A stretch of DNA of 41,830 nt, taken from contig JAISBM010000028.1 in assembly GCA_031266185.1 (NCBI GenBank), positions 1-41,830 of the forward strand, in the 5' to 3' direction. The translations under genes were made by a program, and so were the position numbers. Origin of the DNA: Endomicrobium sp. GTDB taxonomy: Bacteria; Elusimicrobiota; Endomicrobiia; Endomicrobiales; Endomicrobiaceae. The notes under the pieces were generated by a model. The model worked only from the letters and a program-made list of their open reading frames with translations. It was not told the DNA's origin and made no database searches. Numbering within the stretch: the stretch's first letter is position 1; each line of letters opens with the position of its first letter. This document shows, one piece after another, positions 1 through 41,830 of this stretch.

Positions 1-1345
1 TTAATAACTCTTCTCCCTTTTTCCAAACATCACCAGCACCTAAAGTAAGTACTATATCTCCAAAAGAAAGACTTTTTGATAATGTTTTTATATCGACAAA
101 TTTGTCCGCTATAGACTTATTTTTTAAAAGACTATTTAAAACAAGTTCCGCATTTACACCATCTATAGCTTTCTCTCCAGCAGAATAAATATCTAAAACT
201 TTAACTATATCTGCATACTTAAAACTTTTACCAAACTCATCAAAAAGATTTTTTGTTCTTGTGTATCTATGGGGCTGAAATAAAACTATCAGTTTTCTTT
301 TTGGCCAAAAATGTTTAATAGCTTTTAATGTAGCTTCCACTTCAGTCGGATGGTGACCATAATCATCAATAACCATAATGCCATTTTTTTCACCTTTAAT
401 TTCTAAGCGTCTTCCAATCCCACCAAAACTACTTATAGCTGTAGTAATTAAAGCAAAAGGAATACCTAAGCGAACACCTACACCTATTGCAGCTAAAGAA
501 TTTAATACATTGTGCTCACCAGGAACCTTTATATACACATTGCCAAGTTTTTTATTCATATAAAAAACATCAAAACTTGTACACGTTTCTAAAACTTTTA
601 TATTTGTTGCCTTAATGTCAGGAGATCCCATGAGTCCGTAAGTTATGAATTTTCTTTTAATCTTACACATTATCTCCTTTATAGTATTATCATCAGAACA
701 TATAATTGCTGCACCGTAAAAAGGAACAGAATTAATATGCTTAATAAAAGCTTCTTTAAGAGCGTCCATACTACCATAATAATCTAAATGGTCATTATCT
801 ATGTTTGTTACCACCGTGAGCACAGGAGAAAGTTTTAAAAAAGAACCGTCAGATTCATCTGCTTCTACAACAATATAAGCCCCTTTACCAAGCCTTGCAC
901 TAGTATTAAGGTTTTTAAGCCTTCCACCTATAACTATTGTCGGGTCTAAGCCACCTTCAGATAGCACAAGAGACGTAAGTGATGTTGTTGTTGTTTTTCC
1001 ATGAGTCCCAGCTATAGTTACTGCGTGTTTTAGCCTTGCAAGTTCTGCAAGCATTTCTACACGAGGTATAATTGGAATTTTATTTTTTAATGCTGCATCA
1101 ACTTCTGGATTATTTCTATCTATTGCAGTAGATGTCACCACAACGTCAACACTAGTTACATTTTCTGCATTATGACGACCTATATAAACTTTTGCTCCAA
1201 TTTCTTCAAGATGGTCTGTAATATTTGTCTTTTTTAAATCTGAACCAGAAACAATGTGTCCCAAATTTATAAGAACCTCGGCAATCCCAGACATGCCAGA
1301 ACCACCAATACCAACAAAATGTATTTTATAGCAATCTTTTAACAT
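1..1345 (-). CDS. murC: UDP-N-acetylmuramate--L-alanine ligase MurC (3' end cut by window edge)
   Basis: This cytoplasmic ATP-dependent ligase adds L-Ala to UDP-MurNAc, the first peptide step of peptidoglycan synthesis. I translated it from the minus strand. It starts MLKDCYKIHFVGIGGSGMSG, the MurC nucleotide-binding start. The P-loop GTHGKTTTT lies near residues 113-121 and an NIDNDHLDYYG-type Mur ligase motif follows. The readable 448 codons end ...LGAGDVWKKGEELL at base 2 without a stop. Family members are about 450-490 aa, so only a few codons seem to be missing. The ATG at 1345-1343 follows AAGGAAA. No frameshift is seen. The next gene upstream, queF, ends only 45 bp away and may share the transcript. 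Confidence 0.95.
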   Translation of the reverse strand, partial: MLKDCYKIHFVGIGGSGMSGIAEVLINLGHIVSGSDLKKTNITDHLEEIGAKVYIGRHNAENVTSVDVVVTSTAIDRNNPEVDAALKNKIPIIPRVEMLAELARLKHAVTIAGTHGKTTTTSLTSLVLSEGGLDPTIVIGGRLKNLNTSARLGKGAYIVVEADESDGSFLKLSPVLTVVTNIDNDHLDYYGSMDALKEAFIKHINSVPFYGAAIICSDDNTIKEIMCKIKRKFITYGLMGSPDIKATNIKVLETCTSFDVFYMNKKLGNVYIKVPGEHNVLNSLAAIGVGVRLGIPFALITTAISSFGGIGRRLEIKGEKNGIMVIDDYGHHPTEVEATLKAIKHFWPKRKLIVLFQPHRYTRTKNLFDEFGKSFKYADIVKVLDIYSAGEKAIDGVNAELVLNSLLKNKSIADKFVDIKTLSKSLSFGDIVLTLGAGDVWKKGEELL

Positions 1346-1390
1346 CTACTTTTCCTTAAACTCAATGTAAATAGTGAGAAAAAAATAAAA

Positions 1391-1768
1391 TTATTTTTTT
1401 ATATATTCTGCACTAACAGTTGTAGTAAACCCACCTCTTGTTCCAAACTCCATATCTATAGACATTTCTTTAGGTTTTAATATACTTATCAAGTCACCTA
1501 AAATATTGTTTACTGCGCTCTCATGTACCATTCCAACCATTCTATAGGATTGTAAATACATTTTTAAGGACTTAAGTTCTATAACAGTCTTATTGGGAAT
1601 ATAATTTATAGCTATATATGCAAAATCAGGAAGACCAGTCCAAGGGCAAAGACAAGTAAATTCTTCAGATTCTATACAAACATTGATATTTTTCCCGACA
1701 AATTCATACGGTATAACTTCAAGTAAAGATGGCGTAACTTTGTCAAAGACCAATAGCTTATTTTCCAT
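1391..1768 (-). CDS. queF: NADPH-dependent 7-cyano-7-deazaguanine reductase QueF (short type)
   Basis: It reduces preQ0 to preQ1 in queuosine tRNA modification, in the cytoplasm. The 125-aa length matches the short (YkvM-type) unimodular QueF. The catalytic motif EEFTCLCPWTGLPDFA places the nucleophilic Cys at residue 41 and the proton-donor Asp at 48. The substrate-binding motif appears as ELKSLK (residues 64-69; usually ESKS), and the HES segment follows at 82-84. The ATG at 1768 is preceded by AAGGAG. A TATAAAAT-like -10 is visible upstream, but I see no preQ1 riboswitch in the roughly 60-nt leader. Identity is secure from the motifs and length. Confidence 0.95.
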   Translation of the reverse strand: MENKLLVFDKVTPSLLEVIPYEFVGKNINVCIESEEFTCLCPWTGLPDFAYIAINYIPNKTVIELKSLKMYLQSYRMVGMVHESAVNNILGDLISILKPKEMSIDMEFGTRGGFTTTVSAEYIKK

Positions 1769-1826
1769 ATAAACTCCTTAACTTTATCTTTATCAACATT
1801 TTATACTTTTGTATAAATTTATACAG

Positions 1827-1864
1827 AAAAATACGCCAACATTAATTAGTGTTGGCGTATTTTT
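1827..1864 (-). terminator. Rho-independent terminator after the MFS transporter gene
   Basis: A 15-bp perfect stem (1827-1841 with 1850-1864) contains the core ATACGCCAACA/TGTTGGCGTAT and an 8-nt loop. On the minus strand the stem ends in a T run. It starts 9 bp past the transporter stop and separates that gene from queF. A/T runs flank both sides, so it could also stop plus-strand transcription. Confidence 0.9.
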
Positions 1865-1872
1865 TACAAAAG

Positions 1873-3168
1873 TTATTCAGTTTCAAAATCATCATAACCT
1901 GTAGCTTTCGCTTTCCATACAAAAGAGAGCAGTATAGCACCAACCAGTCCCAACAAAATCAATAAACCAAAAGAAGTCTTCCAACCAAACTTATCTGTAA
2001 GTAAACCAAGTAAAACACCAGTTATAATAGTACCACAATAGCCCCAAATACCAACAAGACCATTTGCTACTGCCGCAGCACGTTTTGTAGCTATGTTAGA
2101 TACAGCAACAAGTATTAAAGACTGCGTTCCATAAATACAAAAACCAGCCGCTACCAAATATAGTAGAGAAACTAATACTGACGCGTCAATTGTGTTCCAA
2201 AATAAAAACATAAAAAAAGATGCAAGAGTTATAGCAATTGCACAAACACGAAGCCCTTTACCACTAAAATATTTATCCGTAATCCATCCACAAAAAATAA
2301 TACCTATAACACCTGATATTTCAAAAGCTGCAACCATCCATCCTGCATGAACTAGATGCATACCTTTCCACTCTTTCAATATTGTCGGACCCCAATCTAG
2401 TATTGCAAATCTTAAAACATAAACAAACAAATTTGATACAGCAATAACCCAAACGTATGGATTTCTAAACACTTGCTTTTTTATAAATTGTCTATATTCT
2501 GCAGACGCCTCTTTTTTGTCTTGAGATCTTTTATAATTTTCACCAACTGCAATTTCAGGAAGCCCTACAGAACTCGGAGTATCATAAATAAGAAACCATA
2601 ACACTATCGCAGTAACAATTGCAATAATGGAAGGAACAAAAAACACATACCTCCACCCTATAGTGGCTAAATACCCACCAGATAGTAGGATAGCTACAGC
2701 TCCAAAGCAATGTGATGTGTTCCACCACGACATTTTTGTTGCAAGCTCTTCAGGAACAATCCAATGAGGCAAAAGTCTAGCATTTGGAGGCCAACCCATT
2801 CCTTGAGCCCAACCATGAATAACCCATATTATACCCATAGCAAAAACTGTAGAACTAAAACCAAAGATAAAGTTACACACTGCACAAATAATAAGACCAC
2901 AAGCAATAAAATTACGGGCCATAAATTTGTGAACAATAAAAGCATTTGCAAACCTTGATATGCCGTATACTATTCCGTGCAAAGTTAAAAATATGCCAAG
3001 CTGAGCTTTAGATATACCTAAATCTGTCTGCATTCCAGGCATAGCCATAGAGATACTTTTACGTATAGCAAAAAATACAGCATAAGCAGCCCAAGTTGAT
3101 ATCATAGTACGGATTTGCCAATACTTAAATTTCTTTGCTACTTCAGGTGATATTGATGGTGAAAACAT
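1873..3168 (-). CDS. MFS organophosphate:phosphate antiporter, UhpC/GlpT type
   Basis: This is an inner-membrane major-facilitator protein of about 431 aa with roughly 12 hydrophobic segments. The N-terminal YWQIRTMISTWAAYAVFFAIRKSIS and the GMGWPPNARLLPHWI segment are typical of the organophosphate:Pi antiporter family (GlpT, UhpT, UhpC). Members exchange glycerol-3-phosphate or hexose-6-phosphate for phosphate; UhpC is also a sensor. No UhpA/UhpB partners are visible, so transport is the likelier role. Substrate cannot be fixed from sequence alone. I chose the ATG at 3168 because GGGGGAAAG sits directly before it. An upstream ATG at 3210 would add 14 residues but lacks a good ribosome site. 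A strong terminator follows, so it is probably monocistronic. Confidence 0.85.
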   Translation of the reverse strand: MFSPSISPEVAKKFKYWQIRTMISTWAAYAVFFAIRKSISMAMPGMQTDLGISKAQLGIFLTLHGIVYGISRFANAFIVHKFMARNFIACGLIICAVCNFIFGFSSTVFAMGIIWVIHGWAQGMGWPPNARLLPHWIVPEELATKMSWWNTSHCFGAVAILLSGGYLATIGWRYVFFVPSIIAIVTAIVLWFLIYDTPSSVGLPEIAVGENYKRSQDKKEASAEYRQFIKKQVFRNPYVWVIAVSNLFVYVLRFAILDWGPTILKEWKGMHLVHAGWMVAAFEISGVIGIIFCGWITDKYFSGKGLRVCAIAITLASFFMFLFWNTIDASVLVSLLYLVAAGFCIYGTQSLILVAVSNIATKRAAAVANGLVGIWGYCGTIITGVLLGLLTDKFGWKTSFGLLILLGLVGAILLSFVWKAKATGYDDFETE

Positions 3169-3347
3169 TAACTTTCCCCCAAATCTAAATTTTAATAGCC
3201 ACGTATCCATGGCATATCAATAATATCATTTTAATCTGATCATTTACATAAAAAAAACCAACAATTTGTGAATTTTTTGTAAATTTTATCTTGAATTAGC
3301 TTTCTAAAAGAGGTTGTAAAGTGAAATGTTTTAATTAAACTATAAAA

Positions 3348-3421
3348 CGCCCTGAAGAGGAGTTGAACCTCCAACCTTATCCTTAGGACGGATCTGCTCT
3401 ATCCAATTGAGCTATCAGGGC
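3348..3421 (-). tRNA. tRNA-Arg (anticodon CCT)
   Basis: This 74-nt cloverleaf has acceptor GCCCTGA paired with TCAGGGC. The anticodon loop GTCCTAA gives CCT, which reads AGG, and a GGTTCAACTCC T-arm follows. The discriminator is G and no CCA is encoded. Loop position 32 is G, which is unusual, and pair 27-43 looks mismatched. An extended -10 promoter lies immediately upstream. Confidence 0.93.
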
Positions 3422-3430
3422 ACAACAATA

Positions 3431-3439
3431 ATTATATCA
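3431..3439 (-). promoter_or_regulatory. Extended -10 promoter of tRNA-Arg
   Basis: The minus strand reads TGATATAAT, a TGn extended -10 with a perfect TATAAT hexamer. It ends about 10 nt before the mature tRNA 5' base, so transcription would start only a few bases upstream of the tRNA. I see no strong -35. Confidence 0.6.
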
Positions 3440-3512
3440 CAAATATTAAAATTTACAGTAAAAATTACAAAAAAACCCAATGTATTTATGAAATAAACAG
3501 TTTTCCCCCCTT

Positions 3513-4457
3513 CTATATCCACTGAGATCTTCTTTCTACATTAAACCTCTTATCTGTAAGAGGAGAAAGTATAGTTTCTTTTTTACGCCTATCTTTGCCA
3601 CTTCTACTATCAAGCTTAAGATTTTTAGCTTCTTCTGGACTAACAAAATTATATTTTGCAAGAATATCTTTTAATTTTTTAAAAGCCCTAAGTTCCAATT
3701 GTCTAACACGTTCTCTTGAAATATTAAAAATTTTCCCTATGCCATCTAAAGATACCACATCTATCCCACCAATTCCAAACCTCATACGAATAGTTTCTCT
3801 TTCTCTATCAGGTAAATCATTTAAAGCTATACTAATGTCCTCTCGAGTTCTTATAATTTCTGTAACAGATTCTGGCGATTTATCTAAAACATCAGAAATT
3901 GTATCCTTAAGCTGTATATTAGAATCTTCACATATAGGCGTTTCTAATGAACAAGTTCCATTAAACACAGATGAAAATCTCCTTAAATCATCAAGTTGCT
4001 TTTTATTTAACTTCAATTTTTTTGCCACTTCATTATCTGTTACTTCTCTGTTTAGCTGTCCTCTTAATATCAATTTTGCCTTTATCCAGCGATTCAAAAC
4101 ATGTGAAGGAATTCTTATTGTTTTTAGTTGATTTTCTACAGCTTTTCTTACATGGTGTTCTATCCAATAAACTGCATATGTAGAAAAAGCCACTCCTCTT
4201 GAAACATCAAACTTTTCTACAGCCTTCATAAGCCCAATATTACCTTCTTCTATAAGGTCCATAATGTCCATACCTTTTTTTGTAAACCTTTTAGCTATAG
4301 GTATAACAAGTTTATAGTTTTGCTCTACTATTTTATCAAAAGCTCTTTTGTCTGTTTTGGACAAACGCCAAAGTTCTTTCATGGCTTCAGGAGAGACAGG
4401 TTTTATAGTTCTTATCGCATCAAAGTAAAGATTAAGTGAATTAAATTTTGTATTCAT
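3513..4457 (-). CDS. RNA polymerase sigma-70 family factor (RpoD/RpoS-like, lacks region 1.1)
   Basis: The product is a promoter-recognition subunit of RNA polymerase of 314 aa. A degenerate region 1.2 (YFDAIRTIKPVSPEAMKELW, residues 11-30) is followed by region 2 with DLIEEGNIGLMKAVEKFD and FSTYAVYWIEHHVRKAV (about 67-107). Region 3 comes next, then region 4 ending ISRERVRQLELRAFKKLK. Region 1.1 is missing, so it resembles group 2/3 sigmas. After region 4 there is a basic tail of about 50 residues with two DRR/ERR clusters. I start it at the ATG at 4457 because AGAGGA precedes it; a TTG at 4472 would place that ribosome site inside the gene. Only 16 nt separate it from the 3' end of tRNA-Pro, so the two are probably co-transcribed. 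Confidence 0.9.
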   Translation of the reverse strand: MNTKFNSLNLYFDAIRTIKPVSPEAMKELWRLSKTDKRAFDKIVEQNYKLVIPIAKRFTKKGMDIMDLIEEGNIGLMKAVEKFDVSRGVAFSTYAVYWIEHHVRKAVENQLKTIRIPSHVLNRWIKAKLILRGQLNREVTDNEVAKKLKLNKKQLDDLRRFSSVFNGTCSLETPICEDSNIQLKDTISDVLDKSPESVTEIIRTREDISIALNDLPDRERETIRMRFGIGGIDVVSLDGIGKIFNISRERVRQLELRAFKKLKDILAKYNFVSPEEAKNLKLDSRSGKDRRKKETILSPLTDKRFNVERRSQWI

Positions 4458-4473
4458 TTTTGTCCTCTTCAAT

Positions 4474-4547
4474 TCGGGGCGACTGGACTTGAACCAGCGA
4501 CCTCACGGTCCCGAACCGTGTGCTCTAGCCAACTGAGCCACGCCCCG
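4474..4547 (-). tRNA. tRNA-Pro (anticodon CGG)
   Basis: This 74-nt cloverleaf has acceptor CGGGGCG/CGCCCCG, anticodon stem CACGG/CCGTG and loop TTCGGGA, giving CGG for Pro. The discriminator is A and there is no encoded CCA. It lies between panD (40 bp away) and the sigma-factor start (16 bp away). I see no clear promoter of its own, so it may sit inside a longer transcript. Confidence 0.95.
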
Positions 4548-4587
4548 ATAAATAAAAAACATAAAACTTAAATTCTTATACTTTCAC

Positions 4588-4935
4588 TTAAATATTACTT
4601 TTCTCTATAATCTTATTGTTCTGATCTACAAAAACAATTTTAGGTTCAATAGGCCTATCTGAAAGAGTAAAACCCATAATTATTACTTCCTCACCTTTTT
4701 TTATTAAGTGAGCTGCCGCGCCATTTAAACATATACTACCAGAACCTGGCTTGCCCAGTATTACATAAGTTTCAAGCCTAGACCCAGAAGTATTAGAAAC
4801 CACTAAAACTTTTTCACCTATCCAAAAACCAGCTTTATCACAAAGCTCTGTGTCTATTGTTATACTTCCTTTATAGTTTAAATTGGCTTCTGTCACAGTA
4901 GCCTTAAATATTTTTGAACTTAAAACAAACTTCAT
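4588..4935 (-). CDS. panD: Aspartate 1-decarboxylase PanD (pyruvoyl-dependent)
   Basis: It makes beta-alanine from aspartate for pantothenate and coenzyme A synthesis. At 115 aa it has the normal PanD length. The self-cleavage site is seen in NYKGSITID, with Gly23-Ser24 as the cleavage pair and Ser24 becoming the pyruvoyl group. The substrate-binding Lys9 region (SSKIFKATVTEA), SGSRLETYVI and the GSGSICLNGAAA segment all match the family. AAGGAG precedes the ATG at 4935. It sits 24 bp after the mscS remnant, in line with the dksA-like and decarboxylase genes upstream. No other pantothenate gene is in the window. Confidence 0.95.
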   Translation of the reverse strand: MKFVLSSKIFKATVTEANLNYKGSITIDTELCDKAGFWIGEKVLVVSNTSGSRLETYVILGKPGSGSICLNGAAAHLIKKGEEVIIMGFTLSDRPIEPKIVFVDQNNKIIEKSNI

Positions 4936-4959
4936 TACAAACTCCTTAAAACTATTATG

Positions 4960-5151
4960 TTATTTATTCATTATTACAACTTTTTGAGGGAATGGAATCT
5001 CTATATTCTCTTCATTAAACTTTTTATAAATATTTTTCAAAACTTCACTTTGAAGTGACACTATAGAATACACATCTTTTAGCCTAAAAGAAACAGAAAA
5101 ATTTATAGCAAAATCTTTTGAAACAAACTTGCTTAAAAAGTCCAATACCAT
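4960..5151 (-). pseudogene. Remnant of an MscS-type mechanosensitive channel gene (C-terminal end only)
   Basis: This 63-codon reading frame resembles only the last 60 or so residues of MscS channels: FAINFSVSFRLKD, then IYKKFNEENIEIPFPQKVV, which matches the family's C-terminal alpha/beta domain and its IPFPQ ending. All membrane helices, including the pore helix, are missing, so it cannot form a channel. It still has an ATG at 5151 with AAGAGG in front, just past the dksA-like stop, and could be translated. The simplest reading is a deletion that removed the 5' part of the gene. A retained small protein is the alternative. Confidence 0.7.
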
Positions 5152-5153
5152 TT

Positions 5154-5507
5154 TTACCTCTTAGGGTTTTCAGCTTCTTCTTGGCACTTAATGCAATATC
5201 TTGTCCAAGGTATAGCATTTAATCTTTCTAAAAGTATAGCACTATTACAACACTCACAAAGACCATAACCACCTTTTTCTATTTTTACTAAAGCGTCGTT
5301 TATAGCATTTAAAGTTATCCTGTCATTTGCAGCAAGCTCAAAAAACATTTCTTTTTCACTATTTTGAGTAGCAGTGTCTATTTCATCACCAATGCTCACG
5401 TCTAAGTCACTCTTAAATTCTCTTTGAACATTATTTGTCTTGTTTAAAAACTCTGTTTTTTTTTGTATTAAAATTTTTTTAAAATTTGCTAAATCTTTTT
5501 TGTTCAT
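5154..5507 (-). CDS. DksA/TraR family zinc-finger transcription regulator
   Basis: This 117-aa protein has a coiled-coil N-terminal half and a C-terminal zinc finger with C84, C87, C105 and C108. The coiled-coil tip carries D41-x-x-D44-x-A46, the DxxDxA motif that DksA uses in the RNA polymerase secondary channel. An effect on RNA polymerase, as opposed to a purely structural role, is therefore plausible. E. coli DksA is about 151 aa, so this is a shorter form, like many in the family. The ATG at 5507 follows GGAGAAAATT. An upstream ATG at 5519 nearly touches the decarboxylase stop and has no ribosome site. It is probably co-transcribed with the decarboxylase and panD. Confidence 0.88.
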   Translation of the reverse strand: MNKKDLANFKKILIQKKTEFLNKTNNVQREFKSDLDVSIGDEIDTATQNSEKEMFFELAANDRITLNAINDALVKIEKGGYGLCECCNSAILLERLNAIPWTRYCIKCQEEAENPKR

Positions 5508-5519
5508 AATTTTCTCCAT

Positions 5520-7001
5520 TTAATTTGTAAAAACTTTAACCATTCTTAGCTTTTCAGTCTCTTGCCCGCTAATTCTTATATCTTTCGAAGACATATCTAT
5601 AAGATAATCGCATATCTCTTTTGTAATTCGCTCTCCAGGGATTACTACTGGTATCCCCGGAGGATACGGGGTAAGCGTCTGCGCAGCAACATGCCCAACA
5701 GCTTTTTTTAAACTAACTTTCTTTGTGTTATTTGAAAGAAACACTTCCCTGGGTCTCATAACCATTTCTGTAGCAAGAGATGGAATTTTTAGCACCCAAT
5801 TTTTTTGTTTACCGTGATAATTTTTATCTATAGTTTCAAGAGCTCTTACAAAAACTTCTACATCCTCTTTAGTTGACCCTTCTCCCATAATAGCTACCAA
5901 ATTAAACAGATCTGCATAATCAAGCTGAATATTATACTCTTTAGCAAGTATTTCTTCTATTTCATACCCTGAAAGCCCAGTTTTGGTTACGTTCACTGTA
6001 AGCTTTGTTTCATCCACGTCAAAACCTAAATCTTGCATTTCTTTGCGAGTGAAGCATCTCATAGAAGGAATATTGTTATTTATATACATTCTCCCCCATC
6101 TTGCAGCTTTTATAACTTTATCAAAATTCTCCTTTCCATGCAAAAACACTTGCCTTCTTGATAAGTCAAGACTTGCAAGTGTCAAATAGTTTGGACTTGT
6201 AGTTTGTAGCATTGAAACTATTTTTTTTACTCTGTTTATATCAATAAGTTTAGAATTAAAGTGAAGGACAGATCCTTGGGACATAGCAGATAAAATTTTA
6301 TGAGTAGACTGCACACACAAATCCGCACCAGCATCAACAGCAGACTCAGGCAAATTGTCGTTAAAGTGTAAATGCGCACCATGAGCTTCATCTACAAGAA
6401 CAATTTTACCTCTTTTATGGCATAAATCTACAATTTTTCTTAAATTAGTAACTACACCATTATATGTCGGACTTGTAACAAAAACTGCTTTTGATTCAGG
6501 ATATTTATCTAAAGCTTCTTTTATTTGGTCATAAGTTGCACTAAAAATTAAATCCAAATTTTGATCTATCTTAGGCTGTATCCAAATAGGCCACACTCCA
6601 GACATTACAATACCTGCCATTATAGACTTATGAGAACTTCTTGAAGCTATTATCGAATCTCCAGAATCGCAAGCAGAAAGAAACATAGCCATATTGCCAA
6701 CAGAAGTTCCATTTACTAGAAACAGAGAATGTTTTACTCCATAAGCTTCAGACATAAGTTCTTGAGCTTTTTTTATAGGACCAACAGGATCATGCAAAGA
6801 GTCCACTTCGTCAAAAACGGTAACATCAAACTTAAAAACTTCTTCTCCAACATAATTTTTTAAGTTTTCGTCTATACTCCTTCCATTTTTGTGACCTGGA
6901 CAATGAAAAGACGTAACACCTCTTTTAGCATGAGCCAACAAAATGTCAAATAGAGGAGCCTTAGACTGTTTTGCTATGTTAAAGTTTAATGCTTTTTTCA
7001 T
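5520..7001 (-). CDS. PLP-dependent Orn/Lys/Arg decarboxylase
   Basis: This fold-type I PLP decarboxylase has 493 aa and belongs to the short family without the N-terminal wing domain (SpeA/YaaO-like). The PLP-binding Lys is K235 in QSTHKILSAMSQGS. DEAHGAH (204-210) binds the cofactor. SFHCPGHKNG lies near the N terminus, and the C-terminal PPGIPVVIPGE motif is typical. The reaction makes agmatine, cadaverine or putrescine; the amino acid cannot be assigned from sequence. The ATG at 7001 follows GAAGGTAGG. An in-frame extension to 7064 would run through tRNA-Val and is not real. It starts 21 nt after tRNA-Val and heads the dksA-like/panD series. Confidence 0.9.
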   Translation of the reverse strand: MKKALNFNIAKQSKAPLFDILLAHAKRGVTSFHCPGHKNGRSIDENLKNYVGEEVFKFDVTVFDEVDSLHDPVGPIKKAQELMSEAYGVKHSLFLVNGTSVGNMAMFLSACDSGDSIIASRSSHKSIMAGIVMSGVWPIWIQPKIDQNLDLIFSATYDQIKEALDKYPESKAVFVTSPTYNGVVTNLRKIVDLCHKRGKIVLVDEAHGAHLHFNDNLPESAVDAGADLCVQSTHKILSAMSQGSVLHFNSKLIDINRVKKIVSMLQTTSPNYLTLASLDLSRRQVFLHGKENFDKVIKAARWGRMYINNNIPSMRCFTRKEMQDLGFDVDETKLTVNVTKTGLSGYEIEEILAKEYNIQLDYADLFNLVAIMGEGSTKEDVEVFVRALETIDKNYHGKQKNWVLKIPSLATEMVMRPREVFLSNNTKKVSLKKAVGHVAAQTLTPYPPGIPVVIPGERITKEICDYLIDMSSKDIRISGQETEKLRMVKVFTN

Positions 7002-7022
7002 TATACTGCCTACCTTCAAACA

Positions 7023-7096
7023 TGCCCGGTAGAAGACTCGAACTTCTGACCCCTTCCATGTCAAGGAAGTACTCTAACCAACTGAGCTAACCGGGC
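7023..7096 (-). tRNA. tRNA-Val (anticodon GAC)
   Basis: This 74-nt cloverleaf has acceptor GCCCGGT/ACCGGGC, anticodon stem CTTCC/GGAAG and loop TTGACAT, giving GAC for Val. The discriminator is A and no CCA is encoded. The decarboxylase start codon lies 21 nt downstream, so this tRNA forms part of that gene's leader. Confidence 0.95.
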
Positions 7097-7110
7097 AACA
7101 TATTTGATTT

Positions 7111-7140
7111 ACTATAAAGAGTGCCAGTCACACGTGACAA
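7111..7140 (-). promoter_or_regulatory. Promoter of tRNA-Val (and probably the decarboxylase operon)
   Basis: On the minus strand, TTGTCA (7140-7135), an 18-bp spacer and TATAGT (7116-7111) place the start about 8 bp before the tRNA. A GTCAC-gt-GTGAC palindrome (7127-7138 on the minus strand) overlaps the -35 and spacer. Confidence 0.6.
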
Positions 7141-7195
7141 TAAACAACAGTTTTACAAATAATTTTCTTACTATTTGGAACCACATCACTAAAAA

Positions 7196-7267
7196 AGGTG
7201 CGGGCCGGAATCGAACCGGCGAATAACAGTTTTGCAGACTGCTCCCTTGCCGCTTGGGTACCGCACC
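7196..7267 (-). tRNA. tRNA-Cys (anticodon GCA)
   Basis: This 72-nt cloverleaf has acceptor GGTGCGG/CCGCACC and anticodon loop CTGCAAA, giving GCA. It has the T discriminator expected for bacterial tRNA-Cys. No CCA is encoded, and a six-T run begins at the discriminator position on the minus strand. It has its own upstream promoter. Confidence 0.95.
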
Positions 7268-7293
7268 ATATGATAGAATAGATGGGGTTTGAA

Positions 7294-7323
7294 TATATAA
7301 TAAAAATTAAACCTATCAGTCAA
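7294..7323 (-). promoter_or_regulatory. Promoter of tRNA-Cys
   Basis: On the minus strand, TTGACT (7323-7318), an 18-bp spacer and TATATA (7299-7294) give a likely start about 20 bp before the tRNA. A second TTGTTC-N18-TATTAT pair lies further upstream in the same gap. Confidence 0.55.
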
Positions 7324-7409
7324 TATCACTAAGTCATCAACTCACTATAATACATAACAATAAGCTATTTGAACAACCATAATTTTGAGCTAAATTACAT
7401 CACTTGCGT

Positions 7410-8645
7410 TTAAGACCTATATACACTTGTCCCAGCAACAAACCCTGTTGAAAATGCAGCCTGTAAATTAAAACCTCCTGTAGGAGCATCTACATCTATA
7501 ACTTCACCGCAAAAATATAGCCCATTTATAAATTTAGACTCCATAGTCTTTTGATTTATTTCATTTGTTAATATTCCACCTCTTGTCACTATAGCATCTT
7601 TTATATCTTTTGTACTTAAAATTTTAAAACTTATCTCAAAAAAAGTATTTAACATTTTTTCTCTATCGAATTTAGTTAATTGTGAACATTTTTTAGTTAT
7701 ATTAATACCACAATAATTCAAAAAAGGTTTTATAAACTGTATTGGTAAAAATTCTTTAATCATATCTTTTACTTGATATTGCCCAAATTTATTAATTTCT
7801 TTAAGTAATCTCACATTAAGACATTCCTGTGAAACAGCTGGCTTTAAATTTATTTTCAAATTTATATTATTGCCTTTGTCCATATTTAGAGATACTAAAC
7901 TACTTATAGTCAAAATTACAGACCCATCAGCACCAAAACTTGTAAATTCCATTTCGCCAAATTCTTTTAAAATAATTTTATTTGAAACTTCCAAAGAAAC
8001 TTCAACATTTTTTAACTTTAACCCTTTTAGCTCATTTAAATATTTAGATTCTAGAACTATTGGAACAAGAGCAGCAATAGGCTTTTTTATAGAATGTCCA
8101 AAGGACTCAGCAAATCTATAGCCATCACCACTAGAACCAGTAGCAGGATAAGACATACCGCCTGAAGCAATTATTAAGTTTCTCGCATACACATAAAAAT
8201 TGCCACTTATACAAAATATTCCATTATCATCTTGTTTAGCTGATTTTACCTTAAAGGAAGAAGCAACTTTTGCAAACTTTTTTACAGTTTTTACTAAAGC
8301 ATTAACCACGTCGCAAGCTTTATCACTTACAGGAAAATACCTTCCACCTCTCTCAAGTTTACAAGGCACGTTTAAGCTTTCAAAAAACGAAATAACGTCA
8401 ATATTTGAAAATGCATGAAAAGATGAGTACAAAAATTTCCCGTTATAAAACAAATCAACAAATTCTTTAATTGAAGCACTATTTGTAATATTGCATCTAC
8501 CTTTACCAGTAATTGAAAGTTTTAGACCGGGACGAGACTTTTTTTCCAAAACTATAACATTTAGAGATTTTTGGCCTGCTTGAATTGCTGCCATCATGCC
8601 TGACGGGCCTGCTCCTATAATGCAAACATCATAAATTTCTTTCAT
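7410..8645 (-). CDS. YhiN/HI0933-type FAD-dependent oxidoreductase
   Basis: This flavoprotein of about 411 aa belongs to the HI0933/YhiN family, whose physiological substrate is unsettled. The N-terminal dinucleotide-binding site is IIGAGPSGMMAA. LSITGKGRCNITN follows, then IIASGGMSYPATGSSGDG, and the C-terminal second FAD motif GLYFCGEVIDVDAPTGGFNLQ, all family signatures. No membrane segment is seen. I prefer the ATG at 8645; a TTG at 8651 would add two residues, and neither has a strong ribosome site. The gene overlaps the end of the upstream kinase gene by 17 bp, so the two are probably translationally coupled. Confidence 0.88.
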   Translation of the reverse strand: MKEIYDVCIIGAGPSGMMAAIQAGQKSLNVIVLEKKSRPGLKLSITGKGRCNITNSASIKEFVDLFYNGKFLYSSFHAFSNIDVISFFESLNVPCKLERGGRYFPVSDKACDVVNALVKTVKKFAKVASSFKVKSAKQDDNGIFCISGNFYVYARNLIIASGGMSYPATGSSGDGYRFAESFGHSIKKPIAALVPIVLESKYLNELKGLKLKNVEVSLEVSNKIILKEFGEMEFTSFGADGSVILTISSLVSLNMDKGNNINLKINLKPAVSQECLNVRLLKEINKFGQYQVKDMIKEFLPIQFIKPFLNYCGINITKKCSQLTKFDREKMLNTFFEISFKILSTKDIKDAIVTRGGILTNEINQKTMESKFINGLYFCGEVIDVDAPTGGFNLQAAFSTGFVAGTSVYRS

Positions 8646-9192
8646 CTTCAATATTTTTCAATAATTCATCTATTGTAACTTTAAGCGTATATATATCATT
8701 TGAATCGTTAATAAATGTGACACCTGCCATTCTAGCTGTTTTTACAATCTGTTGACCAGAACCTTCACTTTGAGATTCTTTGTTTTCAAACTCAATAAAC
8801 TTCTCTAAAGTTTGAGGATCTCCAGGCCTTTGTCTTTTCTGCATTCTTTTAAAACGTACATCTTCAGGTGCATCTACATTTACAAGCACAAAATCTTTTC
8901 TTTTTTTCAATTCATTAACTTCATCTGGATGTCTTATAGAAGTTACACAATATTTACCATGCAAATCAATCTTATCTAAAGCTTTTCTTGCAAGTATTCC
9001 ATTTCCATTGTTTTCTCTTAAATTTGTCCCAAAAACTATTAAATTTTCTCTGGTTGGTTCTATAGCATCCTTTTGCATTAGTTCTCTTATGATATCTGAC
9101 AAAGAAAAATGAACATAACCGTGCTTTTGCGAAATATATTCAGCTACCGTATCTTTACCAGAACAATAAGAACCCGTTAACCCAATTATCAT
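8629..9192 (-). CDS. P-loop nucleotide kinase of uncertain substrate (dephospho-CoA kinase/dNMP kinase-like)
   Basis: This 187-aa protein opens with a Walker A loop, IIGLTGSYCSGKDT, in which Asp replaces the usual Ser/Thr-Thr. It then has FSLSDIIRELM, the ENLIVFGTNLRE segment and a lid-like RMQKRQRPGDP. This layout is shared by a broad group related to dephospho-CoA kinase (CoaE), phage-type dNMP kinases and UPF0200 proteins. It is not a textbook CoaE, which starts GLTGGIGSGKS. Function is therefore open. The ATG overlaps the yhcH-like stop by 4 bp, and the gene's end overlaps the flavoprotein gene, so the three form one operon. Confidence 0.75.
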   Translation of the reverse strand: MIIGLTGSYCSGKDTVAEYISQKHGYVHFSLSDIIRELMQKDAIEPTRENLIVFGTNLRENNGNGILARKALDKIDLHGKYCVTSIRHPDEVNELKKRKDFVLVNVDAPEDVRFKRMQKRQRPGDPQTLEKFIEFENKESQSEGSGQQIVKTARMAGVTFINDSNDIYTLKVTIDELLKNIEDERNL

Positions 9193-9662
9193 TTTTTGTC
9201 CTCCAAATTTAAGACAAATTTTTCAATTGCAATTTTTACTATACACTTTTTTACTGGTAATTTTGAACATAAAGGAGCATGTGCATCGTGAGGGAAAAAT
9301 ACTGCAAAAGTTCCTTGATTTAAAACAATATTAAAATCAGGTTTATCACTATAAAAAGTAATGTCTTTTGACAATTGGTAATTTTTATAAATTTGATTAC
9401 AATTTAAAAGATTTTTCCAACCTATAATATCATAACCTTCAATAATGTACTGAACATCTATATATTTTTTATGAGTCTCAAGTTTTTGTTCAACAACAGG
9501 TTTTGGGAAAGATGTCTCTACAACTGCAAACATATACTCGTTTATATTATAACGCCTTTCCTCAAAAGTAGAAAGATTTGTTTTTATAAAACTTAAAGAT
9601 TCTTTGATTATAGGACTAACCTCAGAATAAAAATTAATATCTTTTAAATCATCTATTATCAT
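9189..9662 (-). CDS. YhcH/YjgK/YiaL family sugar anomerase-like protein
   Basis: This small cupin-fold protein of 157 aa belongs to the DUF386 family. E. coli NanQ (YhcH), a sialic-acid anomerase, is a member. The conserved metal-site motifs are ETHKKYIDVQ (H64, D69, Q71) and FFPHDAHAP (H125, H128). No sialic acid catabolism genes are in the window, so the sugar is unknown. The start at 9662 has only a weak ribosome site. It is the first gene of an operon with the kinase and flavoprotein. Upstream lies the terminator of the initiator tRNA. Confidence 0.82.
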   Translation of the reverse strand: MIIDDLKDINFYSEVSPIIKESLSFIKTNLSTFEERRYNINEYMFAVVETSFPKPVVEQKLETHKKYIDVQYIIEGYDIIGWKNLLNCNQIYKNYQLSKDITFYSDKPDFNIVLNQGTFAVFFPHDAHAPLCSKLPVKKCIVKIAIEKFVLNLEDKK

Positions 9663-9703
9663 GCTAATAATTATAACAAATAAGAAACCTTTAATAAATA
9701 AAA

Positions 9704-9728
9704 AAAACGACTTAACTACTGTCGTTTT
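9704..9728 (-). terminator. Rho-independent terminator after tRNA-fMet
   Basis: On the minus strand, AAAACGAC and GTCGTTTT form an 8-bp stem with a 9-nt loop, followed by a run of T. It lies 7 bp past the tRNA 3' end. Confidence 0.85.
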
Positions 9729-9734
9729 ATATCA

Positions 9735-9808
9735 TTGCGGGGGCAGGATTTGAACCTGCGGCCTTCAGGTTATGAGCCTGACGAGCTACCGAGCTGCTCC
9801 ACCCCGCG
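9735..9808 (-). tRNA. Initiator tRNA-fMet (anticodon CAT)
   Basis: This 74-nt cloverleaf has the initiator hallmark, a C1 x A72 mismatch at the top of acceptor CGCGGGG. The anticodon loop is CTCATAA. Otherwise it resembles E. coli fMet tRNA closely. The anticodon stem is TCAGG/CCTGA, so the usual run of three G:C pairs is only two, with A29:U41 replacing G29:C41. No CCA is encoded. A consensus promoter and a terminator bracket it, so it is an independent unit. Confidence 0.96.
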
Positions 9809-9827
9809 TCTATATATGCACTTTATT

Positions 9828-9856
9828 AGTATAATAAAAAAACTCTATATTGTCAA
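9828..9856 (-). promoter_or_regulatory. Consensus promoter of tRNA-fMet
   Basis: The minus strand reads TTGACA (9856-9851), a 17-bp spacer and TATACT (9833-9828). This is the best sigma-70 promoter in the window, with a start near 9821, about 13 bp before the tRNA. Confidence 0.85.
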
Positions 9857-9875
9857 ATTCCAACTCAACAACATA

Positions 9876-10595
9876 TTAATCTCTAGCAAGCGTTAAAACG
9901 TAAACTTTTTGCGCTCCATTGCCTTTAAGGACATTAGCACAAGAAGACACAGTTGAACAAGTAGTAGCTATATCATCTACTAGCAAAATCGTTTTGCCTT
10001 TTATCACATTTTTATTTTTCACAATAAAAGAATTGTCAATATTTTTTATTCTTTCAGATTTAGATAATTTAAATTGAGGTTTTGTAATTTTTTTTCTAAA
10101 CAAAATATTCCTTAATATAGGAATGTCTGTTTTAATAGACACTTCTTTTGCTAAAAGTTCCGCTTGATTATAACCTCTTTTTATTTTCCTTAAAATATTT
10201 AGAGGGACAGGTATAATGAAATCTGAACTTTTAAAAAAATCATACTCTTGTATTGACTTACTCATTTCAAAAGCAAAGTCTTTATACAAAAAAGGTCTGT
10301 TTGAGTACTTAAATTTTAAAATTAATTTTCTTAAGTTTCCTTTATATAAATAAACTGATCTTAATTTGTCAAAGCCATATATTTGTAAATTTTTCCCACA
10401 TGTACAACACAAATTTCCACCATCATCTAAATTAATACCACACTTTTGGCATATATCATTTCTTATTTTATTAAAAGATTTTTTACATTCATCACAGATT
10501 TTATATTTAGATATAGCAGCCAAATCTTTACCACATAAAGAGCAAGTAACAGGATATAATAAATTAATTGTTTTAAAAAATATTTTTCTTATCAT
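9876..10595 (-). CDS. comF: ComF family phosphoribosyltransferase-like protein
   Basis: This 239-aa ComF-family protein combines an N-terminal zinc ribbon with a PRT fold. Cysteine pairs at C18/C21, C34/C37, C49/C52 and C63-C66 form the finger region. The PRPP-loop motif is TILLVDDIATTCSTVS near residues 203-218, and VPLNILRKIKRGYNQAELLA matches the family. ComF helps internalise DNA in naturally transformable bacteria, but it occurs widely and does not prove competence here. The ATG at 10595 is used; the frame continues to a TTG at 10601. It starts about 10 bp after the sprA-like stop, so it is probably the last gene of that operon. Confidence 0.88.
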   Translation of the reverse strand: MIRKIFFKTINLLYPVTCSLCGKDLAAISKYKICDECKKSFNKIRNDICQKCGINLDDGGNLCCTCGKNLQIYGFDKLRSVYLYKGNLRKLILKFKYSNRPFLYKDFAFEMSKSIQEYDFFKSSDFIIPVPLNILRKIKRGYNQAELLAKEVSIKTDIPILRNILFRKKITKPQFKLSKSERIKNIDNSFIVKNKNVIKGKTILLVDDIATTCSTVSSCANVLKGNGAQKVYVLTLARD

Positions 10596-10605
10596 TTTCA
10601 AAATT

Positions 10606-13600
10606 TTAAAACTGAAAAGTTAGTTTACTCAAAGCAGTAATATCGTGATAATTTAAATTTCTGTTATATCGAAACTCAAACCTATCCCAAATAAGTCCAA
10701 AAATGAATCTAAAATATTTAGATATTTCATAATCAGTATTTAGCGAAACACCATAGTTTGTATTATTGTCTTTTTCTACATTTACTTGAGACTGCTGGTC
10801 TATATATTTAAGATTAGACGTAAAAATAATTCTGTTTCTAAGTGGAACAAATATTTTTATAATTGGTATCCTAAAGCCCGAAGGGAACAAAGTGTCTAAA
10901 TTTACTTGTCCTAAATAAGTATTTTTTTTAACATTAGACATATATCTTCCAGAAGCATTTTTTTGCCAATTATGTTCATTTTCATATCTTATAGAAAACC
11001 TCCATTTACCCACATCAAAAGCGCCCTGACACGCATATTTTTGACCATTACCATTATAAAGAACATCGTAAGTAATGTAATCATGTTCTTTAAAGTCTGT
11101 ATTATCTAAACCTAAATACAAATCAAAAAGTTTTATAAATTTGAACCTATACTCTAAACCACATAAAAGACTATCAGAATATGAAATTCCATAAGTTGTC
11201 ATATGCTTATTTTTATATTTAGCATTCAATTGAGTATCGCTTAAAAAATTTGTACTAAATAAAAGTCTCTCTGTTTTAGATATGCCTATAAGAATATCTG
11301 GCCAAGCCAACGTACATATAGTTCGTCTTGTTCCAGTTATATATGAATTTTCATCTCCTTGTGTGTAAGTACAATTAGTAGTAAACGTGTTTAATGGTAA
11401 AAGGTATCCTTGAAAAGAAAATATTTCAAAAGGCATATATTTTCCAGAAAAACGAATATCATCTTTATTTAAAATTGTTTTAACAATATAAGAATTGCTA
11501 GAATAAAAAGGTTCCAAATCCATTAAAATATTGCCTCTGACCCAAAGTCTGTCCATAGCAAAACCTATAGACCTGAAATCTTTATTTACCTTATCATAAG
11601 AATCAGAATCCTGTAATCTATAATATGTTGAAAAAGTTAAACTTTTAAATAGAGCTAAATTTGTAATATCACAAGCATTTAAGTTCCATGCAATTTCACC
11701 AACACCATTTCTTTCTATATATTTCTTTTGACCAGGTATTTTTAAAGTTGTTTGAGATGTACTTAAATTTATATCATAATTTTCTTTTGTGTTAATACTA
11801 TATATACAAGACGGACTAAACCAATTTACAAACCCTAAAATTAAACTTGCACCTACAGTTTGGTTTAAAGTTTTGTCGTACTCAATTTCAGCAGTAAAAT
11901 CGTTATTTTTTTCTTTTACCATATTTAATGAATAAGCTGGTAAAAATGTAACACCATCAAAAAATTTAAAAGGAAGTTTAAAAATAAACATATTAGACTG
12001 TTCTAACGTATGGTATTGATTAACGTCCAAATACTCGTTTATTTTGTCTAAACCTAAAAAAGAATCGGACTCTAGTATGGGAGTTGAAGGATAAACTTTA
12101 TAATAAGATTTTATCGTTTTTACATCAGCGTTAATATTTGTAGGCAACAGAAAAATTCTAATAGGGTTATTATAAACCATATTACCTGACAAACTTTCCC
12201 TATCCTCTAAACAACTGATTTTAGAAGTATCTATAATAGACCTACTATATTTTGCAGATACTTGCGGTAAATTTGTGCCTAAACTTAAATCAGTTTGAGT
12301 ATAACCCGTGTATGTTATTACTCGCCCTTCCTCGTTTAAAGAAATTAAATTAGACTTGTTTTCTATAACTTCAGGGGTTATTGTACACCTTCTTGAAATT
12401 CCAGTTTTGATAGGAAGAATACTTATATCTTCCTTAGGAGTAAAGCCTCCCAAACTAATATAAGCGTCTTCTTCAAGTAAATCTCTATTATACACTCCTG
12501 CTGCAAGATTCTGAAAATTTCTATTTATAGATTTTTTAGATCCTCCAACAGAAACTGCGCCTAAACTAGATGTTCCATTCCACTTAATGTCACCTGCTGT
12601 TTTATAAGCTTTACCTATGGTCTGTTTACTACCAATTACATGCAATTCTTTAAACCAAATTTGATGTTTGCTTCCCACAGAGTTTGACTTAACACCTAAC
12701 ACAAATTGAGAAATCCTATTTAATGACGGGTTTCCAGTTACTGTTATCTGTCCATCGGGGTCAACGCTTGTCCAGGAGGCATTTTTTCCAAAACCTGATT
12801 GATTAATTTTAATAACTTTCCAATCTTGCCACGATACATCATTACTCACTATAGTTTTATACTCAAAATAATTATCATCATTTCCACAAGCTCTAAATAT
12901 TATTTCATCTCCTACTTGTGCAAAACCATCACTAGGCTTTGCATAAATCATAAAACATATACTGTCATATTTAGATATATCTAAAACATCTCCAGTATAA
13001 ACCACTTTTGCCAGTAAAGGAACATTAGTAATAAACGTATCATAAAAAAACTTTAAAGCATTTTCATCTTTTTTAATTTGACCACTTATTCCATATAAAT
13101 CTAAATAGTATTTACTAGTTAAAATTGACTTATATTCAGGGTCATATCTTCCTATAGAAGAAATACTAAAATTATCTGCATTAAGACCTGTCTTTTCCCA
13201 TTTGTTCCCAACTATAGAAATTTTGCCTATAATAATCTTACCTATATCACCTCCGGAAGCCATCTGTCTCATTCTAATACGCAAAATTCTTATATTTTTC
13301 CAATTTGCCCTATTAGCATCATTTATACCTAAAGGTATCCTGACTTGTTTCCAGCCATTAATATTCTGTTTAATTACAGTAGCACTCGAGCTTGAAAGAC
13401 TGTAACTTCCAGCTATGTCTTCTAAAGTATCTAGTACTCCATTGCCATTTATGTCTTCCGTGTCAAGTTTACCATTATGAGCACCTATTAAAGATAGTGT
13501 GCCGTCAACATTATGAAATTTTCGGCCAGTATCTTTCCAAGGACTTAAAATTCCTGTGCCATCGACATCTTCAGTATCTAACACACCACATCCATCTGAA

Positions 13601-15915
13601 TCCTCATTAATACATGAAGCACAATCTATCACCATTTCATGCAAGTTAGAGCTATTATCTTTCATCCACACTTCAAGATAGAGTTTTTTAGAAAAATCTA
13701 AACCGTCCCAATTTGGACAAATTTTTTGAGCAAAAGCTATTTGACTTCTATACCTAACATCGTAATTTAACTCTAAAACCAGTTGTTTTTGACCATCAAC
13801 TAGCTCCAAACTTGTATCAATATCTTTTATGTTGATCTCATAACTATTCCAAGATAAATCGTTTAACATTCTTCTTGTTGTAGGGTATTTATCTGCGCTA
13901 TGAAACCAATTATCTTCTAAAAGAATAATTGAATCTTCTCTAACAGAACTGTCCATAGAATCTATTAAAGCTTTATTTACAGTATTTTCATTATAAGCAC
14001 TTAAAGCGTACTCTGCATTTGCATTAAGTTGTATATTTAATGCATCTATATTTAAATTATCAATTTTAAAATCGCCCTCTCCTACAGTAAGACTTGTAGG
14101 CGCATTCCTTATATCTGGCAAAACTGTACTTTTAGGCATAAAATTGTGCAACATACTCGCACCAATAGAAATGTTTTCAGTTAAGTTAAACTTACTACTA
14201 GCTCCAAGAAGAATAGTCTCTACCTGAGCACCTAATAAAGAGTAATCATAAGACACATCTATCACAGAGTTTTCTTTTATTATATTTTCATTCTTTATTG
14301 TTAAAATACCTAAATCATAATCTAAAATATAATCTATCTCAGAACTTAAAGTGACACCATCAACAACAACTTTCTCCGACTTTGGGACGATGTTTGGTCT
14401 TAACATTATTATTTTGACATTGTACTGGTACTCTGTCTCAAAATTATATTTATGCTCATTAGTTAAATACAAAGAATCGTGCAAAGTTTCAGACAATCTA
14501 AAAATACCATTTTCAAAATCAACGTCAATATTTGCATTATATCCTGACTTTTGAGGATATAATGGTACATTTTTACCTCCATCAATAACTGCAGGAGTAT
14601 TACCATTGAGATCTTTAATTATAAGTAAAAAATTTCCTCTTCCATTATCTCTTATTATTTTTAAATTACCTAAGTTATAAAAAGTTTTAATTTCTGTAGT
14701 GATATTTTGAATATCATTAATATCCTTAATAATTAAAGGGTTAACTGAAAGAGGCTTGCCATCTTCAAAATCATAATTTACAGCTACAACATCACCTTTA
14801 GATATGGAGTTTTTAAAAACAAGCACACTAGTATTATAGTCAACAGTAAAATCTTGCCCTGCAACAAGAAGAACAAAGTTTCCCTTATAAGAAAAACCAG
14901 CAGTAGCATTTAAATCATAAAGAGTTACATCTGAAGTAATAGAAAAATTATATTTTGGGTCTAACTTTTGATAAGCCACATACACCTTAACTGTTCCACT
15001 TTTTATTTTACGATTATCCCCATTTCTTAAAAGAGAATAATATTTTAATTTTATATAAGCAGTATCTGGTATAACTCGTCTTTCTAACTGAGTATTTCCT
15101 ACAAAACGTTTAACTTCAGAAAGACCTTTGGTTTTACTAAAAAAAGCGTTAACTCCTAAATTTTTATAACGAGTATCCACTTTTAAACCAAACAGTTCTT
15201 TTTTATACCCTGTAAATTCTGTCGTAGGTAATGATACTTCTATATCACCAAATGAAGCCTGTTGTATAAATTCTTTAGGTTTTCCATTATATATTAAAGA
15301 TATATCCTTTTTTTCTGCTTTATCATCATAATCGATATTAACATTAACCCTATCACCAACCCCGCCTAAAACTCTCATCTGCATTTCTTGTTCCATTTTA
15401 AATGACGATGAATTTTGACGCTTACCATCTTCTTGATTATCATAAACTCTTTGTGAATAATTAAAGCCTATCAATTTTCTTCCAGCAATTGATAAGCTGG
15501 ACTGAAACGGTAACTTTATTTTAGTCAAAGAAGTAGACGAAACTAAAACGGTATTTGTGTCAGAGATAATGATATCTTTTAGTAACCAACTATTTTGCGA
15601 ATACTTTATATTATCATCTTCTTTATTTTTAAAATATTTTAAAATTTCCTGACCTGCAATTTCTTGAGCAGATTCTGGCAATTTAAACTCATCATGGGGT
15701 GAAAAGTATTCTTGGGATATTATTGTGCCAGATGGCTCAACAGCATCAACATTTTTAAACATATTGTACTTATCAAACTCTTTATAAACTTCATCCTTGT
15801 AAGTTCCAAGTACAGAATATTCATTTTCAACATCTTTAGAATTTACTTTATATGTTAGAGTAATTAATATAAGAAATATTAAAATAAAAAATTTAACTTT
15901 TTGAAAAGGTTTCAT
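10606..15915 (-). CDS. sprA: SprA/Sov-like giant outer-membrane protein (type IX secretion channel homologue)
   Basis: This 1769-aa exported protein has a signal peptide (about residues 1-26, hydrophobic FFILIFLILITLT). SprA forms the large outer-membrane barrel of the type IX secretion system. Family signatures here are LSIAGRKLIGFNYSQRVY (141-158), FKMEQEMQMRVLGGVGDRV (172-190), DYDDKAEKKDISLIYNG (195-211), ASFGDIEVSLPTTEF (220-234) and KTKGLSEVKRFVGNTQLERR (261-280). The middle has DTEDxDGxG-type loops (about 765-840). The C-terminal half is alternating, aromatic-rich beta sequence ending in LTFQF. Bacteroidota SprA proteins are usually about 2300-2500 aa, so this is a compact form. It follows the PorV-like gene by 6 bp. 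Assignment rests on motif memory, not a search. Confidence 0.8.
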   Translation of the reverse strand: MKPFQKVKFFILIFLILITLTYKVNSKDVENEYSVLGTYKDEVYKEFDKYNMFKNVDAVEPSGTIISQEYFSPHDEFKLPESAQEIAGQEILKYFKNKEDDNIKYSQNSWLLKDIIISDTNTVLVSSTSLTKIKLPFQSSLSIAGRKLIGFNYSQRVYDNQEDGKRQNSSSFKMEQEMQMRVLGGVGDRVNVNIDYDDKAEKKDISLIYNGKPKEFIQQASFGDIEVSLPTTEFTGYKKELFGLKVDTRYKNLGVNAFFSKTKGLSEVKRFVGNTQLERRVIPDTAYIKLKYYSLLRNGDNRKIKSGTVKVYVAYQKLDPKYNFSITSDVTLYDLNATAGFSYKGNFVLLVAGQDFTVDYNTSVLVFKNSISKGDVVAVNYDFEDGKPLSVNPLIIKDINDIQNITTEIKTFYNLGNLKIIRDNGRGNFLLIIKDLNGNTPAVIDGGKNVPLYPQKSGYNANIDVDFENGIFRLSETLHDSLYLTNEHKYNFETEYQYNVKIIMLRPNIVPKSEKVVVDGVTLSSEIDYILDYDLGILTIKNENIIKENSVIDVSYDYSLLGAQVETILLGASSKFNLTENISIGASMLHNFMPKSTVLPDIRNAPTSLTVGEGDFKIDNLNIDALNIQLNANAEYALSAYNENTVNKALIDSMDSSVREDSIILLEDNWFHSADKYPTTRRMLNDLSWNSYEINIKDIDTSLELVDGQKQLVLELNYDVRYRSQIAFAQKICPNWDGLDFSKKLYLEVWMKDNSSNLHEMVIDCASCINEDSDGCGVLDTEDVDGTGILSPWKDTGRKFHNVDGTLSLIGAHNGKLDTEDINGNGVLDTLEDIAGSYSLSSSSATVIKQNINGWKQVRIPLGINDANRANWKNIRILRIRMRQMASGGDIGKIIIGKISIVGNKWEKTGLNADNFSISSIGRYDPEYKSILTSKYYLDLYGISGQIKKDENALKFFYDTFITNVPLLAKVVYTGDVLDISKYDSICFMIYAKPSDGFAQVGDEIIFRACGNDDNYFEYKTIVSNDVSWQDWKVIKINQSGFGKNASWTSVDPDGQITVTGNPSLNRISQFVLGVKSNSVGSKHQIWFKELHVIGSKQTIGKAYKTAGDIKWNGTSSLGAVSVGGSKKSINRNFQNLAAGVYNRDLLEEDAYISLGGFTPKEDISILPIKTGISRRCTITPEVIENKSNLISLNEEGRVITYTGYTQTDLSLGTNLPQVSAKYSRSIIDTSKISCLEDRESLSGNMVYNNPIRIFLLPTNINADVKTIKSYYKVYPSTPILESDSFLGLDKINEYLDVNQYHTLEQSNMFIFKLPFKFFDGVTFLPAYSLNMVKEKNNDFTAEIEYDKTLNQTVGASLILGFVNWFSPSCIYSINTKENYDINLSTSQTTLKIPGQKKYIERNGVGEIAWNLNACDITNLALFKSLTFSTYYRLQDSDSYDKVNKDFRSIGFAMDRLWVRGNILMDLEPFYSSNSYIVKTILNKDDIRFSGKYMPFEIFSFQGYLLPLNTFTTNCTYTQGDENSYITGTRRTICTLAWPDILIGISKTERLLFSTNFLSDTQLNAKYKNKHMTTYGISYSDSLLCGLEYRFKFIKLFDLYLGLDNTDFKEHDYITYDVLYNGNGQKYACQGAFDVGKWRFSIRYENEHNWQKNASGRYMSNVKKNTYLGQVNLDTLFPSGFRIPIIKIFVPLRNRIIFTSNLKYIDQQSQVNVEKDNNTNYGVSLNTDYEISKYFRFIFGLIWDRFEFRYNRNLNYHDITALSKLTFQF

Positions 15916-15921
15916 TTACGA

Positions 15922-17673
15922 TTACTCAAGCTTAATTTTTTTTATTCTATGTAAAGCGATTTTTGCTTTTTTATGATTAGGGTTTAATCTTAAAGCAAGC
16001 TCCCACATCCTGCTTGCTTGATAGTACTTACCTTGAGCATACAAGACAAGCCCTTCTCTGTATTTTTCATCTGAAGTAACTTCATCATATTTGACTTCTT
16101 CTCTTAAAGACTCTTTATCATTTGAGTCTACTACTAACGCACCATTTGACAATTCAATAACGCATTTATTTATATATTCTTTAGCTTTATTATAAAATTC
16201 TACTGACCTTGAAAAATTATTACTACTTATAAATTTGTCTATAGATTCCATCTTTTTAATACACTGTATCCATTTTTTCAAACTATAAAGTTCAATTCCT
16301 TCTTGAAAAAGTTTTTGAACTTTAAAGGTAATCTCTTTTTCTCTATCTTCCATTTCTTTTAATTTTAAAATGTTATCTATCTCATCTTTATACTCAAAAA
16401 CTTCTGCTTTTCCTCCAGTAAACGCTATATATTTTGTCCATTCATTTAAAGCTTCCTTATAATTTGCATTATAATATTCAATATAAGCTTTAGCATAATA
16501 TTTATCAGCAAAATCAAGATTTTTATCATTAGCCTCATTATTCATCAATGTAATAATATCGTTATAAAAATGATTTGGTGATTCAAAATTTGGATAAGAA
16601 ACAATGACTTTTGACAATTTATCTGTAGCTTTTAAATACTCTTTTTTATTATATAACTCCTTTGCTTTTTTAAACTCTTCTTGAGCTATCTTCATAGAAG
16701 ATATTTCTTCATCTAGGGCAATTTTTGCTTCTTTTAATAAAGCATCACACTTTTTCCCCCACCTATATGTCAACATAAATCTGTTTATCAAATCTATTTC
16801 ACTAAAATCTGCAGCATAGTCTACTGTAAACATATAAAAATCAGCTCCTGCACCAAATGTAATATGCTTACTATAATATCCTGTACGTAAAGCATATTTT
16901 TCTGCAAAAATATAAGACAATCCTGTACAAATGTCACCAAAAGAATCTTCATACTTTAAATCTACATAAATATTAAAGGTATCCTTTGACATAAACCTAT
17001 AATATGTTGGCAAAACAAAAGCAGAACTAAATCTACAAATTAAAGGTATTTCGGAAAAGGTGTAATCAAGATTAAGTTTATTTGAAATAAAATTTTGCAC
17101 AGAAAAAGCAACTTTTATTTTTATAGTATCTACCAAAAACACCTCTTTTGCTAAACCAAAATCACAGCAATATGTTGCTCCTTTTTTTAAGTACATATCA
17201 GAATATACATATTTTACGTTTAATCCATACATAACTGCCAAACTTTCTACAAAACCCGAAAAAGAAAAAACATAATTCCAACTATTTACAGAAATAACTT
17301 TCTCTAAAGCATAAATATTTTCTCTTATTTCAATATTCCCACTAGCTAAATTAGATGCAGAAAGTCCAAGATAAAATTTTTTACACACTCTAAAAGCAAG
17401 TGTTGCAGAATTATAAGAAGAACCTTCAAACAAATTAAAACGAGATACAGATACTGCATTTGCAGCAAAAGACATTAAAGCTGGATTATATTGTAAAAGT
17501 GACGGATCTCTGCAAGCAGAAAAAACAGTTTCTCCGGCACCAAAAGCAGCAACGCTTGGGCCATGCGATAAAAAATGTTTTCTTCTACCTGAATATCCAT
17601 ATATTTCTTTAGCTTGAAATATCAATAATAACAATAGAAGAGCTAATATTATTTTATTATAAGTATTCTGCAC
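15922..17673 (-). CDS. PorV/UPF0164-like outer-membrane beta-barrel with C-terminal TPR-like domain
   Basis: This 583-aa exported protein has a signal peptide (KIILALLLLLLIFQA, cut near residue 27). HGPSVAAFGAGETVFSACRDPSLLQYNPALMSF is the UPF0164/PorV-type (FadL-related) start, and about 280 residues of barrel-like beta strands follow. From about residue 310 to the end the sequence is helical with tetratricopeptide-like units, such as ATDKLSKVIVSYP and GLVLYAQGKYYQASRMWELALRLNPNHKKA. Classic PorV has only the barrel (about 390 aa), so this is a fusion. PorV delivers cargo to the type IX channel. The start is GTG at 17673, inside the previous gene (25-bp overlap), with GGA upstream. Confidence 0.75.
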   Translation of the reverse strand: MQNTYNKIILALLLLLLIFQAKEIYGYSGRRKHFLSHGPSVAAFGAGETVFSACRDPSLLQYNPALMSFAANAVSVSRFNLFEGSSYNSATLAFRVCKKFYLGLSASNLASGNIEIRENIYALEKVISVNSWNYVFSFSGFVESLAVMYGLNVKYVYSDMYLKKGATYCCDFGLAKEVFLVDTIKIKVAFSVQNFISNKLNLDYTFSEIPLICRFSSAFVLPTYYRFMSKDTFNIYVDLKYEDSFGDICTGLSYIFAEKYALRTGYYSKHITFGAGADFYMFTVDYAADFSEIDLINRFMLTYRWGKKCDALLKEAKIALDEEISSMKIAQEEFKKAKELYNKKEYLKATDKLSKVIVSYPNFESPNHFYNDIITLMNNEANDKNLDFADKYYAKAYIEYYNANYKEALNEWTKYIAFTGGKAEVFEYKDEIDNILKLKEMEDREKEITFKVQKLFQEGIELYSLKKWIQCIKKMESIDKFISSNNFSRSVEFYNKAKEYINKCVIELSNGALVVDSNDKESLREEVKYDEVTSDEKYREGLVLYAQGKYYQASRMWELALRLNPNHKKAKIALHRIKKIKLE

Positions 17674-18821
17674 CGTTGAGTTTCCGTTTTATCACTGTAC
17701 TTTGTAGTTAAAATTGCAATATAACTCCCATTATAAAGAGTTCTTCCTGAATTATCTTTTCCATCATACTTCATGTTGCCAGTAGTATTCCCATCAAAAA
17801 AAGATTTATCTGATTCCCAAACAAGGTCACCATATTCAGAATAAATTTTTATTTCAGCGGTGCCGTCATAATACATAGGAAAAACAAAGTCAGTTACTGT
17901 ACCTATATCAGGATTAAATGGATTAGGTGCATTATAAAACTTTTCTACTAACCCTCCTGTAAAAAAAGAAAACATTTCAGTTTCAAGAGATACTCCAAAC
18001 TTATTTTTTATAATCATATACCAATAATATTTTTTCTTATGCTTTAATTTTGATATGTTATGAGATAAAGAATTAATATCTGGACTTTTTTCTAATTTTT
18101 TAATATCAGACTTTTTTGATTCAAGCCCTAAATATAACTCATAAGATAGTTTATCATCATTTTCATCACTATTTATGTTCCAAGACAAACATACATTGTC
18201 TGGTATTTCTTCAAATGTAGAATGTGGTGATTTTTTGACAAAATTGTAAGGTCTAGTGGTAACATGCCAATTTCCTTTTACTTCGCACAAATTATTACTG
18301 TCATATTTGTTTGTGGTTATATACTTATACTCATAACTACCTTTATCCAATTTTAAAGTATATATATATGAAGCTTTATATTTATCTACAGACCCACCTT
18401 CATGCATTGAGTAAATTTTAGTTGAAGCATCAGGAAATTTTAATAGAATTTTTGGATAGCCTTCTTGAGGGGCATTATTTGCTACATCATTATGCACTAC
18501 ATTAAAAATAACGTCTTCTTCATCATATATAGAAACAGAATCACTTTGATGTTGTGGAGTTAAAAGTTTAAATTCTAAATTAGGTTCATAATCAAACTCT
18601 TCAAAATATAAATTCGTAATCTCTACATAACTTTCATTACTACCAGCAGATATCTTAGAACAAAAAGGGCAAATAATACTATCCTCATACAAAAAGTCAC
18701 ACGACATGAAGAAATTATTATAATTAAAAATTTGGTACTCTGAATTATTAAAAAAAGCTTTTAAGGTTTTTGGCATAGTAACTAATAAAAGAATGGCAAA
18801 CAAACAGATAAAATTTTTCAT
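17649..18821 (-). CDS. Secreted multi-domain protein with PNPFNP/FlgD-Ig type C-terminal tail (candidate type IX cargo)
   Basis: This 390-aa protein has a signal peptide (about 1-22, ICLFAILLLVTM) and no other membrane segment. Residues 90-190 are beta-rich and end in SYIYTLKLDKGSYEYKYI, reminiscent of the E-set/CBM48 fold. Residues 195-290 resemble a fibronectin type III module. The last 100 residues start APNPFNPD (298-305) and contain EIKIYSEYGDLVW and YDGKDNSGRTLYNGSYI. This is the pattern of FlgD-type Ig domains and type A sorting domains. The gene directly precedes the PorV-like and SprA-like genes. I do not recognise a catalytic domain. It may be cargo or a structural partner of the channel. 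Confidence 0.7.
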   Translation of the reverse strand: MKNFICLFAILLLVTMPKTLKAFFNNSEYQIFNYNNFFMSCDFLYEDSIICPFCSKISAGSNESYVEITNLYFEEFDYEPNLEFKLLTPQHQSDSVSIYDEEDVIFNVVHNDVANNAPQEGYPKILLKFPDASTKIYSMHEGGSVDKYKASYIYTLKLDKGSYEYKYITTNKYDSNNLCEVKGNWHVTTRPYNFVKKSPHSTFEEIPDNVCLSWNINSDENDDKLSYELYLGLESKKSDIKKLEKSPDINSLSHNISKLKHKKKYYWYMIIKNKFGVSLETEMFSFFTGGLVEKFYNAPNPFNPDIGTVTDFVFPMYYDGTAEIKIYSEYGDLVWESDKSFFDGNTTGNMKYDGKDNSGRTLYNGSYIAILTTKYSDKTETQRCRILIIK

Positions 18822-18842
18822 AAAATTAAACTCTCTATAAAT

Positions 18843-20774
18843 TTAATTTAAAATTCCACTATCGTACCACTTGTCTTTTGCAGTTAAATAACAGACCAGT
18901 TTCTCTATTGAAAACAATAACTTTTCATTCTTTTCAAACAACAATTTTTTTTGTTTATTATAAACATCTTTCCAATCGCAACTTAAAACCCCTTCACTAT
19001 TTATCAGATAAACTTGTTCTCCTTCATAAGAAAGAAAAACAAATCTATTTTTTGTTTTAGAAAACAAGCTTTTTCCTAAAGAAGAGTACGGAATTTTTAT
19101 GTTCAACAAATCAATTATTGTAGGCACAATGTCAATTTGGCTTGCAAGATCGGTATTCCGTTGGAACTCAAACAACTTTGGGCAGTATATTATTGCTGGA
19201 ATTTTAAATGTTTTGTCTACTTTTGTCTTTTCAAAAAGCCCATTTATCCCACCAACCCCATAAGCTTGATGATCAGAAAGTAATATAAAAATTGTTTTAT
19301 CAAACCACTTAGACTCTTTTACTTTTTTAAAAAATTCGCCCAACGCATAGTCAGAATAATACAGCCTGTTTAAATATCCAGTTTTCTCTGTACCATCTTC
19401 AGGATATTTTTCAAGGGATTTTAAAACTGTTTTTGTGTAAGGTATGTGTGTGCTTGAAGTAAAGCAAAATCCAAAAAAAGGACTTTTTAATTTTTGAACT
19501 TTATTAAAGAAAAACTCCAGACACTCTATATCATAACCTTTACTTATCTGCAAATAGTTATGATGAAGTGGAATATCTTGCCTACCATAAGATTCGTTAA
19601 AACCTAAATAATTTGCTATTGCTATCGCATTATCGGATTCCCTTTTATCACCTTGAACAAATACATTGTCATACCCACTCTTTCCTAGTATCGCAGGCAG
19701 TCTTGTTTGACCGCAATTTTCAAGACCTTGTCCAAAATACAGCATACCTTTTACATAAGGAATACTCAAAAAAACTGACATCAAGCCCATTATACTTCTT
19801 TGCCCATTAGCATAAAAGTTGTCAAATATTATTGATTCTTTAGAAATGTTGTCAAAATTTGGAGTAACACCATAGTTTGTTCCAGCCAACGAATCTATAT
19901 AATCTTTTTGCCAACTTTCAAGCAAGATAATTATAACATTATACCCTTGCACGTTCACATTAAACTTAATTCTTTGCCTCATTAAAGGATATTTATCATC
20001 TACAAAAACTTCTTCATTTTTATCTAAAAGGTTATCTCTTAAAACAGAAAGTGCATTTTGATAAGAAACATTTATATTATTTGGCAAAGTTTGAGCGCTT
20101 ATACTTTTTAAAGAAGTAAAAACACCGTTTAGCTGTAATTCTCCTGAAATTTTATTTCTAGAATACGCATCTGTAATAGAAAGAATCCTCTCTTGCACCC
20201 CGCCTCTAGAAAAAACAACCAGAATAAAAGCTACTATAAAAGTTACAAATAAATTTAAAGCAGTATCTTTTTGTGAATAATAATAGTTTTTATTTATAAA
20301 TTGGAACGAAAAATAAAACAACAAAATAAAAACTAATATGATTGTTAAAGTGATAAAAAAATAATCTTTAAACGCTAAACTCAAAAAGTAACTGACATGA
20401 TTTTTAGCCAATAAAATTTCTGTAGTTAAGTGTTTATTAAAAAATTTAAAATTAATTATATCCCCAGCAAGTAATAAAGCAGTAAAGAAAGTAAAAATAT
20501 TAAGGAAACTACTATTGATTTTTAAAAATAATTTAGATTTTATAGGTATATTTATTAAAAACAAAAGAATTCCACAAACCACAGAAATCGCAAAAACATC
20601 AAAACGAAACCCCAGTAAAAAAGAATATAAAAGTTCAAGACAAGACAATTGATTAAAAAATCTGTAATTAGTACACAACAGTGCAACCCTAAATGCAAAG
20701 AAAACAGCAATTAAGGTGGAAAAGTATAGTACAGTTAATTTTAATCTGAACAAATTTTTATTATATTTATTCAA
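18843..20774 (-). CDS. LtaS/MdoB-family phosphoglycerol (or phosphoethanolamine) transferase-like membrane enzyme
   Basis: This 643-aa inner-membrane enzyme has about five N-terminal transmembrane helices (to residue 188) and an extracytoplasmic sulfatase/alkaline-phosphatase fold. Metal-site and catalytic candidates are E286 (IIILLESW), the nucleophile position S327 (GQRSIMG; Thr in S. aureus LtaS), H443 (SSTHIPY) and D501-H502 (LLSDHQAYG). The family moves polar head groups from phospholipids to periplasmic glycans, lipoteichoic acid or LPS. Which acceptor applies here is unknown. The start is TTG at 20774 with GGGA upstream; no other usable start lies nearby. It is the link between the glycan genes and the SprA-like block, which begins 22 bp downstream. 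Confidence 0.82.
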   Translation of the reverse strand: MNKYNKNLFRLKLTVLYFSTLIAVFFAFRVALLCTNYRFFNQLSCLELLYSFLLGFRFDVFAISVVCGILLFLINIPIKSKLFLKINSSFLNIFTFFTALLLAGDIINFKFFNKHLTTEILLAKNHVSYFLSLAFKDYFFITLTIILVFILLFYFSFQFINKNYYYSQKDTALNLFVTFIVAFILVVFSRGGVQERILSITDAYSRNKISGELQLNGVFTSLKSISAQTLPNNINVSYQNALSVLRDNLLDKNEEVFVDDKYPLMRQRIKFNVNVQGYNVIIILLESWQKDYIDSLAGTNYGVTPNFDNISKESIIFDNFYANGQRSIMGLMSVFLSIPYVKGMLYFGQGLENCGQTRLPAILGKSGYDNVFVQGDKRESDNAIAIANYLGFNESYGRQDIPLHHNYLQISKGYDIECLEFFFNKVQKLKSPFFGFCFTSSTHIPYTKTVLKSLEKYPEDGTEKTGYLNRLYYSDYALGEFFKKVKESKWFDKTIFILLSDHQAYGVGGINGLFEKTKVDKTFKIPAIIYCPKLFEFQRNTDLASQIDIVPTIIDLLNIKIPYSSLGKSLFSKTKNRFVFLSYEGEQVYLINSEGVLSCDWKDVYNKQKKLLFEKNEKLLFSIEKLVCYLTAKDKWYDSGILN

Positions 20775-20786
20775 TTTAATTCCCGA

Positions 20787-21485
20787 TTATTTTAAGTCAC
20801 TAAAAGAAACTATTTCTATATTTTTTTCTTCAATATTCTTTTTAAGTTCTGGATTTAGACATCTAACAAGGTCCCAAACTCTCCATCTTTCTAAAAACCC
20901 AGGATGCATCATAACTTCTCCCACTTCATAGTTTGAGTCTAAATCAATCTCATCTTTAAGAAAGTATGGGTATTTCAAATCAAAATTTTTTAAAATTGGA
21001 ATTAAAACTTCTTTTTCAAGATTTTTATAAAAAAACTTACTACTGTCATAGTACCCATTATGAAACCTTATAGGTACACCTAACTCTTTTGCTTTACAAG
21101 CTACAATAGGTAAAACTTCAGGATGCATATGAGCATGATGATGACTGTCTAAATGCGTTAAAACAAAACCTGCTTTTAAAAATTTATCCAATTGTTTGTT
21201 TATTTCATCTTTTATTTTTATTTTCATAGACTGAGTAATTTTTATAAGTCTTTTGTAAAACCTGTTAGGCTCTTTCATTAAAAATATAGAATCTAAGTCT
21301 ATATGAAGACCTGTTTTCAAATTAGGGGTTTCTTTAATAAATTTACTGGCAAGTTCAAAAGCTTCCATTCTTGTCATAACTGTAGTAGATGAAAGCACAC
21401 CATATTTATGAGCAAATATAATAGCTTGACTAATATCTACTCTTTTTCCAAAATCGTCTGCATTGACTATAAGTTTCTTCTTCAT
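20787..21485 (-). CDS. ChbG/YdjC-family carbohydrate deacetylase
   Basis: This 232-aa TIM-barrel metal-dependent deacetylase starts KLIVNADDFG, the family motif whose Asp binds metal. TGLHIDLDSI and HLDSHHHAHMHPEV carry the metal-binding and catalytic histidines. MHPGF near the C terminus is also conserved. Family members remove N-acetyl groups from chitooligosaccharides (ChbG) or hopanoid precursors (HpnK). Next to glycosyltransferases it may act on an envelope-glycan intermediate, which is inference. The ATG at 21485 follows AAAGGAG; an in-frame TTG at 21494 overlaps that ribosome site and is rejected. Confidence 0.85.
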   Translation of the reverse strand: MKKKLIVNADDFGKRVDISQAIIFAHKYGVLSSTTVMTRMEAFELASKFIKETPNLKTGLHIDLDSIFLMKEPNRFYKRLIKITQSMKIKIKDEINKQLDKFLKAGFVLTHLDSHHHAHMHPEVLPIVACKAKELGVPIRFHNGYYDSSKFFYKNLEKEVLIPILKNFDLKYPYFLKDEIDLDSNYEVGEVMMHPGFLERWRVWDLVRCLNPELKKNIEEKNIEIVSFSDLK

Positions 21486-21502
21486 TCCAGGCAACTCCTT
21501 TT

Positions 21503-22342
21503 TTAGTTACTAGCTGGGTAAAGCTTAAAATAAAGTTTTCTTGACTTTTTAAAAAGCAGATTCTGGGCAAAATGTTTCTTGGGTTGATGTAACATAAAAC
21601 CACATCTTTTATATTTATCTTTAAATAAAAGATACTTTATCATTTCTGATTGACGTTTTAAAACAATAGGAGCAACTTCATCAATTATCTTCTTATTAAA
21701 GCCAGACAAAGGAACAAAGCTTGAAGAAAAGTCTACAGATTCACTACTACAATTTTGTCCATCAAAACCTATATGTTGAACACAACTGTTTTTTGGAACT
21801 ATAAGCCTAACACCCTTTTTGAGCAGAAAATAAGACAGCTTAAAATCCATAGAGCGCGGAGCTTCTTTTTGCTTTAAAATAAAGCTTTTAAGCAAATCTT
21901 TTGATATACACATACCAGCAAAACCAACATCTTGCTTATATACAAATTTACCGTCAAAATAAATATCTCTATGAAGATCCGAATTATATACACTTAAAAA
22001 ACCATCAGTCTTTTTAAAATTAGAATATATATACTCAATAGTGTCTGGTCTTAACAAAAGATCAGAATCACAAATAAAAAGAACATCGCTATCTGTGTTT
22101 AAAAAGTCAAGCATTATTTGATAATTATTTCTATCTGCTCTTAAATTTTCACATCTTGTAATAATGTTTATATTTAAACCTTTAAATATCTGTCTTAAAT
22201 AAGCCTCATCAAATTCCGTACTACAATCATTAAATACTTTAACAAAAGCCTTGTTAATATGATCGCACTCTTTTAGAGATTTGAGCATTATATTAAGATA
22301 CTTTTTCCTATTATAAACAGGAATTGCAATCATTAACTTCAT
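21503..22342 (-). CDS. Family 2 glycosyltransferase
   Basis: This cytoplasmic GT-A fold sugar transferase has 279 aa. MKLMIAIPVYNRKKYL is the GT2 start. FNDCST follows, then the metal-binding DxD motif C-D92-S-D94 (DVLFICDSDLLLRPD). No transmembrane segment is evident. Donor and acceptor are unknown. AGAGG precedes the ATG at 22342, and the gene lies 8 bp after the upstream GT9 gene, so they are in one operon. It probably builds an envelope oligosaccharide with the adjoining GT9, deacetylase and phosphotransferase. Confidence 0.87.
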   Translation of the reverse strand: MKLMIAIPVYNRKKYLNIMLKSLKECDHINKAFVKVFNDCSTEFDEAYLRQIFKGLNINIITRCENLRADRNNYQIMLDFLNTDSDVLFICDSDLLLRPDTIEYIYSNFKKTDGFLSVYNSDLHRDIYFDGKFVYKQDVGFAGMCISKDLLKSFILKQKEAPRSMDFKLSYFLLKKGVRLIVPKNSCVQHIGFDGQNCSSESVDFSSSFVPLSGFNKKIIDEVAPIVLKRQSEMIKYLLFKDKYKRCGFMLHQPKKHFAQNLLFKKSRKLYFKLYPASN

Positions 22343-22350
22343 AAAAGCCT

Positions 22351-23418
22351 CTATAAAAGTTTTTCTACTGCACTTATAATATCGACATCAGGTATATTTT
22401 TTACATCATCTTTTAAACCATTCCTAGTATCTAAAGATACACTAATAGCATTTTTGTTATTAGGTGCCCAAATTATATTTATTTTTTCAGATACTTTTGA
22501 ATAGTCTAAGTACAAAGCTACTGTTTTCTTATTAAAAGCAGACGCTATATGTACTATAGATGTGTCTGGAGTAATAATAATATCAGAATATTTTACTAAA
22601 CTTGCAGTCTCTAAAATGTCATCAAATAAACAAATAAAAGTCCTATCATTTTCTAAAGAATATAACTTATTATTTTTATGACCTATTACAAAAATACTAC
22701 AATTAAATTGTTTTTCTAAAATAGAGATTAAAGATTGCAATTTACTAAATGAAAAACTTCTATGCTTACTTGCTGCAAAAGGATTTAAAACTATGTTGTA
22801 CTTTGAATTAGATTTTTCTAACAACTTAACAGCTATACTATCTTCTTTATGACTAGTAAAAATATCATAACTTAAATCTGGTTTATTAATTTTTAATATA
22901 TTTAAAACATATTTATAACGTTTTGAAATATGCTCATTAAAAAAATCTTTATCTATTGATATATCGTAAATATTATATAAACTTTTATAAAAACCTATTA
23001 AGGTATTAACAGCGATAATACGTAAAACAAGTAACGGTATAAAGCAAAGCCCAAACGTATAAAAATCTACACCTAAAGAGATGTGCTGTTTTCTCAACTT
23101 AATATAAATTGGCAAATCTTTAAAAAAGTTACCACTTGTTACATAAACTGAGTCAACATTTTTATTATATTTTAAAATTTTAGCGTTATTTTTACCACAC
23201 AAAACTATAATTTTAACATCAGGATAATGTTTTTTGATCTCTCTAAAAATCAGTGTAGAAACTACCATATCACCAATTTTATCGTCATTTCTAAAAAACA
23301 GAATTGATTTAATATTATTAACGTCAAAAATATTAAATTTTCTGTTTTTTTTATCTAAAAAATTTTTTGCAATATTTTCACGTAATGATTTTAGTTTTTT
23401 TTTTATATACCAACTCAT
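22351..23418 (-). CDS. GT9 (heptosyltransferase-like) glycosyltransferase
   Basis: This 355-aa GT-B fold enzyme resembles ADP-heptose:LPS heptosyltransferases. The N-terminal ILFFRNDDKIGDMVVST matches the family's R-x-D-x-IGD start. The C-terminal donor site is IITPDTSIVHIASAFNKKTVALY. Middle identity is low, as usual for the family. The sugar may be heptose or something else. AAGG precedes the ATG at 23418. The 132-bp gap to metK upstream holds no gene; I see only AT-rich sequence and a weak inverted repeat around CTAAG/CTTAG there. Confidence 0.82.
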   Translation of the reverse strand: MSWYIKKKLKSLRENIAKNFLDKKNRKFNIFDVNNIKSILFFRNDDKIGDMVVSTLIFREIKKHYPDVKIIVLCGKNNAKILKYNKNVDSVYVTSGNFFKDLPIYIKLRKQHISLGVDFYTFGLCFIPLLVLRIIAVNTLIGFYKSLYNIYDISIDKDFFNEHISKRYKYVLNILKINKPDLSYDIFTSHKEDSIAVKLLEKSNSKYNIVLNPFAASKHRSFSFSKLQSLISILEKQFNCSIFVIGHKNNKLYSLENDRTFICLFDDILETASLVKYSDIIITPDTSIVHIASAFNKKTVALYLDYSKVSEKINIIWAPNNKNAISVSLDTRNGLKDDVKNIPDVDIISAVEKLL

Positions 23419-23550
23419 TAACTTTACGACCTTGATTTTTTAATATTTAAACCCTGTTCACTGTAATTAAAGTATTTATTTTACATTCATAAAGCAAATT
23501 TAAAGTTGTTTTTTTATATACTAAGCTTCAGATTTTATACTTAGCTTACT

Positions 23551-24714
23551 TTATTGTCTCAAACATTTATGAAGCTCTTCAACTTTATTTAAATTTTCCC
23601 AAGTAAACTCTTTTCTACCAAAATGCCCATAAGAAGCTGTTTTAGCAAAAATAGGCCTACGAAGTTGTAAATAATCCGTAATACCTTTTGGAGTAAGAGG
23701 AAAAACTTTCTTAACAATAGATTCCAAATTAAACCCTGGTTCTTTACCACTAGCATGTGTATCTACCATAACTGATACAGGCTCCTTTACCCCTATAGCA
23801 TAAGCAAGCTGCACTGTACACTTTTGCGCAAAACCTGCTGCAACTATATTTTTTGCTATATGTCTTGCCATATAACAAGCACTTCTGTCAACCTTTGTAG
23901 AATCTTTACCAGAAAATGCTCCACCACCATGTGCTGCCATTGCACCATACGTATCCACTATAATTTTTCTTCCAGTAAGTCCCGTATCAGCTGCAGGCCC
24001 CCCAATAATAAATTTGCCAGTAGGGTTTATGTGAATTTTTGTACCCTTATCAACCAACTTTCCTAAAATTGGTTCTATTACCATATCAAAAATTTCTTTT
24101 TTGGATTTTTCTGTTATATGATTACCAGTCTTATCCAAGATCATTTCCGTATGTTGCGTAGACAAAACAACAGCACTTATCCTTTTAGGTTTCCAATTGA
24201 CGTACTCTACAGTAACTTGAGTTTTTCCATCTGGCCCCAAATAAGGTAAGATATTTTTTTTCCTTACTTGCGTAAGCTGCATAGAAAGTTTGTGTGCTAA
24301 AGTTATAGGAATGGGCATAAGTTCTGGGGTTTCTTTACAAGCAAACCCCATCATTAGACCTTGATCACCCGCACCACCATCGTCAACACCCATAGCAATA
24401 TCAGGAGACTGTGTATTTATTGTATCCATTATTGCACAAGTATTATAATCAAAACCAAGCGAAGGTTTATCATACCCTATTTTTTTTATAGCGTTTTTAA
24501 CAGTTTGTCTAGTGTTTATCTTTGCTGTAGTTGTAATTTCCCCACCAACAATAATAAGACCTTTAGATATAAAAGTTTCACATGCTACTCTAGCTTTTGG
24601 ATCTTGTTCCAAAATAGCATCCAAAATAGTATCTGAAACTATATCACATACTTTGTCTGGATGTCCTTCTGTAACAGATTCAGACGTAAAAAAATATCCG
24701 CTTTGACTTGACAT
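23551..24714 (-). CDS. metK: S-adenosylmethionine synthetase
   Basis: It makes S-adenosylmethionine from methionine and ATP in the cytoplasm. The 387-aa length is standard. Signatures include SESVTEGHPDKVCD (ATP site), GAGDQGLMMGFAC and GGGAFSGKDSTKVDRSACY. All three MetK subdomains are present. The ATG at 24714 follows AAGAGGTG; an in-frame TTG six bases upstream is less likely. The 69-bp leader is too short for a known SAM riboswitch and shows none. It is flanked by glycan genes. Confidence 0.97.
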   Translation of the reverse strand: MSSQSGYFFTSESVTEGHPDKVCDIVSDTILDAILEQDPKARVACETFISKGLIIVGGEITTTAKINTRQTVKNAIKKIGYDKPSLGFDYNTCAIMDTINTQSPDIAMGVDDGGAGDQGLMMGFACKETPELMPIPITLAHKLSMQLTQVRKKNILPYLGPDGKTQVTVEYVNWKPKRISAVVLSTQHTEMILDKTGNHITEKSKKEIFDMVIEPILGKLVDKGTKIHINPTGKFIIGGPAADTGLTGRKIIVDTYGAMAAHGGGAFSGKDSTKVDRSACYMARHIAKNIVAAGFAQKCTVQLAYAIGVKEPVSVMVDTHASGKEPGFNLESIVKKVFPLTPKGITDYLQLRRPIFAKTASYGHFGRKEFTWENLNKVEELHKCLRQ

Positions 24715-24783
24715 TAGCAAAACACCTCTTAATAAAAATATTTTTTAGTAAAAATTTAAATCTGGTCTCATCTAAAACCATAT

Positions 24784-25815
24784 CTATATTGTTTTTTCTT
24801 CCATTACTATAGAATCAAACAATGTTATTTGATTATCAACTGATACATTATTTCCAACAATTGTATTTATTAACTTTACATTTTTGCCAACTTTTGCATT
24901 TTCCCAAATTATAGATTTTTCTATTAAACTATTTTCATCTATTTTACTATTGTTTGCTATAACGCTATAGGGTTTTATATGTGCTCCTTCCTTTATTATA
25001 ACATTATCTCCTATATAACAAGGTCCTTGTATCTTAACAGTTCTATCAATTTCAGCACTACTAGATATATATTTATTATTTAAATTATTTAACATATCTA
25101 AATCTAATTTAACTTTTCCATCCAAAATATCAAAAATACCTTTTTTATACTCAAAGATGTTACCAATATCTGTCCAATATTCATCCATTAGATATCCGTA
25201 TATCTTTTCTTTTTTGTGCATTAAAAGAGGAAACAGGTCCTTACCAAAATCAAAAAATTCATCCGCTGGAATAAAATCAAAAATTTTGGGTTCAAATATA
25301 TATATACCAGTATTTACTTCATCATTAAAAACATCTCCCCATAATGGCTTTTCCACAAAAGATTTAATTTGCCCTGTTTTGTCCATTATTGCTATACCAT
25401 ATTCAAATCTTAAATTTATTTTTTTTAAAACTATAGTTGCAATAGACTTTTTTTTCTTATGAAATCCTAAAGCTTTTTCAAGGTTAATATCAGTTAGACC
25501 ATCCCCTGACATAACAACAAAACTATCATCAAAAAAAGATTCATTCTTTTTTATTGCTCCTGCTGTACCTAAAAGCTTTTGTTCATGAGAAAACTTTAAA
25601 TTTATACCAAGTTCATTATTTTTAAAATAGTTTGCTACAATTTCACTTCGATAATGTACATTTATACAAGCGTTATCAAAACCATATTTTAAAAGGTTAG
25701 AAAATGTATAATACAAAACCGGCTTATCCAAAATAGGTACCATTGGCTTAGGGAGATCTGTGGTAAGAGGTTTAAGTCTTGTACCAATTCCAGCAGCTAA
25801 AACAAAAGCTTTCAT
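24784..25815 (-). CDS. NDP-sugar pyrophosphorylase (GMPP/RmlA-like) with left-handed beta-helix tail
   Basis: This 343-aa protein combines a nucleotidyltransferase domain with a hexapeptide-repeat tail. The N-terminal signature is AFVLAAGIGTRLKPLTTDLPKPMVP. VVMSGDGLTDI carries the metal-binding Asp, and the sugar-binding region has FVEKP and VNTGIYIF. Residues from about 255 are hexapeptide repeats (IGDNVIIKEGAHIKPYSVI). It joins NTP and a sugar 1-phosphate to make an activated sugar, probably GDP-mannose-like or dTDP-glucose-like; the exact sugar is open. Its ATG is adjacent to the galE-like stop, with GAGG upstream, so the two are coupled. Confidence 0.88.
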   Translation of the reverse strand: MKAFVLAAGIGTRLKPLTTDLPKPMVPILDKPVLYYTFSNLLKYGFDNACINVHYRSEIVANYFKNNELGINLKFSHEQKLLGTAGAIKKNESFFDDSFVVMSGDGLTDINLEKALGFHKKKKSIATIVLKKINLRFEYGIAIMDKTGQIKSFVEKPLWGDVFNDEVNTGIYIFEPKIFDFIPADEFFDFGKDLFPLLMHKKEKIYGYLMDEYWTDIGNIFEYKKGIFDILDGKVKLDLDMLNNLNNKYISSSAEIDRTVKIQGPCYIGDNVIIKEGAHIKPYSVIANNSKIDENSLIEKSIIWENAKVGKNVKLINTIVGNNVSVDNQITLFDSIVMEEKTI

Positions 25816-26742
25816 TTACTTAAGCCTCATTTTAAAGTATTCCAAAGTAATTTTTATACCTCTATCTAAATTTATCTTTGGACTCCATTCTAAAACTTTT
25901 CTTGCTCTATTTATGTTTAAAAAACTTTTAAATAACTCTCCGCCCCTTTTAGGTTTATGTATAGCTTTTTTCTTATACCCACTAACTCTGCTCATAACTT
26001 CTACAAGTTTATTAACAGAAGTTGCTTTCGACGTACCTATATTTATAACTTCATTTTTCCCTTTTGTTAAAGATTTAACATTTGCATCTACAACATCAAA
26101 AACATAAACATAATCTCTCATCTGTTTACCGTCTCCAAAAACCATAATATCTTCATTTTTAAGCATTCTTTGAGCAAATATAGCAACTACACCTGCCTCA
26201 CCGTGAGGATCTTGCTTTGGTCCAAAAACATTACCATATCTTAAAATTGTATATTCTAAACCATAAATCTCAGAATAGAATTTTATATAGTTTTCCACTG
26301 AATTTTTTGCAATTCCATATGGAGAAAGTGGATTTGGCATTGAATCTTCTTTTGGAGCAACAGCTTTACATTCTCCATAAATTGTACCGCCTGAAGAAGC
26401 AAAAATTATCTTTTTAACTTTTGTTTGCACACATGCACCAAGAATATTAATTGATCCTATAATATTTACATTCACATCAAAAACAGGGTCCTCAATAGAT
26501 TTTCTTACATCAATTTGTGCGGCATGATGTATTACAATTTGTGGTTTTTCTTTTTTAAATATCTCTAACACTTTTTTCTGATCGCAAATATCAACTTTGT
26601 AAAATTTAGATTGCTTATTGACATTTTCCTTTTTCCCTGAAGACAAATTATCAATAACAACAACTGAATTCTTCTTTTCAACTAAAGCGTCCACAATATT
26701 AGAACCTATAAAACCTGCCCCTCCTGTAACAAGAACTTTCAT
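25816..26742 (-). CDS. NAD-dependent epimerase/dehydratase, UDP-glucose 4-epimerase-like
   Basis: This 308-aa extended short-chain dehydrogenase has the NAD-binding motif VTGGAGFIG (5-13). The catalytic set is SSGGTIYG (Ser) and Y142xxxK146 (SPYGIAK). The RYGNVFGP segment and a GalE-like C-terminal substrate domain follow. It probably interconverts UDP-glucose/UDP-galactose or the N-acetyl forms. Its ATG overlaps the upstream GT9 stop in ATGA, and its stop abuts the pyrophosphorylase ATG, so all three are in one tightly coupled operon supplying sugar donors. Confidence 0.87.
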   Translation of the reverse strand: MKVLVTGGAGFIGSNIVDALVEKKNSVVVIDNLSSGKKENVNKQSKFYKVDICDQKKVLEIFKKEKPQIVIHHAAQIDVRKSIEDPVFDVNVNIIGSINILGACVQTKVKKIIFASSGGTIYGECKAVAPKEDSMPNPLSPYGIAKNSVENYIKFYSEIYGLEYTILRYGNVFGPKQDPHGEAGVVAIFAQRMLKNEDIMVFGDGKQMRDYVYVFDVVDANVKSLTKGKNEVINIGTSKATSVNKLVEVMSRVSGYKKKAIHKPKRGGELFKSFLNINRARKVLEWSPKINLDRGIKITLEYFKMRLK

Positions 26743-27935
26743 CTGCTATCCATTAAATTTTCTTTCATGGTGTTTGCAACAAAATTTGGCAATATCGATT
26801 TCATACACATTGGATCCTTAAAACCTCTAACACACTTTTCATACCACTTTTCTATCACAAAACAGTTGCGACACGAATTAGCAACAATATTTATATTATC
26901 TTCATATCCAACATATTCCGCATTTGAAGGGCCAAAAAGCACTACAGATCTAGTATTAACAGCTCGAGCAATATGAACACAACCACAATCAGTATCTATA
27001 TGCAATGATGAGCACTTAATAACAGAGCAAAGCTCATCAAAAGAAGTTTTGCCTACTAAGTTTATGTCTGCACACATAACATGCAGACTTGCCAAACCTA
27101 CTTGAACTATTTTATATTCAGGTAACATTCTTTTTATTTCTTTAAGCAATTCTTCCCAATTTTTTGTCTCCCAAAGATGCGTGGACATATACATTTTATT
27201 TGGAATATAACCTTTGTTTCCCCACCCATGTTGAAAAGTTATATATTTACATTGTTTACTTAACCCAAACTTTAAAATATCTTGCTCTTTAAAATTTAAT
27301 GGCAACGCAATTTTTGTAAAATTTTTAATCCCTGAAGTTAGTTTAACTACATTGTTAAATTTTAATTTGTTTTCTACAGCTTTCTTTTGAAAAAAATATT
27401 GATTTTCAAATTTAAAACAATAAGGGTACTGAGTTTTCAAATATTCAAAATCTGCTTTAAAACTTTTTAAACTATCAGTTCTTAAGGAATTAACAGCTAA
27501 ATCACAAATACCACTTGTAATATTGTCACTAGAAAAATAGTCTAAAACTATGTCATATCTTTTTCTAGAAAAACCTATAAAATATTTATTGAAAAAAAAT
27601 CTTACATTTTTTATATCTTTAAAAAATAACTTGTAAGTTTTACCATAGACATCAACCACGGCATAAGGGAACAACTCTAAAATAGCACAGAAAGCGTCTT
27701 TCTCCCTTAAAACATCACCCATACCACCAGCAAGCACAAGTGCAATATATATCTTTGTCTTATTATTCTTTTTTAAGACAAACTTTAAAGATTCGGGCAA
27801 ACTTTTAAAAAAGTCTTTTAAACTTCGTCTAAAAGAAATACGCACTTTCTTCCTTAAAAGTTTTCTACTTAAATTAGACATGTGTAAATCAGACTCTTTT
27901 AGAAGTTGTTTATTGTCCAGACAACTTACAATCAT
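26739..27935 (-). CDS. GT9 (heptosyltransferase-like) glycosyltransferase
   Basis: This 398-aa GT-B enzyme is the second GT9 of the window. ALVLAGGMGDVL is the N-terminal nucleotide-loop region. SLHIDTDCGCVHIARAVNTRSVVLFGPSN is the characteristic donor site. A Cys-rich stretch, CRNCFVIEKWYEKCVRG...MCM, lies near the C terminus as in many heptosyltransferase-like enzymes. The N terminus has a basic region (residues 24-45). Acceptor and sugar are unknown. The ATG at 27935 lies 3 bp after the recA stop; the ribosome site AGAGAA is modest. M19 is an alternative start without better support. Confidence 0.82.
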   Translation of the reverse strand: MIVSCLDNKQLLKESDLHMSNLSRKLLRKKVRISFRRSLKDFFKSLPESLKFVLKKNNKTKIYIALVLAGGMGDVLREKDAFCAILELFPYAVVDVYGKTYKLFFKDIKNVRFFFNKYFIGFSRKRYDIVLDYFSSDNITSGICDLAVNSLRTDSLKSFKADFEYLKTQYPYCFKFENQYFFQKKAVENKLKFNNVVKLTSGIKNFTKIALPLNFKEQDILKFGLSKQCKYITFQHGWGNKGYIPNKMYMSTHLWETKNWEELLKEIKRMLPEYKIVQVGLASLHVMCADINLVGKTSFDELCSVIKCSSLHIDTDCGCVHIARAVNTRSVVLFGPSNAEYVGYEDNINIVANSCRNCFVIEKWYEKCVRGFKDPMCMKSILPNFVANTMKENLMDSR

Positions 27936-27938
27936 TAT

Positions 27939-29009
27939 TTATTCTCTTTTTTTTGAGTTTTTAGAACTCTTTTCTTTTGAAACAGAAGATTCTGATTTAT
28001 TTTCTTCATTTTTTTCTAAACCAAAAGCTTTTTCTCTTATTTTTGTTTCTATTTCTTCTGCTATGGCAGGATTTTCAACTAAAAATGCTTTTACATTTTC
28101 TCTACCTTGACCAAGTTTCTCACCTTTATAACTAAAAAAAGCACCTGCTTTTTCTATTATCCCATCATTTACACCCATATCTATTAAATAGCCAAACTTA
28201 TCTACACCCTGTCCAAAAATTATTTCAAATTCCGCTTGTTTAAATGGAGCTGCTACTTTATTTTTAACAACTTTTACTCTCACCCTGTTACCCAAAACTT
28301 CGTCACCTTTTTTGACAGACTCAATTCTTCTAATATCAAGTCTTACAGAAGAATAGAACTTCAAAGCAAGACCACCAGGAGTTGTCTCTGGACTTCCCCA
28401 CATAACTCCTATCTTCTGCCTTAATTGATTTATAAATACAATAGAGGTTTTTGATTTTGAAATATTAGAAGTAAGCTTCCTTAAAGCTTGACTCATAAGT
28501 CTAGCTTGAAGCCCTATAAAAGAATCTCCCATTTCACCTTCAATTTCAGCTTTAGGAACAAGTGCCGCTACTGAGTCTACAACTATTATATCAACAGCTC
28601 CAGAACGTATAAGTTTATCTGCAATTTCAAGACCTTGCTCACCCGAATCTGGTTGAGATATTAACAAATTTTCTATATCCACTCCTATCTTCTTTGCGTA
28701 TTCTGGGTCCATTGCATGCTCAGCGTCTATATATGCTGCTATTCCACCAAGCTTTTGAGTTTGCGCTACCATACATAAAGCAAGAGTAGTTTTACCAGAA
28801 GATTCTGGCCCATAAATTTCAATGATTCTCCCTCTAGGGATACCGCCAATACCTATAGCAATGTCTAGAGGAAGTGCGCCAGTAGATATAGAATCTACAT
28901 TTTCTTTTGCATGTTTTTCACCAAGCCTCATAATTGCTTCTTTGCCAAAATCTTTTTCAATTTGAGATAACGCTAAATCCAAAGCTTTAAGTTTTTCATC
29001 TTTTACCAT
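27939..29009 (-). CDS. recA: Recombinase RecA
   Basis: This ATP-dependent DNA strand-exchange protein of 356 aa acts in homologous recombination and SOS activation. Walker A is GPESSGKT (67-74). [21 protein letters not shown]-type sequence, the L2 region and [21 protein letters not shown] are all RecA hallmarks. The C-terminal tail is charged and Ser/Lys-rich rather than strongly acidic. GGAGGAAGT precedes the ATG at 29009. It lies among glycan genes, with GT9 three bases downstream, so it may share their transcript. A candidate promoter with an inverted repeat lies in the 102-bp gap upstream. Confidence 0.98.
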
Positions 29010-29084
29010 ACTTCCTCCGAAGTTATTAAAAACTCTATCCTTAAAAAATTTTTAGACATTGAAACTACTTATTTTTAGATTTGT

Positions 29085-29114
29085 TTTATACTAATCATTT
29101 ATACAAATTGATTA
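29085..29114 (-). promoter_or_regulatory. Candidate recA promoter with operator-like inverted repeat
   Basis: On the minus strand a TAATCA/TGATTA inverted repeat (29114-29092, 11-bp centre) lies just before TATAAA (29090-29085), where the -35 would be. It overlaps the stop of the upstream dehydrogenase gene. The sequence fits no LexA box that I know with certainty. Confidence 0.35.
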
Positions 29115-30413
29115 TATTCTTACAATTTTACTTGACTTAACATTTTTAAAAACATTTCTTGTATCTACAATAACTTTAGCATCTTTTAAAACTTTTTTAT
29201 AATCCACATGTGAATGGTCTGTAACTACCACGACAGCATCAAATTTATTTAAATTGTTAAGATTATTTAATGAACTCAAAATTTTACCATACACACAATT
29301 TTTTACAACAGGCACATGTGTATCATAATAAAAAACGTTTGCCATTTTTTCAATCAATATATTTATAACATCTATTGCTGGTGACTCTCTACCATCAGAC
29401 ACGTCTTTTTTATAAGCTACACCCAAAATTAAAATCTTCGCATTTTTTAAAACTTTAGACCTTGCATTTAACGCATCTTGCAATTTTGAGACAACATAGC
29501 CTGGCATTTTAGCATTTAAATCTCCAGCCAAGTCTATAAACCTTGAATAAAAGTTTACTGTTTTAAGTTTCCAGGACAAATAGTGTGGATCTAAAGGTAT
29601 ACAATGCCCACCTATTCCAGGCCCAGGATAAAAAGGCATAAATCCAAACGGTTTTGTTGATGCTGCATCTATAATTTCCCAAACATTAAGATTCAACTTG
29701 TCACACATTAAAGCAACTTCATTAACCAAAGCAATATTTACTGCTCTAAAAGTGTTTTCTAAAAGTTTTACCATTTCTGCAGTTTGAGTTGACGAAACTT
29801 TATAAACTTCCGTAAAAGAAGAATACACTGCCAAAGCAAGTCCAGCACACTTTGCACACATACCACCAACAACTTTTGGTGTATTTTTTATATCAAACTT
29901 TTTATTTGATGGATCTATTCTTTCTGGACTAAAAGCTAAAAAGAAATCTTTTCCCACAACTAAACCTGTTTCTTCTAATATTGGAAGCACCAACTCTTCT
30001 GTAGTGCCAGGATAAGTTGTAGACTCTAATATAATAAGTTGGCCTTTTTTTAAAGTCTTTCTAACATTCTTTGCTGCCTCAAGTACACAAGAGACATCCG
30101 GATCTTTAGATTTCCTAAGAGGTGTTGGTACACAAATAATTAAAACATCCATATGTGAAAGGTTTTTAAAATTTGTGTCAGCAAAAATCTTTTTACTATC
30201 AACCAACTCTTTTAAATCTTTAGAACTCACATCACCAATATACGATTTTCCACTATTTATCATCTTAACTTTAGACTCGTCCACTTCAAAACCTGTAACA
30301 CTAAACCTCTGTTTTGCAAGCTGACAAGATAAAGGAAGACCCACATACCCTTGACCTATAACACCAATTTTTGCATTTTTAGAATTAATTTTTTCAAGCA
30401 AGCTTTTATACAT
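29112..30413 (-). CDS. UDP-N-acetylglucosamine/mannosamine 6-dehydrogenase (WbpA/WecC-like)
   Basis: This 433-aa nucleotide-sugar dehydrogenase oxidises C6 of a UDP-sugar to an acid in two NAD-dependent steps. The Rossmann start is IGVIGQGYVGLPL. SPERIDP follows, and the catalytic Cys is C271 in GPGIGGHCIPLDPHYLSWK, which resembles WbpA-type UDP-GlcNAc dehydrogenases more than UDP-glucose ones. The C-terminal ILGVAYKKDVSDGRESPA is conserved. TGAGGT precedes the ATG at 30413, and a good sigma-70 promoter lies about 30 bp upstream. It probably supplies a uronic-acid-type residue for the envelope glycan made by the following genes. Confidence 0.9.
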   Translation of the reverse strand: MYKSLLEKINSKNAKIGVIGQGYVGLPLSCQLAKQRFSVTGFEVDESKVKMINSGKSYIGDVSSKDLKELVDSKKIFADTNFKNLSHMDVLIICVPTPLRKSKDPDVSCVLEAAKNVRKTLKKGQLIILESTTYPGTTEELVLPILEETGLVVGKDFFLAFSPERIDPSNKKFDIKNTPKVVGGMCAKCAGLALAVYSSFTEVYKVSSTQTAEMVKLLENTFRAVNIALVNEVALMCDKLNLNVWEIIDAASTKPFGFMPFYPGPGIGGHCIPLDPHYLSWKLKTVNFYSRFIDLAGDLNAKMPGYVVSKLQDALNARSKVLKNAKILILGVAYKKDVSDGRESPAIDVINILIEKMANVFYYDTHVPVVKNCVYGKILSSLNNLNNLNKFDAVVVVTDHSHVDYKKVLKDAKVIVDTRNVFKNVKSSKIVRI

Positions 30414-30442
30414 ATAACCTCATTAAAAACATTTTGACTTTA

Positions 30443-30471
30443 ATTATATAATTTTTAATATATTTTGTCAT
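30443..30471 (-). promoter_or_regulatory. Promoter of the UDP-sugar dehydrogenase gene
   Basis: The minus strand reads ATGACA (30471-30466), a 17-bp spacer and TATAAT (30448-30443). The start would be near 30436, leaving a leader of about 23 nt with a TGAGGT ribosome site. It may drive the whole glycan operon. Confidence 0.75.
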
Positions 30472-30522
30472 TTTAATGTAACCGTGCTTATATCATATTT
30501 ATAAATTAAATTTTATAAAGTT

Positions 30523-30706
30523 GGTCTAGTTTAGTATCTTATTGGAGTTACCTCAAAGAGCGACTTATGAGCAACAAACTTTTAATATTTCAAATTAGCT
30601 CTGTCTGAAGCAAAGTTCATTTATGTCTTTCTTGTCTTTTCATTTTGCTAGTTTACTAATTTGTTTAAATGTTTATTTGCAATTGCCCTGGTAACGTAGA
30701 TAAGAT
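30523..30706. repeat. Intergenic repeat, copy 1
   Basis: This unit of about 184 bp starts ggtctagtttagtatctt and ends gtaacgtagataagat. It matches copy 2 along its length, with scattered substitutions and lacking a 16-bp insertion present in copy 2. The core is AGTTACCTCAAAGAGC followed by CTTATGAGCAA. Confidence 0.9.
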
Positions 30707-30711
30707 TCTAC

Positions 30712-30736
30712 ACTAGACTAGACTAGACTAGACTAG
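30712..30736. repeat. Microsatellite (ACTAG)5
   Basis: Five perfect tandem ACTAG pentamers sit between the two long repeats. The sequence just after, agaccaaactaactatttc, is an exact 19-nt inverted match to 38275-38293. Confidence 0.95.
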
Positions 30737-30762
30737 ACCAAACTAACTATTTCGCAGATATT

Positions 30763-30963
30763 GATCTAGTTTAGTATCTTATCGGAGTTACCTCAAAGAG
30801 CATCTTATGAGCAACTAAACATTTAATATTACAAATTAGCATTGTTTGAAGCAAAGTTCATTTATGTCTTTCTTGTCTTTTCATTTTGCTAGTTTGCTAA
30901 TTTGTTTAAATGTTTGTTGCGATTGCTCTCTGAGTGAGACACTCTAGTAACGTAGGTAAGATA
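30763..30963. repeat. Intergenic repeat, copy 2
   Basis: This unit of about 201 bp is in the same orientation as copy 1. A run of about 55 bp (gaagcaaagttcattt and on through the tttcattttgctagttt region) is nearly identical in the two copies. It ends 25 bp before the DUF2779 gene stop. Confidence 0.9.
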
Positions 30964-30987
30964 ATAAACTAATTATCTCATTATGTG

Positions 30988-32457
30988 TTAACTCAAACTA
31001 CATTTATTTTTAGAAATATTGATTAAAAACTGATGTATATAAATCATAGCAGCAGTATCTTTCGCACAATATTTCAATAAATTCATTTTTGTTTGCTCTA
31101 TCTGTTTTTCATCATACATTCCCATAGCCATAAAAGCAAAAGAAGCTGCAGCGTCACCACCATCACCTATTTCTAAATCTAAGTAAGTTTCTTTTGGTAC
31201 TAACACAGGTAAAACTCTTTTTATTGAACTTCGTCCATGAAAATTTACATTATAGTAATTTTTCTTTAAAATCAGCTCTAAATCAACTATTCGATCAGCT
31301 ATTTTGCTTAAACTGTCACGTAAATCTTCAAACAAGCTGGCGAGCTTTAATATAGATATGCGTTCTGAGTTTGAATAAGTTATAATACTACCATCTTGTT
31401 TTAAACACTTAATAAGTTGTATTGCAAGTTCTCTACGACAATCTTTTGTATAGTCTGCAATATATTCGTAATGATTTAATACATTTCCTACATTGTCAGT
31501 TTCATCCAAAGAAAACTGTGTTAATACTTGAGTGTGCGGAGCAATGTCAGGATATAAAGGCATTATCGTAGTGACAGACTCAAAATCAAGATAATAATAG
31601 GATTGTTTTATATTGTTAAGCTCACTAAGCAAAGTATCAGAAATGTAAGTTGTGTTTGTTAAAACGCTGTCCTTAACTATTTTTTGCATCTGAGTGAGTT
31701 CAAAATCATCTGGAACTTTATCAATGGTGTATACTTTAAGTGCTATTAACTCTTCCATAGCAGGAATAGATAGTCTTGGCAAGTCAAAAATATGATTGTT
31801 AACATTTTTAGCCATACATATATCAAACACAGGACAATTCTTACAACTTCTCTTTAAGTATGGTTCAGGCATGTTTTCAGAGCTTATCTCTTTTATCACT
31901 TGTTCTGAAACAGAAAGGAAATCTAAAAATGTAAGTTCTACTTTTTCAGTAGAATCTATTTCTTTAAAAAGACTATCTATTTGCATACCTAAACGATAAC
32001 TATTCGACAAATATAACACACTGTACTTAGACACATTTATATTTGCTTTTGATAAAACCATCGCAGTAAAAGCTACATCGTTTGTATATTTTACCTTATA
32101 CTTGCTACCAGACTTTACTTCAAACAAGTGCCATGAATTTTTGTCAATTCTTTTTAATATATCTGCTTTTACATAATATCCGTCTTGAACAAAGCAAGCA
32201 TTACAAACTGTATCTATATTAGAGTCTGCAACCAACTTTTTTGTCTCTAAAAACACATCTTCATCTCCAACTTTTCTTTGTACAACAACAGCATTATTAA
32301 AAAGCTGAAATGCTTTTTGACGAATAATTTTGCCTTCATATACAAGGAAATCATTATTTAAACCTGTAAGTTTTGGGGTTTTATTTCTTTTGATAAGCCA
32401 AGCAAGAGTAGGACAACTTAAATAATTTATAAAAACCGTTTTATTTATATATTCCAT
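30988..32457 (-). CDS. DUF2779 protein: RecB/Cas4-like nuclease domain plus RNase-H-like exonuclease domain
   Basis: This 489-aa cytoplasmic protein has two nuclease-like halves. N-terminal: D99, E113 and K115 (HLFEVKSG) fit a PD-(D/E)XK active site, while C15 with C205, C208 and C214 (CKNCPVFDIC) matches the Cas4/AddB 4Fe-4S arrangement. C-terminal (from about 285): YYYLDFESV (D291, E293), D392 and D467 (CAKDTAA) match a DEDD exonuclease of the DnaQ/RNase-H superfamily, as in DUF2779 proteins. Its biological role is not established. It is the third gene of an operon after PIN-PhoH and the PHP phosphatase (8-bp gap). There is no cas1 or CRISPR array here. Confidence 0.78.
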   Translation of the reverse strand: MEYINKTVFINYLSCPTLAWLIKRNKTPKLTGLNNDFLVYEGKIIRQKAFQLFNNAVVVQRKVGDEDVFLETKKLVADSNIDTVCNACFVQDGYYVKADILKRIDKNSWHLFEVKSGSKYKVKYTNDVAFTAMVLSKANINVSKYSVLYLSNSYRLGMQIDSLFKEIDSTEKVELTFLDFLSVSEQVIKEISSENMPEPYLKRSCKNCPVFDICMAKNVNNHIFDLPRLSIPAMEELIALKVYTIDKVPDDFELTQMQKIVKDSVLTNTTYISDTLLSELNNIKQSYYYLDFESVTTIMPLYPDIAPHTQVLTQFSLDETDNVGNVLNHYEYIADYTKDCRRELAIQLIKCLKQDGSIITYSNSERISILKLASLFEDLRDSLSKIADRIVDLELILKKNYYNVNFHGRSSIKRVLPVLVPKETYLDLEIGDGGDAAASFAFMAMGMYDEKQIEQTKMNLLKYCAKDTAAMIYIHQFLINISKNKCSLS

Positions 32458-32465
32458 TATATCAT

Positions 32466-33338
32466 TTATATCATTAACTTGTTTAATTGTTTTTTGTTTG
32501 CCATTTTTAAATTGTCTAAAATATAATAAGGCACCTTTATTCTACCTATAAGAGGAGCATCTTTTTTAAACGGACCATGACAGTCAGACCCTCCTGTTAT
32601 AAGAAGATTAAACTCTCTTGCTAATTCTAAAAACTTTTTCACTAAATTATCGGTATGTTTTACATGCCAAACTTCTATTCCAACAAGACCGCTATCAACA
32701 AGATTTCTCAACACAGATTTATCGTTATAATGCACATAATAAGGGTGCGCCATAACTGGCAAACCACCAACACTTAAAATAAGTTCTATTGCTTCTATAG
32801 GACACATATAATATTTAGGTACATAGGCGGGTTTGCCATATGACAAATACCTTTGAAAAGCCTCCTGAACAGTACCAACAAAACCTTCCATAACTAAAGC
32901 TTTAGCAAAGTGAAGTCTTCCTATGGACTGATTTTGTGCATTTTGTATAAAATTTTTATCTTTAAAAACAATATTATGCTCTTTTAATTTATCTAATAGT
33001 GTCAACGCTCTATCATAACGTGTTTGTTTAAAAGTTGACAAAATATTTTGAAGTTTTTTAGATTTATAATCTATAAAATACCCTAAAATATGCATTTCCA
33101 TTTTTTGCAGGGAATTCTCAACCTGACAAGAAAGTTCTATACCGGGTATAACTTCAATATTATTCTTTTTAGCAACACTTAAAGCTTCATCAATTCCACC
33201 CACACAATCATGATCTGTTATACTTATAGCTAACAATTCCATCTTGCTAGCATACTCGACAACTTCTGTTGGTGAAAAAGCACCATCGGAATAATTTGTA
33301 TGAATATGCATATCTATAAACTTATGACCTTGGTTCAT
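32466..33338 (-). CDS. PHP-domain phosphoesterase (RNase AM/YciV/TrpH-like)
   Basis: This 290-aa metal-dependent phosphoesterase has PHP motif I DMHIHTNYSDG (H11, H13, D18), motif II ITDHDCVGG, motif III GIELS, and the later GGLPVMAHP and GGSDCHG. This pattern matches the YciV/TrpH group, whose members are 5'-3' exoribonucleases or 3',5'-nucleoside bisphosphatases. It probably trims short RNA or recycles nucleotides. It starts 9 bp after the PIN-PhoH stop and ends 8 bp before the DUF2779 gene, so the three are co-transcribed. Confidence 0.87.
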   Translation of the reverse strand: MNQGHKFIDMHIHTNYSDGAFSPTEVVEYASKMELLAISITDHDCVGGIDEALSVAKKNNIEVIPGIELSCQVENSLQKMEMHILGYFIDYKSKKLQNILSTFKQTRYDRALTLLDKLKEHNIVFKDKNFIQNAQNQSIGRLHFAKALVMEGFVGTVQEAFQRYLSYGKPAYVPKYYMCPIEAIELILSVGGLPVMAHPYYVHYNDKSVLRNLVDSGLVGIEVWHVKHTDNLVKKFLELAREFNLLITGGSDCHGPFKKDAPLIGRIKVPYYILDNLKMANKKQLNKLMI

Positions 33339-33347
33339 TTATATCTA

Positions 33348-34649
33348 CTACAATAGCTCTGAAGCCAAAGCAGCTAAAGCACTTCTTTCACTTTTTGAAA
33401 AAGTTATATGCCCAAAAATTTCTTGACCTTTAAACCTTTCTACTAAATAGCTGAGGCCATTTGAAGATGCGTCAAGGTATGGATTATCTATTTGATAAGG
33501 ATCTCCAGTTAAAACTATCTTAGTGTCATGTCCAGCACGAGAAGCAATTGTCTTAATTTCGTGAGGAGTCAAGTTTTGAGCATCATCAATAATAATATAC
33601 TGTTGTGGTAAAGAACGACCTCTTATATAAGTTAAAGAATCAATCTCTATTTGCCCTGTACTGAAAAGATAGTCAATTTTTTCGTCTCTTTTTGCATCAG
33701 ATTGACCCTTGTCCATAAGGAATTCTAAATTATCGTTTATCGCCCCCATCCATGCACCCAGTTTTTCTTCTTTTGAACCAGGCAAAAATCCAATATCACG
33801 CCCCATAGGGATTATAGGTCTAGCTATATAAAGTTTCCTAAAAAGTTTCTCTTCTACAACTTTTTGTAATCCGCAAGCAAGAGCAAGAATTGTTTTTCCA
33901 GCGCCAGGCAAACCTATTAACGTTACTAGTTTAATTTCATTACACAGTAACAACTCTATAGCAAACTTCTGTTCTGTATTTAGTGGCTTTAGTCCCCAGG
34001 GCATAGATTTTTGATGAAAAACTTGGTATAAGACTTTATCTTTCTTTGAATACTTCGTTAAAGCGCTTTTTGAAGAACCAGCCATATCTTTTAAAACAAT
34101 AAACTCATTAGGATAAAATTCCTCATCTAAATATAAACTTTCATCTTTATAGAAACTATCTATTTTATCAGCACTAACTTTTATTTCTCTCCAGCCTGTG
34201 TAAAGCTCATCTATTTTTATTTTAGAAGTTTCATAGTTCTGTGCCGGTATACCTAAAATTTCAGACTTAATTCTTAAATTAACATCTTTTGTTATAAAAA
34301 ATACTTTCTCGCCTTTTTGTTTTAAACTTAAAGCTACTTGCAATATTTGATTATCAGCCTTTTGAGTTGTAAAATCTGAAGGTAACTCTACCTCATGATG
34401 GTTCATTTCTATCTTAATAACACCACCATTTTTAATTTTTACACCATCAGACAATTTGCCATTTACTCTTAAAGAATCAAGTTTTCTAGATATAAGCCTA
34501 GCACTCCGGCCTCTTTCATCGTTTAACTTCTTAAAAGAATCTAGCTCTTCAATAACAGTCATCGGGACAATAACTTTATTATCATCAAAAGCAAACATAG
34601 CATCTGGATCATACAACAAAACATTGGTGTCTAAAACAAACGTTTTCAT
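33348..34649 (-). CDS. PIN-PhoH ATPase (PhoH2/YlaK-like)
   Basis: This 433-aa protein has an N-terminal PIN nuclease domain (TFVLDTNVLLYDP at 3-15; acidic residues around VIEELD and KADNQIL) and a C-terminal PhoH ATPase. Walker A is LIGLPGAGKT and Walker B IIIDDAQN; ARPIIPMGRDIGFLPG is a PhoH signature. PhoH2 proteins unwind and cut RNA in an ATP-dependent way, and some act in toxin-antitoxin contexts. No antitoxin partner is clear here. The ATG at 34649 follows AGAGGA. It is the first gene of the three-gene nuclease operon. Confidence 0.92.
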   Translation of the reverse strand: MKTFVLDTNVLLYDPDAMFAFDDNKVIVPMTVIEELDSFKKLNDERGRSARLISRKLDSLRVNGKLSDGVKIKNGGVIKIEMNHHEVELPSDFTTQKADNQILQVALSLKQKGEKVFFITKDVNLRIKSEILGIPAQNYETSKIKIDELYTGWREIKVSADKIDSFYKDESLYLDEEFYPNEFIVLKDMAGSSKSALTKYSKKDKVLYQVFHQKSMPWGLKPLNTEQKFAIELLLCNEIKLVTLIGLPGAGKTILALACGLQKVVEEKLFRKLYIARPIIPMGRDIGFLPGSKEEKLGAWMGAINDNLEFLMDKGQSDAKRDEKIDYLFSTGQIEIDSLTYIRGRSLPQQYIIIDDAQNLTPHEIKTIASRAGHDTKIVLTGDPYQIDNPYLDASSNGLSYLVERFKGQEIFGHITFSKSERSALAALASELL

Positions 34650-34800
34650 ATTTAGTCCTCTTTATATTTCGGATTATTAATTCATAATCACGGTATCCGC
34701 TTCCATACAAAACGCCACCACTAGTACTACCAGTAATTTTTTTTGTCGCATCACCAATTACGCCCACATCTCCCGCTGCTGTTATGGTAGGGACAATCAT
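34650..34800 (-). other. GC-richer leader segment with a possible gene remnant upstream of phoH
   Basis: A 63-codon open frame starts at an ATG at 34800 (minus) and runs into the phoH start, ending at 34609. Its first 35 residues (MIVPTITAAGDVGVIGDA and on) look protein-like, and the DNA at 34690-34795 is visibly richer in G and C than its surroundings. I recognise no family. It may be a decayed gene end, a small protein, or a structured mRNA leader of phoH. Confidence 0.3.
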
Positions 34801-35136
34801 GTTTATATCTTCGAACTAAATTTACCATTTCACACATCAAAAATTAAATCATAGTGTATCGTTTTACTTCAAACACACAAATTTGTAATTGTTTAGAGTC
34901 TATCATAACTTCTTGCAAAACACAAGGTTTTAACAACACTACAAAAAAGCTAAACCAATTAAAATTATATGCTGTCAAAAAAATTGTTTCTTCTTTTCTT
35001 TTCGTAGTTTTTGTGGATTAATCTATAAAATAATATAAAACATTTTAAATTTATGCTCTTGAACAATTTGTACGTACACATAATTTTTTGTTAAAATATG
35101 TTTTCAAATTTATTGCATGGTAAGTTAGAGGGCTAC
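34801..35136. other. Divergent intergenic region between phoH and glyQ
   Basis: This AT-rich stretch without a supportable gene separates the minus-strand block from glyQS. It contains the glyQ promoter near its right end. I see no clear phoH promoter, hairpin or known riboswitch. Confidence 0.7.
35068..35097 (+). promoter_or_regulatory. Promoter of glyQS
   Basis: TTGTAC (35068-35073), an 18-bp spacer and TAAAAT (35092-35097) leave a leader of about 34 nt. An alternative pair is TTGAAC (35059-35064), a 16-bp spacer and TAATTT (35081-35086). No T-box motif fits in so short a leader. Confidence 0.6.
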
Positions 35137-35982
35137 ATGAATTTTCAAGAAATTATTTTTAAACTACAACAATTTTGGGCAAAACAAGGTTGTTTGATGT
35201 GGCAACCTTACGATTTAGAAAAAGGTGCTGGAACACTTAATCCTGCTACTTTCTTGCACGCTCTAGGACCAAAGTCTTGGAATGTGGCTTATGTAGAACC
35301 TTCAAGAAGGCCAACTGACGGCAGGTATGGAGAAAACCCAAACAGGTTACAACATTATTATCAATTCCAAGTACTTATGAAACCTGCTCCTAAAGATATA
35401 CAAACAATTTATTTAAAAAGTTTAAAAACTATAGGCCTAGACTCTAAAAAACATGATATAAGATTTGTCGAAGATGATTGGGAGTCACCCACGCTTGGTG
35501 CTTGGGGACTTGGATGGGAAGTATGGATTGATGGCATGGAAGCCACACAATTTACATATTTTCAGCAAGTTGGAGGTATACCACTAAACCCAATATCAGC
35601 CGAAATCACCTACGGTATTGAACGTTTAGCAATGTATGTACAAAAAAAAGATAGTGTTTACGACTTACAATGGAATGATGAGTTGACATATGGAGACATA
35701 CATAAGGAAGACGAAATAGAATGGTCTTGTTACAATTTCGAACATGCTGACACTAATATATTAAGGCAACATTTTGCAGATTGGGAAAAAGAAGCACAGA
35801 AACTTAGTCAAAAAAATTTGCCACTGCCTGCTTATGACGCTGTAATGAAATGTTCTCACTTGTTCAATTTGTTAGACGCTAGAGGAGCAATTTCTGTATC
35901 TGAAAGAGTTGGATACATTTTAAGAGTACGAACAATTGCAAAAATGGTTGCTGAAAAATATATACAAACAATATCTAAATAA
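35137..35982 (+). CDS. glyQ: Glycyl-tRNA synthetase alpha subunit
   Basis: This is the catalytic subunit of the bacterial alpha2beta2-type glycyl-tRNA synthetase, 281 aa. [18 protein letters not shown] at the start, [26 protein letters not shown] (class II motif region) and [30 protein letters not shown] are diagnostic. The ATG at 35137 follows AGAGGG at proper spacing. An earlier in-frame ATG at 35098 falls at the -10 region of the promoter and is rejected. glyS follows after 20 bp. These two are the only plus-strand genes in the window. Confidence 0.97.
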
Positions 35983-36002
35983 CATGTAAATCGGAGTATA
36001 TA

Positions 36003-38117
36003 ATGAGCATGGCAAATATTCAAACTGCATTACTTGAAATAGGCGTAGAAGAAATTCCTACGTCTTATATTGACCCTGCTTTAGATCAAATTAAACAGTC
36101 TGCAACTAAAACTCTTACAAATTATGGTTTAAATTTCAACAACATAAAAACTTACGCTACTCCTAGGAGGCTTGTGCTAATTATTGAGGATCTTCATGAA
36201 AAAAGTAACGATATAACTGAAGAACTTTTAGGACCTTCTATAAAAGCTACAAAAGATACTAACGGCAACTTCACAAAAGCAGCGTTAGGATTTGCCGCAA
36301 AAAATGATACTACAGTAGAAAAACTGCAAACAAAAGTCACTGAAAAAGGCGAATATCTCTGTTTTACAAAAAAATTTAAAGGTGAAAAAACACAAAAACT
36401 TTTAAGAACAATTTTTCTTGAAATTATAAAAAGTATAAGTTTCCCTAAAAGTATGACTTGGGAAGAAAGTGGCTTTAAATTTGCTAGACCCATAAGAAAC
36501 ATAGTTGCTTTATTTGGCAAAAATATAATTAAGTTCAAAATTGCAGATGTTACATCTTCTAATTGGACAATAGGACTTCATACTTACGATAACAGAAAAA
36601 TAAAAATAGATTTACCTGAAAACTATCTATCTATATTAAAAAACAAATCTGTAACAGTAAATCAAGATGAAAGAAGAAAAGAAATAGAAAGTTCCATTAA
36701 ATCTACCATTAACAATATAGGCCATATATTGCCTGATCAAACACTTATTAACGAAGTAAATTATCTTGTGGAGTATCCTAGTGCAATTTGTTGTTCTTTT
36801 GATAATAAGTACCTTAACCTTCCCAAAGAAGTTTTAACAGTATGTATGAGAAAAAGTCAAAAGTGCTTTGCTGTAAATGATAAGAGTGGAAATTTTTCAA
36901 ACCATTTTATAGGAATAAAAAACGGTATTTCGACATATCAAGACATAGTTAAAGAAGGTTATCAAAAAGTTGTCTCAGCAAGACTTGCTGATGCAGAATT
37001 TTTTTATAACAATGACTTAAAAAACGGTTTAGAGAATAATATTGAAAAGTTAAAAGGTGTTATGTTTCATAAAGAAATAGGAACTGTTTACGAAAAGGTT
37101 TTACGTATAAAACAAATTGCTTTGTTCTTGAACAAAGAATTCAATTTAAATGTAGACAATGTCTTAATAGAAAAAGCTGCAATGTTGTCCAAAGCAGACT
37201 TAGTAAGTGAAATGGTTTTTGAATATCCCCAACTGCAAGGTATAATGGGCAAAATTTATGCTTTAAAACTTAAAGAAAGTTCAGAAGTTGCACAAGCATT
37301 ACAAGAGCACTACTTTCCATTAACTTCTCCCGGAAGTTTACCAACATCTAAACTAGCTTCTATAATATCTATGGCAGACAAAATAGATACTTTAGCAACA
37401 AATTTTTCTATAGGTTTAGAACCGTCAGGCTCAGCAGACCCTTACGGTCTTAGAAGAACAGCCATGGGTTTTATAAGGATAGCTATAGAAATAGTACCAT
37501 GGGAAGATTTATCGCAAGTAATAAAGCATGTTTTTGAGTTTCTCCCAGATCATATAAAAAATAACATAACATCAACAAACCTTCAAGATAAATTAATAAA
37601 CTTTCTATGGCAAAGAATAGAAAGTCTTATTGAAACTGAAGGATTTGATTCTTCCGAAATTAAAGCTGTTATAAATGAATCAAAAATATATGGAATTAAA
37701 AAACTTGCTTCATTAAAATTAAAACTTTTATCTTTACAAAAAGCAAAACAAAAAGGGGATTTTATTTCTGTTGCTGGCGTGTTTAAAAGAATAAACAACA
37801 TTTTAAATCAAGCAAAAAAACAAAACATAAACATTAAAACCACAGTAGACAAATCTTTACTTACTGAAGACTCAGAAAAAAATCTCTTTGAAAAAGTCAC
37901 AATTTCAAAAGATCTAATTGAAAAATATACAACAAATAATGATTACGATAAAATATTTGACACAGCCTTAGAATTAAAAACGAGCATTGATTCTTTTTTT
38001 GATAAAGTTATGATTATGGTAAATGAAGAAAATATTAAACTTAACAGAATTTCTCTTTTAATGTACATAAAAAATATATTTTCTGGTTTTATAGATTTTT
38101 CTATATTACAGAAATAA
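36003..38117 (+). CDS. glyS: Glycyl-tRNA synthetase beta subunit
   Basis: This 704-aa protein is close to the family's usual length (about 690). It binds tRNA-Gly for the alpha subunit. It starts QTALLEIGVEEIPTSYIDPAL, the conserved beta-subunit opening, with YATPRRLVLII next. The KSMTWEESGFKFARPIRNIVALF segment and the HD-like domain (LSKADLVSEMVFEYPQLQGIMG) follow, with SADPYGLRR near residue 480 and a C-terminal anticodon-binding domain. GGAG precedes the ATG at 36003. No stop or frameshift is seen. Confidence 0.97.
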   Translation: MSMANIQTALLEIGVEEIPTSYIDPALDQIKQSATKTLTNYGLNFNNIKTYATPRRLVLIIEDLHEKSNDITEELLGPSIKATKDTNGNFTKAALGFAAKNDTTVEKLQTKVTEKGEYLCFTKKFKGEKTQKLLRTIFLEIIKSISFPKSMTWEESGFKFARPIRNIVALFGKNIIKFKIADVTSSNWTIGLHTYDNRKIKIDLPENYLSILKNKSVTVNQDERRKEIESSIKSTINNIGHILPDQTLINEVNYLVEYPSAICCSFDNKYLNLPKEVLTVCMRKSQKCFAVNDKSGNFSNHFIGIKNGISTYQDIVKEGYQKVVSARLADAEFFYNNDLKNGLENNIEKLKGVMFHKEIGTVYEKVLRIKQIALFLNKEFNLNVDNVLIEKAAMLSKADLVSEMVFEYPQLQGIMGKIYALKLKESSEVAQALQEHYFPLTSPGSLPTSKLASIISMADKIDTLATNFSIGLEPSGSADPYGLRRTAMGFIRIAIEIVPWEDLSQVIKHVFEFLPDHIKNNITSTNLQDKLINFLWQRIESLIETEGFDSSEIKAVINESKIYGIKKLASLKLKLLSLQKAKQKGDFISVAGVFKRINNILNQAKKQNINIKTTVDKSLLTEDSEKNLFEKVTISKDLIEKYTTNNDYDKIFDTALELKTSIDSFFDKVMIMVNEENIKLNRISLLMYIKNIFSGFIDFSILQK

Positions 38118-38274
38118 TTTTTCTACAAATATCGTCAATGTAAGCATGACAACCACATAATTTTTAACCTACCAGCAGATCTCTACATACACTCATTCCT
38201 GCTAATCTAATACCTGGCTCTGGCTTGACAATTTGGTCAAACCTCCACACTGATATTAACGATTACTTGAAACA

Positions 38275-38358
38275 GAAATAGTTAGTTTGGTCTGCTTAGA
38301 ACCTGACCAGAGTTACCTCAAAGAGCATCTTATGAGCAATAAACATTTAATCCAGGTT
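38275..38358. repeat. Third, shorter copy of the intergenic repeat
   Basis: Bases 38310-38350 match copy 2 over about 42 nt with few differences (AGTTACCTCAAAGAGC, ATCTTATGAGCAA, TAAACATTTAAT). The left edge gaaatagttagtttggtct (38275-38293) is the exact inverse of 30735-30753 in the first block. The long right part of copies 1 and 2 is missing. AACCTG (38300) and CAGGTT (38353) form inverted ends around the core. Confidence 0.85.
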
Positions 38359-38450
38359 AGTTATTTGCTGACCTAGTTTTAATATCCAATGAAAGACAAT
38401 AAATAAACGATAAAATATCATACTAGCTAGATTTGGTGATTTTAAAAAAT

Positions 38451-38476
38451 TTTTTGTAAATTAGTTTTTACAAAAA
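38451..38476 (-). terminator. Weak AT-rich terminator candidate after rpsA
   Basis: TTTTTGTAAA (38451-38460) pairs with TTTACAAAAA (38467-38476) over a 6-nt loop, four bases past the rpsA stop, with a T-rich run next on the minus strand. All but two pairs are A:T, so its strength is doubtful. Confidence 0.4.
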
Positions 38477-38479
38477 TTG

Positions 38480-40165
38480 TTATTCTTCAGAAAGTGTTTC
38501 TCCTAAAGTAACTGTACTATTTTGATTTGAATACTGTTTTATTAAATCTTTTTCTCTCTCTAATTCTAATCTTTTTATAGAAATCTCTATCTTACGATTT
38601 TTTAAATCAACCTTTATTATTTTAGCTTCTATACCCTGCCCTTCTTTAAATAAACTTTGAGATCTTTCATTTAACATAGAAGAAAATTCATTGTTTCTTA
38701 TAAATGCTTCTACTTCTGATTCTAATTCAACATAAGCCCCATAATCTACAACTCTAACAACTTTACCTTTAACTACATTCCCTATTTTATATTTTTTATA
38801 AGGGTCTTCTTGAACATGCTTTAAAGAAAGAGATATTCTTTCATTTTTTGGATTAACTTCTAAAATAATTACTTCAACTTCGTCCCCTTTTTTTAACATA
38901 CTTTCAGGATTTTTTATTGTTTTGGTCCAAGAAAAATCACTTATATGTATAAGACCTTCCACCCCCTCTCCAAGCTTAACAAAAGCTCCAAAAGGCATGA
39001 TATTTGCAATAACACCTTTAACCTTTGTTCCTGGAGTATAATGTTTAAAAGCTACATCCCAAGGACTTTCTTGTATTTGTTTTACAGATAAAGCAATCTT
39101 TTTGGTCGCTTTATCTACACTTATTATTTTAACTTCTATTTCTTGTCCTTTTTTAATTTCTTTCTTCAGCAATGCTGCACTATTATTCCACGCATATTCA
39201 GACAAATGCAATAAGCCCTCTATTCCTGGCTCTATTTCAACAAAAACTCCATAATCCACAATTGAAGTTACAACACCTTTTGTTACAAGCCCTATAGGAA
39301 GTCTTTCGTCAGCATTATCCCAAGGATGTGGAGCAAGATTTTTCATACTTAATGAAATTTTCCCCGAACTTTTGTCTACCTTTAAAACTTGCACTCTTAT
39401 TTGTTGCTCTATATGAAGTAAGTCTTCAACTTTTTTAACTTTGTACCAAGCAAGTTCTCCGATATGCAAGAGACCTGCCACGCCATTAAGGTCTACAAAA
39501 GCTCCAAACTTTGTAATATTTGAAATTGTGCCATCAATTATTTGCCCTTCTTCAATTTTTTTCAAAGCGTCAGTACGAGCAACATCTTTAGCTTCTTGTA
39601 AAAGTTTTCTCCTTGATAAAACTACGTTTTTCTTACTCCTATAAAATCCTATAATTATAAAATCATAAGTTTGCCCAATATAACTATTTACATCTTTGAC
39701 AAAACGAATATCCACTTGAGAAACAGGCAAAAATGATCTTACACCAGAAATATCTACAAAAAAACCACTCTTTGTTGCTTTAAGTATCGTACCTCGTATA
39801 TGTTTAGATTGTTTAAATGATTCCTCTAGTTCATTCCATTTTGCCTCTTCAACGATTGCCTTGTACGACAAAATAGGACGCCCTTGATTATTTATAAACT
39901 TAACTTTTACAGTAGCACCTACTTTAAGCTCATCAGGAATCTTACCATCCTCAAATTCTGACTTAGGAATTATCCCATCAGATTTCATTCCTAAATTTAC
40001 CATAAACCCATCAGAATTCTCCTCAATAATAGTTACATCTAACTCTTTACCCAAATTAATATTCTCTAAAGAAAGATCGTAGTCTTTTAATAAGTCTGCC
40101 ATACTTACATTTTCATTACAGTCAAAACTTGTAATCACTTTATCTGAACTATTATTTTCTAGCAT
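38480..40165 (-). CDS. rpsA: 30S ribosomal protein S1
   Basis: This mRNA-binding ribosomal protein of 561 aa has six S1 (OB-fold) repeats, at roughly residues 38-104, 122-186, 207-275, 292-362, 379-449 and 466-534. Each shows the G-x-F/Y-V ... G-L/F-x-H/P pattern, such as ITKFGAFVDLNGVAGLLHIGE. The first two are the diverged ribosome-docking type. E. coli S1 also has six repeats and 557 aa, so this is a full-length form. GAGGAG precedes the ATG at 40165. It follows ispH by 18 bp in the plsC-ispH-rpsA order seen in several phyla. Confidence 0.97.
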   Translation of the reverse strand: MLENNSSDKVITSFDCNENVSMADLLKDYDLSLENINLGKELDVTIIEENSDGFMVNLGMKSDGIIPKSEFEDGKIPDELKVGATVKVKFINNQGRPILSYKAIVEEAKWNELEESFKQSKHIRGTILKATKSGFFVDISGVRSFLPVSQVDIRFVKDVNSYIGQTYDFIIIGFYRSKKNVVLSRRKLLQEAKDVARTDALKKIEEGQIIDGTISNITKFGAFVDLNGVAGLLHIGELAWYKVKKVEDLLHIEQQIRVQVLKVDKSSGKISLSMKNLAPHPWDNADERLPIGLVTKGVVTSIVDYGVFVEIEPGIEGLLHLSEYAWNNSAALLKKEIKKGQEIEVKIISVDKATKKIALSVKQIQESPWDVAFKHYTPGTKVKGVIANIMPFGAFVKLGEGVEGLIHISDFSWTKTIKNPESMLKKGDEVEVIILEVNPKNERISLSLKHVQEDPYKKYKIGNVVKGKVVRVVDYGAYVELESEVEAFIRNNEFSSMLNERSQSLFKEGQGIEAKIIKVDLKNRKIEISIKRLELEREKDLIKQYSNQNSTVTLGETLSEE

Positions 40166-40183
40166 TTGAGCTCCTCGGTTTAT

Positions 40184-41059
40184 TTAAATTCTCCCAATGT
40201 TCTCTTTTATAGTATCGCCAATTTCTTTTACTTTAATTTCAACACCTTTTATTATCCAGTCAGGAGTGGATGCCCCTGCAGTCAACCCAACAGTAGAAAT
40301 ATTTTTAAACCAACTCTTCTTTAAATCCTTAAAAGTTTCTATATGGTAAGTTCTAGTTTTACAAGAACATATCTGCGCAAGTCTAGTAGTATTACCAGAA
40401 TTTTTACCGCCTATAACTATCATTAAATCTACACTACAAGCAAGCTCCTCTGCAGATTGCTGCCTATCCAAAGTTGCTCTGCATATGGTGTTATATACTG
40501 CTATCTTATAATTTTTACTTAAAATATTTACTATATTATTAAAATTTTCAGAAGTTTGCGTTGTTTGGCTTACAATACTTAAATTTTTATTACCTTTAAA
40601 CATTTTCGCTTCTTGTGGAGTTTCTATAACAACACACTTTTTATTACCATAAGAAACCAGCGCAACTACTTCAGGATGAATTTTTTCTCCTACAATAATA
40701 ATATTTAAATTTCCTGCTGTTTCGTTATTACTCAACTCTTTTACCACATCTTGAGCTCTTTTTACAAAAGGACACGTAGAACCAATAACGTTAATATTTT
40801 TATTTTCATTAAGTTTCTTATGAAGGTCAAAAGGAATACCGTGCGTACGTAAAATTACATACCCATCTCGTACTCTACTTACAGATTTCAAAGTTTTTAT
40901 ACCTTGTTTTTCAAGACGTTTAACTTCTTGAGGATTATGAATAATTGGACCTAAAGTATAAACTTTAGATTTATTTTTTAAAGTCTTCTCAGCAATTTCT
41001 ATTGCTCTTCTAACACCAAAACAAAAACCAGCATTTTTAGCCACTTTAATTTTTAACAT
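40184..41059 (-). CDS. ispH: 4-hydroxy-3-methylbut-2-enyl diphosphate reductase IspH
   Basis: This iron-sulphur enzyme of the last MEP-pathway step makes IPP and DMAPP in the cytoplasm. The 291-aa length is normal. The three cluster ligands are C13 (GFCFGVRRA), C96 (STCPFVK) and C193 (TICRATLDRQ). The substrate residues H and E appear in THGIP and HPEV, and TAGASTPDW is the C-terminal signature. AAGGTG lies upstream of the ATG at 41059. It lies between plsC and rpsA, 33 and 18 bp away. Confidence 0.97.
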   Translation of the reverse strand: MLKIKVAKNAGFCFGVRRAIEIAEKTLKNKSKVYTLGPIIHNPQEVKRLEKQGIKTLKSVSRVRDGYVILRTHGIPFDLHKKLNENKNINVIGSTCPFVKRAQDVVKELSNNETAGNLNIIIVGEKIHPEVVALVSYGNKKCVVIETPQEAKMFKGNKNLSIVSQTTQTSENFNNIVNILSKNYKIAVYNTICRATLDRQQSAEELACSVDLMIVIGGKNSGNTTRLAQICSCKTRTYHIETFKDLKKSWFKNISTVGLTAGASTPDWIIKGVEIKVKEIGDTIKENIGRI

Positions 41060-41092
41060 ACCTAAAATTCACCTTGTCATTATATAAAAAAA

Positions 41093-41683
41093 TTACATTT
41101 TAGAAATCTCATCTAAAACTCTTTGCGACAAAACAACATAATCATTTTTAGTAAACTCTTTTGATGGGTATATGGGTTTTCCATATTTAATTTTTATTTG
41201 CTCAAATTGTAACATCTTATTGGTGTTTTCTATTTTCACAGGAATTAAAGGTACTTGTGCATTACAAGCCACCATTCCAGGGCCAGCCTTTGCTATACCT
41301 AACTTGCCATCTTTTGAACGTGTACCTTCAGGAAACATCAACAACAAACGCCCACTTTCTAATAATGAAAAGGCATGTTTCATTGCACTCACGTCTTGCC
41401 TGCCCCTTTTTACAGGAAAAGCATTTGTACGCTTTATCGTCCAACCAAAAATTGGTATATCAAATAGCTCTTTTTTAGCCATAAAGTATAGAGGTCTTTT
41501 CATCGCAGAGCCTGCCAAAGGTGGATCAAAAAAACTCGTATGATTTGGTGCTATAATAGCGCCACCTGTTTTGGGGATATTTCCCACGCCTTCAATGTCC
41601 CACCTATAAAACAATTTAAACATTATCCTAAACATTTGCCTGCCAACTAAAAACAAGAATGTAGATTTTTCTCTTATTTGCAT
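41093..41683 (-). CDS. plsC: 1-acyl-sn-glycerol-3-phosphate acyltransferase PlsC
   Basis: This 196-aa membrane-associated acyltransferase makes phosphatidic acid. The catalytic motif is NHTSFFD (H48, D53), and the glycerol-phosphate site is FPEGTRSKDG (117-126). PKTGGAIIAPNH and an IPVKIEN-type C terminus are typical. There is a hydrophobic N terminus (about 8-26). The start at 41683 has GAGG about 12 bp upstream, a rather long spacing. In many genomes cmk lies just upstream; here the sequence runs into the G run after 86 bp, so this cannot be checked. Confidence 0.93.
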   Translation of the reverse strand: MQIREKSTFLFLVGRQMFRIMFKLFYRWDIEGVGNIPKTGGAIIAPNHTSFFDPPLAGSAMKRPLYFMAKKELFDIPIFGWTIKRTNAFPVKRGRQDVSAMKHAFSLLESGRLLLMFPEGTRSKDGKLGIAKAGPGMVACNAQVPLIPVKIENTNKMLQFEQIKIKYGKPIYPSKEFTKNDYVVLSQRVLDEISKM

Positions 41684-41769
41684 ATATTTTTCAAAACCTC
41701 ATAAAATCTCGGATCGGAAAGGAAATATTTACACAACTTGCAATCGTGAGCTCCCAACAATTAGTTTGT

Positions 41770-41830
<61 letters not shown>

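Follow-up and report, generated by a model that had tools for sequence, protein, structure and literature searches.

A type IX-like tail protein paired with a putative PorV-type carrier in Candidatus Endomicrobiellum (Elusimicrobiota)

The window, meaning the whole 41,830-nucleotide stretch of DNA that was analysed, carries on its minus strand a run of genes in the order LtaS-like sulfatase, CAND, PorV-TPR, SprA and ComF (Table 1). CAND is a working name for a tail-bearing secreted protein of 390 aa, the main subject here. An initial annotation had set this locus in a Bacteroidota frame, which has to be given up: the organism is a Candidatus Endomicrobiellum, a member of the Elusimicrobiota from the termite gut, and its SprA-like protein is 84-97% identical to those of Candidatus Endomicrobiellum genomes. 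An LtaS-like gene also lies upstream of CAND in four other genomes (G080, G058, G064, G048); in G084 (L007:5335-7067) it is broken, while CAND, PorV-TPR and SprA are intact.

Table 1. Features of the CAND locus and of one related pair elsewhere; positions are those of the window unless a locus is named.
Feature	Position	Strand	Evidence or remark
LtaS-like sulfatase-fold membrane protein	18843..20774	minus	21 nt upstream of CAND, same direction; Pfam Sulfatase 1.8e-29
CAND, 390 aa, predicted secreted	17649..18821	minus	ORF list; full-length orthologues in relatives
CAND Sec signal peptide, ~residues 1-22 (MKNFICLFAILLLVTMPKTLKA)	18756..18821	minus	Read from sequence
CAND Ig-like/early-set module, ~residues 80-190	18252..18584	minus	Strands in low-confidence model
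CAND FnIII-like module, ~residues 200-290	17952..18224	minus	fn3 in orthologues
CAND C-terminal sorting-type tail, residues 293-390	17652..17945	minus	Tail profile; model strands
Overlap of CAND end with PorV-TPR start, 25 nt	17649..17673	minus	Orthologous loci compared
PorV-family barrel fused to TPR region (PorV-TPR), 583 aa, proposed cognate carrier/anchor	15922..17673	minus	NF033709, TPR_2
SprA/Sov-like outer-membrane translocon, 1769 aa, proposed channel	10606..15915	minus	TIGR04189 1.3e-40
Tail-only protein and second PorV-TPR in G005	L179:4258-4599 and 4596-6752		Same pair in L194-L204

Full-length CAND orthologues are found in about 31 of the 77 Endomicrobiaceae genomes, and they keep the K/R plus hydrophobic start. 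Between signal peptide and tail, the Ig-like/early-set module gives CBM48/X25 matches in single orthologues, and the FnIII-like module is matched weakly by FnIII domains of titin and neogenin; fn3 itself is recognized just N-terminal of the tail in 10 of 27 orthologues (best 4.2e-6). Pfam searches of CAND and the 27 orthologues gave no peptidase match. A model built from six close sequences has seven strands in the tail, at the low confidence of pLDDT 41.8 (39.1 for a PorV-TPR model made likewise). Pairwise identity among orthologues is 0.36 for residues 23-290 vs 0.60 for the tail; in the last seven residues, part of the conservation may be attributable to the overlapping reading frame of the next gene.

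The tail has the motifs APNPFNPD (from residue 298), GDLVW (331-335) and DGKDNSGRTLYNGSY (353-367). When 25 tails of other Elusimicrobiota proteins are combined into a profile that leaves CAND out, CAND is matched at 39.1 bits over residues 293-389, with nothing significant in the rest of the protein. Pfam CHU_C, a type IX signal domain, scores below its cut-off on CAND itself (22.2 vs 27 bits); among the 27 orthologues it is found in 15 (E<=0.01), and FlgD_ig in 14 (best 1.4e-7). Por_Secre_tail (PF18962) has no match in CAND and is matched by 15 of the 17 members of the tail alignment. Searched against the PDB, the tail profile matches the C-terminal domain of PorZ best (2.3e-11) and then that of PorU (9.1e-10), with FlgD further behind; PorZ and PorU are type IX components whose tails are described as uncleaved (PMC11285876). 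By homology, then, the CAND tail is a real FlgD-Ig/type IX-like tail. Identification of CAND as a whole FlgD was dropped, the match reaching 13.7 bits against a cut-off of 258 and being confined to the tail region. Much of the initial annotation is upheld by these comparisons: the ORF, its motifs and its FlgD-Ig-like tail are confirmed (the tail as type IX-like), the fn3 matches agree with an FnIII-like N-terminal part, and the neighbours had rightly been called PorV-like and SprA-like, on matches (E=1.1e-17 and E=1.3e-40) that both lie below the NCBI cut-offs.

Such tails are not peculiar to CAND. Within the window's own genome, which is 52% complete, a single-sequence search returned CAND alone; the profile returned three tail proteins, namely CAND and two subtilases, one truncated by a contig end and the other frameshifted. 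The frameshift-split subtilase has a Por_Secre-type tail (L178:7193-8840, G000:C15) and is intact in the relative G005 (L181). That relative, 99% complete, has five tail proteins: besides CAND there are three subtilases, and the fifth, of 113 aa, consists of a signal peptide and a tail. The tails thus sit on subtilases and other signal-peptide proteins too, and the family match is not flagellar, so neither finding that was to refute the initial annotation (a tail in CAND alone, or only in cytoplasmic or flagellar proteins) applies.

PorV-TPR matches the PorV-family model NF033709 over residues 33-302 (E=1.1e-17, 64.6 bits, below the 90-bit cut-off) and TPR_2 at residues 538-567 (7.4e-7). The PorP/SprF model TIGR03519 gives 18.8 bits (cut-off 90.55), against 64.6 for the PorV family; other PorV-family copies exceed the NF033709 cut-off in 17 of 26 genomes. 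The PorV-TPR gene comes directly after CAND in 28 of 30 Endomicrobiaceae loci, a few of them with broken genes, and their overlap measures exactly 25 nt at 25 of the 26 testable loci (four being measured from an internal start that aligns with the others), despite protein identities of ~30%. The exception is G048, where another gene stands behind CAND in place of PorV-TPR. This joint inheritance and fixed overlap suggest that each exported protein, or group of proteins, may have its own carrier.

The same arrangement recurs with other tails. In 12 genomes, a second PorV-TPR gene is followed by one for a tail-only protein (113-161 aa; signal peptide and tail, no cargo); this second PorV-TPR is normally ~718 aa, and the ORF in L204 (G064) is only 343 aa. 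Among the matches listed, 40 of 55 PorV genes in the family are paired with a tail gene, which lies on the same strand immediately before 18 of them and after 22. In three genomes of other families (G012, G037, G078), a PorV gene follows within 700 nt downstream of 22 of 37 tails, where 0.14 would be expected. The pair classes (CAND/PorV-TPR, tail-only/PorV-TPR, subtilase/PorV and ~410-aa/PorV) separate as clades or clusters in both the tail tree and the barrel tree. Each of the four is one strongly supported clade in the barrel tree; in the tail tree, branches are long and some nodes have modest support (the tail-only class 77/91), with one CAND-like 855-aa protein inside the CAND class and the paired subtilase tails sharing a clade with orphan ones. 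Judged from gene order and trees, tail/PorV pairing is a general rule, and the family holds at least four tail/barrel pairs.

SprA is the less constant neighbour. An SprA-like protein is encoded in 209 of the 248 Elusimicrobiota genomes sampled, and a 13-member profile from the phylum retrieves Flavobacterium SprA from the PDB (2e-37); a single-sequence search of the PDB with the window's SprA had no match. SprA adjoins the CAND/PorV-TPR pair only in a single clade of six species: that of the window and five close to it. SprA was considered as CAND's fixed partner, and dropped on comparison of 40 SprA loci with 30 CAND loci. On the single contig of G023, CAND lies at 243 kb and SprA is found at 648 kb; because of this separation of ~400 kb, the CAND/PorV-TPR pair can be taken as independent of SprA linkage. 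In many Elusimicrobiota, SprA adjoins a pair of lptF-lptG-like genes and comF (L040, L042, L048, L055, L074, L191, L192), the former encoding YjgP/YjgQ-type permeases as read from their sequences. Several other families have a ~550-aa protein with an export-type tail near SprA (L048:13992-15635, L049-L052, L063), and the L048 copy has a HEYGHQ metallopeptidase motif.

For the initial annotation, these comparisons cut both ways. The scattering of cargo genes that it cited for Bacteroidota does not extend to Elusimicrobiota, where a tail gene regularly has a PorV gene as its partner. The linkage to SprA that it pointed out is there, and is confined to six close species. Its suggestion of a dedicated substrate or structural subunit has good support as far as PorV-TPR is concerned, and fails for SprA as the dedicated partner: from conserved gene arrangement, it is well supported that CAND's dedicated partner would be the PorV-type barrel, not the SprA channel.

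CAND and SprA nevertheless tend to be present and to be lost together. SprA is present in 29 of 31 genomes with an intact CAND vs 10 of 46 without (Fisher 2e-10, in a sample whose related genomes are not independent), and tails were found in 20 of 21 SprA genomes vs 2 of 11 SprA-less genomes tested. Decayed remnants of both CAND and SprA are present in G017, G124 and G172; the 1.1-Mb G017 has remnants of CAND, PorV-TPR and SprA together (L185:8554-9674, L186). As read from these remnants, SprA, CAND and tails are lost together in reduced genomes. There are exceptions. The 99%-complete genome G118, in 280 contigs, still has the CAND/PorV-TPR pair along with eight tail matches; a search of it for SprA detected none, and comF directly follows PorV-TPR (L193:6986-10667). 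G072 has an intact SprA and no detected tail, possibly because a subtilase runs off a contig.

Type IX features matched in Elusimicrobiota are the SprA/Sov translocon, a PorV-family carrier and a C-terminal signal domain on several proteins. For the motor, searches of 33 genomes gave no GldL match over cut-off and no GldM match; neither search matched in a control genome either, so a motor may have been missed. For the sortase PorU (NF033707), none of 29 genomes had a match over cut-off, and the matches obtained cover model positions 863-1094, which is the tail region only, a pattern that fits tail retention.

The explanation we lean toward, with somewhat better than even confidence, is that CAND serves as a dedicated substrate and remains attached to a PorV-type carrier of its own, its tail being recognized by the SprA-type channel together with PorV-TPR. 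It draws on the tail homology, the pairing, the overlap, the shared loss and the matching clades; from these we infer Sec export, SprA passage, binding or capture, retention, topology and surface display, as follows. CAND would be made together with the barrel, by translational coupling through the 25-nt overlap, would cross the inner membrane by Sec and would then pass through SprA. Its tail would be captured by PorV-TPR docked on SprA, and the uncleaved tail would hold it to the barrel; retention of the tail is proposed because no PorU-type sortase was detected. The Ig/FnIII part would be displayed on the surface, with the TPR part facing the periplasm.

Another possibility, which we rate as unlikely, is that CAND is a fixed subunit of a PorV-TPR complex or of the translocon, in the way that PorU and PorZ sit on PorV and PorQ, and not a cargo: other tail proteins, the subtilases among them, would then depend on it for export, with the Ig/FnIII part of CAND as a scaffold. 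The tail is better conserved than the rest of CAND, as such a role would have it, and the PDB relatives of the tail profile are headed by PorZ and PorU themselves. In G001 (99% complete, SprA intact) CAND is the sole remaining tail match, and a tail can evidently exist without cargo, since the tail-only protein pairs with a second PorV-TPR in 12 genomes. However, G060 and G056 possess SprA together with several tails, yet their protein with a CAND-like end is a different one of 855-860 aa, and in G064 CAND is broken while other tail genes are intact. A fixed subunit also overlaps with a dedicated substrate as an explanation, and the two are hard to tell apart by sequence. A related idea, which we regard as unlikely, is that the SprA/PorV route runs without a GldLM motor and that tails are permanent PorV-TPR subunits, CAND and the tail-only protein being structural members.

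The position of SprA beside lptF-lptG in most of the phylum, and an LptD match in only 3 of 22 genomes, could alternatively mean that the SprA-like protein serves lipopolysaccharide transport and that the tail is merely an Ig-fold interaction domain in a periplasmic complex; the clear homology to a protein translocon and the largely joint presence or absence of tails and SprA make this improbable. It is very improbable that CAND is an ordinary type A-like cargo lying ahead of PorV and SprA by accident: SprA linkage is truly limited to six species and there are further tail genes elsewhere in the genome, but the identical overlap with PorV-TPR at such low protein identity, and the generality of the pairing, speak against chance. 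A relationship to the flagellar hook-cap protein FlgD, whose models weakly match the tail in up to 16 of 27 orthologues, is hardly credible for a protein with a signal peptide, an FnIII part, a PorV partner and a tail profile that fits PorZ and PorU better.

If CAND is a dedicated substrate with its own carrier, it combines features of several known systems. With Bacteroidota type A cargo it shares a Sec signal peptide, a C-terminal Ig-like tail, and PNP and G..V motifs. A single PorV serves all type A cargo in Bacteroidota; unlike this, Endomicrobiaceae have many PorV copies, paired with tails. Type A substrates are also characterized by Por_Secre_tail and a PorU sortase, neither of which was found for CAND. 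A cognate barrel gene directly downstream is instead a type B feature: in Flavobacterium, the gene that comes right after that of a type B substrate is usually the one for its carrier, as in the F. johnsoniae pairs SprB-SprF and Fjoh_3952-Fjoh_3951, whose carriers are PorP/SprF-like 14-strand barrels (PMC12618676). As there, the substrate gene here is directly upstream of its own barrel gene, there are several pairs per genome, and orphan substrates apparently share a carrier (PMC12618676). Unlike there, the barrel is PorV-like and TPR-fused, and the tail matches CHU_C below cut-off; because the family model makes the barrel PorV-like rather than PorP-like, we do not classify CAND/PorV-TPR as a type B pair. 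The PorE-PorP-PG1035 complex of Porphyromonas gingivalis (a periplasmic TPR protein, a barrel and a tail protein; PMC9143113) offers the same trio, with barrel and TPR here joined in a single polypeptide, PorV-TPR, where a search for domains showed none that binds peptidoglycan. The PorU/PorV and PorZ/PorQ attachment complex likewise links tail-retaining proteins to FadL-family barrels, but CAND lacks any peptidase match, and a PorU-type sortase was not detected. By analogy, the best reading is that CAND/PorV-TPR works in the manner of two kinds of pair known from Bacteroidota, type B substrate with SprF and PorU with PorV.

Two reviews (PMC7463736, PMC11205867) assign type IX secretion to Bacteroidota or the FCB superphylum, and a non-exhaustive search of the open-licence literature found no description of it in Elusimicrobiota. 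The pairing reaches further than the initial annotation supposed: CAND and PorV-TPR make up one of several putative cargo/carrier pairs, in a phylum beyond this usual range. An SprA found across the phylum, together with numerous tail/PorV pairs, would reveal the reach of the type IX route and, if the proposal is true, PorV, not only SprF-type barrels, could act as a dedicated carrier. Carrier specificity can be tested by way of the pairs, the tail-only protein and the joint decay seen in reduced genomes, and these would also name the proteins that the symbionts display.

Follow-up and report, generated by a model that had tools for sequence, protein, structure and literature searches.

The interval between 30414 and 30987 of the window (the whole 41,830-nt stretch analyzed here) raises two questions: what kind of repeat its two similar sequences represent, and how the copies of that repeat relate to one another across sites and species. 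A sequence-only reading had described two diverged direct copies of about 184 and 201 bp, 56 bp apart, and had offered either a MITE-like non-autonomous element or a repeated structured RNA. The stretch 30521-30977 does hold a tandem pair of copies, in the same orientation, of a non-coding, quasi-palindromic element of about 200 bp that is dispersed in the genome; the two are 89.5% identical over 200 aligned bases, and ungapped blocks of 102 and 58 nt reach 93% and 91%, respectively. The sizes and the spacing change with redrawn boundaries. Copy 1 (30521..30741, forward strand), a short form, is 221 bp long, its right end being extended by a CTAGA microsatellite of 8.6 units (30708-30749); copy 2 (30761..30977, forward strand) is 217 bp; and once the CTAGA tail is assigned to copy 1 the tandem-junction spacer is 19 bp (30742..30760). 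The 16-bp insertion said to distinguish the copies lies in copy 2, otherwise a short form, at 30929..30944 (forward strand), and is a presence/absence variant that recurs in other copies. The left terminal inverted repeat of copy 1, TTGGTCTAGTTTAG (30521..30534, forward strand), is an exact match in the scan of the own genome for element ends and is part of an inverted pair.

The repeat pair is flanked by a UDP-glucose/GDP-mannose dehydrogenase gene (29112-30413, reverse strand) and a gene for a DUF2779/Cas4-like protein of 489 aa (30988-32457, reverse strand); the window also holds a RecA gene (27939-29009). No open reading frame of 100 aa or more is listed in 30414-30987, which bears out the claim that no transposase frame is present. 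A third, partial copy lies downstream of glyS (38287..38351, forward strand), and the matching region has two elements in Candidatus Endomicrobiellum incisitermitis (L045) and one degenerate element in E. roisinitermitis (L047). The last 61 bases of the contig (41770-41830) are all G, probably a sequencing or assembly artefact.

The family consensus of about 200 bp has the ends TTGRTCTAGTTTAG and matches its own reverse complement both at the ends and again near CAAATTAGC, so that the inverted ends are longer than had been claimed; one copy folds along its full length as a single hairpin (DNA −38.2 kcal/mol, RNA −66.3 kcal/mol, z −7.6 for both). With up to two mismatches allowed, the end motif has 68 matches in the own genome versus 14 for the reversed control. 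Some copy sets were selected with this motif and are not independent evidence for terminal inverted repeats. The strength of the RNA fold is what speaks for a repeated structured RNA gene. Against it, no Rfam match falls on the repeat at gathering score (all five of the window's matches are tRNAs), the arrays have no constant placing relative to genes, and in an RNAalifold consensus of 32 chosen copies the covariation term is 0.15 kcal/mol, with double changes in 3 of 52 pairs, so that the strong hairpin comes with few compensatory changes. We give the RNA reading practically no chance.

Copies are found well beyond the window, and they share their ends, contrary to both conditions under which the sequence-only reading was to fall. 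The own genome, a draft assembly of 828 kb in 28 contigs and 52% complete, has at least 46 blastn matches to the 456-bp query (best 40 of 61 candidates scored), the best non-self match having an E-value of 6.2e-134, far above chance. The element is thus short, lacks a transposase frame, has terminal inverted repeats and is present in multiple dispersed copies, as expected of a MITE; the MITE-like label stands in these respects. The host glyS protein is 94-96% identical to those of E. incisitermitis, E. cryptotermitis and E. roisinitermitis and 80% identical to that of E. cubanum, which places the host as an Endomicrobiellum species (Elusimicrobiota). According to passages of PMC11257099, this group includes endosymbionts of termite gut flagellates; those passages do not describe the repeats, and a limited literature search found nothing on the family.

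A search of 99 genomes, in which at most eight candidates were scored per genome and counts are accordingly low, gave matches in seven, the own genome included. Four of these are strong: the own genome, G029, G039 and G016, the last three of which we infer to be E. incisitermitis, E. cryptotermitis and E. roisinitermitis, respectively. The other 95 gave no match, apart from short traces over 28 to 55 bp in three (G004, G058 and G070). A second query gave at least 76, 50 and 47 matches in G029, G016 and G039, with 40 candidates scored in each. Neither phages nor plasmids gave a match to one copy, and viral contigs gave none to a 37-base pattern. One hundred stretches around copies were taken, leaving aside the lowest-ranked listed fragments and unlisted ones; together with 30 own-genome loci these gave 203 profile hits in 130 loci, and 199 hits in 128 loci and 138 arrays from four genomes after two own loci repeating others were dropped.

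The copies come in two forms and in arrays. The long form holds a block of about 155 bp, with the same start junction in 22 copies picked for a gap of 60-260 bp between their halves. This block replaces short-form bases, so that plain deletion would not convert the long form to the short. Its consensus is itself a hairpin (−34.4 kcal/mol). The block is a second hairpin repeat of about 155 bp with the ends GGGGTCTGTCTAAAAACC, nested in the long form (e.g. L182:2628-2790); a search with it found copies in each of the five genomes covered, E. cubanum (G102, which has the same coordinates as G019) accounting for 43 of the matches, although this genome has no match to the first family. A further sequence, module B, is found next to the element, on either side and at most 16 bases from its end, in 22 of 22 hits (21 when a repeated locus is discounted); all of these loci had been selected for the element, so that B elsewhere would be missed. 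Arrays reach four units, and mixed orientation occurs in 2 of 47 multi-hit arrays. The junction type of the window pair is common to 5 of the 10 neighboring full-copy pairs, this pair included. Identity between neighboring copies is 0.87-0.94, with a mean of 0.914.

No ORF of 90 aa or more extends more than 30 bp into any of the 138 arrays. This says little about avoidance of genes, because an insertion would itself break the frame, and it leaves room for short remnants of broken genes. The median distances from an array to the nearest ORF end are 116 and 110 bp. Where both gene neighbors are known (n = 101), 71 arrays lie between tandem, 16 between convergent and 14 between divergent genes, which resembles the background of all neighboring ORF pairs in the same stretches (123 tandem, 30 convergent and 25 divergent); there is neither a promoter-side bias nor a constant placing relative to genes.

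Pairing arrays between species by their flanks yielded 17 sites matched on both sides, which make up 35 species pairs; the first-listed flank matches are 88-98% identical. What stands at these shared sites varies. Orientation differs at 7 of the 17 sites (12 of the 35 species pairs), although some flips are based on partial copies (L220, L191 and L134) and two flipped sites (L012/L153 and L134/L199) lie in clusters whose flanks match several arrays per genome, making orthology less certain; without these two, 5 of 15 sites are flipped. Short and long form differ at 10 of 16 sites (12 of the 22 pairs in which the form of both partners is known), and copy number differs in 10 of the 35 species pairs. 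Since the arrays are tandem, differential loss may explain part of the differences in form.

The window site itself also has counterparts in the sister species. It holds a single copy with degenerate ends in E. incisitermitis, the degenerate right end being shared with copy 2, and a copy with foreign sequence in its left part in both E. roisinitermitis and E. cryptotermitis; a single orientation is seen in all three genomes paired there. About 45 bp of AT-rich left flank are nearly identical between the window site (L001) and the L006 site, and the E. roisinitermitis counterpart of L006 has them too, which would fit an exchange tract, or a repeat of older date, extending into the flank.

The identity of the copies does not follow the sites. 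In only 1 of 35 copy comparisons (L014/L129) is the site partner the best match in the other genome; these comparisons include one- and two-flank pairs and, at some sites, several copies, and identities at matched sites range from 0.815 to 0.955. Nine single-copy pairs of the same orientation have an inner identity of 0.88, compared with 0.871 for random pairs. Across all copy pairs the mean is 0.878 between genomes and 0.889 within genomes, and because the latter is hardly higher, little homogenization has taken place. The rim behaves differently. At 42 orthologous ends the mismatch over the outer 9 bases is 0.177 versus 0.280 for random ends, and over the next 14 bases 0.156 versus 0.175. 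At L009 the own genome, E. roisinitermitis and E. incisitermitis agree in all of the 23 right-hand bases and match closely in the flank, and the inside is flipped in the two latter species relative to the own genome; random end pairs are identical in 0.4% of 10,800 cases. The rim thus tends to follow the site and the inside does not.

Flips at seven flank-matched sites in an element that folds as a full-length hairpin could suggest inversion in place only, by recombination between the inverted ends or by a template switch in the hairpin, as in an inverton or a Correia element and possibly serving as a phase switch. Inversion of Correia elements in Neisseria (passages of PMC10969869) and of spacers by template switching in yeast (passages of PMC8604942) offers precedents. 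An inverted segment should, however, still be the same segment, and the flipped orthologs are different copies: after re-orientation, L009 and L130 are 0.859 identical, rank 17 of 20. The short and long forms that differ at 10 of 16 sites are beyond the reach of inversion, which is insufficient alone, and the neighbor classes, with their lack of a promoter-side bias, do not point to a switch. We judge inversion alone to be improbable. A different way to obtain unlike copies at one site without any exchange between sites would be ancestral tandem arrays of diverse copies, from which different survivors remained in each species. Arrays of up to four units do exist, and their neighboring copies are diverse, with a mean identity little above that within genomes. 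Few flips would be expected, however, from arrays that are mixed in orientation in only 2 of 47 cases, and the linkage pattern across sites, described next, would go unexplained; we consider such sorting very improbable.

Linkage was examined among 76 full-length short copies (18 from the own genome, 20 from G016, 28 from G029 and 10 from G039), partial and long hits being excluded. There are 28 positions with a minor allele of at least 12%, and at 21 of these both main alleles are present in all four genomes. The mean r2 is 0.037 and all four combinations occur in 97% of site pairs, which puts the short copies close to linkage equilibrium. In 40 simulations of Kingman coalescents of similar diversity, run with no recombination, r2 was 0.458 (0.231-0.917) and the four-gamete fraction 0.07 (at most 0.20). 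Forty star-like simulations gave 0.35 (0.064-0.779) and 0.52 (up to 1.00), with only about 7 intermediate-frequency positions versus the 28 observed. Grouped by distance, site pairs 1-5 bp apart have an r2 of 0.157 (0 of 5000 permutations of site order) and those 6-19 bp apart one of 0.058 (87 of 5000); at 20-59 bp there is no increase (4431 of 5000). Adjacent variants may include multi-base changes, so the value at 1-5 bp is by itself no proof of recombination; the case for recombination rests on the whole linkage pattern together with the long-form block. The 22 long-form blocks have an r2 of 0.088 and a four-gamete fraction of 0.69, and short-copy subsamples of 22 give 0.084 and 0.83.

Shared alleles of this kind might also arise if the palindromes were hypermutable and orthologous copies had diverged fast at a few two-state positions, for which the 21 positions variable in all four genomes could be cited. 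Such mutation could not transfer a 155-bp block or a 16-bp insertion from site to site and is already contradicted by the block, nor does it sit well with an r2 that varies with distance. We find it scarcely plausible.

We therefore read the shared sites, the flips, the differences in form, the loss of identity between orthologous copies and the near linkage equilibrium as the record of an old, MITE-like palindromic family whose copies now exchange content in both orientations, chiefly through ectopic recombination or gene conversion, and we put the probability of this reading at roughly 0.57. The family would have been seeded at many places before the four sister Endomicrobiellum species split, as the shared sites suggest, and its positions would have been mostly static since, while the contents were exchanged among copies. 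Each copy is a near-palindrome, and a donor can therefore pair with it in either orientation; an exchange can then flip the inside, with the outermost bases staying with the site. The same exchange would carry the long-form block and the 16-bp insertion from site to site and would dissolve the linkage between variants. The event itself would be RecA-type conversion or replication template switching. In hairpins, template switching can homogenize arms and invert spacers (passages of PMC8604942); here it may add flips, but alone it cannot import the sequence or the block of another copy.

Several observations count against this reading. G016 and G029 have MutS, which would be expected to impede exchange among copies of about 88% identity; the window site has no flip in the genomes compared; and linkage is only modestly raised beyond 5 bp and not at all at 20-59 bp. 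The less certain orthology of two flipped sites, the flips seen on partial copies, the scant homogenization within genomes and the scope that tandem arrays give to differential loss weigh on the same side, as do the star-like simulations, with r2 values down to 0.064 and four-gamete fractions up to 1.00, though at about 7 positions. The presence of MutS in these two genomes also speaks against loss of mismatch repair as a permissive factor, which was rejected; MutS has no hit in the 52% complete own genome, and the search left G039 out. Breakage by SbcCD as the start of conversion was likewise rejected: SbcD (TIGR00619) is over the cut-off in none of five genomes (one weak match, 19.1 bits) and in none of 59 genomes of the phylum, the own genome included and G039, which the five had covered, left out (three weak matches, 18.5-22.5 bits), in a search whose control matched in 13 of 14 genomes, 8 of them over the cut-off, so that a diverged SbcD would escape. 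Hairpins may therefore be tolerated in these genomes, which is not special to the carriers.

All of the sequences are draft assemblies, viewed without reads, from four close relatives of which one is half complete, and wrong joins at single sites are possible. The titles of the sister contigs carry "k119", which we take to be a MEGAHIT k-mer. Copies about 12% different rarely have 119 bases in common, and by this reasoning graph errors should not make mosaics at a 10-bp scale.

The first spread was presumably by transposition, with a transposase that is not seen in these data. The DDE_3 (IS630-type) domain is found in none of the five genomes, in a search whose control matched in 3 of 14. IS630-type elements have TA or CTAG targets, and the CTAG in the element ends, which could be either a duplicated target or a part of the inverted repeat, prompted this candidate origin; it was rejected on the lack of DDE_3 and because palindromic empty targets are not clearly above the control (own genome 17 versus 12; sisters 25 versus 24, 33 versus 23 and 23 versus 23), and it survives only as part of the self-targeting alternative below. 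None of seven loci viewed among the empty targets listed is an emptied copy of a known site. At the sites examined there was no clean empty site, and target-site duplications could not be read for that reason; none was found. No transposase domain is present in eight frames from four places where element ends are unpaired or far apart. Six of these, beside the unpaired ends at L233, L234 and L235, are MnmE, DUF4143/AAA_14, two Fic proteins, a Na/H exchanger and a sigma-70 factor; at L236:3990-5065 (G000:C23) inward ends 1.07 kb apart enclose adjacent frames of 71 and 79 aa with no Pfam match, and none of these places holds an autonomous copy. The two Fic/DOC-family genes of L234 (917-1789 and 2402-3229; G000:C21) have a partial element copy between them.

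Transposition might also be ongoing and self-targeting, with new copies inserting in or beside existing ones at the CTAG of their ends, in either orientation, so that arrays form, old copies are lost by recombination, and the sites stay while their contents turn over. The tandem arrays with their common junction type, the excess of TTGRTCTAGTTTAG matches over the reversed control in the own genome, and the occurrence of module B beside either element end would all fit. Insertion in either orientation agrees poorly, however, with so few arrays of mixed orientation, no DDE_3 domain was found in five genomes and no transposase domain in the six frames beside unpaired ends, the empty targets give no clear signal, and the mosaicism within copies requires recombination anyway. 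We hold this to be unlikely, with a chance that is still appreciable. Returning to exchange among static copies, a stronger version may tentatively be put forward as a possibility we would not bet on: about 100 dispersed palindromes of 200 bp at inherited addresses would form a freely recombining population, in which copies trade their sequence, orientation and inserts like cassettes, perhaps through a dedicated pathway that works on the inverted ends, and in which variants are near linkage equilibrium within single genomes.

Repeats in bacteria are usually taken either to move, like transposons, or to drift where they stand. In this family the position of a copy and its content seem to follow separate lines of inheritance, and this is measurable because four close species have sites in common. 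The family provides a natural assay for the frequency of recombination between short, diverged repeats in a symbiont, and it cautions against the use of such repeats as strain or species markers. A limited literature search found no precedent for address and content being inherited separately in combination with near linkage equilibrium.

The closest known systems each share part of this behavior. Like MITEs, the elements are short and non-coding, have inverted ends and no internal transposase, and occur in dozens of dispersed copies; unlike MITEs, the inverted repeat spans the whole element, content differs at shared sites, and neither a target duplication nor an autonomous partner was found. 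Invertons are intergenic segments of about 200 bp between inverted repeats, found in both orientations, and the family resembles invertible promoters in all of these points, but a flipped site here holds a different copy, many sites are involved, and there is no promoter-side bias. REP/BIME sequences and REPINs are also palindromic repeats in mosaic clusters of modules, and gene conversion has been proposed for REPs, judging by the title of a 1988 review cited in PMC3116915; REPs are, however, 20-40 bp long (passages of PMC3733652), whereas the unit here is about 200 bp and falls outside that range. The Correia repeat enclosed elements of Neisseria, likened here by description and not by sequence comparison, are small and inverted-ended and are reported to invert (passages of PMC10969869), but flips in the present family come with a different copy and often with a different form. 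MITEs, palindromic mosaics and Correia inversion are thus already known, and the advance lies not in the element itself but in the exchange of content and the near linkage equilibrium among its copies.
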